A DNA stretch of 55,029 nt from Lentilactobacillus rapi DSM 19907 = JCM 15042 (lineage in GTDB: Bacteria > Bacillota > Bacilli > Lactobacillales > Lactobacillaceae), in contig NZ_AZEI01000022.1 of assembly GCF_001436255.1 (NCBI RefSeq), positions 119,880-174,908 on the forward strand. Reading direction: 5' to 3'. Both the position numbers and the translations under genes were made by a program. A model generated the notes under the pieces. That model did not search any database. It was not told the origin of the DNA and saw only the letters and a program-made list of their open reading frames with translations. Positions 1-55,029 of this stretch are shown here, piece by piece (the stretch's first letter is position 1; each line of letters opens with the position of its first letter).

Positions 1-102
1 ATGGCTAGAGAGATCTGAGTGAATGATCATCGCTTGAAAATTAATAGATGTCCCGGCCTGTTTGTTGCTTTATTCATAAGAATGGGATTTCAAGTTACCC
101 AC

Positions 103-972
103 TCACTTTGCATTTATCACCGCGCGGGTCTCTTGCCAAATCTGTTTGGCAATTCCCGGGTGGTTCATCGTGTACAAATGAATGCCGGCCACGCCTTGAG
201 ATACCAAATCAATGATCTGATCGACCGCGTAGGCAATCCCTGCATCCCTCATTGCTTCCTTGTTGTCTTGGTAACGATCCATGATGGCCCGGAACTTTTT
301 AGGTAGTGGGACCCCCGACAGTTGCGTAATTCTGGCAATTTGGTTGCGGTTGGTACATGGCATAATTCCAGCTTCAATTGGGACGTTAATGCCGGCAATT
401 TCAGTCTTTTCTTTGAAATCATAGAAGGCTTGGTTGTTAAAGAATAGTTGGGTGATCAAATGGTCAACCCCTGAATCGACCTTCCGCTTTAAATTGCCAA
501 TATCATCAACGAAGTCAGTTGCCTCCATATGACAATTGGGGTAACACGCACTGGCAATGCTGAAGTTGGGCCGGTTTTCCTTAATGAAAGCAACCAGTTC
601 GTTGGCATGATTGAAATCACCAGCTGGTTGTTTGTCAGGGATATGGTCACCTCGTAATGCCAAAATGTTTGCGACATTAATGGAACTGAGTTGATCAAGC
701 AAATCCAAGACTTGTTGCTTGGTTTGATACAATCCAGGCACATGGGCCATTGCGGGAATCTTTAATTGATTCTGAATCAAGTTGGCAACTTCTACCGTGC
801 GATCACAATGATCAGTTCCACCAGCACCCAGAGTGACCGAAATAAAGTCTGGATTGATCGATTGCAACTGCTCTAATGTCGGCAAAATTGCGTCCTTATC
901 TGCAGTCTTCTTTGGTGGGAATACTTCTAGTGAAAAAACAGTTTTCTGGTTAAATAACTCCGTTAGGCTCAT
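103..972 (-). CDS. metF: 5,10-methylenetetrahydrofolate reductase
   Basis: Reduces 5,10-methylene-THF to 5-methyl-THF, the methyl donor used by the methionine synthase encoded just upstream. The 289-residue product fits the TIM-barrel MTHFR family. Near the N-terminus it has FSLEVFPPK (residues 13-21, with the conserved Glu), then TDHCDRTVEVA (about 53-63) and LALRGD (104-109, with the FAD-contacting Asp). The reading frame stays open upstream, but I place the start at 972 because AGGAG lies about eight bases before that ATG. The gene then overlaps the end of metE by 23 bp, which suggests translational coupling. It is the last gene of the luxS-metE-metF unit, so methionine T-box control is inferred. 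No clear terminator is visible downstream within the window. Confidence 0.95.
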   Translation of the reverse strand: MSLTELFNQKTVFSLEVFPPKKTADKDAILPTLEQLQSINPDFISVTLGAGGTDHCDRTVEVANLIQNQLKIPAMAHVPGLYQTKQQVLDLLDQLSSINVANILALRGDHIPDKQPAGDFNHANELVAFIKENRPNFSIASACYPNCHMEATDFVDDIGNLKRKVDSGVDHLITQLFFNNQAFYDFKEKTEIAGINVPIEAGIMPCTNRNQIARITQLSGVPLPKKFRAIMDRYQDNKEAMRDAGIAYAVDQIIDLVSQGVAGIHLYTMNHPGIAKQIWQETRAVINAK

Positions 973-3235
973 GAATCGCACTCCTAACCTTTTTAGTTGC
1001 GTCAACGATATTTCGTAGACTCTCGAACGCTTCATCTTCAGAACGCGTCTTCAAACCACAGTCAGGGTTAATCCAGATTTTTTCAACGGGTAATTTTGAA
1101 ACCAACTGCTTGATTAAATCTTCAACTTCTTGTTCTGATGGGATTCGAGGTGAATGAATATCGTAAACACCGGGACCAACTTCTGTTTGGAAGTTCGCCG
1201 CAACTAATTCATCAATCAAGGTAAAGTCCGCCCTGGAAGCTTCAAACGAAATGACATCGGCATCCAAAGCATCAATTGCCTTGATAATGTCACCAAATTC
1301 GCTGTAACACATATGCGTATGAATCTGGGTACTTGGTTGAACCTTGCTGTGAACAAGCCGGAATGCCGGCACAGCCCAGTCAAGGTATTCAGAGTACCAG
1401 TTGGATTTACGGAGTGGTAAGTTTTCCCGCAAAGCTGGCTCATCAATTTGGATAATCTTAATGTCATTCTTTTCCAAATCAAGGACTTCATCTTGAAGCG
1501 CCAACGCAATTTGGGTGACCGATTCCTTGGGGGTAACGTCTTCTCGAGGGAATGACCAGTTGAAGATGGTTACGGGTCCGGTGAGCATTCCCTTAACAGG
1601 TTTGTCAGTTAAGTTCTTTGCAAAAACGGACGCTTTGACGGTGATTGGGGCTGTTCGGTTGATATCGCCCCAAATGATTGGTGGCTTGACCCCACGAGTG
1701 CCGTAGGATTGAACCCAACCGTTTTGAGTGAAGACAAAGCCGTCCAGCTTTTCGCCGAAGTACTCGACCATGTCGTTACGTTCGTATTCACCATGAACCA
1801 GTACATCCAAGCCAAGATCTTCTTGAATTTTGATAATTCGGCGAATTTTGTCTTCGTTAAATTGATCATACTGTTCACGGGTAATTTCACCCTTACGCAA
1901 TTTTGATCGGTTTTGCCGAACGTCCTTGGTTTGGGGGAATGAACCGATCGTTGTGGTTGGCAGGATTGGCAGATCAAATTCCTTTTTCTGAATGACTTCT
2001 CGCTCGCTTCGTTTTGGCAAGCGGGTATAATCTGCATCAGTCAACTTGGCAATTCGCTCATGAACCGCTTCTTTATAAGGATGCTTGACGTTCTTAAAGA
2101 GGGCGTCATTTTTATCCAAAGCGGCCTGACCATCTGCCTCATCACGATAAATGTTATCCAATTCCTTAATTTCAGCCAGCTTTTCAATGGCGAAGGCCAA
2201 GTGTTGGTGCACATCGGCAGGCAGCTTGGTTTCGTCGGCAGCCGTGTAAGGAACGTGAAGCAGGGAAGTCGAACTACTGAGGACGATTGTCGCATCGGTA
2301 TGAAGGCCATTTAAGAAAGCGATCGTCTTAGCGTAATGATTTCGCCAAATGTTTTTACCATTGACAATGCCGGCAAATAAGACTTTGTCAGCTGGAAAAC
2401 CATTTTGCTTAACTAATTCGGCGTTGTAGCAGCCTTCAACGAAGTCTAGGCCAATGCCATCAAAATCGAGGCTGGTGACATCATGATAAACATCCCGAAG
2501 ATCGCCAAAGTAGTTTTGAAGGAGGACCTTAACCGTCCCTTTGTTGGCTAAAATTGTCTGATAGAGTTTGTCGAACAATTGCTTTTCAGCAGCATCAACG
2601 TCAAAACTCAAGGCTGGTTCGTCAATTTGAACCCATTTAACGCCTTGTTGACCAAGCTTTTGCAGCACTTGGGAATAAGCGGCTGCCAATGTATCAGTAA
2701 AATCAGTTGGCTTGGCGCCATCAATAAACCTGCTTAATTTTAACAAGGTATATGGTCCGGTGATGACCGCCTTTGCGTTGATTCCGAGCTTGAGGGCCTC
2801 ATCAACTTCATTAAATAATTTGTCACCAACCAATTTGACATCGGTATCCTTGGAAAATTCAGGGACGATGTAATGGTAATTGGTGTTGAACCACTTCTTC
2901 ATTGGGAGGGCTTTAACCGTTTCGGATCCCCGTTGGTACCCACGCGCCTGGGCAAAGTATTCATCAAGTGGCGATAGATTCAATTGTTTGTAGCGGGCAG
3001 GAACGATGTTCAGTAAATTAGCAGTATCAAGAACCCCATCAAAGAATGAAAAGTCACCAGCTGGAATCAAATCGATTCCGGCCGCTTGTTGCGCTTGCCA
3101 GTGATTCTGCTTGATCTCGTCAGCCGTTTTTAGAAGTGCGGCTTGGTCGATCTTGTTCTTCCAATAGTGTTCCGTTGCAAATTTTAATTCGCGGTGATGC
3201 CCGATCCGGGGAAATCCAATAATTGTGGTTGTCAT
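950..3235 (-). CDS. metE: cobalamin-independent methionine synthase
   Basis: Transfers the methyl group of 5-methyltetrahydropteroyltriglutamate to homocysteine, giving methionine without vitamin B12. The 761 residues match the usual two-barrel MetE length. The N-terminal barrel begins with IIGFPRIGHHRELKFA. The C-terminal catalytic barrel carries the zinc ligands: HTHMCYSEF (His and Cys) and NPDCGLKTR (Cys), with IQIDEPALRE in between. The start is supported by AGGAGGG just before the ATG. It lies 114 bp after luxS; a weak stem (TCTCA/TGAGA followed by TTTT) right after the luxS stop may thin out readthrough. Upstream luxS supplies homocysteine and downstream metF supplies the methyl donor, so the three genes form one methionine recycling unit. 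Confidence 0.97.
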   Translation of the reverse strand: MTTTIIGFPRIGHHRELKFATEHYWKNKIDQAALLKTADEIKQNHWQAQQAAGIDLIPAGDFSFFDGVLDTANLLNIVPARYKQLNLSPLDEYFAQARGYQRGSETVKALPMKKWFNTNYHYIVPEFSKDTDVKLVGDKLFNEVDEALKLGINAKAVITGPYTLLKLSRFIDGAKPTDFTDTLAAAYSQVLQKLGQQGVKWVQIDEPALSFDVDAAEKQLFDKLYQTILANKGTVKVLLQNYFGDLRDVYHDVTSLDFDGIGLDFVEGCYNAELVKQNGFPADKVLFAGIVNGKNIWRNHYAKTIAFLNGLHTDATIVLSSSTSLLHVPYTAADETKLPADVHQHLAFAIEKLAEIKELDNIYRDEADGQAALDKNDALFKNVKHPYKEAVHERIAKLTDADYTRLPKRSEREVIQKKEFDLPILPTTTIGSFPQTKDVRQNRSKLRKGEITREQYDQFNEDKIRRIIKIQEDLGLDVLVHGEYERNDMVEYFGEKLDGFVFTQNGWVQSYGTRGVKPPIIWGDINRTAPITVKASVFAKNLTDKPVKGMLTGPVTIFNWSFPREDVTPKESVTQIALALQDEVLDLEKNDIKIIQIDEPALRENLPLRKSNWYSEYLDWAVPAFRLVHSKVQPSTQIHTHMCYSEFGDIIKAIDALDADVISFEASRADFTLIDELVAANFQTEVGPGVYDIHSPRIPSEQEVEDLIKQLVSKLPVEKIWINPDCGLKTRSEDEAFESLRNIVDATKKVRSAIHEPNGVI

Positions 3236-3349
3236 ATAAACCCTCCTAGTTTTAGTTGCAAAGTGATTTGTGAACTTATTTTAATGTTAGTTGCTTGGTG
3301 TTGTAATGTGAGAAGGGTATAAGACGGGGTCAAAATCTCATAAATGAGA

Positions 3350-3826
3350 CTAGTCGACAACGTGTCTTTCGAATGGGTCATCAGAAATTCCCTTAGCTAG
3401 AATATCTTTGCTCCATTCCTTGGCTGAGAATAATGAGTGGTCACGGTAGTTTCCGCAGCTATACTTGTCGGTTCCTTGAACGTCCTTCCATTGGATGTCG
3501 TTGGCGATTTCTTCAAGTGAACCTTTCAGGGCTTTGGCAACTTCTGTGGTGCTGTGCTTACCCCAAGTAATCAAATGAAAACCAGTTCGGCAGCCAAATG
3601 GTGAGCAGTCAATCACACCGTCGAGACGGTCACGAAGCAAGCCGGCTAAGAGATGTTCAATCGTGTGTAAACCGGCAGTTGGAATCGCGTTTTGGTTTGG
3701 TTGAACCAGTCGTAAGTCGTAGTTTGAGATAACGTCGCCTTTTTGACCAGTTTCCTCAGTAATCAAACGAACGTAGGGTGCTTTAACCTTTGTGTGATCC
3801 AATGTAAAACTTTCAACTTTTGCCAT
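3350..3826 (-). CDS. luxS: S-ribosylhomocysteine lyase (LuxS)
   Basis: Cleaves S-ribosylhomocysteine to homocysteine and the AI-2 precursor DPD, so it serves both the activated methyl cycle and autoinducer-2 production. The 158-residue protein has the metal-binding HTIEH motif (His54, Glu57, His58), the third ligand in SCGNYRDHS (Cys124) and the catalytic-type Cys in FGCRTGFH (Cys79). I chose the ATG at 3826 (MAKVES...), the usual LuxS N-terminus, preceded by AGGAG about 12 bases upstream; an ATG-less extension to 3862 is open but lacks a ribosome site. It is the first gene after the T-box leader, so its expression should rise when tRNA-Met is uncharged. Confidence 0.96.
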
Positions 3827-3918
3827 GATAGTGTCAATCTCCTTAAAATTTATTTGATACACTGTTATTTTAACGCGTGCTAAGAATCATAAAAACCCTT
3901 CCAGAAACTTTTGACCAA

Positions 3919-4215
3919 ATAAAAAAGCATCCGCCCCTTACACCAGAAAATCTGATTAAGGGGCGAATGCTTCGCTGTACCACCCTGAATTCGTATTATT
4001 CTCACAAATAATACCTCAAAAAGTACCATGATCGATACTCGGCGATATAACGGTCGCACCCGACAACTCAAGCGTGAACTTGAATGCCGCTAATCAGAGT
4101 TCATCTTCACCAACGTATCAGCTATCCTTTCCCATCATCCGGATTCTCTTTGTGCTTGATTAGTTGGCTACTCTTCTCTTCAGAGCTTTGCTTTTTGAAC
4201 TAGCATTAAAATTTA
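3919..4215 (-). promoter_or_regulatory. Methionine T-box leader upstream of luxS-metE-metF
   Basis: Read on the minus strand, the leader contains the T-box core AATTCAGGGTGGTACAGCG (3973-3991), which pairs with the acceptor end of uncharged tRNA. It is followed by a GC-rich terminator (3921-3970). In the Stem I region, a helix closed by CTAATCA/TGATTAG leaves an internal loop that contains AUG (4102-4104) at the specifier position. AUG as the specifier fits tRNA-Met and the genes downstream. Family knowledge: uncharged tRNA stabilises the antiterminator and permits readthrough. The specifier assignment is from hand folding, so it is likely rather than certain. Confidence 0.92.
3921..3970 (-). 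terminator. T-box intrinsic terminator
   Basis: On the minus strand the arms GCATTCGCCCCTTA and TAAGGGGCGGATGC form a strong stem followed by TTTTTT. It is the terminator half of the T-box switch; the T-box core just upstream can pair with its 5' arm to form the antiterminator. Confidence 0.9.
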
Positions 4216-4221
4216 ATGATA

Positions 4222-4250
4222 ATACTAGACGCCATTCTAATCATTGTCAA
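4222..4250 (-). promoter_or_regulatory. Promoter of the luxS-metE-metF T-box leader
   Basis: Minus-strand TTGACA (4245-4250), a 17-base spacer and TAGTAT (4222-4227). Transcription would begin near 4215, at the 5' end of the T-box Stem I. It lies back to back with the plus-strand promoter at 4279-4307, about 29 bp away. Confidence 0.75.
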
Positions 4251-4278
4251 CCATCATTTGAGAGAATTTGATTGTAAA

Positions 4279-4307
4279 TTGCATTTTGCGGTCGGCTCAC
4301 GTATAAT
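4279..4307 (+). promoter_or_regulatory. Promoter of an orphan pyr-type leader
   Basis: Plus-strand TTGCAT (4279-4284), a 17-base spacer and a perfect TATAAT (4302-4307). It reads into the PyrR-type leader at about 4314. It diverges from the luxS leader promoter. No plus-strand gene follows until 7.5 kb. Confidence 0.7.
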
Positions 4308-4313
4308 TACCAC

Positions 4314-4508
4314 TGAAAAATCTGTCCTTTAAGATGGTCCTGAGAGGCTGTGAAGGAAGCCATTAATGAACATGTTTTGCTGCACCGCCTGGTTAGTCGC
4401 TTTGTTCTCCTGTTGGAATATAATTTTGCGATGGCGAATGGTCGATGTGGTTCAGATGAGCACCAGCAGTTAAATCCTCAGATAGGGTTTGAGTGTTGGT
4501 GCTCTTTT
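4314..4508 (+). promoter_or_regulatory. PyrR-type attenuator without a downstream pyr gene
   Basis: The leader contains a PyrR binding-loop signature at about 4321-4356: TCCTT and AAGGA arms enclosing GGTCCTGAGAGGCTGTG, close to the known UCCAGAGAGGCU consensus. A terminator at 4458-4508 has arms GAGCACCA/TGGTGCTC plus inner AAATCCT/AGGGTTT, followed by TTTT. In the family, UMP-bound PyrR favours termination. Here the only downstream sequence is the antisense strand of cysE-ctl-cysK. The genuine pyrFED operon at 47.46 kb has its own similar leader. This one is either a relic of a lost or moved pyr operon or makes a short or antisense RNA. Confidence 0.75.
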
Positions 4509-4520
4509 AGATAGCTGATA

Positions 4521-5066
4521 TTAAGTTTTCCAGCGTTTGAAATCAACTTCCACGATTTTGTTAACGCCTAAGCCAACAATTCTCGCCGGATTTCCAACTG
4601 CAGTGGTTTTGGGCGGGACATCAACCAAGACCACCGCGCCGGCGCCGACTTTGCTGAAAGCCCCGATGGTAATGTTGCCGAGGATCTGGGCATTTGCGCC
4701 CAGGAAGGCCCCCTGTTCAACATGGGGATGGCGGGGACCGAAGACAGTTGTTCTTGCACCCAGGGTGACGCCGTGCAAAATGGTAACATCATCTTCAACG
4801 ATTGCGGTTGAGCCAATGACCACGCCAACCCCGTGATCGATAAACACCCGTTTGCCGATGGTGGCTTCAGGAGAAATCGAGATCCCGGTGCTGTGAGCTG
4901 CATGCTGGCTGATCAGACTGGCGAGGGTGAAGAAGCGCCTTAACACCAGAAAGTGGGCAATTCGGTACCAGAATAGCGCGCGGATTCCGGGATAGGTTAG
5001 AAGGACTTCGGTCAGACTGTGCGCCGCTGGATCACGCTTGAGAATGGAGTGGGCTGTTTGAAACAT
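4521..5066 (-). CDS. cysE: Serine O-acetyltransferase
   Basis: Acetylates serine with acetyl-CoA to O-acetylserine, the substrate of the CysK-type enzyme encoded two genes upstream. The short (181-residue) protein has a helical N-terminus, then a left-handed beta-helix of hexapeptide repeats (ISPEATIGKRVFIDHGVG, ILHGVTLG, AQILGNITIGAFSKVGAG) ending in VGNPARIVG. The catalytic-type His is in IDHGVG. Two in-frame ATGs lie two codons apart; GAGGAG sits at best distance from the inner one (5066), though 5072 is possible. It overlaps the end of the ctl gene, so translation is probably coupled. It is the last gene of the cysK-ctl-cysE unit. Confidence 0.93.
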   Translation of the reverse strand: MFQTAHSILKRDPAAHSLTEVLLTYPGIRALFWYRIAHFLVLRRFFTLASLISQHAAHSTGISISPEATIGKRVFIDHGVGVVIGSTAIVEDDVTILHGVTLGARTTVFGPRHPHVEQGAFLGANAQILGNITIGAFSKVGAGAVVLVDVPPKTTAVGNPARIVGLGVNKIVEVDFKRWKT

Positions 5067-6219
5067 GGTCATCGCTCCTCTCCAAAGCGGCGAATCCAGC
5101 TTTCAGGTCAGCCAGTAAATCTTGCTGATCTTCTACGCCAACGGATAGTCTGATCAATTCATCTTGAATGCCATTCTTTAACCGGATTTCGCGGGGAATT
5201 GCCCCGTGGGTCATCAAAGCTGGAATTTCAATGAGACTTTCAAGCGCCCCTAAGCTTTCCGCTAGGGTAATGATTTGCAGGTGCTCGACAAATTGTTTTG
5301 GATCCAGCCCCGGTTGTAACTCAAAGGAAATCATTGCGCCAAATCCGTGCATTTGTTTGCGGGCAATGTCGTAATCCGGATTGTCAGGATTGCCCGGGTA
5401 GTAAATTTTGCTGACAAGTGGTTGGTGGGAGAGATAGTCAAAGATGGTTTCAGCGTTTGCTAAATGGGCGCGCATTCGGAGCGAAAGGGTCTTAATGCCG
5501 CGTTGGAGCAGCCAACTTTCTTGTGGGGCCAAGATGCCGCCGATGGCATTTTGCAAATAGCCAATTTGTTCGCCTAGCTTTTCATCTTTGGTGACGACCA
5601 AGCCGGCGATTACGTCGCTGTGGCCGCCAAGATATTTAGACGCACTGTGGAGAACAATATCAACTCCCAGCTCCAATGGCCGTTGAACATACGGGGAAGC
5701 AAAGGTATTATCGATAATGCTTAATAGATTGTGTTCTTTTGCAATATTGGCGATGGCAGCAATATCGGTTACCCGGAGTAGTGGATTGGTTGGGGTTTCG
5801 AGGTAGATTGCTTTGGTTGCTGGTGTGATTGCCTGTTCAACTGCCTGCAAATCCCGGGTGTCAACGACGGTGAACGTCATCCCAAAGCGTTTGAGCACGG
5901 CATCGATTAATCTAAACGTGCCGCCATACACATCGTTGCCAACGATAAAGTGATCACCAGCTGAAAAGAGTGAAAAGACCGTATCGATTGCAGCAGACCC
6001 CGAAGCAAACGCAAAGCCATTCGTGCCGCCTTCAAGATCGGCAATTAATTTTTCCACTGCCTCTCGGGTTGGGTTGCCGGAACGGGAATATTCATATTGA
6101 TTCTCGCCAATTTTGTTTTGGCGGAAGGTTGATGCCATATAAATTGGCACAGACGTTGCGCCGGTTGTTGCGTCTTCACTGATGCCGCCATGTAATAATT
6201 TCGTATCAAATTTCATCAT
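5032..6219 (-). CDS. Cystathionine gamma-lyase/beta-lyase/gamma-synthase family PLP enzyme
   Basis: A 395-residue Cys/Met-metabolism PLP enzyme. Visible landmarks are YEYSRSGNPTR (43-53), SGSAA (73-77), ETPTNPLLRV (141-150), the PLP Asp in IIDNTFASP, and the Schiff-base lysine in HSASKYLGGHSD (Lys195). Members of this family make cystathionine or split it toward homocysteine or cysteine; motifs alone do not settle which. Between a CysK-type gene and cysE, and behind a cysteine-rich leader peptide, cystathionine gamma-lyase activity (reverse transsulfuration, as in the lactic acid bacterial cysK-ctl-cysE clusters) is the most likely role. GAGG stands six bases before the first ATG; a second ATG follows directly. 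Its 3' end overlaps cysE. Confidence 0.9.
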   Translation of the reverse strand: MMKFDTKLLHGGISEDATTGATSVPIYMASTFRQNKIGENQYEYSRSGNPTREAVEKLIADLEGGTNGFAFASGSAAIDTVFSLFSAGDHFIVGNDVYGGTFRLIDAVLKRFGMTFTVVDTRDLQAVEQAITPATKAIYLETPTNPLLRVTDIAAIANIAKEHNLLSIIDNTFASPYVQRPLELGVDIVLHSASKYLGGHSDVIAGLVVTKDEKLGEQIGYLQNAIGGILAPQESWLLQRGIKTLSLRMRAHLANAETIFDYLSHQPLVSKIYYPGNPDNPDYDIARKQMHGFGAMISFELQPGLDPKQFVEHLQIITLAESLGALESLIEIPALMTHGAIPREIRLKNGIQDELIRLSVGVEDQQDLLADLKAGFAALERSDDHVSNSPLHSQA

Positions 6220-6240
6220 AAATTACCTCACTTTTAGTTT

Positions 6241-7149
6241 TTAGTCGTAAATATGTTCACTCATGTAACGTTCACTGCTGTCTGGAAATACTGTCACAAT
6301 CCGGCTGTTTTGGGGTAAGCGCTCCGCCACTTGTAAGCTGGCTGCCAGGGCGGCACCACTTGAACTGCCAACAAACAGCCCTTGGGTTCTCGCGAGTTGT
6401 TTCACTTGGGAAAAGGCGGCCTGATCGGGGATGGTCAAAGTTTGATCAATTTGGACCTCCTTGAAGAATGGGGGAACGAATTCTACCCCGATGCCTTCGG
6501 TGCGATGGGGATGAGCCGGGCCGCCGTTTAAAATCGATCCCTCTGGTTCGACCACGATTGTTTGGGTTGCTGAATTTTGCTCTTTTAGATATTTGGCAAT
6601 TCCAGCGAAGGTGCCTCCGCTGCCAGCCCCCGCCACAAATGCAGTGATGGGTTGGCCTAAGTCTTCGATGAGTTCGGGTGCAAGGGTGTGGTAATAGGCT
6701 GCCGGGTTGGCTGGATTTTCAAATTGCATCGGAACATAACTATTTTCGATGTTGGCGGCAATGTCTCGCGCCTTCTTGATCGCGCCTTTGATTCCCAATT
6801 CACTCGGCGTGTTGATTAACTCCGCGCCCAGCGCCTTCATCAATTGCTGCTTTTCAAAACTAAATTTTTCTGGAACAACTAAAATCGTTCGTAATCCATG
6901 TTGCTGGGTTGTCAAGGCGACGCCAATGCCGGTGTTGCCAGCAGTTGGCTCGATGATTGTGGTGCTGTCATTGATTTTGCCACGGTCAATGCCATCTTGA
7001 ATCATGTATTGACCAAGCCGGTCCTTGATGCTGCCACCAGGATTGAACATTTCAAGTTTGGCGTAGATGTGGCTGTGATTTGGGATATCAATTTGGAGAT
7101 CAATAAGTGGCGTGTGGCCGATGAGTTGTGAAACTGATTGAATTAACAT
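6241..7149 (-). CDS. cysK: Cysteine synthase / cystathionine beta-synthase family PLP enzyme
   Basis: A fold-type II PLP enzyme of 302 residues that joins O-acetylserine with sulfide (cysteine) or homocysteine (cystathionine). The PLP lysine is in [11 protein letters not shown] (Lys42). The phosphate-binding loop is [10 protein letters not shown] and the C-terminal loop is GSSSGAA. The substrate loop reads [10 protein letters not shown] (67-76), where classical CysK has TSGNTG; TAGNTG reminds me of O-acetylserine-dependent cystathionine beta-synthases of the MccA type (from memory). With a cystathionine lyase and cysE downstream and LuxS-derived homocysteine nearby, reverse transsulfuration is plausible. 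It is the first structural gene after the leader peptide; GAGAGGATG precedes the ATG. Confidence 0.92.
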
Positions 7150-7181
7150 GATGTCATCCTCTCAAATGTCAAAATAGATAG

Positions 7182-7219
7182 AAAAAGGGTGCGAAAACTC
7201 AAATGAATTTTCGCACCCT
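7182..7219 (-). terminator. Attenuator terminator in the cys operon leader
   Basis: Minus-strand arms GGGTGCGAAAA and TTTTCGCACCC, a ten-base loop and TTTTT. It lies between the cysteine-rich leader peptide and cysK, only 33 bp before the cysK start, so it must be bypassed for expression of the operon. Confidence 0.85.
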
Positions 7220-7284
7220 TTGCTGAGTTCATGCCCCTGAAAGGCAATTAACTTTTAAGGTCGGTATTCCTCAAAATGTCAATG

Positions 7285-7359
7285 CTAACAGGCCGAACAT
7301 CGCAAAACGCGCGTTGTTCGACAACAGTTATTGATTGCATTAAACATTGATTGAGTCAT
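7285..7359 (-). CDS. Cysteine-rich leader peptide of the cysK-ctl-cysE operon
   Basis: A 24-codon reading frame starting ATG at 7359 with GGAGG seven bases upstream, ending TAG at 7285. It encodes Cys at positions 12, 13, 21 and 24 (all TGT); the second half reads CCRTTRVLRCSAC. Four Cys in 24 codons is far above the usual 1 percent or less. It lies about 23 bases after a predicted transcription start and is followed by an attenuator terminator. Directly after the Cys-Cys pair is a hairpin inside the frame (CGAACA/TGTTCG, inner CGC/GCG; 7294-7320). I infer ribosome-mediated attenuation: scarce Cys-tRNA stalls the ribosome at codons 12-13, alters folding and permits readthrough into cysK. Confidence 0.82.
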   Translation of the reverse strand: MTQSMFNAINNCCRTTRVLRCSAC

Positions 7360-7388
7360 AAGGACACCTCCGAAATTTTGTTGATCAA

Positions 7389-7417
7389 ATCATACTGAAT
7401 TTAGATGACATTGTCAA
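7389..7417 (-). promoter_or_regulatory. Promoter of the cys leader and operon
   Basis: Minus-strand TTGACA (7412-7417), a 17-base spacer and TATGAT (7389-7394). The predicted start near 7382 leaves a short untranslated stretch before the leader-peptide ribosome site. Confidence 0.75.
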
Positions 7418-7481
7418 ATGATATTTTAATTTTTATTTGACACGATTCAGCAGGTTAGTGATTAAAGTCGACTTTAGCGCA

Positions 7482-7510
7482 TTGACAAATTTTAATAATT
7501 TACTCATAAT
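7482..7510 (+). promoter_or_regulatory. Promoter of the GlcD-like oxidase gene
   Basis: Plus-strand TTGACA (7482-7487), a 17-base spacer and CATAAT (7505-7510). It is divergent from the cys leader promoter about 65 bp away. Confidence 0.6.
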
Positions 7511-7566
7511 CAATACCAAATGAGGGGATCCTTGCACTCAAATTAACGATGAAGGTTGGCGACAAG

Positions 7567-8934
7567 ATGTCAGTTAATATTAATGAGTTATCATTACCAG
7601 ATGGTCAGATTGTGTCAGATAATGAAGAAATCAAGAAATTGAGCAGTGATAAATTCACTGAAGCAATTGAAGAAGATAATCAGCCATTAGCAGTTATTCA
7701 GGCGAAGAGCGTTGCCGATGTGCAGGCGGCGGTTAAATTCGCGAACGATAACCGGATCCCGGTTACTGCTCGTGGCGCTGGAACATCAATTGTGAACGGG
7801 TCAGCGGCTGAAAAAGGTGGCTTGATCATTGACCTGACACAACTCAATAAGATATTGGAAATTAATATTCCCAACCAATATGCCATTGTCCAAGCGGGCG
7901 TTTTAAACTCAGATCTTGATGAAGAAGTTCGCAAACATGGGTACTTCTTTTCACCTGATCCTGGTTCCAAGCGGATCAGTTCGGTCGGTGGGAATATCGC
8001 GACCAATGCTGGTGGAATGAGCTCATTAAAGTACGGAACAACGAAGCAATCCGTTGTTGGGTTGCAGGTGGTTCTGGCTGACGGGAAATTAGTAGAATTG
8101 GGTGGCAAAACCTTCAAAAACAATGCCCCTTACGATTTGACCGATTTATTTGTCGGTTCTGAAGGAACGTTGGGAATTATTACCGCGGCAACGGTCAAAT
8201 TACTACCAATTCCGTTTGGAAACCCCGTTACAGGGTTGGCCACTTTTGATAACATGAAGCAATTGAGCATTGGGGTTCAAAATATTTCTGGCAGCGGCCT
8301 CTACCCATCAATGATGGAAGCTTTAAATAAAACGTCGATTGAAGCCTTGGATAATTTGGAAAAGTCCGATTTGGGTAAAGGTGGCGCTGAATCCCTCTTA
8401 ATCTTCCAGTTGGATGTTGCTCCAGCCGGCGCGGTTGACGCTTTGAAGAAAATCTTGACTAAATCGGGAGCATTGCAGGTTAATGTCACCGATGATCCAG
8501 ATTATGCTAAGAAGATCATTAAGATTCGCCAAGATTATTACCAGGCAGAAGCAGCTTATGGGCGCTTGATCGTGGAAGATGTCGCCGTGCCGCTATCCAA
8601 ACTACCAGATTTGGCTGACTTTGTTGAAAAATTACAATTCACGTCTAAAGTGACTGCCTTTTTGGGCGGCCACGCTGGTGACGGTAATTTCCATCCAAAC
8701 TTTGCCGTTTCAAAGGAATATTCAGAAACGCCAGCCGACGTCAATGATGCCATTAATAGAATCTTCAAGTATGTTCAATCCATTGGCGGCACAATTTCAG
8801 CCGAGCATGGGATCGGGGACTTAAAGTACAAGTGGGTATTGCCCCAACTTGGTGAAGATGTGGTTGAGTTGCAACGAAAGGTTAAAGCAGCCTTTGACCC
8901 TAATAATATCTTAAATCCAGGTCGCAAAGTCTAG
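7567..8934 (+). CDS. FAD-linked 2-hydroxyacid oxidase, GlcD-like
   Basis: A two-domain FAD oxidoreductase of the glycolate oxidase GlcD/D-lactate dehydrogenase group, about 455 residues. The N-terminal PCMH FAD domain shows PVTARGAGTSIVNGS, PDPGS and SVGGNIATNAGG, followed by VGSEGTLGIIT. The C-terminal FAD-oxidase domain contains FLGGHAGDGNFHPNF and ISAEHGIGDLK, the usual His and acidic residues of the active site. It probably oxidises a D-2-hydroxy acid such as D-lactate or glycolate; the electron acceptor cannot be told. An ATG at 7549 is also in frame, but the GAGGGG there is 21 bases away, so I prefer 7567. It is monocistronic, with a family A repeat downstream. Confidence 0.85.
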   Translation: MSVNINELSLPDGQIVSDNEEIKKLSSDKFTEAIEEDNQPLAVIQAKSVADVQAAVKFANDNRIPVTARGAGTSIVNGSAAEKGGLIIDLTQLNKILEINIPNQYAIVQAGVLNSDLDEEVRKHGYFFSPDPGSKRISSVGGNIATNAGGMSSLKYGTTKQSVVGLQVVLADGKLVELGGKTFKNNAPYDLTDLFVGSEGTLGIITAATVKLLPIPFGNPVTGLATFDNMKQLSIGVQNISGSGLYPSMMEALNKTSIEALDNLEKSDLGKGGAESLLIFQLDVAPAGAVDALKKILTKSGALQVNVTDDPDYAKKIIKIRQDYYQAEAAYGRLIVEDVAVPLSKLPDLADFVEKLQFTSKVTAFLGGHAGDGNFHPNFAVSKEYSETPADVNDAINRIFKYVQSIGGTISAEHGIGDLKYKWVLPQLGEDVVELQRKVKAAFDPNNILNPGRKV

Positions 8935-9061
8935 CTTTAGCAGTCGTTAACAGCTAAGGCTGGTGCATCGGCTGATTTACTGATGATGCTTGATTACCAA
9001 TGATATTCGGATAAAAGCTGTAATATGCAGTTGATCCAAAATAACGCAGCAGGAAGTTGGG

Positions 9062-9245
9062 ACATATATTAATTTCCAATCAGTCATTATTCGTTTGGAT
9101 CGCTGTAGTCACTTGGATAAAAGCTGCGCCAAACGGCTGATCCCGGCCATTTAACGAAAAGAACCAACTATTCCAAAATCAGGAATAGTTGGTTCTTTTC
9201 GTTAAATTCTGGGATCAAAACGCCTATTGTCTCAGTCTCTGCTGC
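9062..9245 (-). repeat. Family A intergenic repeat, copy A1 (with terminator)
   Basis: Fills most of the 347-bp gap between the oxidase (plus) and the phosphatase (minus). Read on the minus strand it runs from GAGACTGAGACAATAGGCG through TTTGATCCCAGAATTTAACG, a hairpin (9139-9216; arms AAAAGAACCAACTATTCC and GGAATAGTTGGTTCTTTT), TTAAATGGCCGGGATCAGCCG, and a tail ending GGAAATTAATATATG. The tail matches copy A3 at 49.76 kb. The hairpin can terminate both convergent genes. The remaining bases at 8935-9061 show no gene. Confidence 0.8.
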
Positions 9246-9281
9246 GTTATTTTCTGTTGCAAATTACTTAAGACATTTGCG

Positions 9282-10157
9282 TTATTTTGTCAGATACATC
9301 ATCCGTAACTTGTGAACATCACTGTTGGATAACCTTAATGCGGCCTTCTGATAATGCTTCATTGAGCCATACCGTTGATCAATCGCGCGGTAGGCGGCAT
9401 CGAGATAAGCCGCCTTAGCAGATTTGGATCGTTTAAAATTAGCCAGGGCCCGTTTGTTATGAGTAACTCGTTTCAACTGCTGGTACTCCTTATGAACCGT
9501 GCCTTTCAAATCATGATTCGAAGCCAAGTAGTTTTTCATGATCGTTTGCTTGGAAACGCCCAAGCAGGCAAGGATCAGCATCGTGGCAATTCCGGTCCGA
9601 TCTTTTCCATAGGTGCAGTGGTATAAAAGAGCACCGTGTTTTTGTTTCAAGAGTTGGTTCATGAATGAGCGGTAAGCTTTGATGCTATGGGAACTTGTGA
9701 CCATTTTTTGATAAAACAGCTGCATATTATTTGGCTGCTTGTTTGCTAACTGGTTTGCGTATTGGCGAGTGGTGTGCACACCAAAGTTTTTGTCTGCCAT
9801 CACGCTATCGTGACGATAGGCAACCCCAGACAGCTTAGCATCTTTGGCGACTTTAATTTCCCCAGTGGAACGAAAATCGCAAACCACTTTTACATTGACG
9901 TTCTTGGTTAGTTTCCACCGGTCAGTTTTCGTTAAATGAGCCAAAGCGGCCGAACGGATGAGTCGCTTTGGCTTAATGTGCCAACCGTTTTTGGCTACAA
10001 TGCCGCCTAAATCGTGCGTATTCACAGTGCCCGTTAAATGAATAGGGGTTCCATAAATCTTTTGGGCAGAGGCTTTGACCGCAGTTGGTTGTAATAATCC
10101 CCAGCTTAGACAAGTAGCTGCAAATAATGTGATTCGGATGAAATGATGATCATTCAT
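9282..10157 (-). CDS. Secreted tyrosine/serine phosphatase-like protein
   Basis: A 291-residue protein of the atypical tyrosine-phosphatase group (Y_phosphatase3 type). The P-loop is HCTYGKDRTG, giving the CX5R catalytic Cys181 and Arg187. The N-terminal NTHDLGGI (46-53) and RSA (69-71) patterns are typical of this group. The first about 30 residues form a hydrophobic signal sequence ending in VKASA, so the enzyme should be exported. A GGGGGG ribosome site lies shortly before the ATG. Secreted members can remove phosphate from proteins or phosphoinositides; the substrate here is unknown. It follows the NagZ-like gene by 20 bp on the same strand, so the two may be co-transcribed. Confidence 0.85.
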   Translation of the reverse strand: MNDHHFIRITLFAATCLSWGLLQPTAVKASAQKIYGTPIHLTGTVNTHDLGGIVAKNGWHIKPKRLIRSAALAHLTKTDRWKLTKNVNVKVVCDFRSTGEIKVAKDAKLSGVAYRHDSVMADKNFGVHTTRQYANQLANKQPNNMQLFYQKMVTSSHSIKAYRSFMNQLLKQKHGALLYHCTYGKDRTGIATMLILACLGVSKQTIMKNYLASNHDLKGTVHKEYQQLKRVTHNKRALANFKRSKSAKAAYLDAAYRAIDQRYGSMKHYQKAALRLSNSDVHKLRMMYLTK

Positions 10158-10177
10158 ATTGATCCCCCCCAGAAAAA

Positions 10178-11326
10178 TTAATGAATGTTCAACCCAATTT
10201 TGTCTTTCATTGTCAAAATTCGCTTAACGGACGCGTTGATCTGCTTGACGGAAACTTGCTTATTTGCCACCGCACGTCTCAGCTGAGGAATTCCCCGTTT
10301 ATAATCGCTGGTTAACAGGACATCATTACCGGCTTTAAATGCGGCCACATCTCGATAAACATGATGTGATCTGGCATAATTACCAACGGCTTGCATCTGT
10401 AAGCTGTCTGAGACGATGACCCCTTTAAAGCCAAGATCCTTGCGAAGTAGGTGAATATCTTTTTTTGAAAGTGAGGCTGGCTTGTGTGGATCAATTTTTT
10501 TCAAAATGATGTGGGTGACCATGACGGAATCAACGCCGCTCTTAATTCCCGCCTTAAATGGCCGGAAGTCTTTTGATTTGAATGACCTAAGCGACCGGTT
10601 CACGGCTGCCGATCCAGTATGGGTATCAGCGGCCGAGCCATAGCCAGGAAAATGTTTGAGCGTTGCGGCCACGTGTTGCTTTTGAATTGCCGGCACGCTT
10701 GCGGCAATGTACTTAGACGTTTTGGCATAACCCTTGCCAATTGTTCGATCATAAATAAAACTACTTTTGTGCAGCGAAACATCGGCTACCGGCGCAAAGT
10801 CCCAATTAATTCCCAGGGAGTGGAGCTGTTTGGCCTGGTAACGATACATCGACAGAACTTTCTTCATCCCGCCGCGGTGAAGCGCCTGTTGTGGTGACAA
10901 ATAATAGTTGTGACCAGAAATTCGTTTGTTGGCGCTCAGCCGAGAGACGGTGCCACCTTCTTGGTCAGTTGAAATGGTTAGTGGAATCTTGGCGCTATGC
11001 TGGTAACTCTTCAGTCTGCGCTTAAACGATGATTTAGTACCGACAAAATTGTTGCCCATCAAGATAATGCCACCAAGATGGTATTTTTTGATATCGTGTT
11101 TCGTGACGGATTGATTATTTGAGACGCCGGTTACAAATAATTGGCCGATTTTCTCATTAAGAGTCATATGCTTAATTCGATTATTGATTCTTTGCTCATT
11201 GGTTTGCTTTGGATGGATCCCAGAAGCAATTGACTCAGTACTTGGATGAAGAATCGTCAGGCCCAACCCAAATGACACGGTTGTAATCATTGCAAACGAT
11301 GCAACCCGTTTAATCTTAATATTCAC
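10178..11326 (-). CDS. nagZ: Secreted beta-N-acetylhexosaminidase, GH3 NagZ-like
   Basis: A glycoside hydrolase family 3 enzyme, about 382 residues, that should release N-acetylglucosamine from peptidoglycan fragments or related glycans. The NagZ signature KHFPGYGSAADTHTG supplies the Asp/His pair of this clan. TISTDQEGGTVSRLS and GVIVSDSLQM are also family-typical, the latter with the catalytic Asp. An N-terminal hydrophobic stretch (VASFAMITTVSFGLGL) marks a signal or anchor. The frame opens at an ATG (11350) without a ribosome site; the GTG at 11326, preceded by GGGAG and GAGG, is the better start. The fused extracellular targeting differs from cytoplasmic NagZ of Gram-negatives and fits wall turnover outside the membrane. 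Confidence 0.86.
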   Translation of the reverse strand: MNIKIKRVASFAMITTVSFGLGLTILHPSTESIASGIHPKQTNEQRINNRIKHMTLNEKIGQLFVTGVSNNQSVTKHDIKKYHLGGIILMGNNFVGTKSSFKRRLKSYQHSAKIPLTISTDQEGGTVSRLSANKRISGHNYYLSPQQALHRGGMKKVLSMYRYQAKQLHSLGINWDFAPVADVSLHKSSFIYDRTIGKGYAKTSKYIAASVPAIQKQHVAATLKHFPGYGSAADTHTGSAAVNRSLRSFKSKDFRPFKAGIKSGVDSVMVTHIILKKIDPHKPASLSKKDIHLLRKDLGFKGVIVSDSLQMQAVGNYARSHHVYRDVAAFKAGNDVLLTSDYKRGIPQLRRAVANKQVSVKQINASVKRILTMKDKIGLNIH

Positions 11327-11528
11327 TTTCCTCAATCTCCCTATATACAATTATTATGACAACATAACAATTATATGTTAAAAGCGATCAAAATAGTTAT
11401 TAATATAGCAAATTTGTTTTTCTATCAAAACTAACCAGGCATTCTTGATACCTCGACTACTTAAAGAGCCCTGATTGTATTGAACGGTTGGCAAAGTTCA
11501 AAAAAATTCAATATTTTTTATGTGAACG

Positions 11529-11635
11529 TGACAAGCGCTTTCTTTGTTTATATACAAACAACTTTCTTTCTATTTTATTTTAAAGCAAAGTTAGGTATAC
11601 CAAATTTAGACGTTCACAATGGTTAAAAATATGAT
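11529..11635 (+). promoter_or_regulatory. mntH upstream region with MntR-like box and cre-like site
   Basis: The 324-bp gap before mntH contains TTAGGTATACCAAA (11591-11604), a near-palindrome of the DtxR/MntR type (TTAGG...CCTAA with two mismatches). It lies just upstream of a TATGAT -10 (11630-11635), placed to repress mntH when manganese is plentiful. A cre-like TGACAAGCGCTTTC (11529-11542) stands further upstream and could serve either divergent gene. These calls rest on pattern only. The rest of the gap is AT-rich without a reading frame. Confidence 0.4.
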
Positions 11636-11674
11636 AGGATATGTTCGTAACAAATAATACAAGGAGGCCTTCTG

Positions 11675-13249
11675 ATGCCAGAAGAAAAAGAACCAAAGAA
11701 GCAGCATTTGATTCACTACGCCAACGGTCCTTCGTTGGAAGAAATCAACGGAACCGTGGTTGTTCCAAAAGGAAAAGGATTTTGGAGAACATTGTTTGGG
11801 TATTCCGGTCCAGGCGCGTTAGTTGCGGTGGGGTATATGGATCCAGGTAACTGGTCAACGTCAATTACCGGTGGTCAAAATTTTGAGTACTTATTGATGT
11901 CCGTGATCTTAATGTCGAGTTTAATTGCCATGTTACTCCAATATATGGCGGCTAAACTGGGCATTGTGACGCAGATGGATTTAGCGCAGGCAATTCGGGC
12001 GCGTACCAGTCGAGCACTCGGGTATGTCTTATGGATTCTGACTGAACTCGCGATTATGGCAACTGATATTGCCGAAGTTATCGGGGCAGCGATTGCATTG
12101 TATTTGCTGTTTAATATTCCACTGGTCATTTCGGTATTTATCACTGTGTTTGATGTTTTGCTATTATTATTGTTGACCAAGATAGGTTTTCGAAAGATTG
12201 AAGCAATTGTTGTGTGCTTGATTTTGGTCATTTTTGTTGTGTTTGCCTATGAAGTCGCTTTGTCAGATCCGAGTTGGCTGGGGGTCTTCAAGGGATTGGT
12301 TCCAAATGGCGAAACATTTTCATCTTCGCCACATGTTGGTGGGCAAACCCCATTGACTGGGGCCCTTGGAATTATTGGCGCGACGGTGATGCCTCATAAT
12401 TTGTACTTGCATTCGGCGGTTTCCCAAACACGGAAAGTTGATCACAAGGATGAGGAAGATGTTGCAAGAACAGTCCGATTTTCAACTTGGGACTCTAACA
12501 TTCAATTGACAATGGCATTCTTTGTTAACTCATTATTGCTGATTATGGGAGTTGCTGTATTTAAGAGCGGCGCTGTTAAGGATCCTTCGTTCTTTGGGTT
12601 GTTTCAAGCTTTGTCCGATCCATCGACATTGAGTAATGGCGTGTTAATTGCCGTTGCGAAATCAGGAATTCTGTCAATCCTATTTGCTGTTGCTTTGCTG
12701 GCATCAGGGCAAAATTCGACCATTACAGGTACCCTGACCGGCCAAGTTATCATGGAAGGATTTATCCACATGCACATGCCATTATGGATGCGTCGTTTGG
12801 TTACCCGGTTGATTTCGGTTGTCCCAGTTTTGATCTGTGTGGCAATGACCGGTAAAGAAAGCCCAATTCAACAACACGAAGCCTTAAATACTTTGATGAA
12901 CAATTCGCAAGTGTTCCTGGCCTTTGCACTGCCATTCTCAATGTTGCCATTATTGATGTTTACAGATAATAAGGTCGAAATGCATGACCGGTTTAAAAAT
13001 TCTTGGATTATCAAAACCCTTGGCTGGATTTCTGTCATTGCTTTGACATATCTAAACATGAAGGGATTGCCTGGCCAATTTGAAGGATTCCTGGGCGATA
13101 ATGCCTCGAAGGGCCAAGTAGCCATGGCTGATAACCTTTCATATATTGTGATCTTCCTTGTGCTGGCATTACTTGCTTGGATGATTTGGGATATTCACAA
13201 GACAAACAAAAAATTGCAGGCCAAGTTTGAAGCAGCCCATGAAGAATAG
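11675..13249 (+). CDS. mntH: Nramp-family Mn2+/divalent metal:H+ symporter
   Basis: An 11-TM Nramp importer, 524 residues. The metal-site motif DPGN lies in YMDPGNWSTS (Asp56-Asn59) and the TM6 motif is ATVMPHNLYLHS (MPHN, 239-242), both intact. Between them are the long hydrophobic segments of the family and the acidic stretch ATDIAEVIGAAIAL. The N-terminal about 40 hydrophilic residues are typical of lactobacillar MntH. AAGGAGG precedes the ATG. Lactobacilli accumulate manganese as an antioxidant, and MntH is a main importer. The possible MntR box upstream fits metal repression. The usp gene follows 69 bp later, as often seen in this family. Confidence 0.95.
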   Translation: MPEEKEPKKQHLIHYANGPSLEEINGTVVVPKGKGFWRTLFGYSGPGALVAVGYMDPGNWSTSITGGQNFEYLLMSVILMSSLIAMLLQYMAAKLGIVTQMDLAQAIRARTSRALGYVLWILTELAIMATDIAEVIGAAIALYLLFNIPLVISVFITVFDVLLLLLLTKIGFRKIEAIVVCLILVIFVVFAYEVALSDPSWLGVFKGLVPNGETFSSSPHVGGQTPLTGALGIIGATVMPHNLYLHSAVSQTRKVDHKDEEDVARTVRFSTWDSNIQLTMAFFVNSLLLIMGVAVFKSGAVKDPSFFGLFQALSDPSTLSNGVLIAVAKSGILSILFAVALLASGQNSTITGTLTGQVIMEGFIHMHMPLWMRRLVTRLISVVPVLICVAMTGKESPIQQHEALNTLMNNSQVFLAFALPFSMLPLLMFTDNKVEMHDRFKNSWIIKTLGWISVIALTYLNMKGLPGQFEGFLGDNASKGQVAMADNLSYIVIFLVLALLAWMIWDIHKTNKKLQAKFEAAHEE

Positions 13250-13318
13250 AATAAAAAAGGTATAATAAAGAGTGTTAAACAATATAGAGATCATGAAAGA
13301 TGAAAGGGATGTTTAAAA

Positions 13319-13765
13319 ATGCCAAGTACTACAGGTGGCCAAAAATTTGCCAGAATTTTAGTTGGTGTTGATGATTCGGAAGATGCCCAGTTGGCATTTA
13401 GATATGCAATTCGTGAAGCCCGCCAATCCAATGCCCGGCTCATCATTGTGTCGATTATGGAACACGATGATATGAATATTTACCAAGCATTAAGCAAAGA
13501 CTACGTTCATGGTGAACGCAAAGAGTTGGCTGAACATATTGAAAAATACCGTCAGCTTGCTTTAAGAGCCGGCGTGAAGGAAGTCGACACCGTCATTGAT
13601 GAAGGCGATCCGGGTGAAACGATCGTCAAACGCGTGATTCCGGCAACCAAAGCGGATTTACTCATTGTGGGGTCATTATCAAAAACTGGTGTGAGAAAAT
13701 ATTTTGGTTCTCAAGCAGCTTACATGGCTAAGTATTCGCCGATTTCGGTCATGATTGTTCGTTAG
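13319..13765 (+). CDS. Universal stress protein, UspA family
   Basis: A 148-residue single-domain Usp. It starts ARILVGVDDSEDAQLAFRYA, the usual first strand and Asp of the nucleotide pocket, and ends LLIVGSLSKTGVRKYFGSQ followed by YSPISVMIV. The G-2X-G-9X-G(S/T) ATP motif is only partly kept (GSLSKTG then FGSQ). It sits directly behind mntH and probably shares its transcript. Its role is general stress or ATP binding; no partner can be named. The gene is followed by a terminator hairpin at 13875-13919. Confidence 0.88.
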   Translation: MPSTTGGQKFARILVGVDDSEDAQLAFRYAIREARQSNARLIIVSIMEHDDMNIYQALSKDYVHGERKELAEHIEKYRQLALRAGVKEVDTVIDEGDPGETIVKRVIPATKADLLIVGSLSKTGVRKYFGSQAAYMAKYSPISVMIVR

Positions 13766-13874
13766 CGAGCGGAGCAGAATACCTAGGAATCGAAGCGTTA
13801 TTTTCCACTCAGAAGAACTTTTCTCTGAGGTCGGTTACATGTTATGTTTAATGAACGATTACCAAATTTCCAGT

Positions 13875-13919
13875 AAAAGGACTGCCAACAAAACAGTGAC
13901 GTTTTGTAGCAGCCCTTTT
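13875..13919 (+). terminator. Terminator after mntH-usp
   Basis: Arms AAAAGGACTGC and GCAGCCCTTTT, with an inner ACAAAACAGTGACGTTTTGT stem-loop, followed by CTTAATT. It separates the mntH-usp unit from the MFS gene 30 bp downstream. Confidence 0.75.
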
Positions 13920-13948
13920 CTTAATTAAACTACTGGGGGATTTTCAAA

Positions 13949-15292
13949 ATGCAATTAACAGATAAAAGCCGCAAGTGGTTCATTGCCACTTTGCTGCTTG
14001 GAACGTTTACCATGTCGATTAGCCAATCATCGCTATCGACAGCTTATCCAACGTTTATGAAATACTTCAATTTACCAGCAAGTAAGATTGCCTGGTTAAC
14101 CACCGGATTCATGTTGATCATGTCGGTGGTCATGCCGCTATCACCATGGTTAATGGATAACTTTAAATTTAAGCCACTTTATTTGTCACTCTTAATTAAT
14201 TTCGTCGTCGGGACGTTGATTATTATTTTTGCGCCTAATTTTTTGATTATGATGGTCGGCCGATTGATGGAGGGATTTAGTGTCGGTGTCCTGTTTCCGT
14301 CCTATCAATCAATTATTTTGGAAATCACCCCGACCAATCAACGAGGAGCTGTGATGGGCACGGTGGGCTTGGTGATGGGGTCGGCACTTGCAGTTGGCCC
14401 GATTGTTTCGGGTGTGTTACTTCAAATCCTGAATTGGCAGTCAATTTTTGGATTTTTCCTCATCGTCTTGACGGCTGTCTTTTTACTGGGTCTCAAAACC
14501 ATTGTGAGTCCGTTAAAACTAAAATCGTCAGAATTTGATTTTATTTCGGTATTTATGTCACTTGGCATTATTGGGCTATTGTATTTTATTAATGAGATCT
14601 CACATATGACAATTGGCAATTATTTGAATTGGTCAATTTTGATTGTGTCATTGATCTTGCTGTACCTGTTCGTTCGTCGTCAGCTCAAGATGAAGGCACC
14701 GCTGCTTCATTTAGATATTTTAGCAATTCCAAACTTTGATCTGGGAGTTGCCCTGACGTCTTTGTCTTACATGTCGCTCATTACGGTCACAATCATCATG
14801 CCATTATATTATCAGCAGATCATTGGCCTCACGCCATTATGGTCAGGCTTGGCGTTAGTGCCAGCAGCCGCACTGCTTTCGTGGTTAAATCGTCGTAGCG
14901 GCAAACTCGCTGACCGGATTGGCTTTAAGCCAGTCATTTTAATCGGTTTTGTTCTATTTATCATCGGCTGGGCAGGGTTGCTGCTTTTCTCTGAGATGCG
15001 AAACATCTGGATTGCAATTGCCTGTTCAATGGTCATTGAGGCTGGTAATGCCTTCGCAATGATGCCAGCAACCACTTTGGGGGCTGATTCACTCACGAAT
15101 GAGTTAATTCCCCACGGGTCATCAGTCATTGCAACTGTTCGCCAAGTCATGGGATCTACTGCAATCGTGTTAGCAACTGTTGTTTTAGGTGATAAAAATT
15201 TCAATGGTGTTTTCTTAACATTTTTAGTGATTGAAATCATTGCAATCTTTTTAGTATTCAAAATTAAAGATACGATGAAAGCCACGGCATAG
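13949..15292 (+). CDS. MFS transporter, drug-exporter (DHA) type
   Basis: A 447-residue major facilitator protein with about 12 to 14 hydrophobic segments. Near the N-terminus are the DHA2-like QSSLSTAYPTFMKYF and WLTTGFMLIMSVVMPLSPWL. The GRLMEGFSVGVLFPSYQS segment and PTNQRGAVMGTVGL correspond to the conserved loop and antiporter motif C region. Members expel drugs, dyes or bile-like compounds by proton antiport; the substrate here is unknown. No adjacent TetR or MarR regulator is present. GGGGG precedes the ATG by about ten bases. It stands alone between a terminator and a repeat element. Confidence 0.85.
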   Translation: MQLTDKSRKWFIATLLLGTFTMSISQSSLSTAYPTFMKYFNLPASKIAWLTTGFMLIMSVVMPLSPWLMDNFKFKPLYLSLLINFVVGTLIIIFAPNFLIMMVGRLMEGFSVGVLFPSYQSIILEITPTNQRGAVMGTVGLVMGSALAVGPIVSGVLLQILNWQSIFGFFLIVLTAVFLLGLKTIVSPLKLKSSEFDFISVFMSLGIIGLLYFINEISHMTIGNYLNWSILIVSLILLYLFVRRQLKMKAPLLHLDILAIPNFDLGVALTSLSYMSLITVTIIMPLYYQQIIGLTPLWSGLALVPAAALLSWLNRRSGKLADRIGFKPVILIGFVLFIIGWAGLLLFSEMRNIWIAIACSMVIEAGNAFAMMPATTLGADSLTNELIPHGSSVIATVRQVMGSTAIVLATVVLGDKNFNGVFLTFLVIEIIAIFLVFKIKDTMKATA

Positions 15293-15524
15293 TTGCTATT
15301 GTGAAATGTAAGCAGTTTTCAATACAAAATCAATGTATAAGTGAACAACGTGATTGTTTTGAAAATCACAAGTCATTCGATTGTACCCGTTTTCATTTTG
15401 TGGTAATCTTTTTGTGGATGATAAAACGTCAGTCGCTTTTCATTCCCGCAGGGCAGCTGTTCAAGTTTCAATGAGCTGCTTTGCCGTTATTGACGTTTCC
15501 ATTAGTTTATCCAATATAATCGGA

Positions 15525-15637
15525 CGGCTGCGTAAAGCAGAAGTCTGCGCGTAAGCACCTCAAACAAAAGTCCCCCAAGTCGGAATTTCTGTCCGAGGAG
15601 ACTTACGCTCCGACTTCTAACCACTTTACTCCGCCCA
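15525..15637 (-). repeat. Family B hairpin repeat, copy B1
   Basis: A near full-length inverted repeat in the 366-bp gap before the aldehyde dehydrogenase. Read on the minus strand its stems are AGTAAAG/CTTTAC, AGAAGTC/GACTTCT and CGTAAG/CTTACG, with GGTT and GGAG/GCGC interruptions as in other copies; the inner stem is less regular. On the plus strand it ends about ten bases before AGGAGG of the next gene. The preceding 15293-15524 shows no gene. Confidence 0.8.
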
Positions 15638-15658
15638 CTTACTTTAGGAGGGTGTACA

Positions 15659-17104
15659 ATGGCATATCGAACTGTTAATCCTTACAATAATGAAGTTGTT
15701 AAGGAGTATCCTTTTGCAACAGATATTCAACTTGGCGAAACACTTGCGGAAAGTGACGCAACCTATCGGGCAATGAAGAAACAACCAATTTCTGAAAGAG
15801 CAAAAATTCTTCATAACGTTGCTGCCAAGTTACGTGAACATGAAGATGAACTTGCCAGAGCCTGTACCATTGATATGGGGAAATTAATTGGTGAATCAAA
15901 AGGTGAAGTTGAATTAGTTGCAATTATCGCTGATTGGTTTGCTGATCATGGTGAGGAACTGCTTCAGCCAGAAGAAGTGGATACGATCGCAACTGGTCAT
16001 GCCGAGATTCAAAAGCATGCAACTGGCGTAATCATGATGGTCGAGCCATGGAACTTCCCATACTACCAAATCATGCGGGTGTTTGCGCCTAACTTCATGG
16101 TTGGCAATACCATGATTTTGAAACATGCTGCTAACACGCCAACTTCAGCTCAAATGTTTTGCGACGTTGTTGCCGAAGCTGGGGCACCAAAGGGTTCATT
16201 GACTAACTTGTTCTTAAGTTATGATCAAGTTGGCGAAGCAATTGCAGATCCACGAGTTCAAGGGGTTGCATTAACCGGTTCTGAGCGTGGTGGTACAGCC
16301 GTTGCTGAAGCCGCTGGTAAGAACTTGAAGAAGAACACAATGGAACTTGGTGGCATGGATCCGTTCATTGTCCTCGGGGATGCCAATATGGACGATGTTG
16401 CTGATATCGCATGGCGAGCACGTCTCTACAATACTGGTCAAGTATGTACATCATCCAAGCGGTTCATTGTCATGGATAACGTTTACGATGAATTTGTCGA
16501 TACCCTTAAAGATAAATTCAGCAAAGTTCAACCAGGTGACCCACTGGATCCTGCAACTTCACTTGCACCAATGAACACCGAAAAAGCTAAGAACAAGCTT
16601 CAAGGACAATTGGATGAAGCCATTGCTGCCGGTGCCAAGGTTGAATATGGTAATGAACCAATTGATTTGCCAGGCCAATTCTTCAAGCCAACAATCTTAA
16701 CCAATATCAGCAAGAATAATCCAGCATATGACACTGAGTTATTTGGCCCAATTGCTTGCGTTTACAAGGTTCACAGCGAACAAGAAGCCATTGATCTTGC
16801 CAACGATAACCCTTATGGGCTTGGCGGCATTGTCTTTGCTGGTGATGAAGACCACGGTGCTGAAGTTGCTTCTCAAATCGAAACTGGCATGGTATTTGTT
16901 AATAACTTCATGTCAACGTTGCCAGAATTACCATTTGGCGGGGTTAAACTTTCAGGCTACGGCCGTGAAATGAGCCACATTGGCGAAGAAGCCTTCATTA
17001 ATCAACAATTAATTGTCAAGACTGCTAAACCAAACATGAACAATTTGGCTGGTGGATTAGTCGCAACGGATCCACAACCTAAAAAATTAAGCAAAACAAA
17101 ATAG
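15659..17104 (+). CDS. gabD: NAD(P)-dependent aldehyde dehydrogenase, succinate-semialdehyde type
   Basis: An ALDH superfamily enzyme of 481 residues. Landmarks are MMVEPWNFPYYQ (cofactor binding), ALTGSERGG, the general-base Glu in TMELGGMDPFIV (Glu229) and the nucleophile in YNTGQVCTSSKR (Cys263). The C-terminus has ELFGPIACVY and PFGGVKLSGYGRE. It oxidises an aldehyde to the acid; similarity to GabD-like enzymes suggests succinate semialdehyde, but the substrate is not proven. AGGAGG stands eight bases before the ATG. No gab transaminase or decarboxylase lies nearby, so a general detoxification role is equally possible. A terminator follows at 17149. Confidence 0.88.
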   Translation: MAYRTVNPYNNEVVKEYPFATDIQLGETLAESDATYRAMKKQPISERAKILHNVAAKLREHEDELARACTIDMGKLIGESKGEVELVAIIADWFADHGEELLQPEEVDTIATGHAEIQKHATGVIMMVEPWNFPYYQIMRVFAPNFMVGNTMILKHAANTPTSAQMFCDVVAEAGAPKGSLTNLFLSYDQVGEAIADPRVQGVALTGSERGGTAVAEAAGKNLKKNTMELGGMDPFIVLGDANMDDVADIAWRARLYNTGQVCTSSKRFIVMDNVYDEFVDTLKDKFSKVQPGDPLDPATSLAPMNTEKAKNKLQGQLDEAIAAGAKVEYGNEPIDLPGQFFKPTILTNISKNNPAYDTELFGPIACVYKVHSEQEAIDLANDNPYGLGGIVFAGDEDHGAEVASQIETGMVFVNNFMSTLPELPFGGVKLSGYGREMSHIGEEAFINQQLIVKTAKPNMNNLAGGLVATDPQPKKLSKTK

Positions 17105-17148
17105 TCCACGCTATGTTTGAATGATAAGCGTGATTTCAAGTAAAAATT

Positions 17149-17179
17149 CGTCAGGGAGTCATAACCTCTGGCGTTTTTT
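17149..17179 (+). terminator. Terminator after the aldehyde dehydrogenase gene
   Basis: CGTCAGGGAG and CCTCTGGCG pair (with GU pairs) around a short loop and are followed by TTTTTT. It ends the aldehyde dehydrogenase transcript. The following 17180-17332 contains a small GCTGGT/ACCAGC hairpin but no identifiable regulator. Confidence 0.7.
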
Positions 17180-17332
17180 GCGTATGGTTTTAAGTAAACG
17201 GGGGCTGGTGAACCATGACCAGCAATCTTCCAAATGGTAGGCGGGAATCTGCCAGAGTTTAAAATTGTTGGCTGAGAGGCCGGACGGTAAAATAATCCCT
17301 ACCAAAGATTGAATTGAACTGGAGGTGGCACG

Positions 17333-17440
17333 ATGAACAAAGCAACTGGTTTTTGGTCAAAGTTATCGATTATCCTGGCAATTGGTCAATTAGGCCTCTC
17401 GCTATATAAACAGTACCAAGCATCAAAGAAGCAGCGGTAA
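17333..17440 (+). CDS. Small membrane peptide, 35 residues
   Basis: ATG at 17333 with GGAGGTGG five to seven bases upstream and a TAA at 17438. It starts MNKATGFWSKL, continues with a hydrophobic stretch (LSIILAIGQLGLSLY, about residues 11-25) and ends in a basic tail KQYQASKKQR. This is the layout of a single-pass membrane peptide with a positive C-terminus. A strong terminator follows 11 bp later, so it forms its own unit. I do not recognise the family. It could be a stress-type small membrane protein or a type I toxin; no antisense RNA was identified. Confidence 0.6.
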   Translation: MNKATGFWSKLSIILAIGQLGLSLYKQYQASKKQR

Positions 17441-17450
17441 AACCAAGCGC

Positions 17451-17510
17451 AATTAACCAAGAAGGGCAATCATTCCAGCGTGTCGGAATGATTGCCCTTC
17501 TTGGTTAATT
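17451..17510. terminator. Bidirectional terminator between small peptide and dgkB
   Basis: A near-perfect 26-bp stem: outer arms AATTAACCAAGAAGGG and CCCTTCTTGGTTAATT, inner CAATCATTCC and GGAATGATTG, around AGCGTGTC. T-rich ends exist on both strands, fitting termination of both convergent genes. Confidence 0.85.
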
Positions 17511-17545
17511 TCTAGTTAAAAGTGTTCAGATACGCCAGCCTATTG

Positions 17546-18433
17546 CTATTTTGGAACAATCACTTGCAAAAAATCGGCCTTGGTTTTAACCGTAATCGGC
17601 AGCTCCATCGCTGGGTCGCCATCGATACGGGTCTGGATTTCTCGCCGAGATAAACCTTCAATTTTAACCGTTTTACATTTGAAATACTTGACGTCGGCAT
17701 TATCTTTCAAATTGCCTGAAAGAAAGTAGGACAGATACGCAAGCAATTTCGGCAAAGTAAATTTTTTCAGGATAAACACGTGAAGATGATCGTCATCATA
17801 AGTGGCTTCGGGGTTAAATTCAACGTAACCGCCAACTGAATTGGTCGTGGTGATGAGGACAATCTGGGCCCGCAAAGTTTCGACCTTGTCGTTAGCAGAA
17901 ATTCGCAGCTTATAGGACCGATGAGTGAACAGTTCCTTGAATCCCCTAATGAGATAGATGACCTTGCCAAACTTTTTCTTCTTGTCGTCCTTAATGTCTC
18001 TGGCGATATCCGCTAATCGTCCCAAAGTAAGGCTGCTAATCATTGGGGTTGCCCCAACCGTTCCAAGGTCAACGGCGACACAGGTGCCAGCTAATAGATT
18101 AGTGATTGCGTCGTCAGTATTCAATGGCACTTTCAGCGCGCGGGCAAAGTTATTGACGGTCCCACCGGGAATGATGCCCAAAGGGATGGCCTTCCCGGCT
18201 TGCAGGAAGCCTGTACAAGCAGTATTAATTGAGCCGTCGCCACCAATCGTGACCAGACAGTCAAATTGATTAGGCGCTTCTGCCGACTTTGAAATGGCTT
18301 CCTCTTCAGATTGCGTTTTGGCCAATTCAACCCGCTTGCCATGGGTTTCCAAAAATGTTTTGGCTTGCTTGGCAATCTTTTCGTTATCACTTTTTCCCGC
18401 CGACCCATTGTAGATAATCAGATAGTTTTCCAT
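17546..18433 (-). CDS. Diacylglycerol/lipid kinase family protein
   Basis: A 295-residue DAGK-catalytic protein of the YegS/DgkB group. It opens with IIYNGSAGK (nucleotide-loop Asn and Gly) and has the signature TIGGDGSINTACTGF (GGDGS at 64-68, the usual form being GGDGT), then LGIIPGGTVNNFARAL. The C-terminal beta-rich domain includes RIDGDPAMELPI. It should phosphorylate diacylglycerol or a related lipid at the membrane surface, recycling it to phosphatidate. It lies 47 bp from the Nudix gene on the same strand. The ribosome site GGAGG precedes the ATG. Confidence 0.88.
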   Translation of the reverse strand: MENYLIIYNGSAGKSDNEKIAKQAKTFLETHGKRVELAKTQSEEEAISKSAEAPNQFDCLVTIGGDGSINTACTGFLQAGKAIPLGIIPGGTVNNFARALKVPLNTDDAITNLLAGTCVAVDLGTVGATPMISSLTLGRLADIARDIKDDKKKKFGKVIYLIRGFKELFTHRSYKLRISANDKVETLRAQIVLITTTNSVGGYVEFNPEATYDDDHLHVFILKKFTLPKLLAYLSYFLSGNLKDNADVKYFKCKTVKIEGLSRREIQTRIDGDPAMELPITVKTKADFLQVIVPK

Positions 18434-18480
18434 GGCGCACCTCCTATAAATGTAGTTGGTTTGTCACTATTATTATATGA

Positions 18481-18969
18481 TTATTGATCGGTTAAGTCGT
18501 GTTTGGGGATTATCGTCAGCGAGCCATTCATTACAGGCGAAGTCGCATCAACTGCGTGAGGGTCGGTAAAGATTTTGAGCATTTTCATAAAGCTTTCAGC
18601 GGTATTTTCTTCGGTTAACTCATCAATTGGCAACCAATAGATTTTCCCTTCATCCGATTGTTTCAATTGACCAGTAAAATGGCTGGTCCGGTATAAAAAG
18701 CCAATCCGGCGATAAGCGGGTTCCTCGCTGAACCACTCAACGGTGCCGCATGATTCCATTTGGCTGATATGTAAGCCGGTTTCTTCAAAGATTTCGCGCA
18801 CCATTGCGTCGTACAAGCTCTCGCCCTTTTCAACGTGCCCACCGGGAAAGGTATGGCCGAACTTCCAGGCAACGTCGGTTTTATCTTCAACCAACACTTT
18901 ATTTGTCTGTTGATCATAAATCATGCACATGTTAACCATTTCAATATGTTCCGTTCGGGAATAAGTCAT
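18481..18969 (-). CDS. Nudix hydrolase, MutT/8-oxo-dGTPase-like
   Basis: A 162-residue Nudix protein with an intact Nudix box. Gly44 begins GHVEKGE, followed by SLYDAMVREIFEETGL, giving G-X5-E-X7-REUXEEXGU with Arg58, Glu59, Glu62 and Glu63. It hydrolyses a nucleoside diphosphate linked to another moiety. Fairly high similarity to 8-oxo-dGTP diphosphatase-type proteins is suggested by the VEWFSEEPAYRRIGFLYR segment, but the substrate is not certain. It lies 21 bp downstream of the AbrB/membrane-protein gene on the same strand and probably shares its transcript. Confidence 0.87.
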   Translation of the reverse strand: MTYSRTEHIEMVNMCMIYDQQTNKVLVEDKTDVAWKFGHTFPGGHVEKGESLYDAMVREIFEETGLHISQMESCGTVEWFSEEPAYRRIGFLYRTSHFTGQLKQSDEGKIYWLPIDELTEENTAESFMKMLKIFTDPHAVDATSPVMNGSLTIIPKHDLTDQ

Positions 18970-18990
18970 TTGCCCACCTCATTTTCAGAA

Positions 18991-20142
18991 TTATTTAACG
19001 ACGTAATTACGGGTTTGAATTGGCTCCAGATAATCATTGAGTCGTTCAAATAGCATGACCAGCCAGGTAAACGCCAGCATAAATGCCAGAATTTCAAACG
19101 CGGTTAGTGATAGATAGCCGACCACTTGAAAGAGAATTTCGCCAGCAAGCAGCGCGCCGGCAATCAACCAGGATAGGTGAAGAAAGTCTGGCGAAACATT
19201 GGGGAGCAGCCACCGAATGCCAATGATCAATGCCAAGACCAGATACACCAAATAGCCGGCCACTTTGCCGTGGAGCAGATGCAACTGAACGTTGTTAGGA
19301 AAAACGCCAACTGAGGCTAAATCGACGGCCAATAGGGTTAAGAGAACCCTTAAAATCAATAATTGCTTGTTTTTGGGAAAAACGCGCTTTAATGACACAA
19401 ATAAATAATCGATTAAGGCGATTAGGATGAGACCTGAAAAAATCAATGTCAGGTTAAATTCCCAAGCAGATTTGGCGTTAGTGGTTCCCAGGAAGCTCAA
19501 ATTGCGCTTCCACCAGTAGAGGTTTTGGTTACTCATCATTGCCAGAACCATGCCGCTCACAATGACAGCGATAAACGTATTCGTCAGCAATCGAGATGAA
19601 AGTCTCGGGACCAGGTTAGCCATTGTCTGGGTCTCGATCAACGTAATCATGGCAAAAATGGCCGTGGATGTTGCCAAGTCAAAGGTAGCACCCTTGAACA
19701 GGTTGCCGGCAATCCAGAATAGGCCGGCCATTAACATGAAGCTAATTAAAGCGCCAGCTAAAGCGACCGTTGGAAAATTCCGCCAAGAAACGGCTTGAAC
19801 CACCGCGGCTTTTTTGTGCTTGAGCAAAATGAATGAAGTCGAAAAGCTAATCAGGCCGCTTAAGGTGGTCAGCCCCAAGGAAAGGGTGGCAACTGATTCA
19901 TTCCCGGTTAACGGGATGTAGTGGATTTTTCGGACAATAAAATAACCTAGGAACGCAATTGTCATGAGGATAATTAAAATAATTGTGCTCACCCGGCGTT
20001 CATGAATTTCAGTCGGCTTTTGAGGAGATTTGACGATGAGCCCATCTTGAGTAATTGTCACCTCAACGTTATTGCCCGATTTAATGCCCAGATGTTCTTT
20101 GAGCTGCTTTGGCAATTGTAAAAAATTCTTTTCTTCCAACAA
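18991..20142 (-). CDS. AbrB/SpoVT-type domain fused to a polytopic membrane protein
   Basis: The 383-residue product begins with about 45 residues of swapped-hairpin AbrB/MazE type (FLQLPKQLKEHLGIKSGNNV then VTITQDGLIVKS), a known DNA-binding fold. About ten hydrophobic segments follow, including the NLSFLGTTNAKSAWEFNLTL region, which resembles DUF998-type membrane proteins. A membrane-tethered regulator, or a transporter-like sensor with a cytoplasmic dimerisation domain, is the natural reading. The start is TTG at 20142, chosen because AGGAGG lies seven bases upstream and the AbrB fold begins there; no ATG gives a full domain. Function is unknown; DNA binding is inference from the fold. Confidence 0.78.
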   Translation of the reverse strand: MLEEKNFLQLPKQLKEHLGIKSGNNVEVTITQDGLIVKSPQKPTEIHERRVSTIILIILMTIAFLGYFIVRKIHYIPLTGNESVATLSLGLTTLSGLISFSTSFILLKHKKAAVVQAVSWRNFPTVALAGALISFMLMAGLFWIAGNLFKGATFDLATSTAIFAMITLIETQTMANLVPRLSSRLLTNTFIAVIVSGMVLAMMSNQNLYWWKRNLSFLGTTNAKSAWEFNLTLIFSGLILIALIDYLFVSLKRVFPKNKQLLILRVLLTLLAVDLASVGVFPNNVQLHLLHGKVAGYLVYLVLALIIGIRWLLPNVSPDFLHLSWLIAGALLAGEILFQVVGYLSLTAFEILAFMLAFTWLVMLFERLNDYLEPIQTRNYVVK

Positions 20143-20267
20143 TGTTCCTCCTCAAAGTATGATGCGATCTTTCCTTGGCTAAAGAATGAACGTTCCTTAT
20201 CCATATTGAAATGTTATCCTTCTTAGGATTAAATGACAAGTGATAGTGATAGCTATGTGCAGTGACA

Positions 20268-20311
20268 CAAAAAACTAACTAACAGCTTGTTTCAGCAGTC
20301 AGCTAGTTTTG
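20268..20311. terminator. Terminator downstream of amtB
   Basis: On the minus strand, AAAACTAGCTGAC and GCTGTTAGTTAGTTTTTT pair imperfectly and end in TTTTTT. It would end the amtB transcript. A shorter T-tract on the other strand is also present. The 203-bp gap up to the AbrB-type gene has no other feature. Confidence 0.65.
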
Positions 20312-20345
20312 TATTTATCATATTATTGTATATAGAAGAAACAAT

Positions 20346-21677
20346 TTATTTCACTGGTGGATCCTTTGGTGTCAAATTGGCCATCTGACCTCTAAATTCC
20401 TTTGAGTAAAGATTCAGATCTGAGCGGTATTCGTCAAGGTTATCACTCATTTCAACGGTGTAATCAGCTTCCTCACCGTGTTCACCTTGATCAAGGCCAA
20501 GTTCCTCTTCCTTACGGTCAACCCGCATTGGCATCACGAGACTGAGGCCTTTGATGATGATTGAAGCGGCAATGACGACGAATACGATGGTAACTGCAGT
20601 AGCAAGTAACTGGATGCCAAATTGATGGAAACCGCCACCGTAGAACATACCATTGTGGGTAACGACTGGGTTAACGGATTTAGTTGCGAACAAACCGGTT
20701 GCGATACTACCAACGATCCCACTAACGCCGTGACAGCCAAAGGCATCAAGGGCATCGTCAACACCAATTCGATCCTTTAGATAGTTAACGAAGAAGTAGC
20801 TGGCAAAGGTTGAGAACATCCCGATCCAAAACGAACCGGCGATGGTGACAAACCCACAAGCAGGGGTGATGCCAACTAATCCACAAAGGGTACCGGTACA
20901 AACGCCCACCAAAGTCGGCTTGCCGCTAATGATCATATCGAGGACCATCCAGGTGACCATCGCAGTACCGGTTGACATGGTCGTCGTGATCGTTGCTTGA
21001 GAAGCAATGTTATCAACACCCAGTGCTGATCCGGCGTTAAAGCCATACCAACCAATCCAGAGGATCGTTGCGCCAAGCAAGACCCAAGGTAAGTTGTAGT
21101 GGTTATGCGGCCGATCACCAAACTTAATTCGTTTGCCTAAGAAAGCGGAAAGGACAAACGCAGTCACACCGGCATTGATATGAACAACGGTTCCACCAGC
21201 AAAGTCGAGAACACCCAAGCCGTAAAGAATTCCGTGAGGGCTCCAAACCAAGTGAACCATTGGGTAGTAAATAATGATTGACCAAAGAACTAAGAATACT
21301 AACAGGAAATTAAACTTGATCCGGCCAACCACGGCGCCGACGAACAAAGCCGGCGTGATGATGGCAAACATCATTTCAAAGATTGCAAATATGCCAGTTG
21401 GAATCTTGGTAGCCGTCAGAGATGTTAAATCAACACCATTCATGAAGAAGTTCTTCACGTTACCAATGATCCCACTGATGTCACCTGAAAATGATAGCGA
21501 GTAACCAATCACAACCCATAAAACAATTGCAACACCAGTCATAATGAAGACGGACAACATGGTGTTAACCACGTTACGCTTTGACACGAGACCCCCATAA
21601 AAAAACGCCAGTCCAGGAGTCATGAACAATACTAAAATACTGGATAAAATCATAAAAGAGGTATTTGCAGCATTCAT
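20346..21677 (-). CDS. amtB: Ammonium transporter
   Basis: A 443-residue Amt/MEP/Rh channel with 11 predicted TM segments. Family features are FMTPGLAFFYGGLVSKRNVVN at the N-terminus (split here by position, residues 18-38), DFAGGTVVHINAG (pore His) and ALDAFGCHGVSGIVGSIATG (second pore His, residues about 310-330). The C-terminal about 55 residues are acidic and longer than the minimal CTR, ending KEFRGQMANLTPKDPPVK. It imports ammonium when nitrogen is scarce. The usual partner glnK is not adjacent. A GlnR box lies 23 bp before the ATG, fitting repression in nitrogen excess. Confidence 0.95.
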   Translation of the reverse strand: MNAANTSFMILSSILVLFMTPGLAFFYGGLVSKRNVVNTMLSVFIMTGVAIVLWVVIGYSLSFSGDISGIIGNVKNFFMNGVDLTSLTATKIPTGIFAIFEMMFAIITPALFVGAVVGRIKFNFLLVFLVLWSIIIYYPMVHLVWSPHGILYGLGVLDFAGGTVVHINAGVTAFVLSAFLGKRIKFGDRPHNHYNLPWVLLGATILWIGWYGFNAGSALGVDNIASQATITTTMSTGTAMVTWMVLDMIISGKPTLVGVCTGTLCGLVGITPACGFVTIAGSFWIGMFSTFASYFFVNYLKDRIGVDDALDAFGCHGVSGIVGSIATGLFATKSVNPVVTHNGMFYGGGFHQFGIQLLATAVTIVFVVIAASIIIKGLSLVMPMRVDRKEEELGLDQGEHGEEADYTVEMSDNLDEYRSDLNLYSKEFRGQMANLTPKDPPVK

Positions 21678-21699
21678 AACATCGCTTCCTTTTTCTTAA

Positions 21700-21716
21700 T
21701 GTCATAAATTCTAACA
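21700..21716 (-). promoter_or_regulatory. GlnR box upstream of amtB
   Basis: TGTCATAAATTCTAACA fits the GlnR/TnrA consensus TGTNA-N7-TNACA exactly. It ends only 23 bp before the amtB ATG, so bound GlnR could block a promoter just upstream. No perfect -10 was found; the placement is close to the start codon. The rest of the 279-bp gap up to 21956 shows no gene. Confidence 0.65.
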
Positions 21717-21956
21717 TCATCTTCGTGATAATTCCAGCAGTTTTTGAAAATGATTAGAAAATGAGAAAATGGTAAACAAATTTGTAAACGTCACCACAGT
21801 TGTTGGAAAGGCAACCAACCAATGACAAAAATGAGCTAATTATTTTGAAATTCAAAGTGATTAATGTGATCAAAACTAACATAAGTTACAAAAAACGATC
21901 CAACAGCACTCGAGGTGACGTGATGATGAATCGTTCAGGTAGGATTTAAAATCAGG

Positions 21957-22598
21957 CTAATTTAAATGATTAATGGCTTCTGGAATTGGCTCATTGCCAG
22001 CACTCATTTCAATGACTTCACCAATCGATGAATTGTGCTCAGCTAAGCCGATGAGGACTTCAGCGACGTTGTCGATACTATTTTCGTTAGTGGTGTAATC
22101 GCCCAGGGTAACTTTGCCCGATCCCGGCTTCTCGACTAATGCCGTTGGCTGCAGGATGGTGTACTGTAGATGGGTATTGTTCATTAACCATTCGTCGGCA
22201 TAATACTTGGCAATTAAGTAATCAGCCAGCGGGGATTGTTTTTTACCGCTAAATAAATCTGGGGTTAAGGAACCCTTTGAGCTCAGCATGATAAATCGTA
22301 AGATGCCTTTTTCTTCGGCAGCTTTCATCACCTTGACAGCACCGTTGAGGTCGACTTGCAGTAAATCTTTACCGCCAGAGCCAGCAGCGAAAATCAATTT
22401 GCCAGCTTCCGGGAGCGCTTCTTTGATTTCGTCCTTGGTGTCATGTAGGTTAATTTTAAATGGCGTGACATTTGGGGCGACGGGAACTTTCTTGGGGTGG
22501 CGGGCACCTGCATACACTTCGATGTCCTTATTAGCCATTAACTTCGAAACGACGGTCGATCCGACTCGGCCGGTTGCGCCAATCACGATAATTTTCAT
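21957..22598 (-). CDS. NAD(P)-binding Rossmann protein, NmrA/atypical SDR
   Basis: A 213-residue atypical short-chain dehydrogenase. The N-terminal KIIVIGATGRVGSTVVSKL is the GXXGXXG dinucleotide loop. RHPKK at about residue 34 suggests NADP preference. LIFAAGSGGKDLLQVDLNG and FIMLSSKGS follow the SDR core, and the second half carries YYADEWLMNNTHLQYTILQP, typical of the NAD(P)H-binding YwnB/NmrA-like proteins. There is no complete YXXXK catalytic set, so it may act as a redox sensor or weak reductase. AGGAGG stands just before the ATG. It is monocistronic and divergent from the P-type ATPase. Confidence 0.82.
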   Translation of the reverse strand: MKIIVIGATGRVGSTVVSKLMANKDIEVYAGARHPKKVPVAPNVTPFKINLHDTKDEIKEALPEAGKLIFAAGSGGKDLLQVDLNGAVKVMKAAEEKGILRFIMLSSKGSLTPDLFSGKKQSPLADYLIAKYYADEWLMNNTHLQYTILQPTALVEKPGSGKVTLGDYTTNENSIDNVAEVLIGLAEHNSSIGEVIEMSAGNEPIPEAINHLN

Positions 22599-22683
22599 GG
22601 GGAGCCTCCTAACATATTTGTTAACTTAATTATAGATAAAAACGGTCGCATACACAAAGCGTTATGATTTTAATTTGCAATAC

Positions 22684-22725
22684 TTGATCCAGATCAATTA
22701 TTTATTGGGGATTGCTCCCTATACT
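22684..22725 (+). promoter_or_regulatory. FNR/FLP-type box and promoter of the P-type ATPase gene
   Basis: TTGATCCAGATCAA (22684-22697) is an exact TTGAT-N4-ATCAA FNR-family site. The -10 TATACT (22720-22725) predicts a start near 22732, putting the centre of the box at about -41.5, the classic class II activator position for CRP/FNR regulators. No good -35 exists, which fits activation. The start position is an estimate. Confidence 0.65.
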
Positions 22726-22755
22726 TAGGGCATAATCAAAGGACGGGAGCGAAAC

Positions 22756-24678
22756 ATGATGAAAATACAACGATTTATTAATCAACACACTAATCAAATT
22801 ACGTTAATAACAGCGATTCTGATTGGAATTGGGCTGCTTGGAAATGTACTGGGTTCGCGGCTGCTTTATACGGGGGCATTTATCCTGGCTTCAATCATTT
22901 CCGCGGTGCCAATTCTGCTACGAGCGATTTCGGCGTTAAGGTTTAAAACGATCAGTATTGAACTGCTGGTCAGTATCGCAGTTGTTGGCGCCTTTATCAT
23001 TGGTGAGTACAATGAGTCCGCCATTGTGACCTTCTTATTTCTTTTTGGAACCTTTCTGGAAGATAAGACGCTGGCTAAGACCCGCCATTCCATCAAAGAT
23101 TTAACTGAAATGGCGCCAACCACCGCAACAATTGTGAATGACGATGGCAGCACGGCAGAATCCGACGTTGACTTTGTGGATGTCGGCGATGTGGTGCTAG
23201 TCAAAGCCGGCGGCCAAATTCCAGTTGATGGCAAAATTGTGGCCGGTTCTGGTCATCTCAATGAAGCCAGCATTACCGGAGAATCCAAGTTGGTGACCAA
23301 AACTGAGGGTGACCCAGTATACTCAGGGACGATTTTGGATAACGGGACCGTTAAAGTTGAGACTACTAAGGTCGGTGATGAGACCACCTTTGGCAAGATC
23401 GTTGAGTTAGTTGAGGATGCCCAAGATACCAAATCCCCAGCCGAAAAGTTTATTGACAAATTTGCGACGTACTACACCCCAGCCGTGTTAGTGATTGCGC
23501 TAGTGGTTGGCTTGATCTCTCAAGATTTTCGCTTGGCGATTACCGTGTTAGTTCTCGGCTGCCCAGGGGCGTTGGTCATTGGCGCGCCAGTTTCCAACGT
23601 TGCCGGAATTGGTAATGGCGCCAAAAACGGTGTCCTGATTAAAGGCGGCGAAGTGATGAATACCTTTGCCAACGTTGATACCTTAGTCTTTGATAAGACC
23701 GGCACCTTAACTGAAGGTAAAACCGCTGTGACCCAATTTAAAAATTATGCGGCTAATGAAGCTGGTTTGGCAATGGCGGCCTCAATTGAGCAGCATTCCG
23801 ATCACCCTTTGGCCAAAGCGATTGTTCAATTTGCGACTGACAAAGGAGTTCGCCTGGATCAAGCTACCGCAGGCTCAGTCAACACAATTAAAGGTCGGGG
23901 CATTCAAGCTGACATTGAAGATCAGCAAGTGTTAATTGGTAATGCCGCTTTGATGGCTGATCATCAGATTAACCTTTCTCCTCAGCAGCGAGATGATCTG
24001 GAAACCATTCAAAATCAGGGGAGTTCATCCGTTATTGTGGCAATTAATCATCAGGTGAGTGCAATTTTAGGGATCTCTGATGTGATTCGCCAAGGAGTTG
24101 TCGAGAGTCTCCGCCAGCTTAAAAAGTTGGGGATCAAGCAAACGATTATGTTAACGGGCGACAATCAAGCGACTGCTCAAGCGGTTGCCCAACAAATTGG
24201 TATCGATACGGTTCATGCTGAACTGCTGCCAGAACAAAAGGTGGCTTACGTGAAGAAGTATCAAGCTCAAGGGCACAAGGTTGCCTTCATCGGCGATGGG
24301 ATTAACGACAGTCCATCGATTGCCACTGCAGACATTGGGATTGCCATGGGTGGCGGAACCGATGTCGCAGTTGAAACGTCCGACGTTGTGTTGATGGCTT
24401 CAAAATTCGACGAGCTGGTTCACGCGTTTGGCCTCGCTAAAAAAACGGTCGCCAATACAAAGGAGAACATCTTTATCGCGATCGCCACCGTCGTATTTCT
24501 ACTGATCGGGTTAATGCTTGGCTACATTTATATGGCAAGTGGGATGTTTGTCCACGAAGCAAGCATCCTGGTTGTGATCTTTAATGCGATGAGATTGATT
24601 AAATATCGAACAAAAGTGGCAAAACTTGATCCAGATCAATTATCTTTGCAGGGATCGGAATTATCATTAAAACAATAA
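22756..24678 (+). CDS. P1B-type heavy-metal-translocating ATPase
   Basis: A 640-residue metal pump. Domains in order are TM segments 1-4, actuator with ASITGESKLVT, TM5-6 with GCPGALVIGAPVS, phosphorylation site VFDKTGTLTEGK, nucleotide-binding HSDHPLAKA (HP motif), TGDN and hinge GDGINDSPSIATADIG, and the last TM pair. The ion-site motif is CPG, not the common CPC, CPH or SPC. There is no N-terminal HMA domain; a separate HMA protein is encoded 260 bp downstream. It should expel a soft or transition metal (Zn, Cd, Co, Fe or Cu) into the medium. The HEAS motif near the end is like that of Zn/Cd pumps. GGGAG precedes tandem ATGs. Confidence 0.92.
   Translation: MMKIQRFINQHTNQITLITAILIGIGLLGNVLGSRLLYTGAFILASIISAVPILLRAISALRFKTISIELLVSIAVVGAFIIGEYNESAIVTFLFLFGTFLEDKTLAKTRHSIKDLTEMAPTTATIVNDDGSTAESDVDFVDVGDVVLVKAGGQIPVDGKIVAGSGHLNEASITGESKLVTKTEGDPVYSGTILDNGTVKVETTKVGDETTFGKIVELVEDAQDTKSPAEKFIDKFATYYTPAVLVIALVVGLISQDFRLAITVLVLGCPGALVIGAPVSNVAGIGNGAKNGVLIKGGEVMNTFANVDTLVFDKTGTLTEGKTAVTQFKNYAANEAGLAMAASIEQHSDHPLAKAIVQFATDKGVRLDQATAGSVNTIKGRGIQADIEDQQVLIGNAALMADHQINLSPQQRDDLETIQNQGSSSVIVAINHQVSAILGISDVIRQGVVESLRQLKKLGIKQTIMLTGDNQATAQAVAQQIGIDTVHAELLPEQKVAYVKKYQAQGHKVAFIGDGINDSPSIATADIGIAMGGGTDVAVETSDVVLMASKFDELVHAFGLAKKTVANTKENIFIAIATVVFLLIGLMLGYIYMASGMFVHEASILVVIFNAMRLIKYRTKVAKLDPDQLSLQGSELSLKQ
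24624..24643 (+). repeat. Second copy of the 20-bp FNR-box sequence inside the ATPase 3' end
   Basis: ACTTGATCCAGATCAATTAT is identical to 22682-22701 upstream of the same gene. It encodes part of the C-terminal tail (LDPDQL) and contains the TTGAT-N4-ATCAA palindrome. It could be a second regulator site for the genes downstream or a chance of duplication. Confidence 0.7.
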
Positions 24679-24796
24679 GAGTGCGAGTCCAAGCGGTAGA
24701 AATCGGAGCATAAGTCTCCGCTAACAGAAATCCCGGGTTTAGGATTTTTGTTAGCGGTGCTTATGAGCAGATTTCTGCTTGGGGGAGCACATTTAA
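24676..24796 (+). repeat. Family B hairpin repeat, copy B2
   Basis: Unit ATAAGAGTGCGAGTCCAAGC ... GGGGGAGCACATTTAA folding as one hairpin. Stems are CCAAGC/GCTTGG, AGAAATC/GATTTCT, CATAAG/CTTATG and CCGCTAACAGAAATCC/GGATTTTTGTTAGCGG. It is placed head to tail with copy B3 between the ATPase and the HMA protein. Confidence 0.85.
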
Positions 24797-24919
24797 TAAG
24801 AGTGTGAATCCAAGCGGTTAAGAACCGGACCATAAGGCTTCTGCCAGGGAAATTCCCGGGTTTGGAATTTTTCTGGGAGATGCTTATGGGGAGGTTCTTG
24901 CTTGGAAGAGCGCATTTAA
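24797..24919 (+). repeat. Family B hairpin repeat, copy B3
   Basis: Unit ATAAGAGTGTGAATCCAAGC ... GGAAGAGCGCATTTAA. Stems are CCAAGC/GCTTGG, AAGAACC/GGTTCTT, CATAAG/CTTATG and an inner GCCAGGGAAATTCC/GGAATTTTTCTGGG. The changes relative to B2 keep pairing. It ends about seven bases before GGAGG of the HMA gene. Confidence 0.85.
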
Positions 24920-24938
24920 CTAAATGGAGGTCATTATT

Positions 24939-25163
24939 ATGAGTAAAGCAATTCTACAATTAGACGCATTATCCTGCCCATCATGCATGCAAAAAATTCA
25001 GGGGGCATTGGCAAAACAGGATGGCGTTGAAGACGTTAAAGTCATGTTCAACGCTGCCAAAGTTAAGACGGAGTTTGATGGCACCAAAATTTCTGCGGAC
25101 GATCTATCCAATACGGTGACAGATTTAGGTTACGAAGTTCAATCAATGAAAGTGAAGGAATGA
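24939..25163 (+). CDS. Heavy-metal-associated (HMA) metallochaperone
   Basis: A 74-residue HMA domain, ferredoxin-like fold. LDALSCPSCMQKIQGAL carries the metal-binding CPSC (CXXC) motif, and the rest follows the family pattern (GVEDVKVMFNAAKVKTEFD, TVTDLGYEV). The start is the ATG at 24939 because GGAGG lies eight bases upstream; an ATG at 24924 has no ribosome site. It binds Cu+, Zn2+ or a similar soft ion in the cytoplasm and may hand it to the upstream ATPase, which lacks an HMA domain of its own. It is probably co-transcribed with the Dps-like gene 9 bp later. Confidence 0.9.
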   Translation: MSKAILQLDALSCPSCMQKIQGALAKQDGVEDVKVMFNAAKVKTEFDGTKISADDLSNTVTDLGYEVQSMKVKE

Positions 25164-25172
25164 GGTAGAAAA

Positions 25173-25727
25173 ATGACAACTAAAAATGCGGAAACAACTC
25201 CAAAAGATTTATTTGCAGCGGAAGTGAAACAAGCCGATATTGACCACCACACCCCAACCGCAGGGGCAATGGTTGGCCACATTGTCTCAAACCTGGTAGT
25301 GTTAGCGGATAAGCTTCAGCAAGCCAAATGGTATGTTAAAGGGATGAACGCCCACTCACTGAAGGCCTACTTTGGTGAGTTGCTGATGCAAGCCAACAAG
25401 CAAAAGGATGCATTAGGCGCAACCCTGATCGATGAAAATTTATTGACGCCAACAACCCAAAAAGAGTTCAGCGAGTATGCGATGTTAACTGAAAATGGTG
25501 AAAACAAGTACCACTCAGCAGAGTGGCTGATCGATAGTTTTGTCCATGACTATGACACAGAAAACTTGTTTATTACCCGGGCAATTAAGCTGGCAGAAAA
25601 AGAAGATCGGCCAGTTCTGGCAGCTGCTCTTACAAAGCTACTCGGTGATAATAATCACAATATTGCTGAACTGCAGGCGCTTCTTGGCAATGATCCTCGA
25701 GAAGGATTGGACGAAGAAGACTTTTAG
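25173..25727 (+). CDS. Dps/ferritin-like protein, divergent
   Basis: A 184-residue four-helix-bundle protein of the Dps type. KWYVKGMNAHSLKAYFGELL corresponds to the Dps helix that normally reads HWNVKG...LH, and the following QANKQKDALGATLI to the ferroxidase helix IDTIAERI. The usual first His is Lys and the Glu of AER is missing, so the inter-subunit iron site appears damaged. The C-terminal tail is acidic (DPREGLDEEDF). It may store or bind metal or protect DNA, but classical ferroxidase action is doubtful. It follows the HMA gene by nine bases and precedes a terminator, supporting a metal-stress operon. Confidence 0.78.
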   Translation: MTTKNAETTPKDLFAAEVKQADIDHHTPTAGAMVGHIVSNLVVLADKLQQAKWYVKGMNAHSLKAYFGELLMQANKQKDALGATLIDENLLTPTTQKEFSEYAMLTENGENKYHSAEWLIDSFVHDYDTENLFITRAIKLAEKEDRPVLAAALTKLLGDNNHNIAELQALLGNDPREGLDEEDF

Positions 25728-25772
25728 CGGTATATCGTAACTGAATTAAATCTTGATTAATAATTGCAAACG

Positions 25773-25812
25773 AATCATCTCCAGACCAAAATTCTTGGTT
25801 TGGGGATTTTTT
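25773..25812 (+). terminator. Terminator after the Dps-like gene
   Basis: AATCATCTCCAGACCAA and TTGGTTTGGGGATT pair with a short loop and are followed by TTTTTTAC. It ends the HMA-dps transcript. Confidence 0.75.
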
Positions 25813-25899
25813 ACTTTATGGGGGTAGACTAATGTCGACTGTTTTTAAATTGTCGATGAGAGATATTGTCATTGACAAATAAGTACGTTAGGGTTAAAT

Positions 25900-25928
25900 T
25901 TAACGTCATAGTTAGTTACTCATATAAT
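25900..25928 (+). promoter_or_regulatory. Promoter of the TraX-like gene with overlapping inverted repeat
   Basis: TTAACG (25900-25905), a 17-base spacer and TATAAT (25923-25928). The -10 is enclosed by GTTAGTTA and TAACTAGCTAAC (25911-25940), an imperfect inverted repeat that could be an operator. Confidence 0.5.
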
Positions 25929-25972
25929 TAACTAGCTAACAAATTGATTTGAAAGAATTTGGAGGATTAGTC

Positions 25973-26781
25973 ATGAATTTAACCGCCACCAGCAGAAGAG
26001 GTCTAACCAATTTTGACATTAAAGTACTCGGGATTACGTTAATGTTTATTGACCATTTTCATGAAATGTTTGCAGCAGCCGGGGCCCCGAACTGGCTTGA
26101 CTGGTTTGGCCGACCCGTTGCGACCATCTTCATGTTTTTAAGCGTTGAAGGATTTACCCACACCCATAATCAGCGACGCTACCTGTCACGATTGTTGATC
26201 GGCTTTTGGGTAATGGGAATTGGTAATTTGGTTGTCCAGCATTTCTTCAGTATGGGAAATTTCGGCCTGATGAACAATATTTTTAGTGACTTGTTCATTG
26301 GTGTTTTAACCATGTACGGTCTTCAAACCATTGCCGACGGTCACCGGGATCATCGGTGGGGAACATCTTATTAGGAATTGGTATTATTATATTGCCGCTG
26401 CTGTTTGCCGGTGTTTTAATCGGATTCATCGGCACGGGCAATCCAAGCATTTTCTATAAAGCAATCGCCATTGCAGTCCCAACCCCAATCACGGCTGAGA
26501 ACTCATTCTTTTTGTATCTTGGTCCAGTGATGTATCTGTTGCGAAACAAGCGTAGTTGGCAGCTGCTGGCGGTTGCAGTTTTTGCCTTCCTGTCGACTGG
26601 ATTTAATTTCAGCTCGCTGCTTTCAGAAAACACCCAATGGATGATGGCCTTTGCGATTATTCCTTTAGTAATGTATAACGGCAAATTGGGTCGAAGTATG
26701 AAGGGCTTCTTCTATGCATTTTATCCGATTCACATTTGGGTACTATATATCATCGCTTCGTTGCTTGGCGTGAGAGCCTAA
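25973..26781 (+). pseudogene. TraX-family membrane protein, frameshifted
   Basis: Two overlapping frames together make one TraX-type polytopic membrane protein. The first part (25973-26374, about 133 residues) has FDIKVLGITLMFIDHFHEMF and FGRPVATIFMFLSVEGF and stops shortly after DGHRDHRWG. The second part (26356-26781, GTG first codon) continues with NILLGIGIIILPLLFAG and ends in the family-typical FYAFYPIHIWVLYII. The join is at a GGGG run (26358-26361): one more G would restore a continuous frame. Possible causes are a real one-base deletion, slippage-based on/off switching, programmed -1 frameshifting or a sequencing error. GGAGG precedes the ATG at 25973. In other bacteria TraX relates to pilin N-acetylation; the role in lactobacilli is unknown. 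Confidence 0.75.
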
Positions 26782-26857
26782 TAGGCAATTTGTTTGCTTG
26801 TGAATTCCGTCCGGGGTACGATTACTTATGAAACGTAATCGACCAGAGATTTAGGAC

Positions 26858-26972
26858 AGCTCCTCCAAGCAGTAACCTGCACGTAAGCACCTCAATCAAA
26901 AATTCTAAAAACCAGAATTTCTGATTGAGGAGACTTACGCTTCGGTTACTAACCGCTTGGATCCGCTCACTT
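26858..26972 (-). repeat. Family B hairpin repeat, copy B4
   Basis: Minus-strand orientation. Stems are TCCAAGC/GCTTGGA, AGTAACC/GGTTACT, CGTAAG/CTTACG and CTCAATCAGAAATTC/GAATTTTTGATTGAG around a short loop. On the plus strand it ends about seven bases before GGAGG of the next gene, as does copy B1. Confidence 0.85.
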
Positions 26973-26990
26973 ACAAATGGAGGGACATTT

Positions 26991-28328
26991 ATGGCAAATC
27001 AATATGATTATGATGTTTTGTATATTGGCAGCGGCCACGGAACCTTTGATGGCGCTATTCCACTCGCAAGTACAGGTAAAAGGGTCGGCGTAATTGAGAC
27101 CGATTTAATTGGGGGAACGTGTCCAAATCGGGGCTGTAACGCCAAAATTACGTTGGATGCCCCTGTTCAATTAGCTCGGTTAACAGAGCGACTGGACGGC
27201 ATTGTTTCTGGCGGCATTTCGATTAATTGGGAACAAAATGAACAGCACATGCATGAGGTGATTGATGAGTTGCCGACCATGATTGCTGGATTAATGAAGT
27301 CGGTCAATATTGATATCATTAAGGGCTATGGCGTCCTGGCTGATAATCATACAGTGATGGTTGACGGGACACCGAAAACTGCCGACAAGATTGTGATTTC
27401 AACCGGTCAGCATCCCCACCGTTTGGAAGTGCCGGGAAACGATTTGATGCATGACAGCGAAGAGTTCATGAATTTAAAGCGGCTGCCCCGGCAAATTGTG
27501 ATTATCGGTGCCGGCTATATTAGTTTGGAATTTGCCACAATTGCCAACGCTGCTGGCGCTCAGGTCACGGTCATGACTCACGGTGACCGGGTGCTGCGAA
27601 AGTTCTATCAGCCTTATGTTGATCAAGTGGTGGCTGACTTGAAGTCTCGCGGGGTCCAGTTTATTTATGATGCTAAGGTAACCGAAGTTGAAAAAGCCGC
27701 CGATAATTTCGTTGTTCATTATAATGATGATCAACAAGTTACTGCCAGCTGGGTGCTTGATGCAACTGGTCGCAACCCTAATGTCGATGGTCTTGGCTTA
27801 AACAAGCTCGGGATTAAGTATAATCGGAATGGTATTTCGGTGAACGATCATCTGCAAACCAGCGTTGATAATATTTATGCGTCTGGGGATGTGATCGATA
27901 AGGATCAACCTAAATTAACCCCAACCGCCATTTTTGAGTCAACTTACCTGATGCATCAATTTGCTGGTGATAGCGATGCACCGATTAGCTATCCGGCGAT
28001 TCCTTCAGTTGTCTTCACCTCACCAAGGATTGCCAAAGTCGGGGTGACCCCGGAAGCCGCCAAGGACAGTGGTGATTTCGATATTCAAACCAATCATTTG
28101 CCCGATGATTGGTACCGGAAAGTTACGAAGGAAAAAATTGGGGATAACACCTTAATTTATAATCAGCAGCATCAATTAGTCGGAGCAACCGAAATCAGTG
28201 ACCAAGCAGAAAATGCGATTAACACTTTGCTGCCGGCGATTGAGTTCAAATTCAGCGCTGATCAACTTGGTCGGCTGATCACGTTGTTCCCATCAATTGC
28301 AGCTGATACGCTCGGGCAATTGTCATGA
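26991..28328 (+). CDS. Flavin pyridine-nucleotide disulfide oxidoreductase-like protein
   Basis: A 445-residue member of the class I disulfide reductase family (Lpd/glutathione/mercuric reductase). The N-terminal FAD loop is YIGSGHGTFDGAIPLA, the redox pair is GGTCPNRGCNAK (Cys44 and Cys49), the NAD(P) loop is VIIGAGYISLEFA and the second FAD motif is NIYASGDVID. CPNRGC replaces the usual CVNXGC. The C-terminal HXHPTXXE catalytic motif is not present; the corresponding stretch reads ITLFPSIAADT. It therefore lacks the usual acid-base His, and the substrate is uncertain. The start is the ATG at 26991 with GGAGG upstream; the frame is open further but lies in the repeat. Confidence 0.83.
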   Translation: MANQYDYDVLYIGSGHGTFDGAIPLASTGKRVGVIETDLIGGTCPNRGCNAKITLDAPVQLARLTERLDGIVSGGISINWEQNEQHMHEVIDELPTMIAGLMKSVNIDIIKGYGVLADNHTVMVDGTPKTADKIVISTGQHPHRLEVPGNDLMHDSEEFMNLKRLPRQIVIIGAGYISLEFATIANAAGAQVTVMTHGDRVLRKFYQPYVDQVVADLKSRGVQFIYDAKVTEVEKAADNFVVHYNDDQQVTASWVLDATGRNPNVDGLGLNKLGIKYNRNGISVNDHLQTSVDNIYASGDVIDKDQPKLTPTAIFESTYLMHQFAGDSDAPISYPAIPSVVFTSPRIAKVGVTPEAAKDSGDFDIQTNHLPDDWYRKVTKEKIGDNTLIYNQQHQLVGATEISDQAENAINTLLPAIEFKFSADQLGRLITLFPSIAADTLGQLS

Positions 28329-28434
28329 AGAACAGGTTAGTTGTTTAGCAACCAGTTCATTGGCGGCTGAATGGCTGTTTGAGTTAATCCATTTCGTCAG
28401 TGCTGCTAAGATCAAAGTAAAATAACTTTAAAAT

Positions 28435-28504
28435 GAAAAAAGTGGACCAAGAATCAACAATGGAAGTTTCAGCTTCTGATTGTCGGTTTTTGGCCCACTT
28501 TTTT
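28435..28504. terminator. Bidirectional terminator between oxidoreductase and aldo/keto reductase genes
   Basis: AAAAAAGTGGACCAA and TTGGCCCACTTTTTT with inner GAATCAACAATGGAAG/CTTCTGATTGTCGG partial pairing. T-tracts on both strands serve the two convergent genes. Confidence 0.75.
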
Positions 28505-28535
28505 GATTTAAAGAATGAGATCTTCGTGCACTTAA

Positions 28536-29513
28536 TTACCAGAGATACTCAACGGGGTTTTTAATATATTTATTGTAAACATCGCGGACGATCTGCATTT
28601 GTTCATCGCTAAGTGCTGGAAGGTCAGCGGCAGTCGTGTTGCGATCAATTTGGGTCGGATTGCTGGCACCGGGGATGACAGCGGAAACGGCATCGTACAT
28701 CAGAATGAAACGAAGGGCGGTTGCAGCCAAGTTGTCGGTGCCTAAGCGTTCCTTTAACTCGTTGGCGGCTTTCACACCAGTCAGGTAATCGACACCGGAG
28801 AAGGTTTCACCCTTATCGAATTGTTCACCGTTTCGATTGGTTGTGCGGTGATCTTCCGGAGCAAATTTGGTATCTGCCGTGAATTTGCCGGTCAATAGGC
28901 CACTTGCCAAGGGGACCCGGGCCAAAATGCCAATGTTATGTTGTTTGGCGAGATCGAAGAATAAATCGGCTGGCCGTAACCTGAACATGTTGAAGATAAT
29001 TTCAACGGCGGAAATGTCGTACGACATCGCTTTGATCCCTTCTTCAACTCGTTCGACACTCACCCCGTAATTTTTGATTTTACCCGCTTTCTTGAGCTTA
29101 TCCATCGTGAAGAAAGTTTCCGGCATGTAATAAGTCTGCATTGGCGGACAATGGAGTAACACCATGTCCAATGCATCGACTCCCATGTTCGTCAATGATT
29201 CCTCAACGTAGCGGGTGAGGTGTTCAGGATTGAAGTGGTCAACGGTTAATGGCATTTCTTTGCGACCAATTTTAGTTGTGAAATGGACATCAGGGTGGGT
29301 TTGAACAAATTTGCCCACCGTCTTTTCACTATTGCCATCCTGATAACCATCGGCAGTATCGAAGAAATTAACCCCGTGATCATAGGCTTCAGCAAGGGTC
29401 TCTTCAGCATCCTTGGGGTCAAATGGGGTACCCCACTTACCACCGAGCTGCCAAGTTCCAAGTGAAACTTCACTGATTGAATAGCCAGTCTTTCCAAGTG
29501 TCCGGAATTTCAT
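28536..29513 (-). CDS. Aldo/keto reductase
   Basis: A 325-residue NADPH-dependent TIM-barrel reductase. It opens with FRTLGKTGYSISEVSLGTWQLG. The catalytic Asp-Tyr pair is in NFFDTADGYQDGNSEKTVG, the Lys is in FTTKIGRKEM, and the His in DMVLLHCPP. AVIPGASNPTQIDRN near the C-terminus binds the cofactor phosphate. The group reduces aldehydes and ketones; the physiological substrate is not evident. GGAGGC precedes the ATG. It is monocistronic and divergent from the pur operon. Confidence 0.9.
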   Translation of the reverse strand: MKFRTLGKTGYSISEVSLGTWQLGGKWGTPFDPKDAEETLAEAYDHGVNFFDTADGYQDGNSEKTVGKFVQTHPDVHFTTKIGRKEMPLTVDHFNPEHLTRYVEESLTNMGVDALDMVLLHCPPMQTYYMPETFFTMDKLKKAGKIKNYGVSVERVEEGIKAMSYDISAVEIIFNMFRLRPADLFFDLAKQHNIGILARVPLASGLLTGKFTADTKFAPEDHRTTNRNGEQFDKGETFSGVDYLTGVKAANELKERLGTDNLAATALRFILMYDAVSAVIPGASNPTQIDRNTTAADLPALSDEQMQIVRDVYNKYIKNPVEYLW

Positions 29514-29684
29514 GATTGTTGCCTCCTAATTGTTGTTAACGTTACTTCAATTTTAACATTTTTTGAGCAGAATAATTGTTCCCTGGCCGGATTCGGTTGA
29601 ATAGGGCTAAAATCAATCGAAGTTAAAACGTTAAAACATAAAATATGAACTATTTTTTGTAAAAAAGCGGCAAAAATGGGGTAA

Positions 29685-29729
29685 AACACGAACAATGCTG
29701 TTGACAATTAAAATCGATGCCAGTATGAT
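29685..29729 (+). promoter_or_regulatory. Purine operon promoter with PurBox
   Basis: The promoter is TTGACA (29701-29706), a 17-base spacer and TATGAT (29724-29729). AACACGAACAAT (29685-29696) just upstream matches the PurR PurBox core CGAAC. In lactococci PurR acts as an activator from such a site and in bacilli as a repressor; which holds here cannot be told. No purine riboswitch was seen in the leader. Confidence 0.7.
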
Positions 29730-29766
29730 TTAGACACCAAATAAATTCGAAAAGGTGAGTGTTGAA

Positions 29767-30255
29767 ATGGCAAACGTCGTCGGAGTGGCAATGGGATCGA
29801 TATCTGATTGGCCAACAATGAAGCTGGCATGTGAACTACTTGAAAAGCTGGGGATTCCGTATGAAAAGCACGTTATCTCAGCTCATCGGATGCCAGACGA
29901 ACTACAAGCGTTTGGTAAATCTGCCAGAAATAACGGTTTGAAAGTCATCATTGCCGGTGCTGGTGGGGCGGCCCATCTACCAGGCATGATTGCGGCAAAT
30001 ACGACATTACCCGTTATCGGGGTACCCATCAAAACACGAACATTAAACGGCGTTGACTCCTTACTTTCAATTGTCCAAATGCCATTTGGGGCACCAGTGG
30101 CGACTGTTAGCATTGGTGAATCTGGCGCTAAAAATTCAGCGTTACTCGCAGCTCAGATTTTAGCAACGACTGACAAAACAATTGAAAAGAAGTTGCTCGA
30201 TTTGAAACATGAGCAGAAAGTGGAGGCCAAAAACAGTGAGCAGCAGTTCGATTAA
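29767..30255 (+). CDS. purE: N5-carboxyaminoimidazole ribonucleotide mutase
   Basis: Class I PurE: shifts the carboxyl group of N5-CAIR to give CAIR in de novo purine synthesis. At 162 residues it has the usual length. [17 protein letters not shown] (SD/SDW substrate loop), [11 protein letters not shown] (catalytic His) and [16 protein letters not shown] are intact. The ATG at 29767 has AAGGTGAG upstream; a GTG at 29755 is inside that ribosome site. First gene of the operon; its end overlaps purK. Confidence 0.96.
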
Positions 30256-31369
30256 AACAATCCTGCCACCAGCCACGATCGGAATTGTTGGCGGTGGTCA
30301 ATTAGGACAGATGATGGCGCTCATTGCCAAATCGATGGGCTATCACGTTGGCATTCTGGATCCGACGCCACAATCACCGGCGGGTCAGGTGGCGGATTTT
30401 CAAATCGTCGCTGAATATGCCGACGTCGATTCACTCATGAAGTTGGCCGAAAAGTCGGATGTGTTGACCTATGAATTTGAGAACGTTGATGAAGCTTCCC
30501 TACTCAAAGCCAAAAAGGTGGCTGAACTTCCTCAAGGGGTTAACTTACTGCATATCACTGGCGAACGACTCAATGAAAAGAACTTCATCCGTGATTGTGG
30601 CTTGCCGGTGACAAAGTTTGCTGCGGTAAACGATAAGCACTCACTTGAGAAAGCAATTGATGAAGTTGGCTATCCCGCAATATTGAAAACAACCTCTGGT
30701 GGGTACGATGGCCACGGTCAAATGGACATTAATGGTCCGGCCGATATCGATGGCGCTGCTGAATTATACGATAAGACGCAGTGCATTCTGGAAGCCCGCC
30801 AAAAGTTTATTGCTGAAGCCTCCGTCATGGTTACTCGCGACCTCAACGGGAAAGTGATCACCTTCCCACTGGTTGAAAATCGCCATAAGAATCACATCTT
30901 ACACACAACCATTGCCCCAGGACAATTTTCGCAGACGGTTCATGACAAAGCACATCAATATGCGGAAATCATCGCCAATAAGCTGGATTTGTATGGGGTT
31001 TTAGGAATTGAACTATTTGTGATTGATGATCAAGATATCATGGTCAATGAATTAGCGCCACGTCCACATAACTCCGGTCATTATACGATCGAAGCCTGCA
31101 ACATCTCTCAATTTGAGGCACATATTAGAAGTATCTGTGGCCTGCCAATTCCGGCCGTTACTCAAACCAAGCCAGCGGTCATGCGCAACTTGTTGGGAAC
31201 CGACCTAACGCTTGCCCGCAACTTACTCAAAGATCATCCAGAATGGCATTTCCACGACTACGGTAAAGCAGAAATTCGGCCACAACGGAAAATGGGCCAC
31301 GTTACCGTGCTTGGTGACAATATTGATGACTTGCTTGAATCCACCGACATGTTAAAGGGAGAAAATTAA
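30236..31369 (+). CDS. purK: N5-carboxyaminoimidazole ribonucleotide synthase
   Basis: ATP-grasp enzyme that carboxylates AIR with bicarbonate and ATP to N5-CAIR, the PurE substrate. The 377-residue protein begins near [20 protein letters not shown] (N-terminal glycine loop) and has the ATP-grasp elements [12 protein letters not shown] and [24 protein letters not shown] (split by position, about residues 262-285). The start is GTG at 30236, since GGAGG lies nine bases upstream; it overlaps purE by 20 bp. Confidence 0.94.
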
Positions 31370-31370
31370 A

Positions 31371-32111
31371 ATGACTGATATTAACAATATTGAGAAAAAA
31401 GACCTCTTATACAAAGGAAAAGCCAAAGAAATGTTTACTACTAACGATCCTGACATCATGTGGGTTCATTACATGGATCAAGTAACGGCATTTAATGGCA
31501 AGAAAAAAGTCCAAATGGCCGGTAAGGGTCAAACTAATTGTGAGATTTCTTCCCTAATCTTCACCGACCTGGCTAAACATGGCATTGAAAATCACTTCAT
31601 TAAGCAGCTTGATTCCAACAATCAATTAGTTAAACGAGTTCAGATTATTCCGTTGGAAACAGTTGTCCGCAACTTTGCTTCAGGTAGTTTTGAGAAGCGT
31701 TTTGCGGTTAAGCATTTGATGAAATTCGACAAACCCGTTACCGAATTCTATTACAAGAGCGATGAACTTGACGACCCATTCATTAATGATTTTGAAGTCG
31801 CAGCTTTGAAGATTGCGACCGAAGATCAGATGAATCAAATTCGGACAATTGCCTTGAAAGTCAATGATCGGCTGAAAGAAATCTTTGGCAAGATGAACAT
31901 TGACTTGGTTGATTTCAAAGTTGAAATTGGTATTGACGCCGATGGTCACTTAATTCTCGCCGACGAGATTTCCCCTGATAGTTGTCGTTTGGTTGATCGT
32001 GATACGAAGAAGTCACTTGATAAGGATGTCTTCCGAAAGGGCTTGGGCGCACTAGTCCCAGTTTATAAAGAAATCCTCGGTCGACTCGAAAAAGTGGAAG
32101 GTGTTAACTAA
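31371..32111 (+). CDS. purC: Phosphoribosylaminoimidazole-succinocarboxamide synthase
   Basis: SAICAR synthetase: couples CAIR to aspartate using ATP. The 246-residue product has LLYKGKAKEMF at the N-terminus, DQVTAFNGKKK, the RNFASGSFEKRF segment and the signature LADEISPDSCRLVD. GGGAG stands eight bases before the ATG, 1 bp after the purK stop. The next step, SAICAR cleavage by PurB, is not encoded in this operon. Confidence 0.96.
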   Translation: MTDINNIEKKDLLYKGKAKEMFTTNDPDIMWVHYMDQVTAFNGKKKVQMAGKGQTNCEISSLIFTDLAKHGIENHFIKQLDSNNQLVKRVQIIPLETVVRNFASGSFEKRFAVKHLMKFDKPVTEFYYKSDELDDPFINDFEVAALKIATEDQMNQIRTIALKVNDRLKEIFGKMNIDLVDFKVEIGIDADGHLILADEISPDSCRLVDRDTKKSLDKDVFRKGLGALVPVYKEILGRLEKVEGVN

Positions 32112-32374
32112 TGGCCCTTGTAAAAGTTTACGTTAATTATAAAAAATCAATTTTGAACCCTGAAGCAGAGGCTGTTCACAAAGCCCTTCAACGATTAGGT
32201 TATGAGAACGTTGAAGATGTCAAACTCGGCAAGTATTTTGAATTAACGGTTGCTGACGGTAAATCAAAGGCTGACCTGGATGCCGAAATTAATGAAATTT
32301 GTGATAAGCTGCTGGCCAATTACAATATGGAAAATTACCACTATGAAATTGAAGAAACGGAGGCTGCCCAATGA
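32111..32374 (+). CDS. purS: FGAM synthase, PurS subunit
   Basis: Small (87-residue) subunit of the three-part formylglycinamidine synthase used by Gram-positives. It opens with [22 protein letters not shown] and follows the PurS fold (LGKYFELTV). It bridges PurL and PurQ. Its ATG overlaps the purC stop (TAATG), and its stop overlaps the purQ start (ATGA), so translation is coupled on both sides. Confidence 0.95.
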
Positions 32375-33054
32375 AATTTGCTGTCCTTGCATTTCCCGGA
32401 TCAAATTGTGAGATGGATCTCTATAACGCAATTAAAGATATCATCAAAGAAGATGTTGAACTTGTTTCGTATAAGAATGATTCGTTAGCTGGGTTTGATG
32501 CTGTTCTGATTCCCGGAGGCTTCTCTTATGGTGACTATTTACGAAGTGGGGCAATTGCCCGCTTCTCACCAATCATTCCCGCTCTCCAAAAATTCGCCAA
32601 GAGTGGCAAACCGGTATTGGGAATTTGCAACGGATTTCAAATTTTGACTGAGGCAGGCCTGCTCCCTGGCAGCTTGCAGAAAAACGTGTCTGCCAAGTTT
32701 ATTTGCAAGGATGAAACCTTGGTCGTCAATAATGATCACAGCATTTTCAGTTCTGAATATCAAAAGGGCCAATTGATTACGTTGCCAATTGCCCATGGTG
32801 ATGGGAATTATTATGCAGATCAAGAAACATTGAAGGATTTAGTTGCCAATGACCAGATTGTTTTCAAATATACCAACAATCCAAACGGTAGTGTCGATAA
32901 CATTGCCGGCATTGTTAACAAACAAGGCAATGTATTAGGGATGATGCCCCATCCAGAACGGGCCGTCGAAGATATCTTAGGTTCAAGTGACGGCAAGGGG
33001 GTATTTCAGTCGATCGTCAAGCATATTAAGAGTCGAGGGGTTATCTATGAATAA
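32371..33054 (+). CDS. purQ: FGAM synthase, glutaminase subunit PurQ
   Basis: Class I glutamine amidotransferase, 227 residues, that releases ammonia for PurL. The oxyanion segment is [17 protein letters not shown], the nucleophile is in [11 protein letters not shown] (Cys in the GICNG elbow) and the His-Glu pair is in [10 protein letters not shown]. The ribosome site GGAGG lies inside the end of purS. Start by ATGA overlap. Confidence 0.96.
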
Positions 33055-35284
33055 AGTCGCGGAACAAACTCAAACTGAAGCAACACCGGAACAAATTAGG
33101 GATCACAAGTTGTACTTATCAATGGGTTTGACCGATCACGAATATGACTTGATCAAGGACGATGTTTTACATCGATTGCCTAATTATACCGAAGTTGGGC
33201 TTTTCTCTGGTATGTGGAGCGAACACTGCTCTTATAAGAATTCCAAACCAGTCTTAAAAAAGTTTTTCACCAAAGGTCAACACGTTGTGAAGGGCCCAGG
33301 TGAGGGTGCCGGCATCATTGATATTGGTGACAATCAGGGCGTTGTTTTCAAAGCCGAAAGTCATAATCACCCTTCAGCAGTTGAGCCATTCCAAGGCGCA
33401 ACGACTGGGGTTGGTGGTATTTTACGGGATATCTTTTCGATGGGTGCTCGCCCAATTGCCAGCCTGGACAGCTTAAGATTCAGTGCTCCTAAGACCGACA
33501 GCGATAAATATTTTATCCAGCAGATCGTCGCTGGCATTAGTGCTTACGGTAATTGTATCGGCGTACCGACGGTTGGTGGTGACACCGCCTTTGATGACGC
33601 CTATGAACACAATCCCTTAGTAAACGTGATGTGTGTGGGTCTGATGGATCTCGATAAAATCGAAGTTGGGGCCGCAGCCGGAGTTGGGAACAGTATTATC
33701 TACGTTGGCGCCAAAACCGGTCGGGATGGCATTAACGGGGCGTCATTTGCCTCATTCCAATTCGATTCAGAGCACGAAAGCCAACGGTCTGCTGTTCAAG
33801 TTGGGGATCCATTTACCGAAAAATTAGTCATGGAAGCCTGCCTTGACGTGATTAATAATCATTCAGATGCGCTAGTTGGCATTCAAGATATGGGAGCTGC
33901 CGGCCTCGTTTCATCATCCGCAGAAATGGGTTCCAAGGCTGGTGGTAACGGGATGGTGCTTGATCTTGATTTAGTGCCGCAACGAGAAGTTGGCATGTCT
34001 GCTTTTGAGTTGATGCTCTCCGAATCACAGGAACGGATGTTGTTATGTGTGAAGGCTGGCCACGAAGACGAAGTGCTGAAAGTATTTGCCGATCATGGGG
34101 TTGACGCCGTCGTTATTGGCCACGTCACCGAAGGCCACCAATATCAATTGCGCCAACATGGTGAAGTGGTCGCAGACGTGCCAGTTGATTCATTGGCTTC
34201 TCAAGCCCCCGTTTATCATCGTGAGTCAGCAGTCCCTGAACATTTGAAGGACGCTGACCCGAAACAGTATCAACCTCAAATTGTCAATCCAACTGAAACC
34301 TTAAAACAAATGCTGGATCAATTAACCATTGCTTCCAAAGAAGACATTTACGAAACTTACGATACGCAGGTTCAGACTAACACAGTGGTTGCTCCTGGTT
34401 CAGATGCAGCCGTGGTTCGAGTTCGTCATCATGACAAGGCCTTGGCAATCACCACCGATGTCAACGGCCGGTATCTCTATTTGAATCCGCGAGTGGGTGG
34501 CCAGATGGCAGTCGCTGAAGCAGCCCGAAACATCGTTGCTTCAGGAGCTGTTCCACTAGGAATTACTGATTGCCTTAACTTTGGTAATCCCGAAAAACCA
34601 GATCAATTTTATGAGTTGGATCAAGCTGTAATGGGAATGAGTGAAGCCTGTGAAAAATTTGAAGCACCAGTCATTTCTGGGAATGTTTCATTAAATAATG
34701 AATATGACAATGTGCCAATTTATCCAACACCGATGGTTGGCATGGTTGGCTTGATCAAGGGCCTCGAGCATGTGACCACCCAAGATTTCAAACAGGCTGG
34801 CGATTTAGTTTACGTTGTTGGTAAAACTGGTGACGGCTTTAACGGCTCACAAATTCAAAAGATGCAGACTGGTAAAATTTCTGGTCAGCTGTTCGACTTT
34901 GACTTAGATTATGAATTAAAGATTCAGCAGTTAATCACTAAAGCGACTCAAGCAAACTTATTGAATAGTGCTCACGATATTTCAGAAGGCGGATTGATCA
35001 CGGCGATTGCTGAAAGTACGTTTGGTAATCAACTTGGGGTTAGCCTTTCAAGTTCGCTGAGCGTTAACCAATTTTTCTCTGAAACTCAATCACGGTTCTT
35101 AGTTTCAGTGCCACAGGCGAACCAAGCACAGTTTGAACAAATTACGGGCAGCCAAGCAGAGCTGCTTGGAAAGGTAACTGCTGACAATCATTTGTTTGTT
35201 CAAGCAACGGATGGTTACTTTGATATCGATGTTGACACTGCGTTCAATATTTGGAAAGGGGCATTACAATGCCGTCTGAAGTAA
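33047..35284 (+). CDS. purL: FGAM synthase, large subunit PurL
   Basis: Synthetase subunit that makes formylglycinamidine ribonucleotide from FGAR, ATP and ammonia. At 745 residues it is the short PurL that depends on PurS and Pur[29 protein letters not shown] and [16 protein letters not shown] are intact, and the second half repeats the fold ([22 protein letters not shown]). The ATG at 33047 has GAGGGG upstream and overlaps the purQ end by 8 bp. Confidence 0.97.
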
Positions 35285-36711
35285 AAAGTCTCAATGAAGA
35301 ATGTGGGATCTTTGGCGTTTGGGGAACTCCTGACGCCGCCAGACTCACCTATATTGGCTTGTTTGCCCTTCAACATCGTGGTCAAGAAGGGGCCGGCATT
35401 ACAGTTAATAATGACGGTCACCTCCAGACCAAGCGGGGATTTGGGTTATTGACGGACGTTTTTGACTCTCCTAACGCCGTTGAAGATATGACCGGGACTG
35501 CTGCCATTGGCCATGTTCGTTATTCGACTGCCGGTAGTAATCTCCTTGAAAATATTCAGCCACTCCCGTTCAATTTTAGCGATACCCAATTTGCCCTGGC
35601 CCACAATGGGAACTTGACCAATGCAATTTCAATTCGAAAAAACTTGGAAGATCGCGGCGCAATTTATCATTCCAGTTCTGACAGTGAAAATTTAATGCAC
35701 TTAATTCGACTGAGTCAGGCAGATGACCTCGATGACCAAATGAAAGAAGCCCTGAACATCATCAAGGGTGGGTTTGCTTACTTGGTTATCACAAAGGACC
35801 GTTTGTATGCGGCGCTTGATCCCAACGGGTTTCGACCGTTAGTGGTTGGTCAACTGCCAAATGGGGCTTACGTGGTCTGCAGCGAAACTTGCGCGTTGGA
35901 TGCCGTTGGCGCAACCTTTAAGTTTGATGTTCAGCCCGGCCAACTCATTAAAATTGATGACTCTGGGATTACAGTGGATCAATATACTAACGATACACAG
36001 CTATCAATTTGTTCGATGGAGTTCATCTATTTTGCTCGGCCTGATTCAGATATCTATGGCGTAAACGTCCACTCTGCCCGAAAACGAATGGGCGAGCGGT
36101 TAGCCCGTGAGCAACCGGTTCCCGGCGCCGACATGGTGATTGGTGTGCCGAATTCTTCGCTGTCTGCCGCAATGGGATATGCCCAAGAATCTGGTCTACC
36201 GTATGAAATGGGTTTGGTGAAGAATCAGTATTCTGCCCGAACCTTTATCGAACCTACTCAGGAACTCCGTGAGCAAGGTGTTAACATGAAGCTTTCGGCC
36301 GTTAAAGGAGTCGTTCGGGGAAAGAAAGTCGTCTTAGTTGATGACTCGATTGTTCGGGGAACTACCAGTCGACGAATCGTTAAATTGCTCAAGGACGCAG
36401 GAGCACTTGAAGTTCATCTTCGAATTGCCTCGCCGCCACTGCGCTACCCATGCTTTTATGGGATCGATATCCAACATGTTCGTGAGCTGATCGCTGCTAA
36501 CAAGAGCATTGAAGAAATGCGCGAATTATTCGGCTGTGACACGTTAGGCTTTCTCAGTGTTGAAGGGGTGGTTGATTCAGTTAATCTTCAAACTGATGCC
36601 CCTAACAAGGGCCTCTGTGTTGCCTACTTCGACGGTAAATATCCAACACCGTTATACGATTACGAAGAAGAATATGATCGCGATCAAGCCCAGCTACAAC
36701 AAATGAGATGA
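35269..36711 (+). CDS. purF: Amidophosphoribosyltransferase
   Basis: First committed step: PRPP plus glutamine to phosphoribosylamine. The 480-residue protein begins with an 11-residue propeptide ([11 protein letters not shown]) before the nucleophile Cys12 of CGIFGVWG. The PRPP motif is [15 protein letters not shown]. Three Cys that in the Bacillus enzyme bind the 4Fe-4S cluster seem present (SICSMEF, RYPCFYG, GLCVAYF), but the fourth is Tyr (CVAY where Bacillus has CXXC). The ATG at 35269 follows AAAGGGG and overlaps purL by 16 bp. Confidence 0.96.
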
Positions 36712-36721
36712 GGTAATTTTG

Positions 36722-37732
36722 ATGGATGCCTATAAAAAAGCCGGTGTCGATATTAACGCTGGTTACAAATTAGTCGATGAAATTAAAAATTTATCCAAAA
36801 ATAGCGAGTTGGGTGCATTTGGCGGACTGTTTCCCTTGGAACTTGGGAAGTACAAAAATCCCGTGTTGGTATCTGGAACTGATGGGGTTGGCACGAAGCT
36901 GCTGATTGCTATCCAGGCTGGCTTGAATGAAACCGTCGGGATTGACCTTGTGGCAATGTGTGTCAATGATATCCTTGCCCAGGGAGCCAAGCCACTCTTC
37001 TTTTTGGATTATTTAGGGATTGGTCACCTAGATCCGGACAATGCCAAGAAAATTGTCGCCGGGGTTGTCGAGGGCGTGAAGCAAGCAGGCGCCAAATTGA
37101 TTGGTGGCGAAACCGCCGAAATGCCTGATATGTATACGAACGGGCATTATGATTTAGCTGGGTTTGCCGTGGGAATTGCCGATAAAGACAAGTTGTTGAA
37201 TAAAGCAGCTCTTCGCGAAGGGGATGTTTTGTTGGGCTTAGGGTCAAACGGACTGCATTCAAACGGCTTTAGCTTGGTTCGTGACATTCTGTTTAAACAG
37301 CATGATTATAAGCTGGCCGATCAATTGCCTGGCCTTGATCAAGATCTTAAGCATGAGCTACTACGACCAACTCGAATTTACGTCAAATCAGTTTTGCCAC
37401 TCGTTGAACAAGGATTAATTGGGTCAATTGCCCATATCACTGGTGGTGGCCTGCCAGAAAATGTTGCCCGGATTTTGCCGGCGAATTTAGCGGCTGAGTT
37501 CAATTATGGCACTTGGCCGGTGCCGCCGATCATGAACGACCTTCAAAAGATCGGCAATTTATCATTTGATGATATGAAACATACTTTCAATCTTGGTTTA
37601 GGGATGGTTTTGGCTGTTCACCCAGAAAACGTTGACCAAGTGAAGGCAGCATTAAGCGAAGCTGGAGAACAGGTGTACCAAGTTGGCCGACTTGTTTCCG
37701 GCTTCCAAGAAGTAATTATTCGAAAGGATTAA
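36722..37732 (+). CDS. purM: Phosphoribosylformylglycinamidine cyclo-ligase (AIR synthetase)
   Basis: Closes the imidazole ring of FGAM to form AIR. The 336-residue protein starts YKKAGVDINAGYKLVD and has VSGTDGVGTKLLIA, MCVNDILAQGAKPLFFLDY and IGGETAEMPDMY, all family-typical. GAGG precedes the ATG at 36722 by eight bases. It lies 10 bp after purF and overlaps purN by one base. Confidence 0.96.
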   Translation: MDAYKKAGVDINAGYKLVDEIKNLSKNSELGAFGGLFPLELGKYKNPVLVSGTDGVGTKLLIAIQAGLNETVGIDLVAMCVNDILAQGAKPLFFLDYLGIGHLDPDNAKKIVAGVVEGVKQAGAKLIGGETAEMPDMYTNGHYDLAGFAVGIADKDKLLNKAALREGDVLLGLGSNGLHSNGFSLVRDILFKQHDYKLADQLPGLDQDLKHELLRPTRIYVKSVLPLVEQGLIGSIAHITGGGLPENVARILPANLAAEFNYGTWPVPPIMNDLQKIGNLSFDDMKHTFNLGLGMVLAVHPENVDQVKAALSEAGEQVYQVGRLVSGFQEVIIRKD

Positions 37733-38322
37733 TGATGAAATCAGACGTCAAAAACATCGCAATATTTGCTTCAGGTGAAGGGACAAATTTCACAGCCTTG
37801 ACCGAGTATTTCAAAAGAGAAAAGCTGCCACTTAACGTCAAGTTGTTAGTGTGTGACCATTCAAAAGTTCACGTGCTTGAGCGGGCAGCCAAAGAATCTG
37901 TGCCAACATTTGTTATCCATTTCAAAGATTATCCTGATAAGGCCGCAGCTGAAAAGGTGATTGCCCAGAAATTGGCTGATGAGCAAATTGACTTCATCAT
38001 TTTGGCCGGGTACATGCGAATCATTGGCCCGACACTACTCGCCAAGTATGAGGGTAAAATTGTGAATATTCATCCAGCACTGTTGCCTAAATTTCCTGGG
38101 CGCCACGGGATTGAAGATGCCTTTGAAGCGGGTGTTGATACCACTGGCGTCACCATTCACTGGGTTGATTCCGGGATTGATTCCGGGAAAATTATTGCTC
38201 AGCGAAAAGTCCCGGTGCATCAGGACGATCGGTTAAGTGATCTTGAAACGCGGATTCACGCAACTGAGCACAAACTTTATCCAGAAGTCATCAAACAATT
38301 ATTAGAAAGAGGAGAAATTTAA
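37732..38322 (+). CDS. purN: Phosphoribosylglycinamide formyltransferase
   Basis: Transfers a formyl group from 10-formyl-THF to GAR. The 196-residue protein has [15 protein letters not shown] near the start, [14 protein letters not shown] and [15 protein letters not shown] (catalytic Asn and His), and the Asp in [15 protein letters not shown]. Tandem ATGs at 37732 and 37735 both overlap or follow the purM stop; AAAGG precedes them. It overlaps purH by one base. Confidence 0.95.
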
Positions 38323-39851
38323 TGTCAAGAAGAGCTCTGCTAAGTGTTTCTGATAAAAGTAATTTGGTTGATTTTGCTAAACAATTAAAGGAACTAGATT
38401 TTGAAATTGTCTCCACTGGTGGGACCAAAAAAGCACTTGAAGATGGCGGCGTTGCCGTAACTGGTGTTGAAGAAGTAACCGGTTTTCCAGAGATGTTGGA
38501 TGGCCGGGTTAAGACCTTGCACCCCAAAATTCATGCTGGCATTTTGGCTAAGCGGGATAATCCCGATCACATGAAGCAATTGCAGGATGCAGGCATTACA
38601 CCAATCGATTTGGTTGCGGTTAACCTTTACCCATTCAAGCAGACAATTGAGAAACCAGAAACAACTGAAGCACAGGCAATTGAGCAAATTGACATTGGTG
38701 GCCCTTCGATGTTACGGGCAGCTGCTAAGAACTTTGCCGGAGTTTTGACCGTCGTTGACCCAGCTGATTATCAACCCGTTGTGGATGCATTAAAAGCTCA
38801 CAAAGACGATGCTGACTTCAGAAAGCACCTGGCAGCCAAGGTGTTTAGACACACTGCCGCCTATGATGCGTTAATTTCAAATTACATGACTGAGGAAGAA
38901 TTCCCAGAAAAATTGACGTTAACTTACGAAAAGCAACAATCCTTGCGATATGGCGAAAACAGTCACCAAAAAGCTGCCTTTTATCGCAAGCCAATTCCTT
39001 CTAAATTATCGATTATTCCTAATCAACTTCATGGTAAGGAACTTTCATACAATAACATCAAGGATGCTAATGCCGCGTTGAACATGGTGGCTGAATTTGA
39101 TCAGCCGGCTGTCATTGCAATGAAGCACATGAACCCCTGTGGTGTCGGTGTGGCGGATACGATTGAAAAGGCTTGGGATGAAGCCTATGAGTCTGATCCA
39201 ATGTCGATTTTTGGCGGGATTATTGCCGTTAACCGTGAAATCGATGCCGCAACTGCCGAAAAAATGCACAAAATTTTCTTGGAAATTGTCATCGCGCCAT
39301 CATATTCAGATGAAGCGTTTGAAATTTTGGCTAAGAAGAAAAATATTCGCTTGCTCAAGGCAGACCTCAGTCACCGAGACCAGCCAGATCGTTTTGAAGA
39401 GATTACTGTGAGTGGTGGGATGTTGATCCAAGAAAGTGACCACGAAATTGATCAGATTCCTGATTTCAAAGTCGTTACCAAGGTTCAACCAACGGAACAA
39501 CAATTAAAGGCACTGCAATTTGGCCAACATGTGGTTAAACACGTTAAGAGTAACGCGGTGGTTGTAACCACTGATACCAAGACGCTGGGTGTCGGCATGG
39601 GCCAACCAAATCGAATTGATTCCGCTAAGATTGCGATTAAAAAAGCAATGCCAAAGGATGGTTACGAAAATGCCATCATGGCCTCGGATGCCTTCTTCCC
39701 AATGGATGACTGTGTGGAATATGCGGCTAAACATGATATCAAGGCAATTATCCAACCAGGTGGCAGCATCAAGGATAAGGACTCGATTGCAATGGCGGAT
39801 AAGTTCGGCATTGCGATGGTGATGACGGGAGTAAGACATTTTAGGCATTAA
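38322..39851 (+). CDS. purH: Bifunctional AICAR transformylase/IMP cyclohydrolase
   Basis: Last two steps to IMP. The 509-residue protein has the N-terminal IMP cyclohydrolase ([25 protein letters not shown]) and the C-terminal AICAR transformylase ([26 protein letters not shown] with the catalytic Lys-His pair, SDAFFPMDD). GAGGAG precedes the ATG that overlaps the purN stop (TAATG). It is followed by 546 bp of repeats before purD. Confidence 0.97.
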
Positions 39852-39970
39852 AAGAAGTGTGCGGAACAAAGCGGTTAGAAACCGGAGCCTAAGTTTCTTC
39901 AACCAGAAATCCGGGCCTTGGATTTTTGGTTGAAGAGACTTAGGTGCAGGTTTCTGCTTTGTGGAGCAGT
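39852..39970 (+). repeat. Family B hairpin repeat, copy B5
   Basis: Starts just after the purH stop. Stems are AGAAACC/GGTTTCT, CCTAAG/CTTAGG and TTCTTCAACCAGAAATCC/GGATTTTTGGTTGAAGA, with AAAGC/GCTTT at the base. It is the first unit of a longer repeat block before purD. Confidence 0.85.
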
Positions 39971-40300
39971 CCTAATCTATGTAGCCTAGAAATCCCGAGT
40001 TTGGAATTTATGGTTGAGGTGCTTATGCGCAGATCACTGCTTGGCGGAGCAGTCCTAATCTATGTAGCCTAGAAATCCTAGGTTTGGGGATTTTTGGTTG
40101 AAGAGACTTAGGTGCAGGTTTCTGCTTTGCGGAGCAGTCCTAATCTATGTAGCCCAGAAATCCTGGCTTTGGGGATTTCTGGTTGAGGTGCTTATGCGCA
40201 GGTTATTGCTTGGTGGAGCAGTCCTAATCTATGTAACCTAGAAATCCCGGGTTTGGAATTTGTGGTTGAGGTGCTTATGCGCAGGTTAGCCAAGCCACAT
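39971..40300 (+). repeat. Tandem array of half family B units between purH and purD
   Basis: Four head-to-tail units of about 83 to 85 bp, each starting CCTAATCTATGTA at 39971, 40054, 40139 and 40223. Each carries only an inner hairpin (for example CAGAAATCC/GGATTTCTG) and the 3' arm of family B (GGTTGAGGTGCTTATGCGCAG, then GCTT and GGAGCAGT). The 5' arm is missing. The last unit breaks off near GCGCAGGTTAGCC. The array contains no reading frame. Confidence 0.85.
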
Positions 40301-40335
40301 TCTCAACCCCAACTCACAAGCTAATTTCACTAAAC

Positions 40336-40359
40336 AAAAAAGGCTGGTTTTCAGCCTTT
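40336..40359 (+). terminator. Weak terminator-like hairpin before purD
   Basis: AAAAAGGCTG and CAGCCTTT around GTTTT, followed by a short T-rich tail. It stands 39 bp before purD and could reduce readthrough or shape the 5' end of purD mRNA. Confidence 0.4.
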
Positions 40360-40397
40360 CATACATATCTAAAAATAGTAAACAAGGAGACCTTCTC

Positions 40398-41633
40398 ATG
40401 GCAAACGTTTTGGTTATTGGTTCTGGTGCCCGCGAGCACGCAATTGCAGCAACGATGTTAAAAAGCAACCAGGTTGAAAATGTTTATTGTGCTCCGGGCA
40501 ACCCGGGCATGAAAAAGGATGCCATTCAGCTTGTTGATATTGATGAACTAGATTTTGCCAAGTTGACGGCGTTCGCGCAAAGAAAAGCCATTGACCTAAC
40601 GTTTGTCGGCCCGGAAGTCCCCCTTGCAATGGGCATTGTTGATAAATTTCAAGCTGCGGGGTTACGCGCTTTTGGCCCCAGTCAAAGTTCTGCTCGGCTG
40701 GAAAGTGATAAAACATTTGCTAAAAAATTCATGATGAGAAACGGAATTCCAACGGCTCAGTTTAAGACATTTACGGATGCTGACGCGGCCGAAAATTATG
40801 CCCGCACCCTTTCACTGCCAGTGGTTGTCAAAGAAAATGGTTTGGCAGCCGGCAAAGGGGTTTCAATTGTGCGAGATATTGACGATCTTCGTGGCGCAAT
40901 TGACGCTAGTTTTCAAAAGTCTGACGAAATTTTGATTGAGCAATTTCTGTCTGGGGAAGAATTTTCATTGATGTTGTTTGTTGGTGGTGATCAAAAAGTC
41001 CTCTTCCCAATATCACAAGACCATAAGAAAATTCACGAAGGCGAAACTGGTCCTAATACTGGTGGGATGGGCGCTTACTCGCCGGTTCCCCATATTACGG
41101 AAGAAGTTCAAAAAGAAACCATTCAAAAGATTGTTGAACCGACGATGGCTGGTCTTGCCAAGGAAAACTTGGAATTTGCTGGGGTGATCTACATTGGCTG
41201 CATGCTCACCGAGGAGGGCCCCAAAGTGATTGAATATAACCTGCGATTGGGAGATCCGGAAACTCAAGTTCTGCTGCCTCAATTGCAATCTGATTTCTAC
41301 CAAATGACAATTGATCTGATTGATCATAAGCTGCCAGAAGTGAAATGGCAGACCGGTGAATTTTACCTGGGGGTTGTGATTGCCGCTCCTGGTTATCCAG
41401 CCTCACCGCAGCAAGATATTGAATTACCTAACTTACCAAATAACGTCTTCTACGCAGGCGTCACCGAAAGAAACCACAAGCTCTACAGTTCTGGTGGTCG
41501 GATTTTCACAATTTATAACCACGCAGCGACCTTGGAATGTGCCCAAGCGAAAGTTTATGCAGAGTTAAGTCGGATTAATCTATCGAATTTTTATTATCGG
41601 AAGGATATTGGCTTTCGGGATCTTCAATCTTAA
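40398..41633 (+). CDS. purD: Phosphoribosylamine-glycine ligase (GAR synthetase)
   Basis: ATP-grasp enzyme joining phosphoribosylamine and glycine. The 411-residue protein has VLVIGSGAREHAIA at the start, the ATP-binding VVKENGLAAGKGVSIV, and the signature EYNLRLGDPETQVLLP. GGAGA lies seven to ten bases before the ATG. It is the last pur gene; the repeat block and a weak hairpin upstream may give it expression separate from the rest. A terminator follows. Confidence 0.96.
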   Translation: MANVLVIGSGAREHAIAATMLKSNQVENVYCAPGNPGMKKDAIQLVDIDELDFAKLTAFAQRKAIDLTFVGPEVPLAMGIVDKFQAAGLRAFGPSQSSARLESDKTFAKKFMMRNGIPTAQFKTFTDADAAENYARTLSLPVVVKENGLAAGKGVSIVRDIDDLRGAIDASFQKSDEILIEQFLSGEEFSLMLFVGGDQKVLFPISQDHKKIHEGETGPNTGGMGAYSPVPHITEEVQKETIQKIVEPTMAGLAKENLEFAGVIYIGCMLTEEGPKVIEYNLRLGDPETQVLLPQLQSDFYQMTIDLIDHKLPEVKWQTGEFYLGVVIAAPGYPASPQQDIELPNLPNNVFYAGVTERNHKLYSSGGRIFTIYNHAATLECAQAKVYAELSRINLSNFYYRKDIGFRDLQS

Positions 41634-41649
41634 TCAGTACATTTATCAT

Positions 41650-41735
41650 AAAAAACGGCTACTGAGAGGTAATTTCCATGATTTTGATTCAATTAATCAT
41701 GAGGTTGCTGATCTGGGTAGCCGTTTGTTGGTTTT
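41650..41735 (+). terminator. Terminator of the purine operon
   Basis: Outer arms AAAAACGGCTAC and GTAGCCGTTTG with an inner CCATGATT/AATCATGAGG stem, followed by TTGGTTTT. Long two-tier hairpin immediately after purD. Confidence 0.75.
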
Positions 41736-41854
41736 AATAAGATGCAAAGGACCCTCAAATAACGGGAGATTAGTTCCAAATAAATGACGTGGGAATTTGA
41801 AATAAAACTATAATTAATTCAAATCTGAACGTATGGCGAAAGGAAGTCTGCTGA

Positions 41855-42205
41855 ATGAAACAAGCGATTAAACCCTTGCGAGTCTTATATACCTTGATAT
41901 TTTTGGTGATCGTTGTCGTAATTGGTTCTATCATACTCATACAAACAAGGGTTATTCCCGTTAATGATGGCGTGGGTATTCAGCTGCTCTTTCTGGCAAT
42001 CCTTTTCTGGTATTTGTATGGATTGACGATTCACAATGTTCGCCACCATAAAGGTGAGTATAAAGAGCACACTGATTTTTGGGTCAGGGTACCCAGTGGA
42101 AAAAGAATCAATCCATATAATCCAAACGGCTTGATTACCGTTACAATCATTAATGTGATTTGTACGTTGGCTTTTATATGTATCTTTTTATTATTAACCT
42201 GGTGA
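41855..42205 (+). CDS. Hypothetical membrane protein, 116 residues
   Basis: Three predicted membrane segments: LYTLIFLVIVVVIGSIILI (about 11-29), GIQLLFLAILFWYLYGLTI (41-59) and LITVTIINVICTLAFICIFL (93-112). The hydrophilic middle carries a His/Lys-rich patch (HNVRHHKGEYKEH). I do not recognise the family. GAAAGGAAG precedes the ATG by about nine bases. It stands alone between the purine operon terminator and another strong terminator. Confidence 0.65.
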   Translation: MKQAIKPLRVLYTLIFLVIVVVIGSIILIQTRVIPVNDGVGIQLLFLAILFWYLYGLTIHNVRHHKGEYKEHTDFWVRVPSGKRINPYNPNGLITVTIINVICTLAFICIFLLLTW

Positions 42206-42239
42206 GCGGGGAGATAGCTGGGATTGAAATGGTTAAAGG

Positions 42240-42291
42240 CAAAAGTGCACCACGGTAGTTAGGATTATCTAACCATCGTGGTGCACTTTGA
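42240..42291. terminator. Bidirectional terminator before the iminopeptidase gene
   Basis: AAAAGTGCACCACG and CGTGGTGCACTTT with inner GTTAG/CTAAC. Serves the convergent membrane-protein and iminopeptidase genes. Confidence 0.8.
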
Positions 42292-42309
42292 GTTTAGAAT
42301 TTTCAATGA

Positions 42310-43188
42310 TTAATCATTTTCCTTCAGCCAATTGTCCAGCACACTCATAAATTCATCGTGCTGATCCAATAGGGCAAGATGCCGGCTATTTGCAAACAAA
42401 TGCCACTTAGCACCCGGAATGTGATCGTAAACTGATTTGGCAATCAACGGCGTGCAGAGATCGTCGGTGCCATTGGTAACCAGTACTGGCACGTGAATGT
42501 TCTTAAGATCGTCAGTGACGTCAAAGTCGCCGATGGTCCCATTCTCGGTAAATTCATTTGGGCCTTCTGCAATTAAGCTGGCCTTTTTGCCGTTGGTTGG
42601 GCGTCTTAGTGGTTCCGGTGAATTTTCATCGGGATCATCCCAGCAGTAGCGTTCCATATACCGATCATTAGCAGCTAAGTATTTAACATTCGTGAAATCA
42701 CCAGTCCGTTCAGCTTCGGCGATGGCCTGACGATCTTCATAACTTAAGTATTTGATCAGACGATGCTGTTCTTGCCGCCATAACTCAATAGAAGCTGGTG
42801 AGCCGTCAATCATGACACTCTTGACGCCGTCTTGACTATAGTGGGTGAGGTACAACATTTCCAACATGCCACCCCAGGATTGGCCTAACATGTGGACTTG
42901 ATCAAGGTGGAGATATTTCCGCAGGGCAATCAATTCTTCAGCCCAAGTTTCCTTCACGTAAATTGATTCATCATCAGGGATGGAAGACTTGCCACAACCA
43001 ACCTGGTCGTACATGATTAACTGCCGGCCCGTTTCCGCATAGTCGTCGAGCAATTCGAAATAGTTATGAGATGAGCCGGGACCACCATGAATGAGCAGGA
43101 GTGGTGCTTTGCCCGGAGTTGGGTCACCGACAATTCGGTAATACGTTTTGTAGCCTTTAAAGGGCATATAGCCTTCTTGAATGTTCAT
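42310..43188 (-). CDS. pepI: Proline iminopeptidase-like alpha/beta hydrolase
   Basis: A 292-residue alpha/beta hydrolase of the peptidase S33 group, which removes N-terminal proline from peptides in lactobacilli. LLIHGGPGSSHNYFE holds the HGGPG oxyanion loop (34-38), the nucleophile is Ser104 in MLGQSWGGMLEM, the Asp is in VTNGTDDLCTP and the His in FANSRHLALLD. YDQVGCGKSS is also typical. GAGGAAGG lies about 14 bases before the ATG, rather far. Substrate is inferred from family only. Confidence 0.88.
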   Translation of the reverse strand: MNIQEGYMPFKGYKTYYRIVGDPTPGKAPLLLIHGGPGSSHNYFELLDDYAETGRQLIMYDQVGCGKSSIPDDESIYVKETWAEELIALRKYLHLDQVHMLGQSWGGMLEMLYLTHYSQDGVKSVMIDGSPASIELWRQEQHRLIKYLSYEDRQAIAEAERTGDFTNVKYLAANDRYMERYCWDDPDENSPEPLRRPTNGKKASLIAEGPNEFTENGTIGDFDVTDDLKNIHVPVLVTNGTDDLCTPLIAKSVYDHIPGAKWHLFANSRHLALLDQHDEFMSVLDNWLKEND

Positions 43189-43282
43189 AAGTTAAACAGA
43201 TCCTTCCTCAAAATAAACTTGGTTCATTGGGTTCGATTATACTACGCGTTTTCAGCGGTACAGCGGTTAAATTAAAATTATT

Positions 43283-43918
43283 TTAATTCTCTAATAATCG
43301 ATTACGAAGTTGTTCAACTGAGGTGAAGACCTCATTGGGATTAAGCTTTTCCATTTCGGCTGGCTTGGCGTTAATTGACCAAGCGGCCGTATAACACGTG
43401 ATGCCGGCGTCTTTGCAAGCTTCAACGTCACTAGTGGCATCACCAATATAAGCCATCTGATCCTTTGGCAGATCATATTTTTTGAGTACATCACCAAATT
43501 GTTTGGATTTAATTGAGCCATCAGGAGAGCCAGACATTACCGGCTCAAATTGGTCGGCTAACCCCAGGGCATCCAAGCTGGTTTGTAAACTTTGCTCGCC
43601 CTTGCCGGTAATCATTGGCGTGATGACATCGTGTTCGTGGAGCATATGTAAAAGATCATTGATTCCGTCGAAGGGTTTCCGCAGTAACATGTGGGCGCTT
43701 CGATAATTTTTGTGGAAGGTCTCTAAAACTTCATCTGAATAGTTCGGAATTAATTCTTTGAGCATCCCAATTTCGTTGGCACCGAATTGGGCAAGGATGA
43801 CCTGGTTGCTGATCCATTTTCCGGTATAATCATGGACGGTTTTTCTGAACGAATCAAAAATAACCGGGAACGTTTCGGCAGTGGTGCCATCCATATCAAA
43901 AGCGATGATTTTTTTCAT
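43283..43918 (-). CDS. HAD-superfamily phosphatase, phosphoglycolate-phosphatase-like
   Basis: A 211-residue HAD hydrolase. Motif I is IIAFDMDGTTAE (Asp8 nucleophile and Asp10), motif II is TPMITGKGEQSLQ, motif III Lys is in KSKQFGDVLKK and motif IV is MAYIGDATSDVEACKDAG. The helical cap lies between motifs I and II. Likely removes phosphate from a small metabolite such as phosphoglycolate; the substrate is unproven. AAGGAG precedes the ATG. It diverges from the TPP riboswitch. Confidence 0.88.
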   Translation of the reverse strand: MKKIIAFDMDGTTAETFPVIFDSFRKTVHDYTGKWISNQVILAQFGANEIGMLKELIPNYSDEVLETFHKNYRSAHMLLRKPFDGINDLLHMLHEHDVITPMITGKGEQSLQTSLDALGLADQFEPVMSGSPDGSIKSKQFGDVLKKYDLPKDQMAYIGDATSDVEACKDAGITCYTAAWSINAKPAEMEKLNPNEVFTSVEQLRNRLLEN

Positions 43919-44074
43919 TTTACGTGACTCCTTCTTATTCAGGATAAATGTAATAGCCTAATTGACCGTTACCATCTATTATTAACCACGTAGACGCAAG
44001 ATACAAGGGGAGCCGGTTCAAAAACAGTTCTCTGAGTGGGAACTTAAATCATTAGAAGCCAACTCAATCAGCAG

Positions 44075-44102
44075 TTGTTTTTAGATGTCAGCCAATTATA
44101 AT
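44075..44102 (+). promoter_or_regulatory. Promoter of the tenA leader
   Basis: TTGTTT (44075-44080), a 16-base spacer and TATAAT (44097-44102), about 20 bp before the TPP aptamer. The remaining gap 43919-44074 shows no gene. Confidence 0.65.
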
Positions 44103-44126
44103 GAGAATGTCACATAAATTAATCCG

Positions 44127-44200
44127 TGGTCTGGGGTGCTTTAACGGCTGAGATGATACCCATAGAACCTGATACAGTTAGGACTGTCGCAGGAAGACCC
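44127..44200 (+). promoter_or_regulatory. TPP riboswitch (THI element)
   Basis: The aptamer has GGGGTGC, CTGAGATGATACCC, GAACCTGATACAGTTAGGA (split across 44149-44183) and CTGTCGCAGGAAG, the conserved THI-box blocks in order. It lies upstream of tenA and should lower tenA expression when thiamine pyrophosphate is bound. Confidence 0.95.
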
Positions 44201-44207
44201 AAGTGAG

Positions 44208-44287
44208 CTGTTGTTGTGAGAATAGGCGACGGCTGAATCAATGGTGTCATTTCAGAGCAGAGCAGCCCCTCCGCCACAACAGGAGGG
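44208..44287 (+). promoter_or_regulatory. Expression platform sequestering the tenA ribosome site
   Basis: CCCTCC (44267-44272) can pair with GGAGGG (44282-44287), the tenA ribosome site. Upstream CTGTTGTTGTG (44208-44218) can instead pair with CACAACAG (44275-44282). No T-tract follows, so control should be at translation. Pairings are by eye. Confidence 0.6.
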
Positions 44288-44295
44288 AATTGCCA

Positions 44296-45009
44296 ATGTC
44301 ATTATCTCAAGATATGTTATTCGAAGCCGAACCTTACTTAGTTGCCAACGAAAAGCATCCATTTGTCCAAGGAATTATCCATGCCACGTTAACGCCGGAA
44401 CAGTTGCGGTATTACGATGAACAGGACATTGCCTTTGAGTATAACGAAGTGGGGATTATTAATGCATTGATCGACAACAGTACGACAACTGAACAGGCGC
44501 TGTTATTTCACAAACGTCAGGATCTTCAATTGACGATGTTGCGGGATTGGCTGCACCGAGAGCCGGAATCAATGCCTCACAACTGGGAAACGCTGAAGCA
44601 GACGCCGATTCAACCAATTAATCAACTTTATCGCCAACACATGGCTGCGACCGTTCAAACGCACAGTGTTCTCCAAATTCTGCCTTCGTTTGCCGCCGGC
44701 GAGTGGATGTACATTGAGTTAGGTAGATTTGTTTCTAAACAAGCCCGGGTCGAAAAAGAGCCGTTCCAAAGTTTCCTAACGATGGGCGGGGATGATTTTC
44801 TCGGTCCGAATGGGTTCATTCAGCAGTTCTTTAATATCATCGATTATGAAGCAAAATCTGCTACTCCTCGTGAACAGGAACGGGCCAAGCAAACCTTTCT
44901 AAAGAGCTGCCTGCTGGAATGGTATTTCTGGGATGCGGCATACAAACAAATCACCTGGGACGATTGGCAAAACGCCGCTTTGAAAGGGAAGGGCGAATCA
45001 TTACTTTAA
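44296..45009 (+). CDS. tenA: TenA-family protein (thiamine salvage)
   Basis: A 237-residue helical TenA/HMP-thiamin salvage protein under a TPP riboswitch. HPFVQGIIHATLTPEQLRYY at the start and SCLLEWYFWDAAYKQITWDDW near the end (with the conserved Glu) are family-typical. The Cys expected in the LPC motif of classical thiaminase II seems replaced by Ser (ILPSF). It may thus belong to the variant TenA group that acts as an amidohydrolase on aminopyrimidine. The start is the ATG at 44296 with AGGAGGG upstream; an earlier frame to 44203 is inside the leader. No other thi gene is near. Confidence 0.87.
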   Translation: MSLSQDMLFEAEPYLVANEKHPFVQGIIHATLTPEQLRYYDEQDIAFEYNEVGIINALIDNSTTTEQALLFHKRQDLQLTMLRDWLHREPESMPHNWETLKQTPIQPINQLYRQHMAATVQTHSVLQILPSFAAGEWMYIELGRFVSKQARVEKEPFQSFLTMGGDDFLGPNGFIQQFFNIIDYEAKSATPREQERAKQTFLKSCLLEWYFWDAAYKQITWDDWQNAALKGKGESLL

Positions 45010-45032
45010 TTGGTGATTTATGAAAATACTAA

Positions 45033-45185
45033 GATTGGGACGAAAGGCGATTTGATCCCAGAATTTAAGTTAAAAAAGCAACGCATTCTGGTTTTTGAAT
45101 GCGTTGCTTTTTTGCTTAAATGGCAGGAATCAGCCGTTTGTCGCAAGTTTTATCAATATAAGAATTAACAGCCAAGTTGCCTTTT
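45033..45185 (+). repeat. Family A intergenic repeat, copy A2 (with terminator)
   Basis: GATTGGGACGAAAGGCG, TTTGATCCCAGAATTTAAG, hairpin (45073-45114; arms AAAAAAGCAACGCATTC and GAATGCGTTGCTTTTTT), TTAAATGGCAGGAATCAGCCG and a tail TTTATCAATATAAGAATTA. The hairpin arms differ from A1, A3 and A4 but pair perfectly. It terminates tenA. The rest of the gap to 45292 shows no gene. Confidence 0.8.
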
Positions 45186-45292
45186 AAACACTCAGCAGAC
45201 TAATGCCACAGCCTCGTTTAGTTAAGATTGATGAAAATGTGATTACTTCATAATGATCTAAAAATATTTGAATGATTGATTGAAACCATTGC

Positions 45293-46537
45293 TTAGGCCG
45301 TTTGTCGTGAGCTCAATTTTTTCAATCCTGGTAGGGTAACCATTGTGACAAAGCTGATGATGTAAAGGATTGATAGAAAGCCCATGACAACTGTCAGTGA
45401 GTAGTGATCCATCAAGATACCGATGACCACTGACGAGAAGCCACCAACTGCACGACCGATGTTGACAATCACGTTATTAGCAGTTGAGCGGATTTCAGTT
45501 GGGTACAAGCGACTGATGACCGCGCCGTAACCGCCGAACATCCCGTTTGAGAAGAAGCCGACGATCGCACCGATGATTAATAGTGAAACCGTGTTATGAG
45601 CCAACGTAATCGTGAATACCATTGCAGCCGAAGCAAGCAGGAAAATGCCGAATGCGCGTCGTGGACCAAAGTAGTCCAGAATTGAACCAAAAGTCATCAT
45701 GCCCAAGCTCATCCCGATGATCGTAGCAATCATCCAAAGTGACGAGCCGGAAACATTTAAGCCAAGTTGTTTTTGAACGATGATTGGCAGCCAGTTCATC
45801 AGGCCGAAGTAACCAGCGATTTGAACAGTTGTCATGATCATCAAGGCAAAACTTTGATAAGCTAATTTTGGTGAACTGAACATGTATTTGAATACGGCAC
45901 TGGTAGTTGATTCCTTTTCGGCTTTCTTAGCTTGGACAAACTCAGTGGTTTCAGTCAAGTGACGACGGACAAAGTATGTCAGGACAACTGGCACAATTCC
46001 AAGGAGGAAGAGTGCGTGCCAGCCAAGCGTGGGGATAACCAACGCAGCTGTGACTGCAGCCAGAATGGCCCCAATTTGGCCACCAATTGCGGCTACTGAA
46101 GTCATCTTACCGATTTGGTTCTTGTGGAATGATTCAGCAATCAGTGAAATACCGACGCCATACTCACCACCGGCACCGATTCCAGCTAAGAATCGCAAAA
46201 TATAAATCAATGTAATGTTATTGGCGAAAGCCATCATGGCAGTTGCGAAGGCAAAAATGAAGATGGTGTAGGTAAACGTCTTAACTCGGCCAAATCGGTC
46301 ACCGACCAAGCCAAAGATGACACCACCGAACAACATGCCCAAGTTGGTGATTGAACCAATTAATCCAGCAGCGCCACCGCTGAGATGGAGCTGGCCGATC
46401 ATTGAACTCATCGCAAACGATAAAAATAGCACATCCATATTTTCCAATGCGAATCCAGAACTGGTAGAAGCAATAACCCATTTCTGATTCTTGGTAAAAG
46501 TATGGCTGTGCGTAAGTGATGCTTTGGTATTTTCCAT
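45293..46537 (-). CDS. MFS transporter, organic-acid/sugar-type H+ symporter
   Basis: A 414-residue, 12-TM major facilitator. Motif A is GLVGDRFGRVKTFT. FLAGIGAGGEYGVGISLIAES is the conserved TM4 segment of the sugar and aromatic-acid:H+ symporter groups (split around residues 112-132), and the second-half motif A is SILDYFGPRRAFG. SRLYPTEIRSTANNVIVNIG matches the family tail. The start at 46537 has GGAGG eight bases upstream. Substrate unknown; proximity to tenA is not enough to propose a thiamine precursor. Confidence 0.85.
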   Translation of the reverse strand: MENTKASLTHSHTFTKNQKWVIASTSSGFALENMDVLFLSFAMSSMIGQLHLSGGAAGLIGSITNLGMLFGGVIFGLVGDRFGRVKTFTYTIFIFAFATAMMAFANNITLIYILRFLAGIGAGGEYGVGISLIAESFHKNQIGKMTSVAAIGGQIGAILAAVTAALVIPTLGWHALFLLGIVPVVLTYFVRRHLTETTEFVQAKKAEKESTTSAVFKYMFSSPKLAYQSFALMIMTTVQIAGYFGLMNWLPIIVQKQLGLNVSGSSLWMIATIIGMSLGMMTFGSILDYFGPRRAFGIFLLASAAMVFTITLAHNTVSLLIIGAIVGFFSNGMFGGYGAVISRLYPTEIRSTANNVIVNIGRAVGGFSSVVIGILMDHYSLTVVMGFLSILYIISFVTMVTLPGLKKLSSRQTA

Positions 46538-46623
46538 GTCGAATTCCTCCAAATGAATGCTCGCTGACATTCGTTATTTTTGCTGAACATATTATTACAT
46601 GGATATTGGGGGATTGCAAGGCG

Positions 46624-46989
46624 TCAATTTAGAATATCCGTGATCGTCTGTTTGACTTTGATAAAAGCAGGTGTCTCGAGTAAACCAATGAATTCAGCGC
46701 GGCGAGCGCGAAAATCATATGTGAAAAATTGAAGTGGGTTAACGAAACCGTCCACTTGGCTATTGGCGACTTTGACTAAAAAGCCACTTTCGCGTAGTGC
46801 GTTGTTAGTAGCGTGAGTGATTGGGGAGACCACGACTAACGAAGTCAACAGACTATATCCGTGGTTGCTCAGAACGAGTGCTGGCAGTCGTTTTCGAATC
46901 TCGTGGCCCACTGAGGGGTCAAAGTCAATGAAGATAATATCTTGTTGATCTGGAATGTAGTCGTTAATCTTTTGGGGTTTCTTTGCCAA
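46624..46989 (-). CDS. mazF: MazF/PemK-family toxin, endoribonuclease
   Basis: A 121-residue PemK/MazF-like protein. QQDIIFIDFDPSVGHEIRKRLPAL is the usual first strand and Arg-containing loop, VVVSPITHA carries the Ser/Thr of the active site and the end (ITDIL) is typical. Members cleave mRNA or tRNA at short motifs when free of antitoxin. It overlaps the antitoxin gene by 26 bp, as in TA pairs. Confidence 0.85.
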   Translation of the reverse strand: MAKKPQKINDYIPDQQDIIFIDFDPSVGHEIRKRLPALVLSNHGYSLLTSLVVVSPITHATNNALRESGFLVKVANSQVDGFVNPLQFFTYDFRARRAEFIGLLETPAFIKVKQTITDILN

Positions 46990-47194
46990 CTAACTTTCCT
47001 CCAAATTCCTCTTGTTGTTCTAAATGATGAGTTTTAATGAATTTCTCGTCGTGAAATGGATTTTGATGTTTTGGAACATAAACAATGACGCCATCTCTAC
47101 CTTGATAAACATCAAACTCATGGGCAATCGGCTTGATGTCATTTGGAACAGTTAATGTGTTGGAATTACCGACTTTACGGATTTTAACTGACAT
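46964..47194 (-). CDS. mazE: MazE/AbrB-type antitoxin
   Basis: A 76-residue antitoxin. VKIRKVGNSNTLTVPNDIKP is the swapped-hairpin DNA-binding domain, and the C-terminus (NPFHDEKFIKTHHLEQQEEFG) is the toxin-binding tail. The ATG at 47194 is chosen because AGGAAGG lies seven bases upstream. It should neutralise the toxin and, with it, repress the shared promoter. Confidence 0.85.
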   Translation of the reverse strand: MSVKIRKVGNSNTLTVPNDIKPIAHEFDVYQGRDGVIVYVPKHQNPFHDEKFIKTHHLEQQEEFGGKLVGKETPKD

Positions 47195-47216
47195 AAAAAT
47201 CCCTTCCTTTCTTTTT

Positions 47217-47255
47217 GTATACATAGAGTATATACGAGAAAATTGACGATTTCAA
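47217..47255 (-). promoter_or_regulatory. mazEF promoter with operator palindrome
   Basis: Minus-strand TTGAAA (47250-47255), a 17-base spacer and TATACT (47227-47232). GTATA (47217-47221) and TATAC (47231-47235) form an inverted repeat over the -10, placed for autoregulation by the MazE/MazF complex. Confidence 0.6.
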
Positions 47256-47281
47256 TAAATAGCGCCTCAGACAGAATTCAC

Positions 47282-47310
47282 TTGAACAACGCTCGTCAAC
47301 GTGATAAAGT
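47282..47310 (+). promoter_or_regulatory. Promoter of the pyrFED operon
   Basis: TTGAAC (47282-47287), a 17-base spacer and TAAAGT (47305-47310), about 12 bp before the pyr leader structure. Confidence 0.55.
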
Positions 47311-47321
47311 TATTAACAAAT

Positions 47322-47440
47322 AAAAGAGCTTTAATTTGGTTCAGAGAGGCCAAAAGCGGACGAAAATTAAATCAAGAGTCCGTGATTTTGCGAGGATGAG
47401 TGCGTTAATGTGCTGAATTCTGCAGTCTCGGGCTCTTTTT
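47322..47440 (+). promoter_or_regulatory. PyrR-type attenuator of the pyrFED operon
   Basis: TTTAATTT and AAATTAAA enclose the PyrR loop GGTTCAGAGAGGCC, then a terminator with AAGAGTCCG and CGGGCTCTT, followed by TTTTT (47374-47440). In the family, PyrR with UMP promotes termination. Unlike the leader at 4.3 kb, it is followed by pyr genes. Confidence 0.85.
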
Positions 47441-47463
47441 ATGTCATCAGATGGAGGGTAATT

Positions 47464-48183
47464 ATGCGAGGACCGTTAATTGTATCATTGGATGTTGCTA
47501 ACAAGGAAGGCCTGTTCAAAATCATCGACCAGTTTCCAAACGATGAGGGCATGACTGTTAAGATCGGGATGGAACTTTTCTATGGAGAAGGTCCCGACAT
47601 TGTTCGCCAACTCTTGGCTAAAGGATTCAAAGTGTTCTTGGATCTTAAGCTGCAAGATATTCCCAACACGGTCAAAATGGGAATGATGCAAATTGGTCGA
47701 CTGGGCGTCACCTATACGACTGTTCACGCGTTAGGCGGTTCAGAAATGATTGCTGCCGCCAAGGAAGGCCTGGAGCTTGGCAGTGAAGAAGCTGGGGTTC
47801 CAAGTCCTAAGCTCTTGGCGGTGACAGAATTAACTTCCATCACTGATGATGCTTTAAAGAATGAGCAGAACTGCCGGTTAGATATGGTTGATCAAGTGGT
47901 TTCATTGGCCAAACTTGCCAAGCAATCCGGTGCCGATGGGGTCATTACCTCACCGCTTGAAGTCAGTTCATTGAAAAAACAAGTGGGCGATGATTTCTTA
48001 TACGTCACCCCAGGAATTCGGCCTGCTAATTTCCCTAAGGATGACCAATCAAGAACCGCAACACCTAAACAAGCCGCTGAATATGGCAGTTCAGCCTTAG
48101 TTGTCGGCCGGCCAATCATCCGGGCAACCGATCCAGTCGCCGCTTATCACAAACTATTAGAGGAGTGGAATTATGCAAACTGA
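47464..48183 (+). CDS. pyrF: Orotidine-5'-phosphate decarboxylase
   Basis: Makes UMP from OMP, the last de novo pyrimidine step. The 239-residue protein has LIVSLDVANKEG, the catalytic VFLDLKLQDIPNTVK (Asp-X-Lys) and VVGRPIIRATDPVAAYH. The ATG at 47464 has GGAGGG upstream. It overlaps pyrE by 11 bp. Confidence 0.96.
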   Translation: MRGPLIVSLDVANKEGLFKIIDQFPNDEGMTVKIGMELFYGEGPDIVRQLLAKGFKVFLDLKLQDIPNTVKMGMMQIGRLGVTYTTVHALGGSEMIAAAKEGLELGSEEAGVPSPKLLAVTELTSITDDALKNEQNCRLDMVDQVVSLAKLAKQSGADGVITSPLEVSSLKKQVGDDFLYVTPGIRPANFPKDDQSRTATPKQAAEYGSSALVVGRPIIRATDPVAAYHKLLEEWNYAN

Positions 48184-48820
48184 TCAAATCATTCAATCAT
48201 TAATTGATAATCAAATTGTTAGTATCAACCTTGAAAAGCCATTTAGATATGCAAGTGGCATTTTGTCCCCAATCTACACTGATTTCAGATTGACGATTTC
48301 CATTCCATCATTGCGTGAGATGATTGCGGATGGCTTGGCTGAAAATATCAAGAAAAACTATCCTGACGCAACGGTTATTGGTGGTGTGGCAACCGCTGGG
48401 ATTCCACATGCTGCTTGGGTTGCCGAACGATTGAACCTGCCACTGATCTATGTGCGGGCCAAGCCTAAGGATCACGGTGCCGGCAAACAAATTGAGGGTC
48501 GGATTACCAAGGACGACAAGGTTGTTTTGATTGATGATTTAATTTCCACTGGCGGCAGTGTGTTGGGCGCAGTCAAAGCGGTTCGCAACGAAGGCGTTAA
48601 CGTGATTGGCGTGGCCTCAGTCTTTACTTATGGCCTGCCTGATGCTGACAAGAATTTTGCCGCTGCCGATACCAAATTAGTGCCCCTGCTAAGTTACGCA
48701 GAACTGATCAAACAAGGTCATAAAGAAAACAAATTCTCAGATGAACAGTATTCACGATTATCAACTTGGCACAAAGCCCCTTGGGACTGGACAAAACGGG
48801 AGGAAGCAAATGCAAAGTAA
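48173..48820 (+). CDS. pyrE: Orotate phosphoribosyltransferase
   Basis: Joins orotate to PRPP. The 215-residue protein has FRYASGILSPIYTDFR, YVRAKPKDHGAGKQIEG (flexible loop) and the PRPP motif KVVLIDDLISTGGSV. The start lies inside the end of pyrF with GAGGAG upstream, so translation is coupled. Confidence 0.96.
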   Translation: MQTDQIIQSLIDNQIVSINLEKPFRYASGILSPIYTDFRLTISIPSLREMIADGLAENIKKNYPDATVIGGVATAGIPHAAWVAERLNLPLIYVRAKPKDHGAGKQIEGRITKDDKVVLIDDLISTGGSVLGAVKAVRNEGVNVIGVASVFTYGLPDADKNFAAADTKLVPLLSYAELIKQGHKENKFSDEQYSRLSTWHKAPWDWTKREEANAK

Positions 48821-49757
48821 TATTTCGCTCGCATCACAAATTGGTGACTACAAGTTTGACAACCTCTTGTTAAACGCAGCTGGTATCCGTTGTGCCACAA
48901 CCGAAGAACTCGATAAGATCTTAGATTCTGATGCGGGTGGTTGTGTGACGAAGAGTGCCACGCCTGAACCTCGAAAAGGGAATGAAAGCCCCCGGATGAA
49001 AGCTACTTCGATGGGCTGCATCAATTCGATGGGGCTTCCTAACCATGGGTTGGATTATTATTTGAAATTCGCTGAAGCCAATCAAGGCAAGAATGGCAAA
49101 CAAGTCATTTTATCAATTGCTGGCTTATCGATTGATCAAAACATTGAAATGCTCAAGAAGATTCAGGCCAGTTCATTTGCCGGCTTGACTGAATTGAACC
49201 TTTCCTGCCCAAATATTGCTGGCAAATCACAAGTGGGTTATGACTTTGAAGCAGTCAGGGATGTGTTGACGTCAGCCTTTAGTTTCTTCAAGAAACCATT
49301 AGGCTTGAAGCTGCCACCATACTTTGACTTCAACCAGTTTGACGGCATCGCCGAAGTATTAAATGATTTCCCGGTGACTTACATTAATGTTATTAATTCG
49401 ATCGGCAATGGGTTAGTTGTTGACCCTGAAACAGAGTCGGTGGTCATCAAACCTAAGGGTGGTTTTGGCGGCTTGGGTGGCGATTACGTCAAGCCAACTG
49501 CTTTAGCCAACGTGAGAGCCTTACGGCAACGATTGAGACCAGAAATTTCAATCATCGGTACCGGTGGCATCAAATCTGGCAAGGACGTCTTTGAGCACGT
49601 CCTGTGCGGTGCCAATCTTGTTCAAATCGGAACAGCCTTTGGATTTGACGGAACCCCAATTTTTGAACGGATTTCTAAAGAATTAACAGCCATTATGGAA
49701 AAGAAAGGCTACAAGACCCTTGATGAATTTAGGGGTAAGTTGAAGACAATTGAATAG
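48810..49757 (+). CDS. pyrD: Dihydroorotate dehydrogenase, class 1A (fumarate-type)
   Basis: Oxidises dihydroorotate to orotate. The 315-residue cytosolic FMN enzyme has LLLNAAGIRCAT, the class 1A catalytic loop LNLSCPNIAGKSQ (Cys base) and IIGTGGIKSGKDVFEH. A pyrK electron-transfer subunit is absent, in keeping with class 1A. GGAGG precedes the ATG at 48810, which overlaps pyrE by 11 bp. Confidence 0.94.
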   Translation: MQSNISLASQIGDYKFDNLLLNAAGIRCATTEELDKILDSDAGGCVTKSATPEPRKGNESPRMKATSMGCINSMGLPNHGLDYYLKFAEANQGKNGKQVILSIAGLSIDQNIEMLKKIQASSFAGLTELNLSCPNIAGKSQVGYDFEAVRDVLTSAFSFFKKPLGLKLPPYFDFNQFDGIAEVLNDFPVTYINVINSIGNGLVVDPETESVVIKPKGGFGGLGGDYVKPTALANVRALRQRLRPEISIIGTGGIKSGKDVFEHVLCGANLVQIGTAFGFDGTPIFERISKELTAIMEKKGYKTLDEFRGKLKTIE

Positions 49758-49936
49758 TTGAGACTGGGACGATCGGCGCTTTGATCCCAGAATTTAATGG
49801 AAAGGACCAATTATTCCTGGCTTTGGAATAGTTGGTCCTTTTCGTTAAATGGCCGGGATCAACCGTTTGTCGCAGCTTTTGTCTAGGTGGCTACGACGAT
49901 CTAAGGGAATGATTACCGACTGGAAATTAATATATG
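49758..49936 (+). repeat. Family A intergenic repeat, copy A3 (with terminator)
   Basis: GAGACTGGGACGATCGGCG, TTTGATCCCAGAATTTAA, hairpin (49791-49850; arms AAAGGACCAATTATTCC and GGAATAGTTGGTCCTTT), TTAAATGGCCGGGATCAACCG and a long tail to GGAAATTAATATATG shared with A1. It ends the pyr transcript. The following 49937-50103 has no gene other than the SDR leader. Confidence 0.8.
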
Positions 49937-50103
49937 CTCCACCCTCCTTTTTTCAAAATCTTATAAAACATCTGGAAACTCTGAGTTGTCACCCCTGTGA
50001 GTGCAGGTAATTTTCCTGATACCCTCAAGTAAAATAGTGTCTCTATGAATGCCATGATGGTATGGTTTATGTGAATTCAGTAATGATAATCAGAGGAGGT
50101 TTT

Positions 50104-50844
50104 ATGATGGCTGACTTAACAAATAAAGTTGCCCTTATTACGGGTGCTGCAAGTGGGATGGGCAAAGCATTTGCCAAGAATTTTGTCGATCATGGCGCAA
50201 AAGTGATTTTAACCGATGTTAACGAAGAAAACGGTCACCAGGTTCAAAAAGAACTCGGTGATCATGCGGTTTTCTTTAAGCAGGATGTTTCTTCCATCGA
50301 TGATTGGAAAAGAGTCGTTCAAGACGGTGAAGCAAAGTTTGGCCCAATTAACACATTAGTTAATAACGCGGGCATCGGAATTATGAAGTCAATTGAAGAC
50401 ATCACCCCGGCAGAGTATGACAAGGTCATTCACATTAATCAGTATTCAGTGTTTTACGGGATGAAATATGTATTGCCTTCCATGAAGAAGGCAGATGCAG
50501 GATCAATCGTGAATATTTCGTCAATCGGTGGCCTGGTTGCGATGCCAATATCGATTGCCTACGGGGCTAGCAAATTCGCTGTTCGTGGTATGACCAAAGA
50601 CGCCGCAATCGATTTAGTCAAATACAATATTCGGGTCAATTCAGTTCATCCTGGGGTTGTGGAAACACCGATCCTAAAAGATATTCCTGACGAGCAAAAT
50701 GAAGCCAGCCTTAAAGAAATTCCAATGCATCGATTTGGAAAACCAGCCGAATTGGCAACAATCGTTAATTATCTCGCTTCAGATGAAGCCAGTTATGTGA
50801 CTGGCCAGGAATTCACAGCTGATGGTGGCTATACTATGAAATAA
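50104..50844 (+). CDS. Short-chain dehydrogenase/reductase
   Basis: A 246-residue classical SDR. The cofactor loop is ALITGAASGMGKAFA, then VILTDVNEENG (acidic Asp, suggesting NAD preference), NNAGIG, the catalytic Ser in NISSIGG and the YGASK pair. It ends in YVTGQEFTADGGYTMK. Substrate unknown; similar enzymes act on 3-hydroxy or secondary alcohols. GAGGAGG precedes tandem ATGs at 50104. Followed by a terminator. Confidence 0.9.
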   Translation: MMADLTNKVALITGAASGMGKAFAKNFVDHGAKVILTDVNEENGHQVQKELGDHAVFFKQDVSSIDDWKRVVQDGEAKFGPINTLVNNAGIGIMKSIEDITPAEYDKVIHINQYSVFYGMKYVLPSMKKADAGSIVNISSIGGLVAMPISIAYGASKFAVRGMTKDAAIDLVKYNIRVNSVHPGVVETPILKDIPDEQNEASLKEIPMHRFGKPAELATIVNYLASDEASYVTGQEFTADGGYTMK

Positions 50845-50860
50845 AGGCTCGAATTAAACA

Positions 50861-50907
50861 AAAATGCTGAGACCCGTTTTAAACGGCGGGTTCCAGCATT
50901 TTGTTTT
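50861..50907. terminator. Terminator between SDR and secreted-protein genes
   Basis: AAAATGCTGAGACCCG and CGGGTTCCAGCATTTTG around TTTTAAACGG, followed by TTTTT. It can serve both convergent genes. Confidence 0.75.
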
Positions 50908-50931
50908 TGTACGATTAATCGTTTTGGAAAA

Positions 50932-51780
50932 CTAATCTCCTTCAGAGATATCAACTAGGTTATAGAAGGAATGACCACCCACGTTGTATGTTGTCCAGCT
51001 TGCGCGCGGCCAAGCTTTATCGCCAGTGTGCCATTTTTTATTTTGAGTTCCTAACTTCTTGATTGCTAATCGATAGTATTTGGATGAAACTTTCTTAGCG
51101 GGAAGTCCTTTAATTGCCTTTTTATAATAAACATATGAGGTGTTTCCCTTCACTTTGAAAGTGCTCAGCTTCACGCTGGCACTTGGCTTGATTGTCCAAA
51201 GCGGATTATCGACTGCCGCTACTGGTTTGGTGGATTGCCAACTGTTTAGAACGCCGTAATGCTTCAAGCGCGCAGTGGTGTAATACTGCAGGTACCCATC
51301 CAATGTAATGTAGAAGATTGGCCGATAATTACCAGCTTTATTGTTGGTGTAGCCATTTCCGGCCTGCAGAGCCAGTGTTCGGATCGGTAATTTTAATTTG
51401 TATGAGGTGAAGTATTTCGTATTGTACTGTTTGACATTCAATTCAGGGCCTTTGGTAACCTGATAAATGTGTTGCTGCTTTTGGTAACTCACGAGGCCCC
51501 GGGTCAGCTGCGCAGAAGAAGGGCCGTCTCCTGTGGATACAGATCCTTCAACCTTCAGAATGGTGCCTTTCGGGGTGATAATTTTATGCCCCCTTTTACC
51601 ATTAATTTTGGTGTACTGGCCCGTAAAAATCGGCCGTTTGACTTTCACGTATTGAATGTTGGAATTATTTCCCAAGTCAGTGTAAGCATGGGCGGCAACG
51701 GCTGGAAAGCTGAGGATTGCAACGGCCGCGCCAGCAATGATTGCGAGTTGTTTTGTAAACTGAGCTTTGATTAAATACAT
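50932..51780 (-). CDS. Secreted protein, surface/wall-type repeats, function unknown
   Basis: A 282-residue exported protein with signal FTKQLAIIAGAAVAILSFPA followed by VAAHA. The mature part is rich in Lys, Tyr, Ser and Thr, low in Cys, with short beta-type motifs (YLQYYTTARLKHYG, TSYVYYKKAIKGLPAKKVS) that recall lactobacillar SLAP/SH3-like surface domains. I cannot name a family. The start is 51780 since GGGGGA is seven bases upstream; longer frames lack a ribosome site. It is divergent from another secreted protein gene. Confidence 0.7.
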   Translation of the reverse strand: MYLIKAQFTKQLAIIAGAAVAILSFPAVAAHAYTDLGNNSNIQYVKVKRPIFTGQYTKINGKRGHKIITPKGTILKVEGSVSTGDGPSSAQLTRGLVSYQKQQHIYQVTKGPELNVKQYNTKYFTSYKLKLPIRTLALQAGNGYTNNKAGNYRPIFYITLDGYLQYYTTARLKHYGVLNSWQSTKPVAAVDNPLWTIKPSASVKLSTFKVKGNTSYVYYKKAIKGLPAKKVSSKYYRLAIKKLGTQNKKWHTGDKAWPRASWTTYNVGGHSFYNLVDISEGD

Positions 51781-51992
51781 TAAGAGATCCCCCATAGTGA
51801 TAAAAACTTTTTTGATTGTTGAATTCACATTAACACAAGTATCGATGAGGTGACAACGGAGATGTTTCAAAAAAACATTCACGGGCCGTTCAATCAATGG
51901 TTGACGGGCATCAATCATTTGCTGGTATAATTAATTGTTGAATGTAAAATGGGGTTATTGAGAGATCAAATGATTCTGAAAAGGGGATAATT

Positions 51993-52847
51993 TTGTTGAA
52001 CAAATTAAAATTAACGTTGATTTTATTGGGAACGATTTTCGGCTTTGCAATCATGACGAACGGTGCTACCGAAGCCAGCAAGATTCCAGCCAATTACACC
52101 TTTGACTATCAGAAGGCGCAAGTGGGTTCTGTGCCATACAAAGCTAAATTGCTCAACAAGTCGGCATATCTATGGAATTACAGTCATACGAAGCGGCTGC
52201 ATAACATTAAGAATTATCCGAATTCAAACTGGTACGTTTTTTACGCGCAGGTTAAAAATTACAACGGCAAACGAGCAGTTTACTATTATGTAGGCGCCAG
52301 TTCGAATTTCAAGATCAAAGGTTGGGTCTGGAGTGGCTATCTTACTCGATTGCTAGCAAAATCACCAACTGATTTTTCCTCTGAATCAGTCTTTACTCAT
52401 TATGTTAAGACGGACCGATCACAGCGATTGGCCAGAGCAATTCTAAAGCTGTTTCCCAATGCCAAGTTGAAGCTCGATTTATCTCAAGTTGCCGTGACTG
52501 GATTTAACAACAAACCAAGCTTTGACCCAAATTACACGAACTACGTGGATGTTGATGGGATGAAGCCTGCTGGTGCAAGTCAAAACAGTGACAACATCAT
52601 GTGGTATTTAAGCAAAACAGCCGGCAAACCAATCACACCAAGAATTAATCATGTCAAGAGCATCCTAAATGATAACGGTTATACCGATGAGAAACGCCAA
52701 ATCATGAATAACTATTCTATTGGAATTTCATCGTTTGATGGCGCCCAGGACAGTCCAAGTTCATATTTCACAACCCCATATCCCTCTGAGCAGTTGGATG
52801 ATAGTCAAAATAATGGAACGTTAATTTATCTAGCGACTGAAAAATAA
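51993..52847 (+). CDS. Secreted protein with SH3-like/SLAP-type region, function unknown
   Basis: A 284-residue exported protein starting TTG (51993 or the next TTG at 51996) with AAGGGG seven to ten bases upstream. The signal is LKLTLILLGTIFGFAIM, cut near TEASK. Residues about 45-115 (YLWNYSHTKRLHN, YYYVGASSNFKIKGWVWSGYL) resemble the wall-binding SLAP/GW-type modules of lactobacilli. The C-terminal half is not recognised. A TATAAT at 51926 could be the promoter -10. Confidence 0.68.
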   Translation: MLNKLKLTLILLGTIFGFAIMTNGATEASKIPANYTFDYQKAQVGSVPYKAKLLNKSAYLWNYSHTKRLHNIKNYPNSNWYVFYAQVKNYNGKRAVYYYVGASSNFKIKGWVWSGYLTRLLAKSPTDFSSESVFTHYVKTDRSQRLARAILKLFPNAKLKLDLSQVAVTGFNNKPSFDPNYTNYVDVDGMKPAGASQNSDNIMWYLSKTAGKPITPRINHVKSILNDNGYTDEKRQIMNNYSIGISSFDGAQDSPSSYFTTPYPSEQLDDSQNNGTLIYLATEK

Positions 52848-52859
52848 ATCATTAATCAT

Positions 52860-53036
52860 AAGATTGGGACGAAAGGCGATTTAATCCCAGAATTTAACGA
52901 AGAGGACCAATTATTCCGAATTTTTGGAATAGTTGGTCCTCTTTGTTAAACGGCCAGGGTCAGCCGTTTATCGCAAGCTTTATCAATATAAGAATGGAAA
53001 ACCAAGTTGCGTTTATAAACACTTGGCTGACGAATG
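52860..53036 (+). repeat. Family A intergenic repeat, copy A4 (with terminator)
   Basis: GATTGGGACGAAAGGCG, TTTAATCCCAGAATTTAACG, hairpin (52891-52950; arms AGAGGACCAATTATTCC and GGAATAGTTGGTCCTCT), TTAAACGGCCAGGGTCAGCCG and a tail TTTATCAATATAAGAATGG shared with A2. It lies just after the secreted-protein gene and can terminate it. Confidence 0.8.
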
Positions 53037-53062
53037 TTAGATTGTTTTTTATATCTAGATCA

Positions 53063-53923
53063 TTATTTCAAATAAGAAAGCGGCTTTTGCACCTCGACTT
53101 TTGTTCCGGCATATTGGTCCTTGATGTATTTTTGAATTGCTGGTTCATGGTACAGTTTGACCAGCTTTTTGTAGCTTGCGTTACTTTTGTTCTTCTTGGC
53201 AGTTGCCAATACGTTGATATTACTTCTGGTATCAGTATCGATTTTTTCGTGGAAGATCGAGTCTTTCAAAACGTTCAAGTGGCCTTCCAGTGCCACCGTA
53301 TTTGAAATCAAGACGGCATCGACGTTGTGGAGAACTCGAGGGCCAGTGGTGTCATCAATTTGTTTGAATTTAAGATGCTTAGGGTTTGAAACAATGTCAT
53401 TGGTGTTACCTAGCGTGCCAAAGTTTTTCTTTAACTTGATCAGGCCAGCACTTTGAAGCAGTAACAACCCCCGTGCCGTGTTCGCTGGATTGTTGGCGAT
53501 GGCGATCGTAGCGTGGCTGGGAATCTGAGTCACCTTTTTGTATTTATCGGAATAAATGCCAAGTGGTTCTAAGTAGGTGGTGCCCAGTGCTGCCAATTGG
53601 GCGGTTTTATGTTCCTTATTGTATGCTTCTAAATATGAATAAGATTGAAAGGCGTTCACATTGACGCTACCTTGGGCAGTGGCATTGTTTAGCTGAACAC
53701 CATCAGTGATTTGCTTGACTTTGATCTTCAATCCGAGTTTCTTAGCCTGGGGACTTTTAGCGATATGGTTCCAAATGTCATAGTCTGATCCTTGCGATCC
53801 CACGGTAATTGTTGCGTTCTTCGAGTTGGCAGAACTGCCGGTTAATGCGTGGAGGCCAAAGACGATACCGATAATGACGACAATGGTGAGTAGGGTATAG
53901 ATAATTCCTTTATGATTTTTCAT
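53063..53923 (-). CDS. metQ: Methionine ABC transporter substrate-binding protein
   Basis: NlpA/MetQ-family binding protein, 286 residues. After an N-terminal hydrophobic segment (IIYTLLTIVVIIGIVFGLHA) come VGSQGSDYDIWNHI, NAFQSYSYLEAY and GIYSDKYKKV, typical of the family. There is no lipobox Cys, so it is likely anchored by an uncut segment rather than by lipid. The ATG at 53923 has AGGAG eight bases upstream. It lies 12 bp after metI. Confidence 0.92.
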   Translation of the reverse strand: MKNHKGIIYTLLTIVVIIGIVFGLHALTGSSANSKNATITVGSQGSDYDIWNHIAKSPQAKKLGLKIKVKQITDGVQLNNATAQGSVNVNAFQSYSYLEAYNKEHKTAQLAALGTTYLEPLGIYSDKYKKVTQIPSHATIAIANNPANTARGLLLLQSAGLIKLKKNFGTLGNTNDIVSNPKHLKFKQIDDTTGPRVLHNVDAVLISNTVALEGHLNVLKDSIFHEKIDTDTRSNINVLATAKKNKSNASYKKLVKLYHEPAIQKYIKDQYAGTKVEVQKPLSYLK

Positions 53924-53935
53924 TTTCATTCTCCT

Positions 53936-54610
53936 TTATAAATGGACTGTTTTTCTGGCGAGCCAATCGCCAATGATTTGGACGAGAAAGACCATGATCA
54001 AAATGGCCAGCATTGCGGCGACTGTGACGTCGTTTTCAAAACGGGCATAACCAATGCTGATAGCGATGTCACCAAGGCCACCAGACCCAATTGCTCCAGC
54101 CATCGTGGTTAAGCCAATTAAACTAATAATCGTGACGATTGATGCCCTGATCAGATCGGGCAGCCCTTCTCTGAGATAAATTCGAAAAATAATTTCTGGA
54201 ATACTGGACCCCATTGAGCGGGCAGCCTCAATCACTTGAGGGTCAATTTCAAGTAAGGCATTCTGAACTTGGCGGGCATAAAATGGAAAGATGCCAACAA
54301 CTAAGGGAACCAGCGCTGCAGTTGTCCCAACGGTTGTGTGGACAATGAAGTTGGTAATTGGGAACATCACTGCTAACAGAATGATGAATGGAATCGATCG
54401 AAGCAGGTTAACAAGCTTATCAGTCAAACTATACACAGCTTTGTCTTCGGCAATCCCGCCTGCTTGAGTAATAACTAAGACAATGCCAACTGCTAATCCC
54501 AAGAGGCCGGCAATCAAGGACGACCAAAATGTCATATAAATCGTTTCCCAAATGGATTGGGTAAACTGAGGCCAAATATGAATGACGTTAGGAAATATTT
54601 GCTTTAACAT
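53936..54610 (-). CDS. metI: Methionine ABC transporter permease
   Basis: MetI-type permease, 224 residues, about five TM segments. The EAA loop reads EAARSMGSSIPEIIFRIYLREGLP, at about residues 141-164, the site of contact with MetN. TYMAGAIGSGGLGDIAI-like C-terminal pattern (TMAGAIGSGGLGDIA) is intact. Overlaps the metN end by 23 bp. Confidence 0.95.
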   Translation of the reverse strand: MLKQIFPNVIHIWPQFTQSIWETIYMTFWSSLIAGLLGLAVGIVLVITQAGGIAEDKAVYSLTDKLVNLLRSIPFIILLAVMFPITNFIVHTTVGTTAALVPLVVGIFPFYARQVQNALLEIDPQVIEAARSMGSSIPEIIFRIYLREGLPDLIRASIVTIISLIGLTTMAGAIGSGGLGDIAISIGYARFENDVTVAAMLAILIMVFLVQIIGDWLARKTVHL

Positions 54611-55029
54611 GCTTGTTCATTCCTTTCTTGTCGGTGGGAATCAGCTGGACACTAACCCCGTTTTGATTTAAGAAATTGATCCCGTCGGCTAAACGCTTGG
54701 TTTCCCCAGATAGAATGATAATTAAGTAACCAATTGAAGTGGACCCGATTCGCTCAATGTTACCAAATAAAATATTGGCCTTCAGTTTGTATGATTCGGT
54801 CAGATCGGAAATTAACGATTCTCTGGTGGCCCTTCCTCTGAACTTTAAATACAATAATCGTTCATTATTGGTGAGTTGTTGTAGGCTTTCGTCAGCTTTG
54901 ATTTGGGCAAGGGCTTCTGGAACATTGGCGGATGAATCGACAAAATTCTGGGTGAGGGCTTGTTTTGGATCTGAGAAACTGTTTGAGATCTCTAAAAGCG
55001 GCGTAGGGAAACTGAGACAAACGCTAAAG
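54588..55029 (-). CDS. metN: Methionine ABC transporter ATP-binding protein, C-terminal part
   Basis: The frame stays open to the window end, so only the last about 146 residues are visible. They include TPLLEISNSFSDPKQALT (the usual link after the ATPase domain) and the C-terminal NIL domain (LKANILFGNIERIG, LIIILSGE), which binds methionine and inhibits transport in the family. Walker motifs lie outside the window. With metI and metQ it forms a methionine importer. Confidence 0.92.
   Translation of the reverse strand, partial: FSVCLSFPTPLLEISNSFSDPKQALTQNFVDSSANVPEALAQIKADESLQQLTNNERLLYLKFRGRATRESLISDLTESYKLKANILFGNIERIGSTSIGYLIIILSGETKRLADGINFLNQNGVSVQLIPTDKKGMNKHVKANIS

Follow-up and report, generated by a model that had tools for sequence, protein, structure and literature searches.

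Leader-peptide attenuation is a classical mechanism for which the trp and his attenuators of E. coli are the model cases, and the T-box is a large conserved RNA that binds tRNA directly. Ribosome-mediated attenuation in the Firmicutes is described, in the available portions of two reports, for Rli60 (ilv-leu) of Listeria, where it is supported with mutants (PMC5864092), and for the His leader of hisS paralogues (PMC2965389). For cysteine, uORFC-8-2 is a predicted case of ribosome-mediated attenuation that, according to the excerpts of PMC8632094 consulted, lies exclusively upstream of cysS in Rhodobacterales. Cys leader peptides have also been predicted before the cys/cbs operons of Mycobacterium, P. 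acnes and B. longum (available excerpt of PMC1262725), and the title of Canestrari 2020 presents mycobacterial polycysteine frames as leaderless, cysteine-responsive attenuators. A non-exhaustive search of titles and abstract openings returned no published description of a cysteine leader peptide in lactobacilli. In L. paracasei the conversion of methionine to cysteine depends on the mobile cysK-ctl-cysE operon, a cluster called highly mobile in the title of PMC6200037. For this operon in strain FAM18149, the consulted parts of PMC6004538 report no T-box and a terminator region that spans a palindrome, and describe the control mechanism as 'yet to be discovered'.

The stretch of DNA analysed here, 55,029 nucleotides of Lentilactobacillus rapi (hereafter the window), carries cysK, ctl and cysE on its minus strand. 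The initial annotation had read, ahead of cysK, a promoter, a GGAGG, a 24-codon frame with Cys codons, a hairpin and a terminator, and all of these were confirmed on that strand. Its hairpin at the tandem Cys codons was borne out as P1, which begins inside the last of them (7322, the second base of that codon), and the antiterminator, which had been left unresolved by hand, was resolved in silico and overlaps the 5' arm of the terminator. P1, antiterminator and terminator are computed structures throughout. The features of the locus are:

7389..7417, minus strand: putative sigma-70 type promoter TTGACA-17-TATGAT, a consensus match only (11 of 12 bases, 17-nt spacer)
7367..7371, minus strand: Shine-Dalgarno GGAGG of the leader frame
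7285..7359, minus strand: leader peptide frame MTQSMFNAINNCCRTTRVLRCSAC, 24 codons, stop TAG, identified as an open reading frame and by conservation in relatives; Cys at codons 12, 13, 21 and 24
7321..7326, minus strand: tandem Cys control codons 12 and 13 (TGT TGT)
7292..7322, minus strand: predicted hairpin P1, competitor of the antiterminator (-15.3 kcal/mol; covariation)
7287..7314, minus strand: predicted antiterminator 5' segment, comprising the P1 inner 5' arm, loop and 3' arm and running towards the stop codon
7253..7276, minus strand: small hairpin TTTTGAGG/CCTTAAAA within the antiterminator loop
7211..7239, minus strand: predicted antiterminator 3' segment, including the start of the terminator 5' arm
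7184..7221, minus strand: predicted intrinsic terminator hairpin (17 pairs, -25.5 kcal/mol), then a U-rich tail
7158..7163, minus strand: cysK ribosome-binding site GAGAGG
6241..7149, minus strand: cysK-type PLP enzyme (cysteine synthase / cystathionine beta-synthase family; PALP), best NCBIfam models below their cut-offs
5032..6219, minus strand: ctl, Cys/Met metabolism PLP enzyme (cystathionine lyase/synthase family; Cys_Met_Meta_PP), best NCBIfam models below their cut-offs
4521..5072, minus strand: cysE, serine O-acetyltransferase, EpsC model above its cut-off
7549..8934, plus strand: FAD-linked oxidase gene, divergent from cysK, with the leader between the two

Protein family matches agree with the names cysK, ctl and cysE. 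The cysE start as called lies 41 nt within the end of ctl (5032-5072, minus strand), an overlap that suggests coupled translation. Scanning 7100-7600 for promoters gave 3 against 2.7 expected in shuffles, which is weak evidence alone, and the terminator scan of the same interval gave 1 against 0.4 expected.

To examine conservation we used the best 80 of at least 482 cysK relatives in named genomes. Lactobacillaceae contributed 28 of these 80 loci, spread over 11 named genera plus one MAG called Lactobacillus sp.; two of the 28 sit in a single L. dabitei genome. The cysK of the window is 98% identical to an L. dabitei cysK. Our criterion, fixed only once leaders had been seen, was an ATG frame of 8-59 codons with CC within the first ~20 codons and, after it, a hairpin below -9 kcal/mol; this combination was present at 28 of 28 Lactobacillaceae loci versus 0 of the 52 others. 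The frame without the hairpin occurred at 1 of those 52, and dinucleotide shuffles gave frame and hairpin in 5 of 1400 cases and the frame alone in 89 of 1400. All 28 Lactobacillaceae loci have CC or CCC in a short ATG frame ahead of cysK. Matches to the leader DNA were found in 11 of 24 genomes of the genus, and a close cysK is present in exactly these 11.

We then used a covariance model, R1, of 57 positions, which takes no account of the reading frame, although these same leaders went into building it. In a sample of 397 Lactobacillaceae genomes it matched 97 places in 87 genomes and 14 of 40 genera, and a cysK protein search of the same sample (E <= 1e-70) found 112 places in 109 genomes. 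An R1 match lay 91-472 nt upstream on the same strand at 78 of the 112. Reading the remaining 34 revealed 29 with a Cys leader missed by R1 and one (L173) cut by a contig end; at L176-L179, where cysK is 39-43% identical to the query, no such leader was seen by eye, and L176 and L179 contain unrelated CC-containing frames. With L173 cut and L176-L179 distant, the leader therefore precedes all 107 of the close cysK copies (at least 61% identity) that could be tested, 78 by R1 and 29 by reading. The frame itself was read in 30 fetched R1 loci and was at the expected position in 28; L099 (= L088) and L118 failed the position filter, and L118 was entered in the leader collection described below. 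Among 395 Lactobacillales genomes R1 matched 13, all of them in Lactobacillaceae, a count that does not show absence outside the family since the filters were strict and divergent leaders escape R1 (29 of 107 within the family).

For the structural analyses 118 loci were offered, 10 were not entered, and the remaining 108 gave 85 distinct leaders. Entry required frame and terminator, a rule itself shaped by the leaders. L153 and L173 lacked the two together (L173 being cut by the contig), L131, L133, L135 and L136 have CFC, and L109, L124, L125 and L126 failed the cysK-start pattern. The Cys runs of the leaders comprise 180 TGT and 50 TGC codons in 11 different runs, a synonymous variation that is no conservation test alone, since a run was by definition made up of Cys codons. 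The check on relatives proposed at the outset thus had a positive outcome: frame and Cys codons are kept, and the stem persists through compensatory changes.

We considered whether the frame might encode a functional Cys-rich micropeptide, for example metal-binding or redox-active, with regulation separate from it. The Cys content, up to 7 residues in some leaders, and a C-terminal RCSAC conserved in one group speak for this, but the peptides range from 15 to 41 residues with unrelated N-termini, and the RCSAC part is replaced in other genera while P1 persists, so that we regard a micropeptide as scarcely credible.

Covariation was examined on alignments A1 (31 of 34 leaders, three near-identical ones dropped), A2 (10 of 12 group-2 leaders, L026 and L030 left out) and A4 (43 of 57 chosen leaders); no pair counts were taken from A3 (20 leaders). 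Because the 14 leaders with the most different P1 were left out of A4, this alignment favours the P1 structure. On it 87.7% of P1 cells are paired, covariation is 0.529 versus at most 0.166 in slid versions, and both sides have changed in 9 of 10 pairs, a number reached by 11 of 500 shuffles. On A1 the P1 covariation is 0.444 versus at most 0.158 in slid versions, and P1 is of -9.2 kcal/mol or stronger in all 85 distinct leaders.

Visual inspection of L018, from Loigolactobacillus, gave the first sign of the antiterminator: GCGUCUUACGCGA and UCGUGUAAGGCGC pair there at 13 of 13 positions. In the window the duplex of the 5' and 3' segments is predicted at -30.4 kcal/mol, with 1 of 200 shuffles as strong, and the median over the 85 leaders is -27.5 kcal/mol. 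At most 10 of 200 shuffles were as strong in 77 of the 85 leaders and at most 2 of 200 in 63, leaving 8 weak leaders whose duplex strength more than 10 of 200 shuffles match. When 3' segments were exchanged among 47 dereplicated leaders, the mean went from -27.4 for the own pairing to -19.3, and 0 of 10000 permutations were as strong, a contrast that may owe something to relatedness and composition. In 85 of 85 leaders the antiterminator takes up at least 4 of the first 10 bases of the terminator, a count without a control. On A2 the main antiterminator helix is paired in 93.1% of cells and the outer helix in 73.3%. Covariation of both helices is 0.243 (2 of 500 shuffles as high) versus at most 0.124 in slid versions, a slid contrast that is inflated because the structure came from the first row of A2. 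Two further measures of the antiterminator on A2 do not rise above shuffles: 132 of 500 shuffles have as many pairs with two-sided changes, and 270 of 500 have as many pair types. P1 and terminator together are paired in 93.9% of A2 cells with covariation of 0.284 versus at most 0.132 in slid versions, and their pair types on A2 were not above shuffles (324 of 500). At the level of the aligned sequences, P1, antiterminator and terminator covary. A single change runs across all three in L022 and L029, possibly as one event, both being Companilactobacillus.

These results bear on the palindrome GGGTGCGAAAA/TTTTCGCACCC, which could instead be a DNA operator or other protein-binding site, the frame being incidental. 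PMC6004538 quotes Liu et al. 2012 as having put forward a palindrome like it as a possible regulatory motif. In the parts consulted, PMC6004538 itself takes the palindrome as a rho-independent terminator region, and in our leaders a U-rich tail comes after the stem. The stem differs between leaders by paired substitutions, something a fixed operator would have no need of, and it covaries with P1 and the antiterminator. An operator would also leave the Cys frame unexplained, and we consider it highly improbable.

We favour the reading that a ribosome-mediated transcription attenuator sensing cysteinyl-tRNA controls cysK-ctl-cysE, and judge it very probable. The frame and its Cys codons, the three competing helices with their joint conservation, and the recurrence of the leader before other apparent cysteine-supply genes are what sequence and computation show; we infer that the leader is translated with stalling, that the helices switch in the cell and that tRNA-Cys is the signal. 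When cysteine is plentiful, the ribosome would pass the tandem Cys codons, reach the stop codon and cover the 3' side of P1; the terminator would then form and RNA polymerase would stop before cysK. When charged tRNA-Cys is short, the ribosome would stall at Cys 12 or 13 and mask the outer 5' arm of P1, leaving the inner arm, loop and 3' arm free. The freed parts would pair with the stretch running into the terminator 5' arm, and this antiterminator would allow transcription of cysK-ctl-cysE. The features expected of a leader-peptide attenuator are present: as judged from sequence, an apparently translatable frame with several codons for the end product, preceded by a Shine-Dalgarno and with its Cys codons conserved; an intrinsic terminator ahead of the first structural gene in 35 of 35 leaders; and, by computation, an antiterminator that stalling would free and that would exclude the terminator. 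A translational version of leader control, acting by masking of the Shine-Dalgarno, seems less likely because the distance from terminator to cysK varies, from 24 to 228 nt over 35 leaders.

Switching was examined by folding RNA of nascent length, its 3' end in the terminator loop, after removal of all nucleotides as far as the front edge of the ribosome. This edge was taken to lie 13 nt from the first A-site base, an assumed value that was not adjusted to the data, and any RNA behind the ribosome was left aside. The antiterminator exceeded 0.5 in 83 of 85 leaders with the ribosome at the first Cys codon, in 75 at the second, in 45 at the last and in 0 at the stop codon. It also did so in 43 of 85 leaders with no ribosome (0.86 in the window); since in these leaders nascent RNA without a ribosome already prefers the antiterminator, P1 must win kinetically, by forming first. 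In complete leaders with a stall at the first Cys codon the terminator exceeded 0.5 in 76 of 85 and the antiterminator in 8, and at equilibrium the complete leaders folded alike whether stalled or free. The terminator thus wins in nearly all states at full-length equilibrium, even when the ribosome is stalled, and the attenuation model therefore needs kinetic folding.

As controls we folded the E. coli trp and his leaders, for which any upstream pairing was counted, while in the lactobacillus leaders the count stopped 40 nt past the Cys run. Nascent upstream pairing for trp was 0.62 stalled, 0.01 at the stop and 0.00 without a ribosome, so that the no-ribosome result of the window differs from that of trp; for his it was 0.48 stalled, 0.48 at the stop and 0.60 without a ribosome. 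In the complete RNA the terminator stood at 0.95 both for trp, stalled at the first codon, and for his. Because both controls behave alike in this respect, the full-length preference for the terminator is not peculiar to the lactobacillus leader.

The leader is also found ahead of other genes. Nineteen of the 97 R1 matches were not upstream of any cysK found in the protein search: 14 stand before ctl, 2 before an apparent cystine ABC transporter and 2 before an OppA-like gene, and 1 is near a contig end. Protein family searches at these loci covered L134 and L143, the other genes being assigned by eye. The protein of the 14 ctl-type loci reads by eye like the ctl of the window, and ABC transporter genes come next in several. 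In L132 and L134 the leader lies directly before the transporter; the permease, ATPase and binding protein of L134 score best against cystine transporter models, though none of the three reaches the cut-off. In L138 and L143 the leader MCCCCTSRLLRCSAC, or a close form of it, precedes an OppA-like lipoprotein gene, whose product in L143 has a Pfam SBP_bac_5 match, with the OppA model below its cut-off. The same type of leader lies near the contig end in L140. We noted that in L138, L140 and L143 (MCCCCTSRLxRCSxC) four Cys codons directly follow the start, and that four ctl leaders of one genus (L131, L133, L135 and L136) have Cys-Phe-Cys in place of tandem Cys but retain P1. In L130 the leader and ctl are some 1 kb apart, with other sequence in between; in L145 an early stop interrupts ctl, yet the leader and the transporter genes are still there.

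In L. paracasei FAM18149, plasmid pFAM18149.25 (NZ_CP017266.1) has an IS30-like transposase gene on one side of the leader and cysK on the other. This leader ends MSQSMFNAINCCCRTTRFWRCSAC and has a predicted P1, antiterminator and terminator; the PLSDB table, which is incomplete, lists no gene over this leader. PLSDB gave 32 records matching the leader DNA, all Lacticaseibacillus, and 2 of the 32 were read. The consulted parts of PMC6004538 report that expression of the FAM18149 operon is higher in cysteine-deficient than in methionine-deficient medium, with log2 changes of -2.9 to -3.2 for cysE2, ctl1 and cysK2 (methionine-deficient versus cysteine-deficient), that read coverage of the 5'-UTR is high, and that there is also a 3'-UTR antisense RNA. 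The idea put forward initially, that shortage of Cys-tRNA would stall the ribosome and raise readthrough, agrees with these published data, which do not prove it. We think it probable that one homologous leader-peptide attenuator, not a T-box, runs an old, family-wide cysteine regulon in Lactobacillaceae (cysK-ctl-cysE, ctl, a cystine ABC transporter and an oligopeptide-binding protein) and travels on plasmids beside insertion sequences.

The leader might nevertheless sense something other than Cys-tRNA, either general translation arrest or, through the Arg codons of its RxxR part, arginine. Arg codons recur in many leaders, a stall of any cause at the Cys-codon site would free the antiterminator, and the available excerpts of PMC8632094 mention an Arg-Leu-Arg motif of antibiotic-responsive leader peptides. 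The Cys codons are not independent evidence against such sensing, because the leader set was selected for CC. The Arg codons, however, sit inside P1, where they are constrained by base pairing, and their position differs between groups. Most downstream genes indicate cysteine (cysK, ctl and the transporter closest to cystine models), the OppA-like gene being neutral, and FAM18149 expression follows cysteine. Sensing of arginine or of general arrest is thus very unlikely, and cysteinyl-tRNA remains our preferred signal.

We also searched for known riboswitches and T-boxes, which in the window are:

3956..4192, minus strand: T-box leader upstream of luxS (3350-3862), metE and metF (81.8 bits, below the Rfam gathering score of 93)
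44122..44212, plus strand: TPP riboswitch

The initial remark that T-boxes are the rule in lactobacilli fits this genome, in which a whole-genome scan gave 43 T-box matches at E <= 0.001, 10 of them above the family cut-off and one in the window between cysE and luxS. The T-box at 3956-4192 has by eye a Met-like AUG at the specifier position, and the adjacent methionine and cysteine sides thus have a T-box and a leader peptide, respectively. A T-box or other Rfam family at the Cys leader itself was rejected, with no match there in the window or in 20 related loci. In one related genome (L086) a T-box at 1879-2087 (plus strand) lies away from the Cys leader and on the opposite strand.

Our analysis offers a testable answer to a question open in print, the control by cysteine of the mobile cysK-ctl-cysE operon, and gives the palindrome proposed earlier a place within a switch. 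It adds a widespread family of cysteine leader peptides with an intrinsic terminator in the Firmicutes, together with a predicted regulon. If true, this regulon means that organisms rich in T-boxes use another device for one amino acid, and the Met-like T-box before luxS-metE-metF beside the Cys leader before cysK-ctl-cysE makes a case for asking how the device is chosen.

In these organisms T-box leaders, too, use a terminator to adjust amino-acid genes to tRNA charging, as the Cys leader probably does, but no T-box match was found at the Cys leader. With the E. coli trp and his attenuators the Cys leader shares tandem product codons in a leader frame, hairpins and an intrinsic terminator; it differs from them in its proposed sensing of cysteine and in a predicted antiterminator that uses the loop and inner arm of the first hairpin besides its 3' arm. 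In the same folding test the trp leader, like the lactobacillus leaders, switches with ribosome position, whereas his does not separate stall from stop (0.48, 0.48), and without a ribosome trp forms no antiterminator while the window does. Compared by description only, from the consulted excerpts of PMC8632094, uORFC-8-2 resembles our leader in its tandem Cys codons (usually 14 and 15), short frame, two stems and terminal U run, but is found before cysS in Rhodobacterales only. The actinobacterial leaders likewise place a Cys-codon frame before cysteine genes, but according to the available part of PMC1262725 they lack conserved terminator hairpins, and Rho is suggested. The mycobacterial leaderless polycysteine type was ruled out by the GGAGG before the ATG and the strong terminator hairpin. 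Rli60 and the His leader, as described in the accessible portions of PMC5864092 and PMC2965389, are likewise ribosome-mediated attenuators of Firmicutes, but for other amino acids, and the likeness noted here is one of mechanism. We therefore file the lactobacillus leader as a separate, widespread attenuator family with its own controlled genes, within a kind of attenuation that is already known, cysteine versions included.
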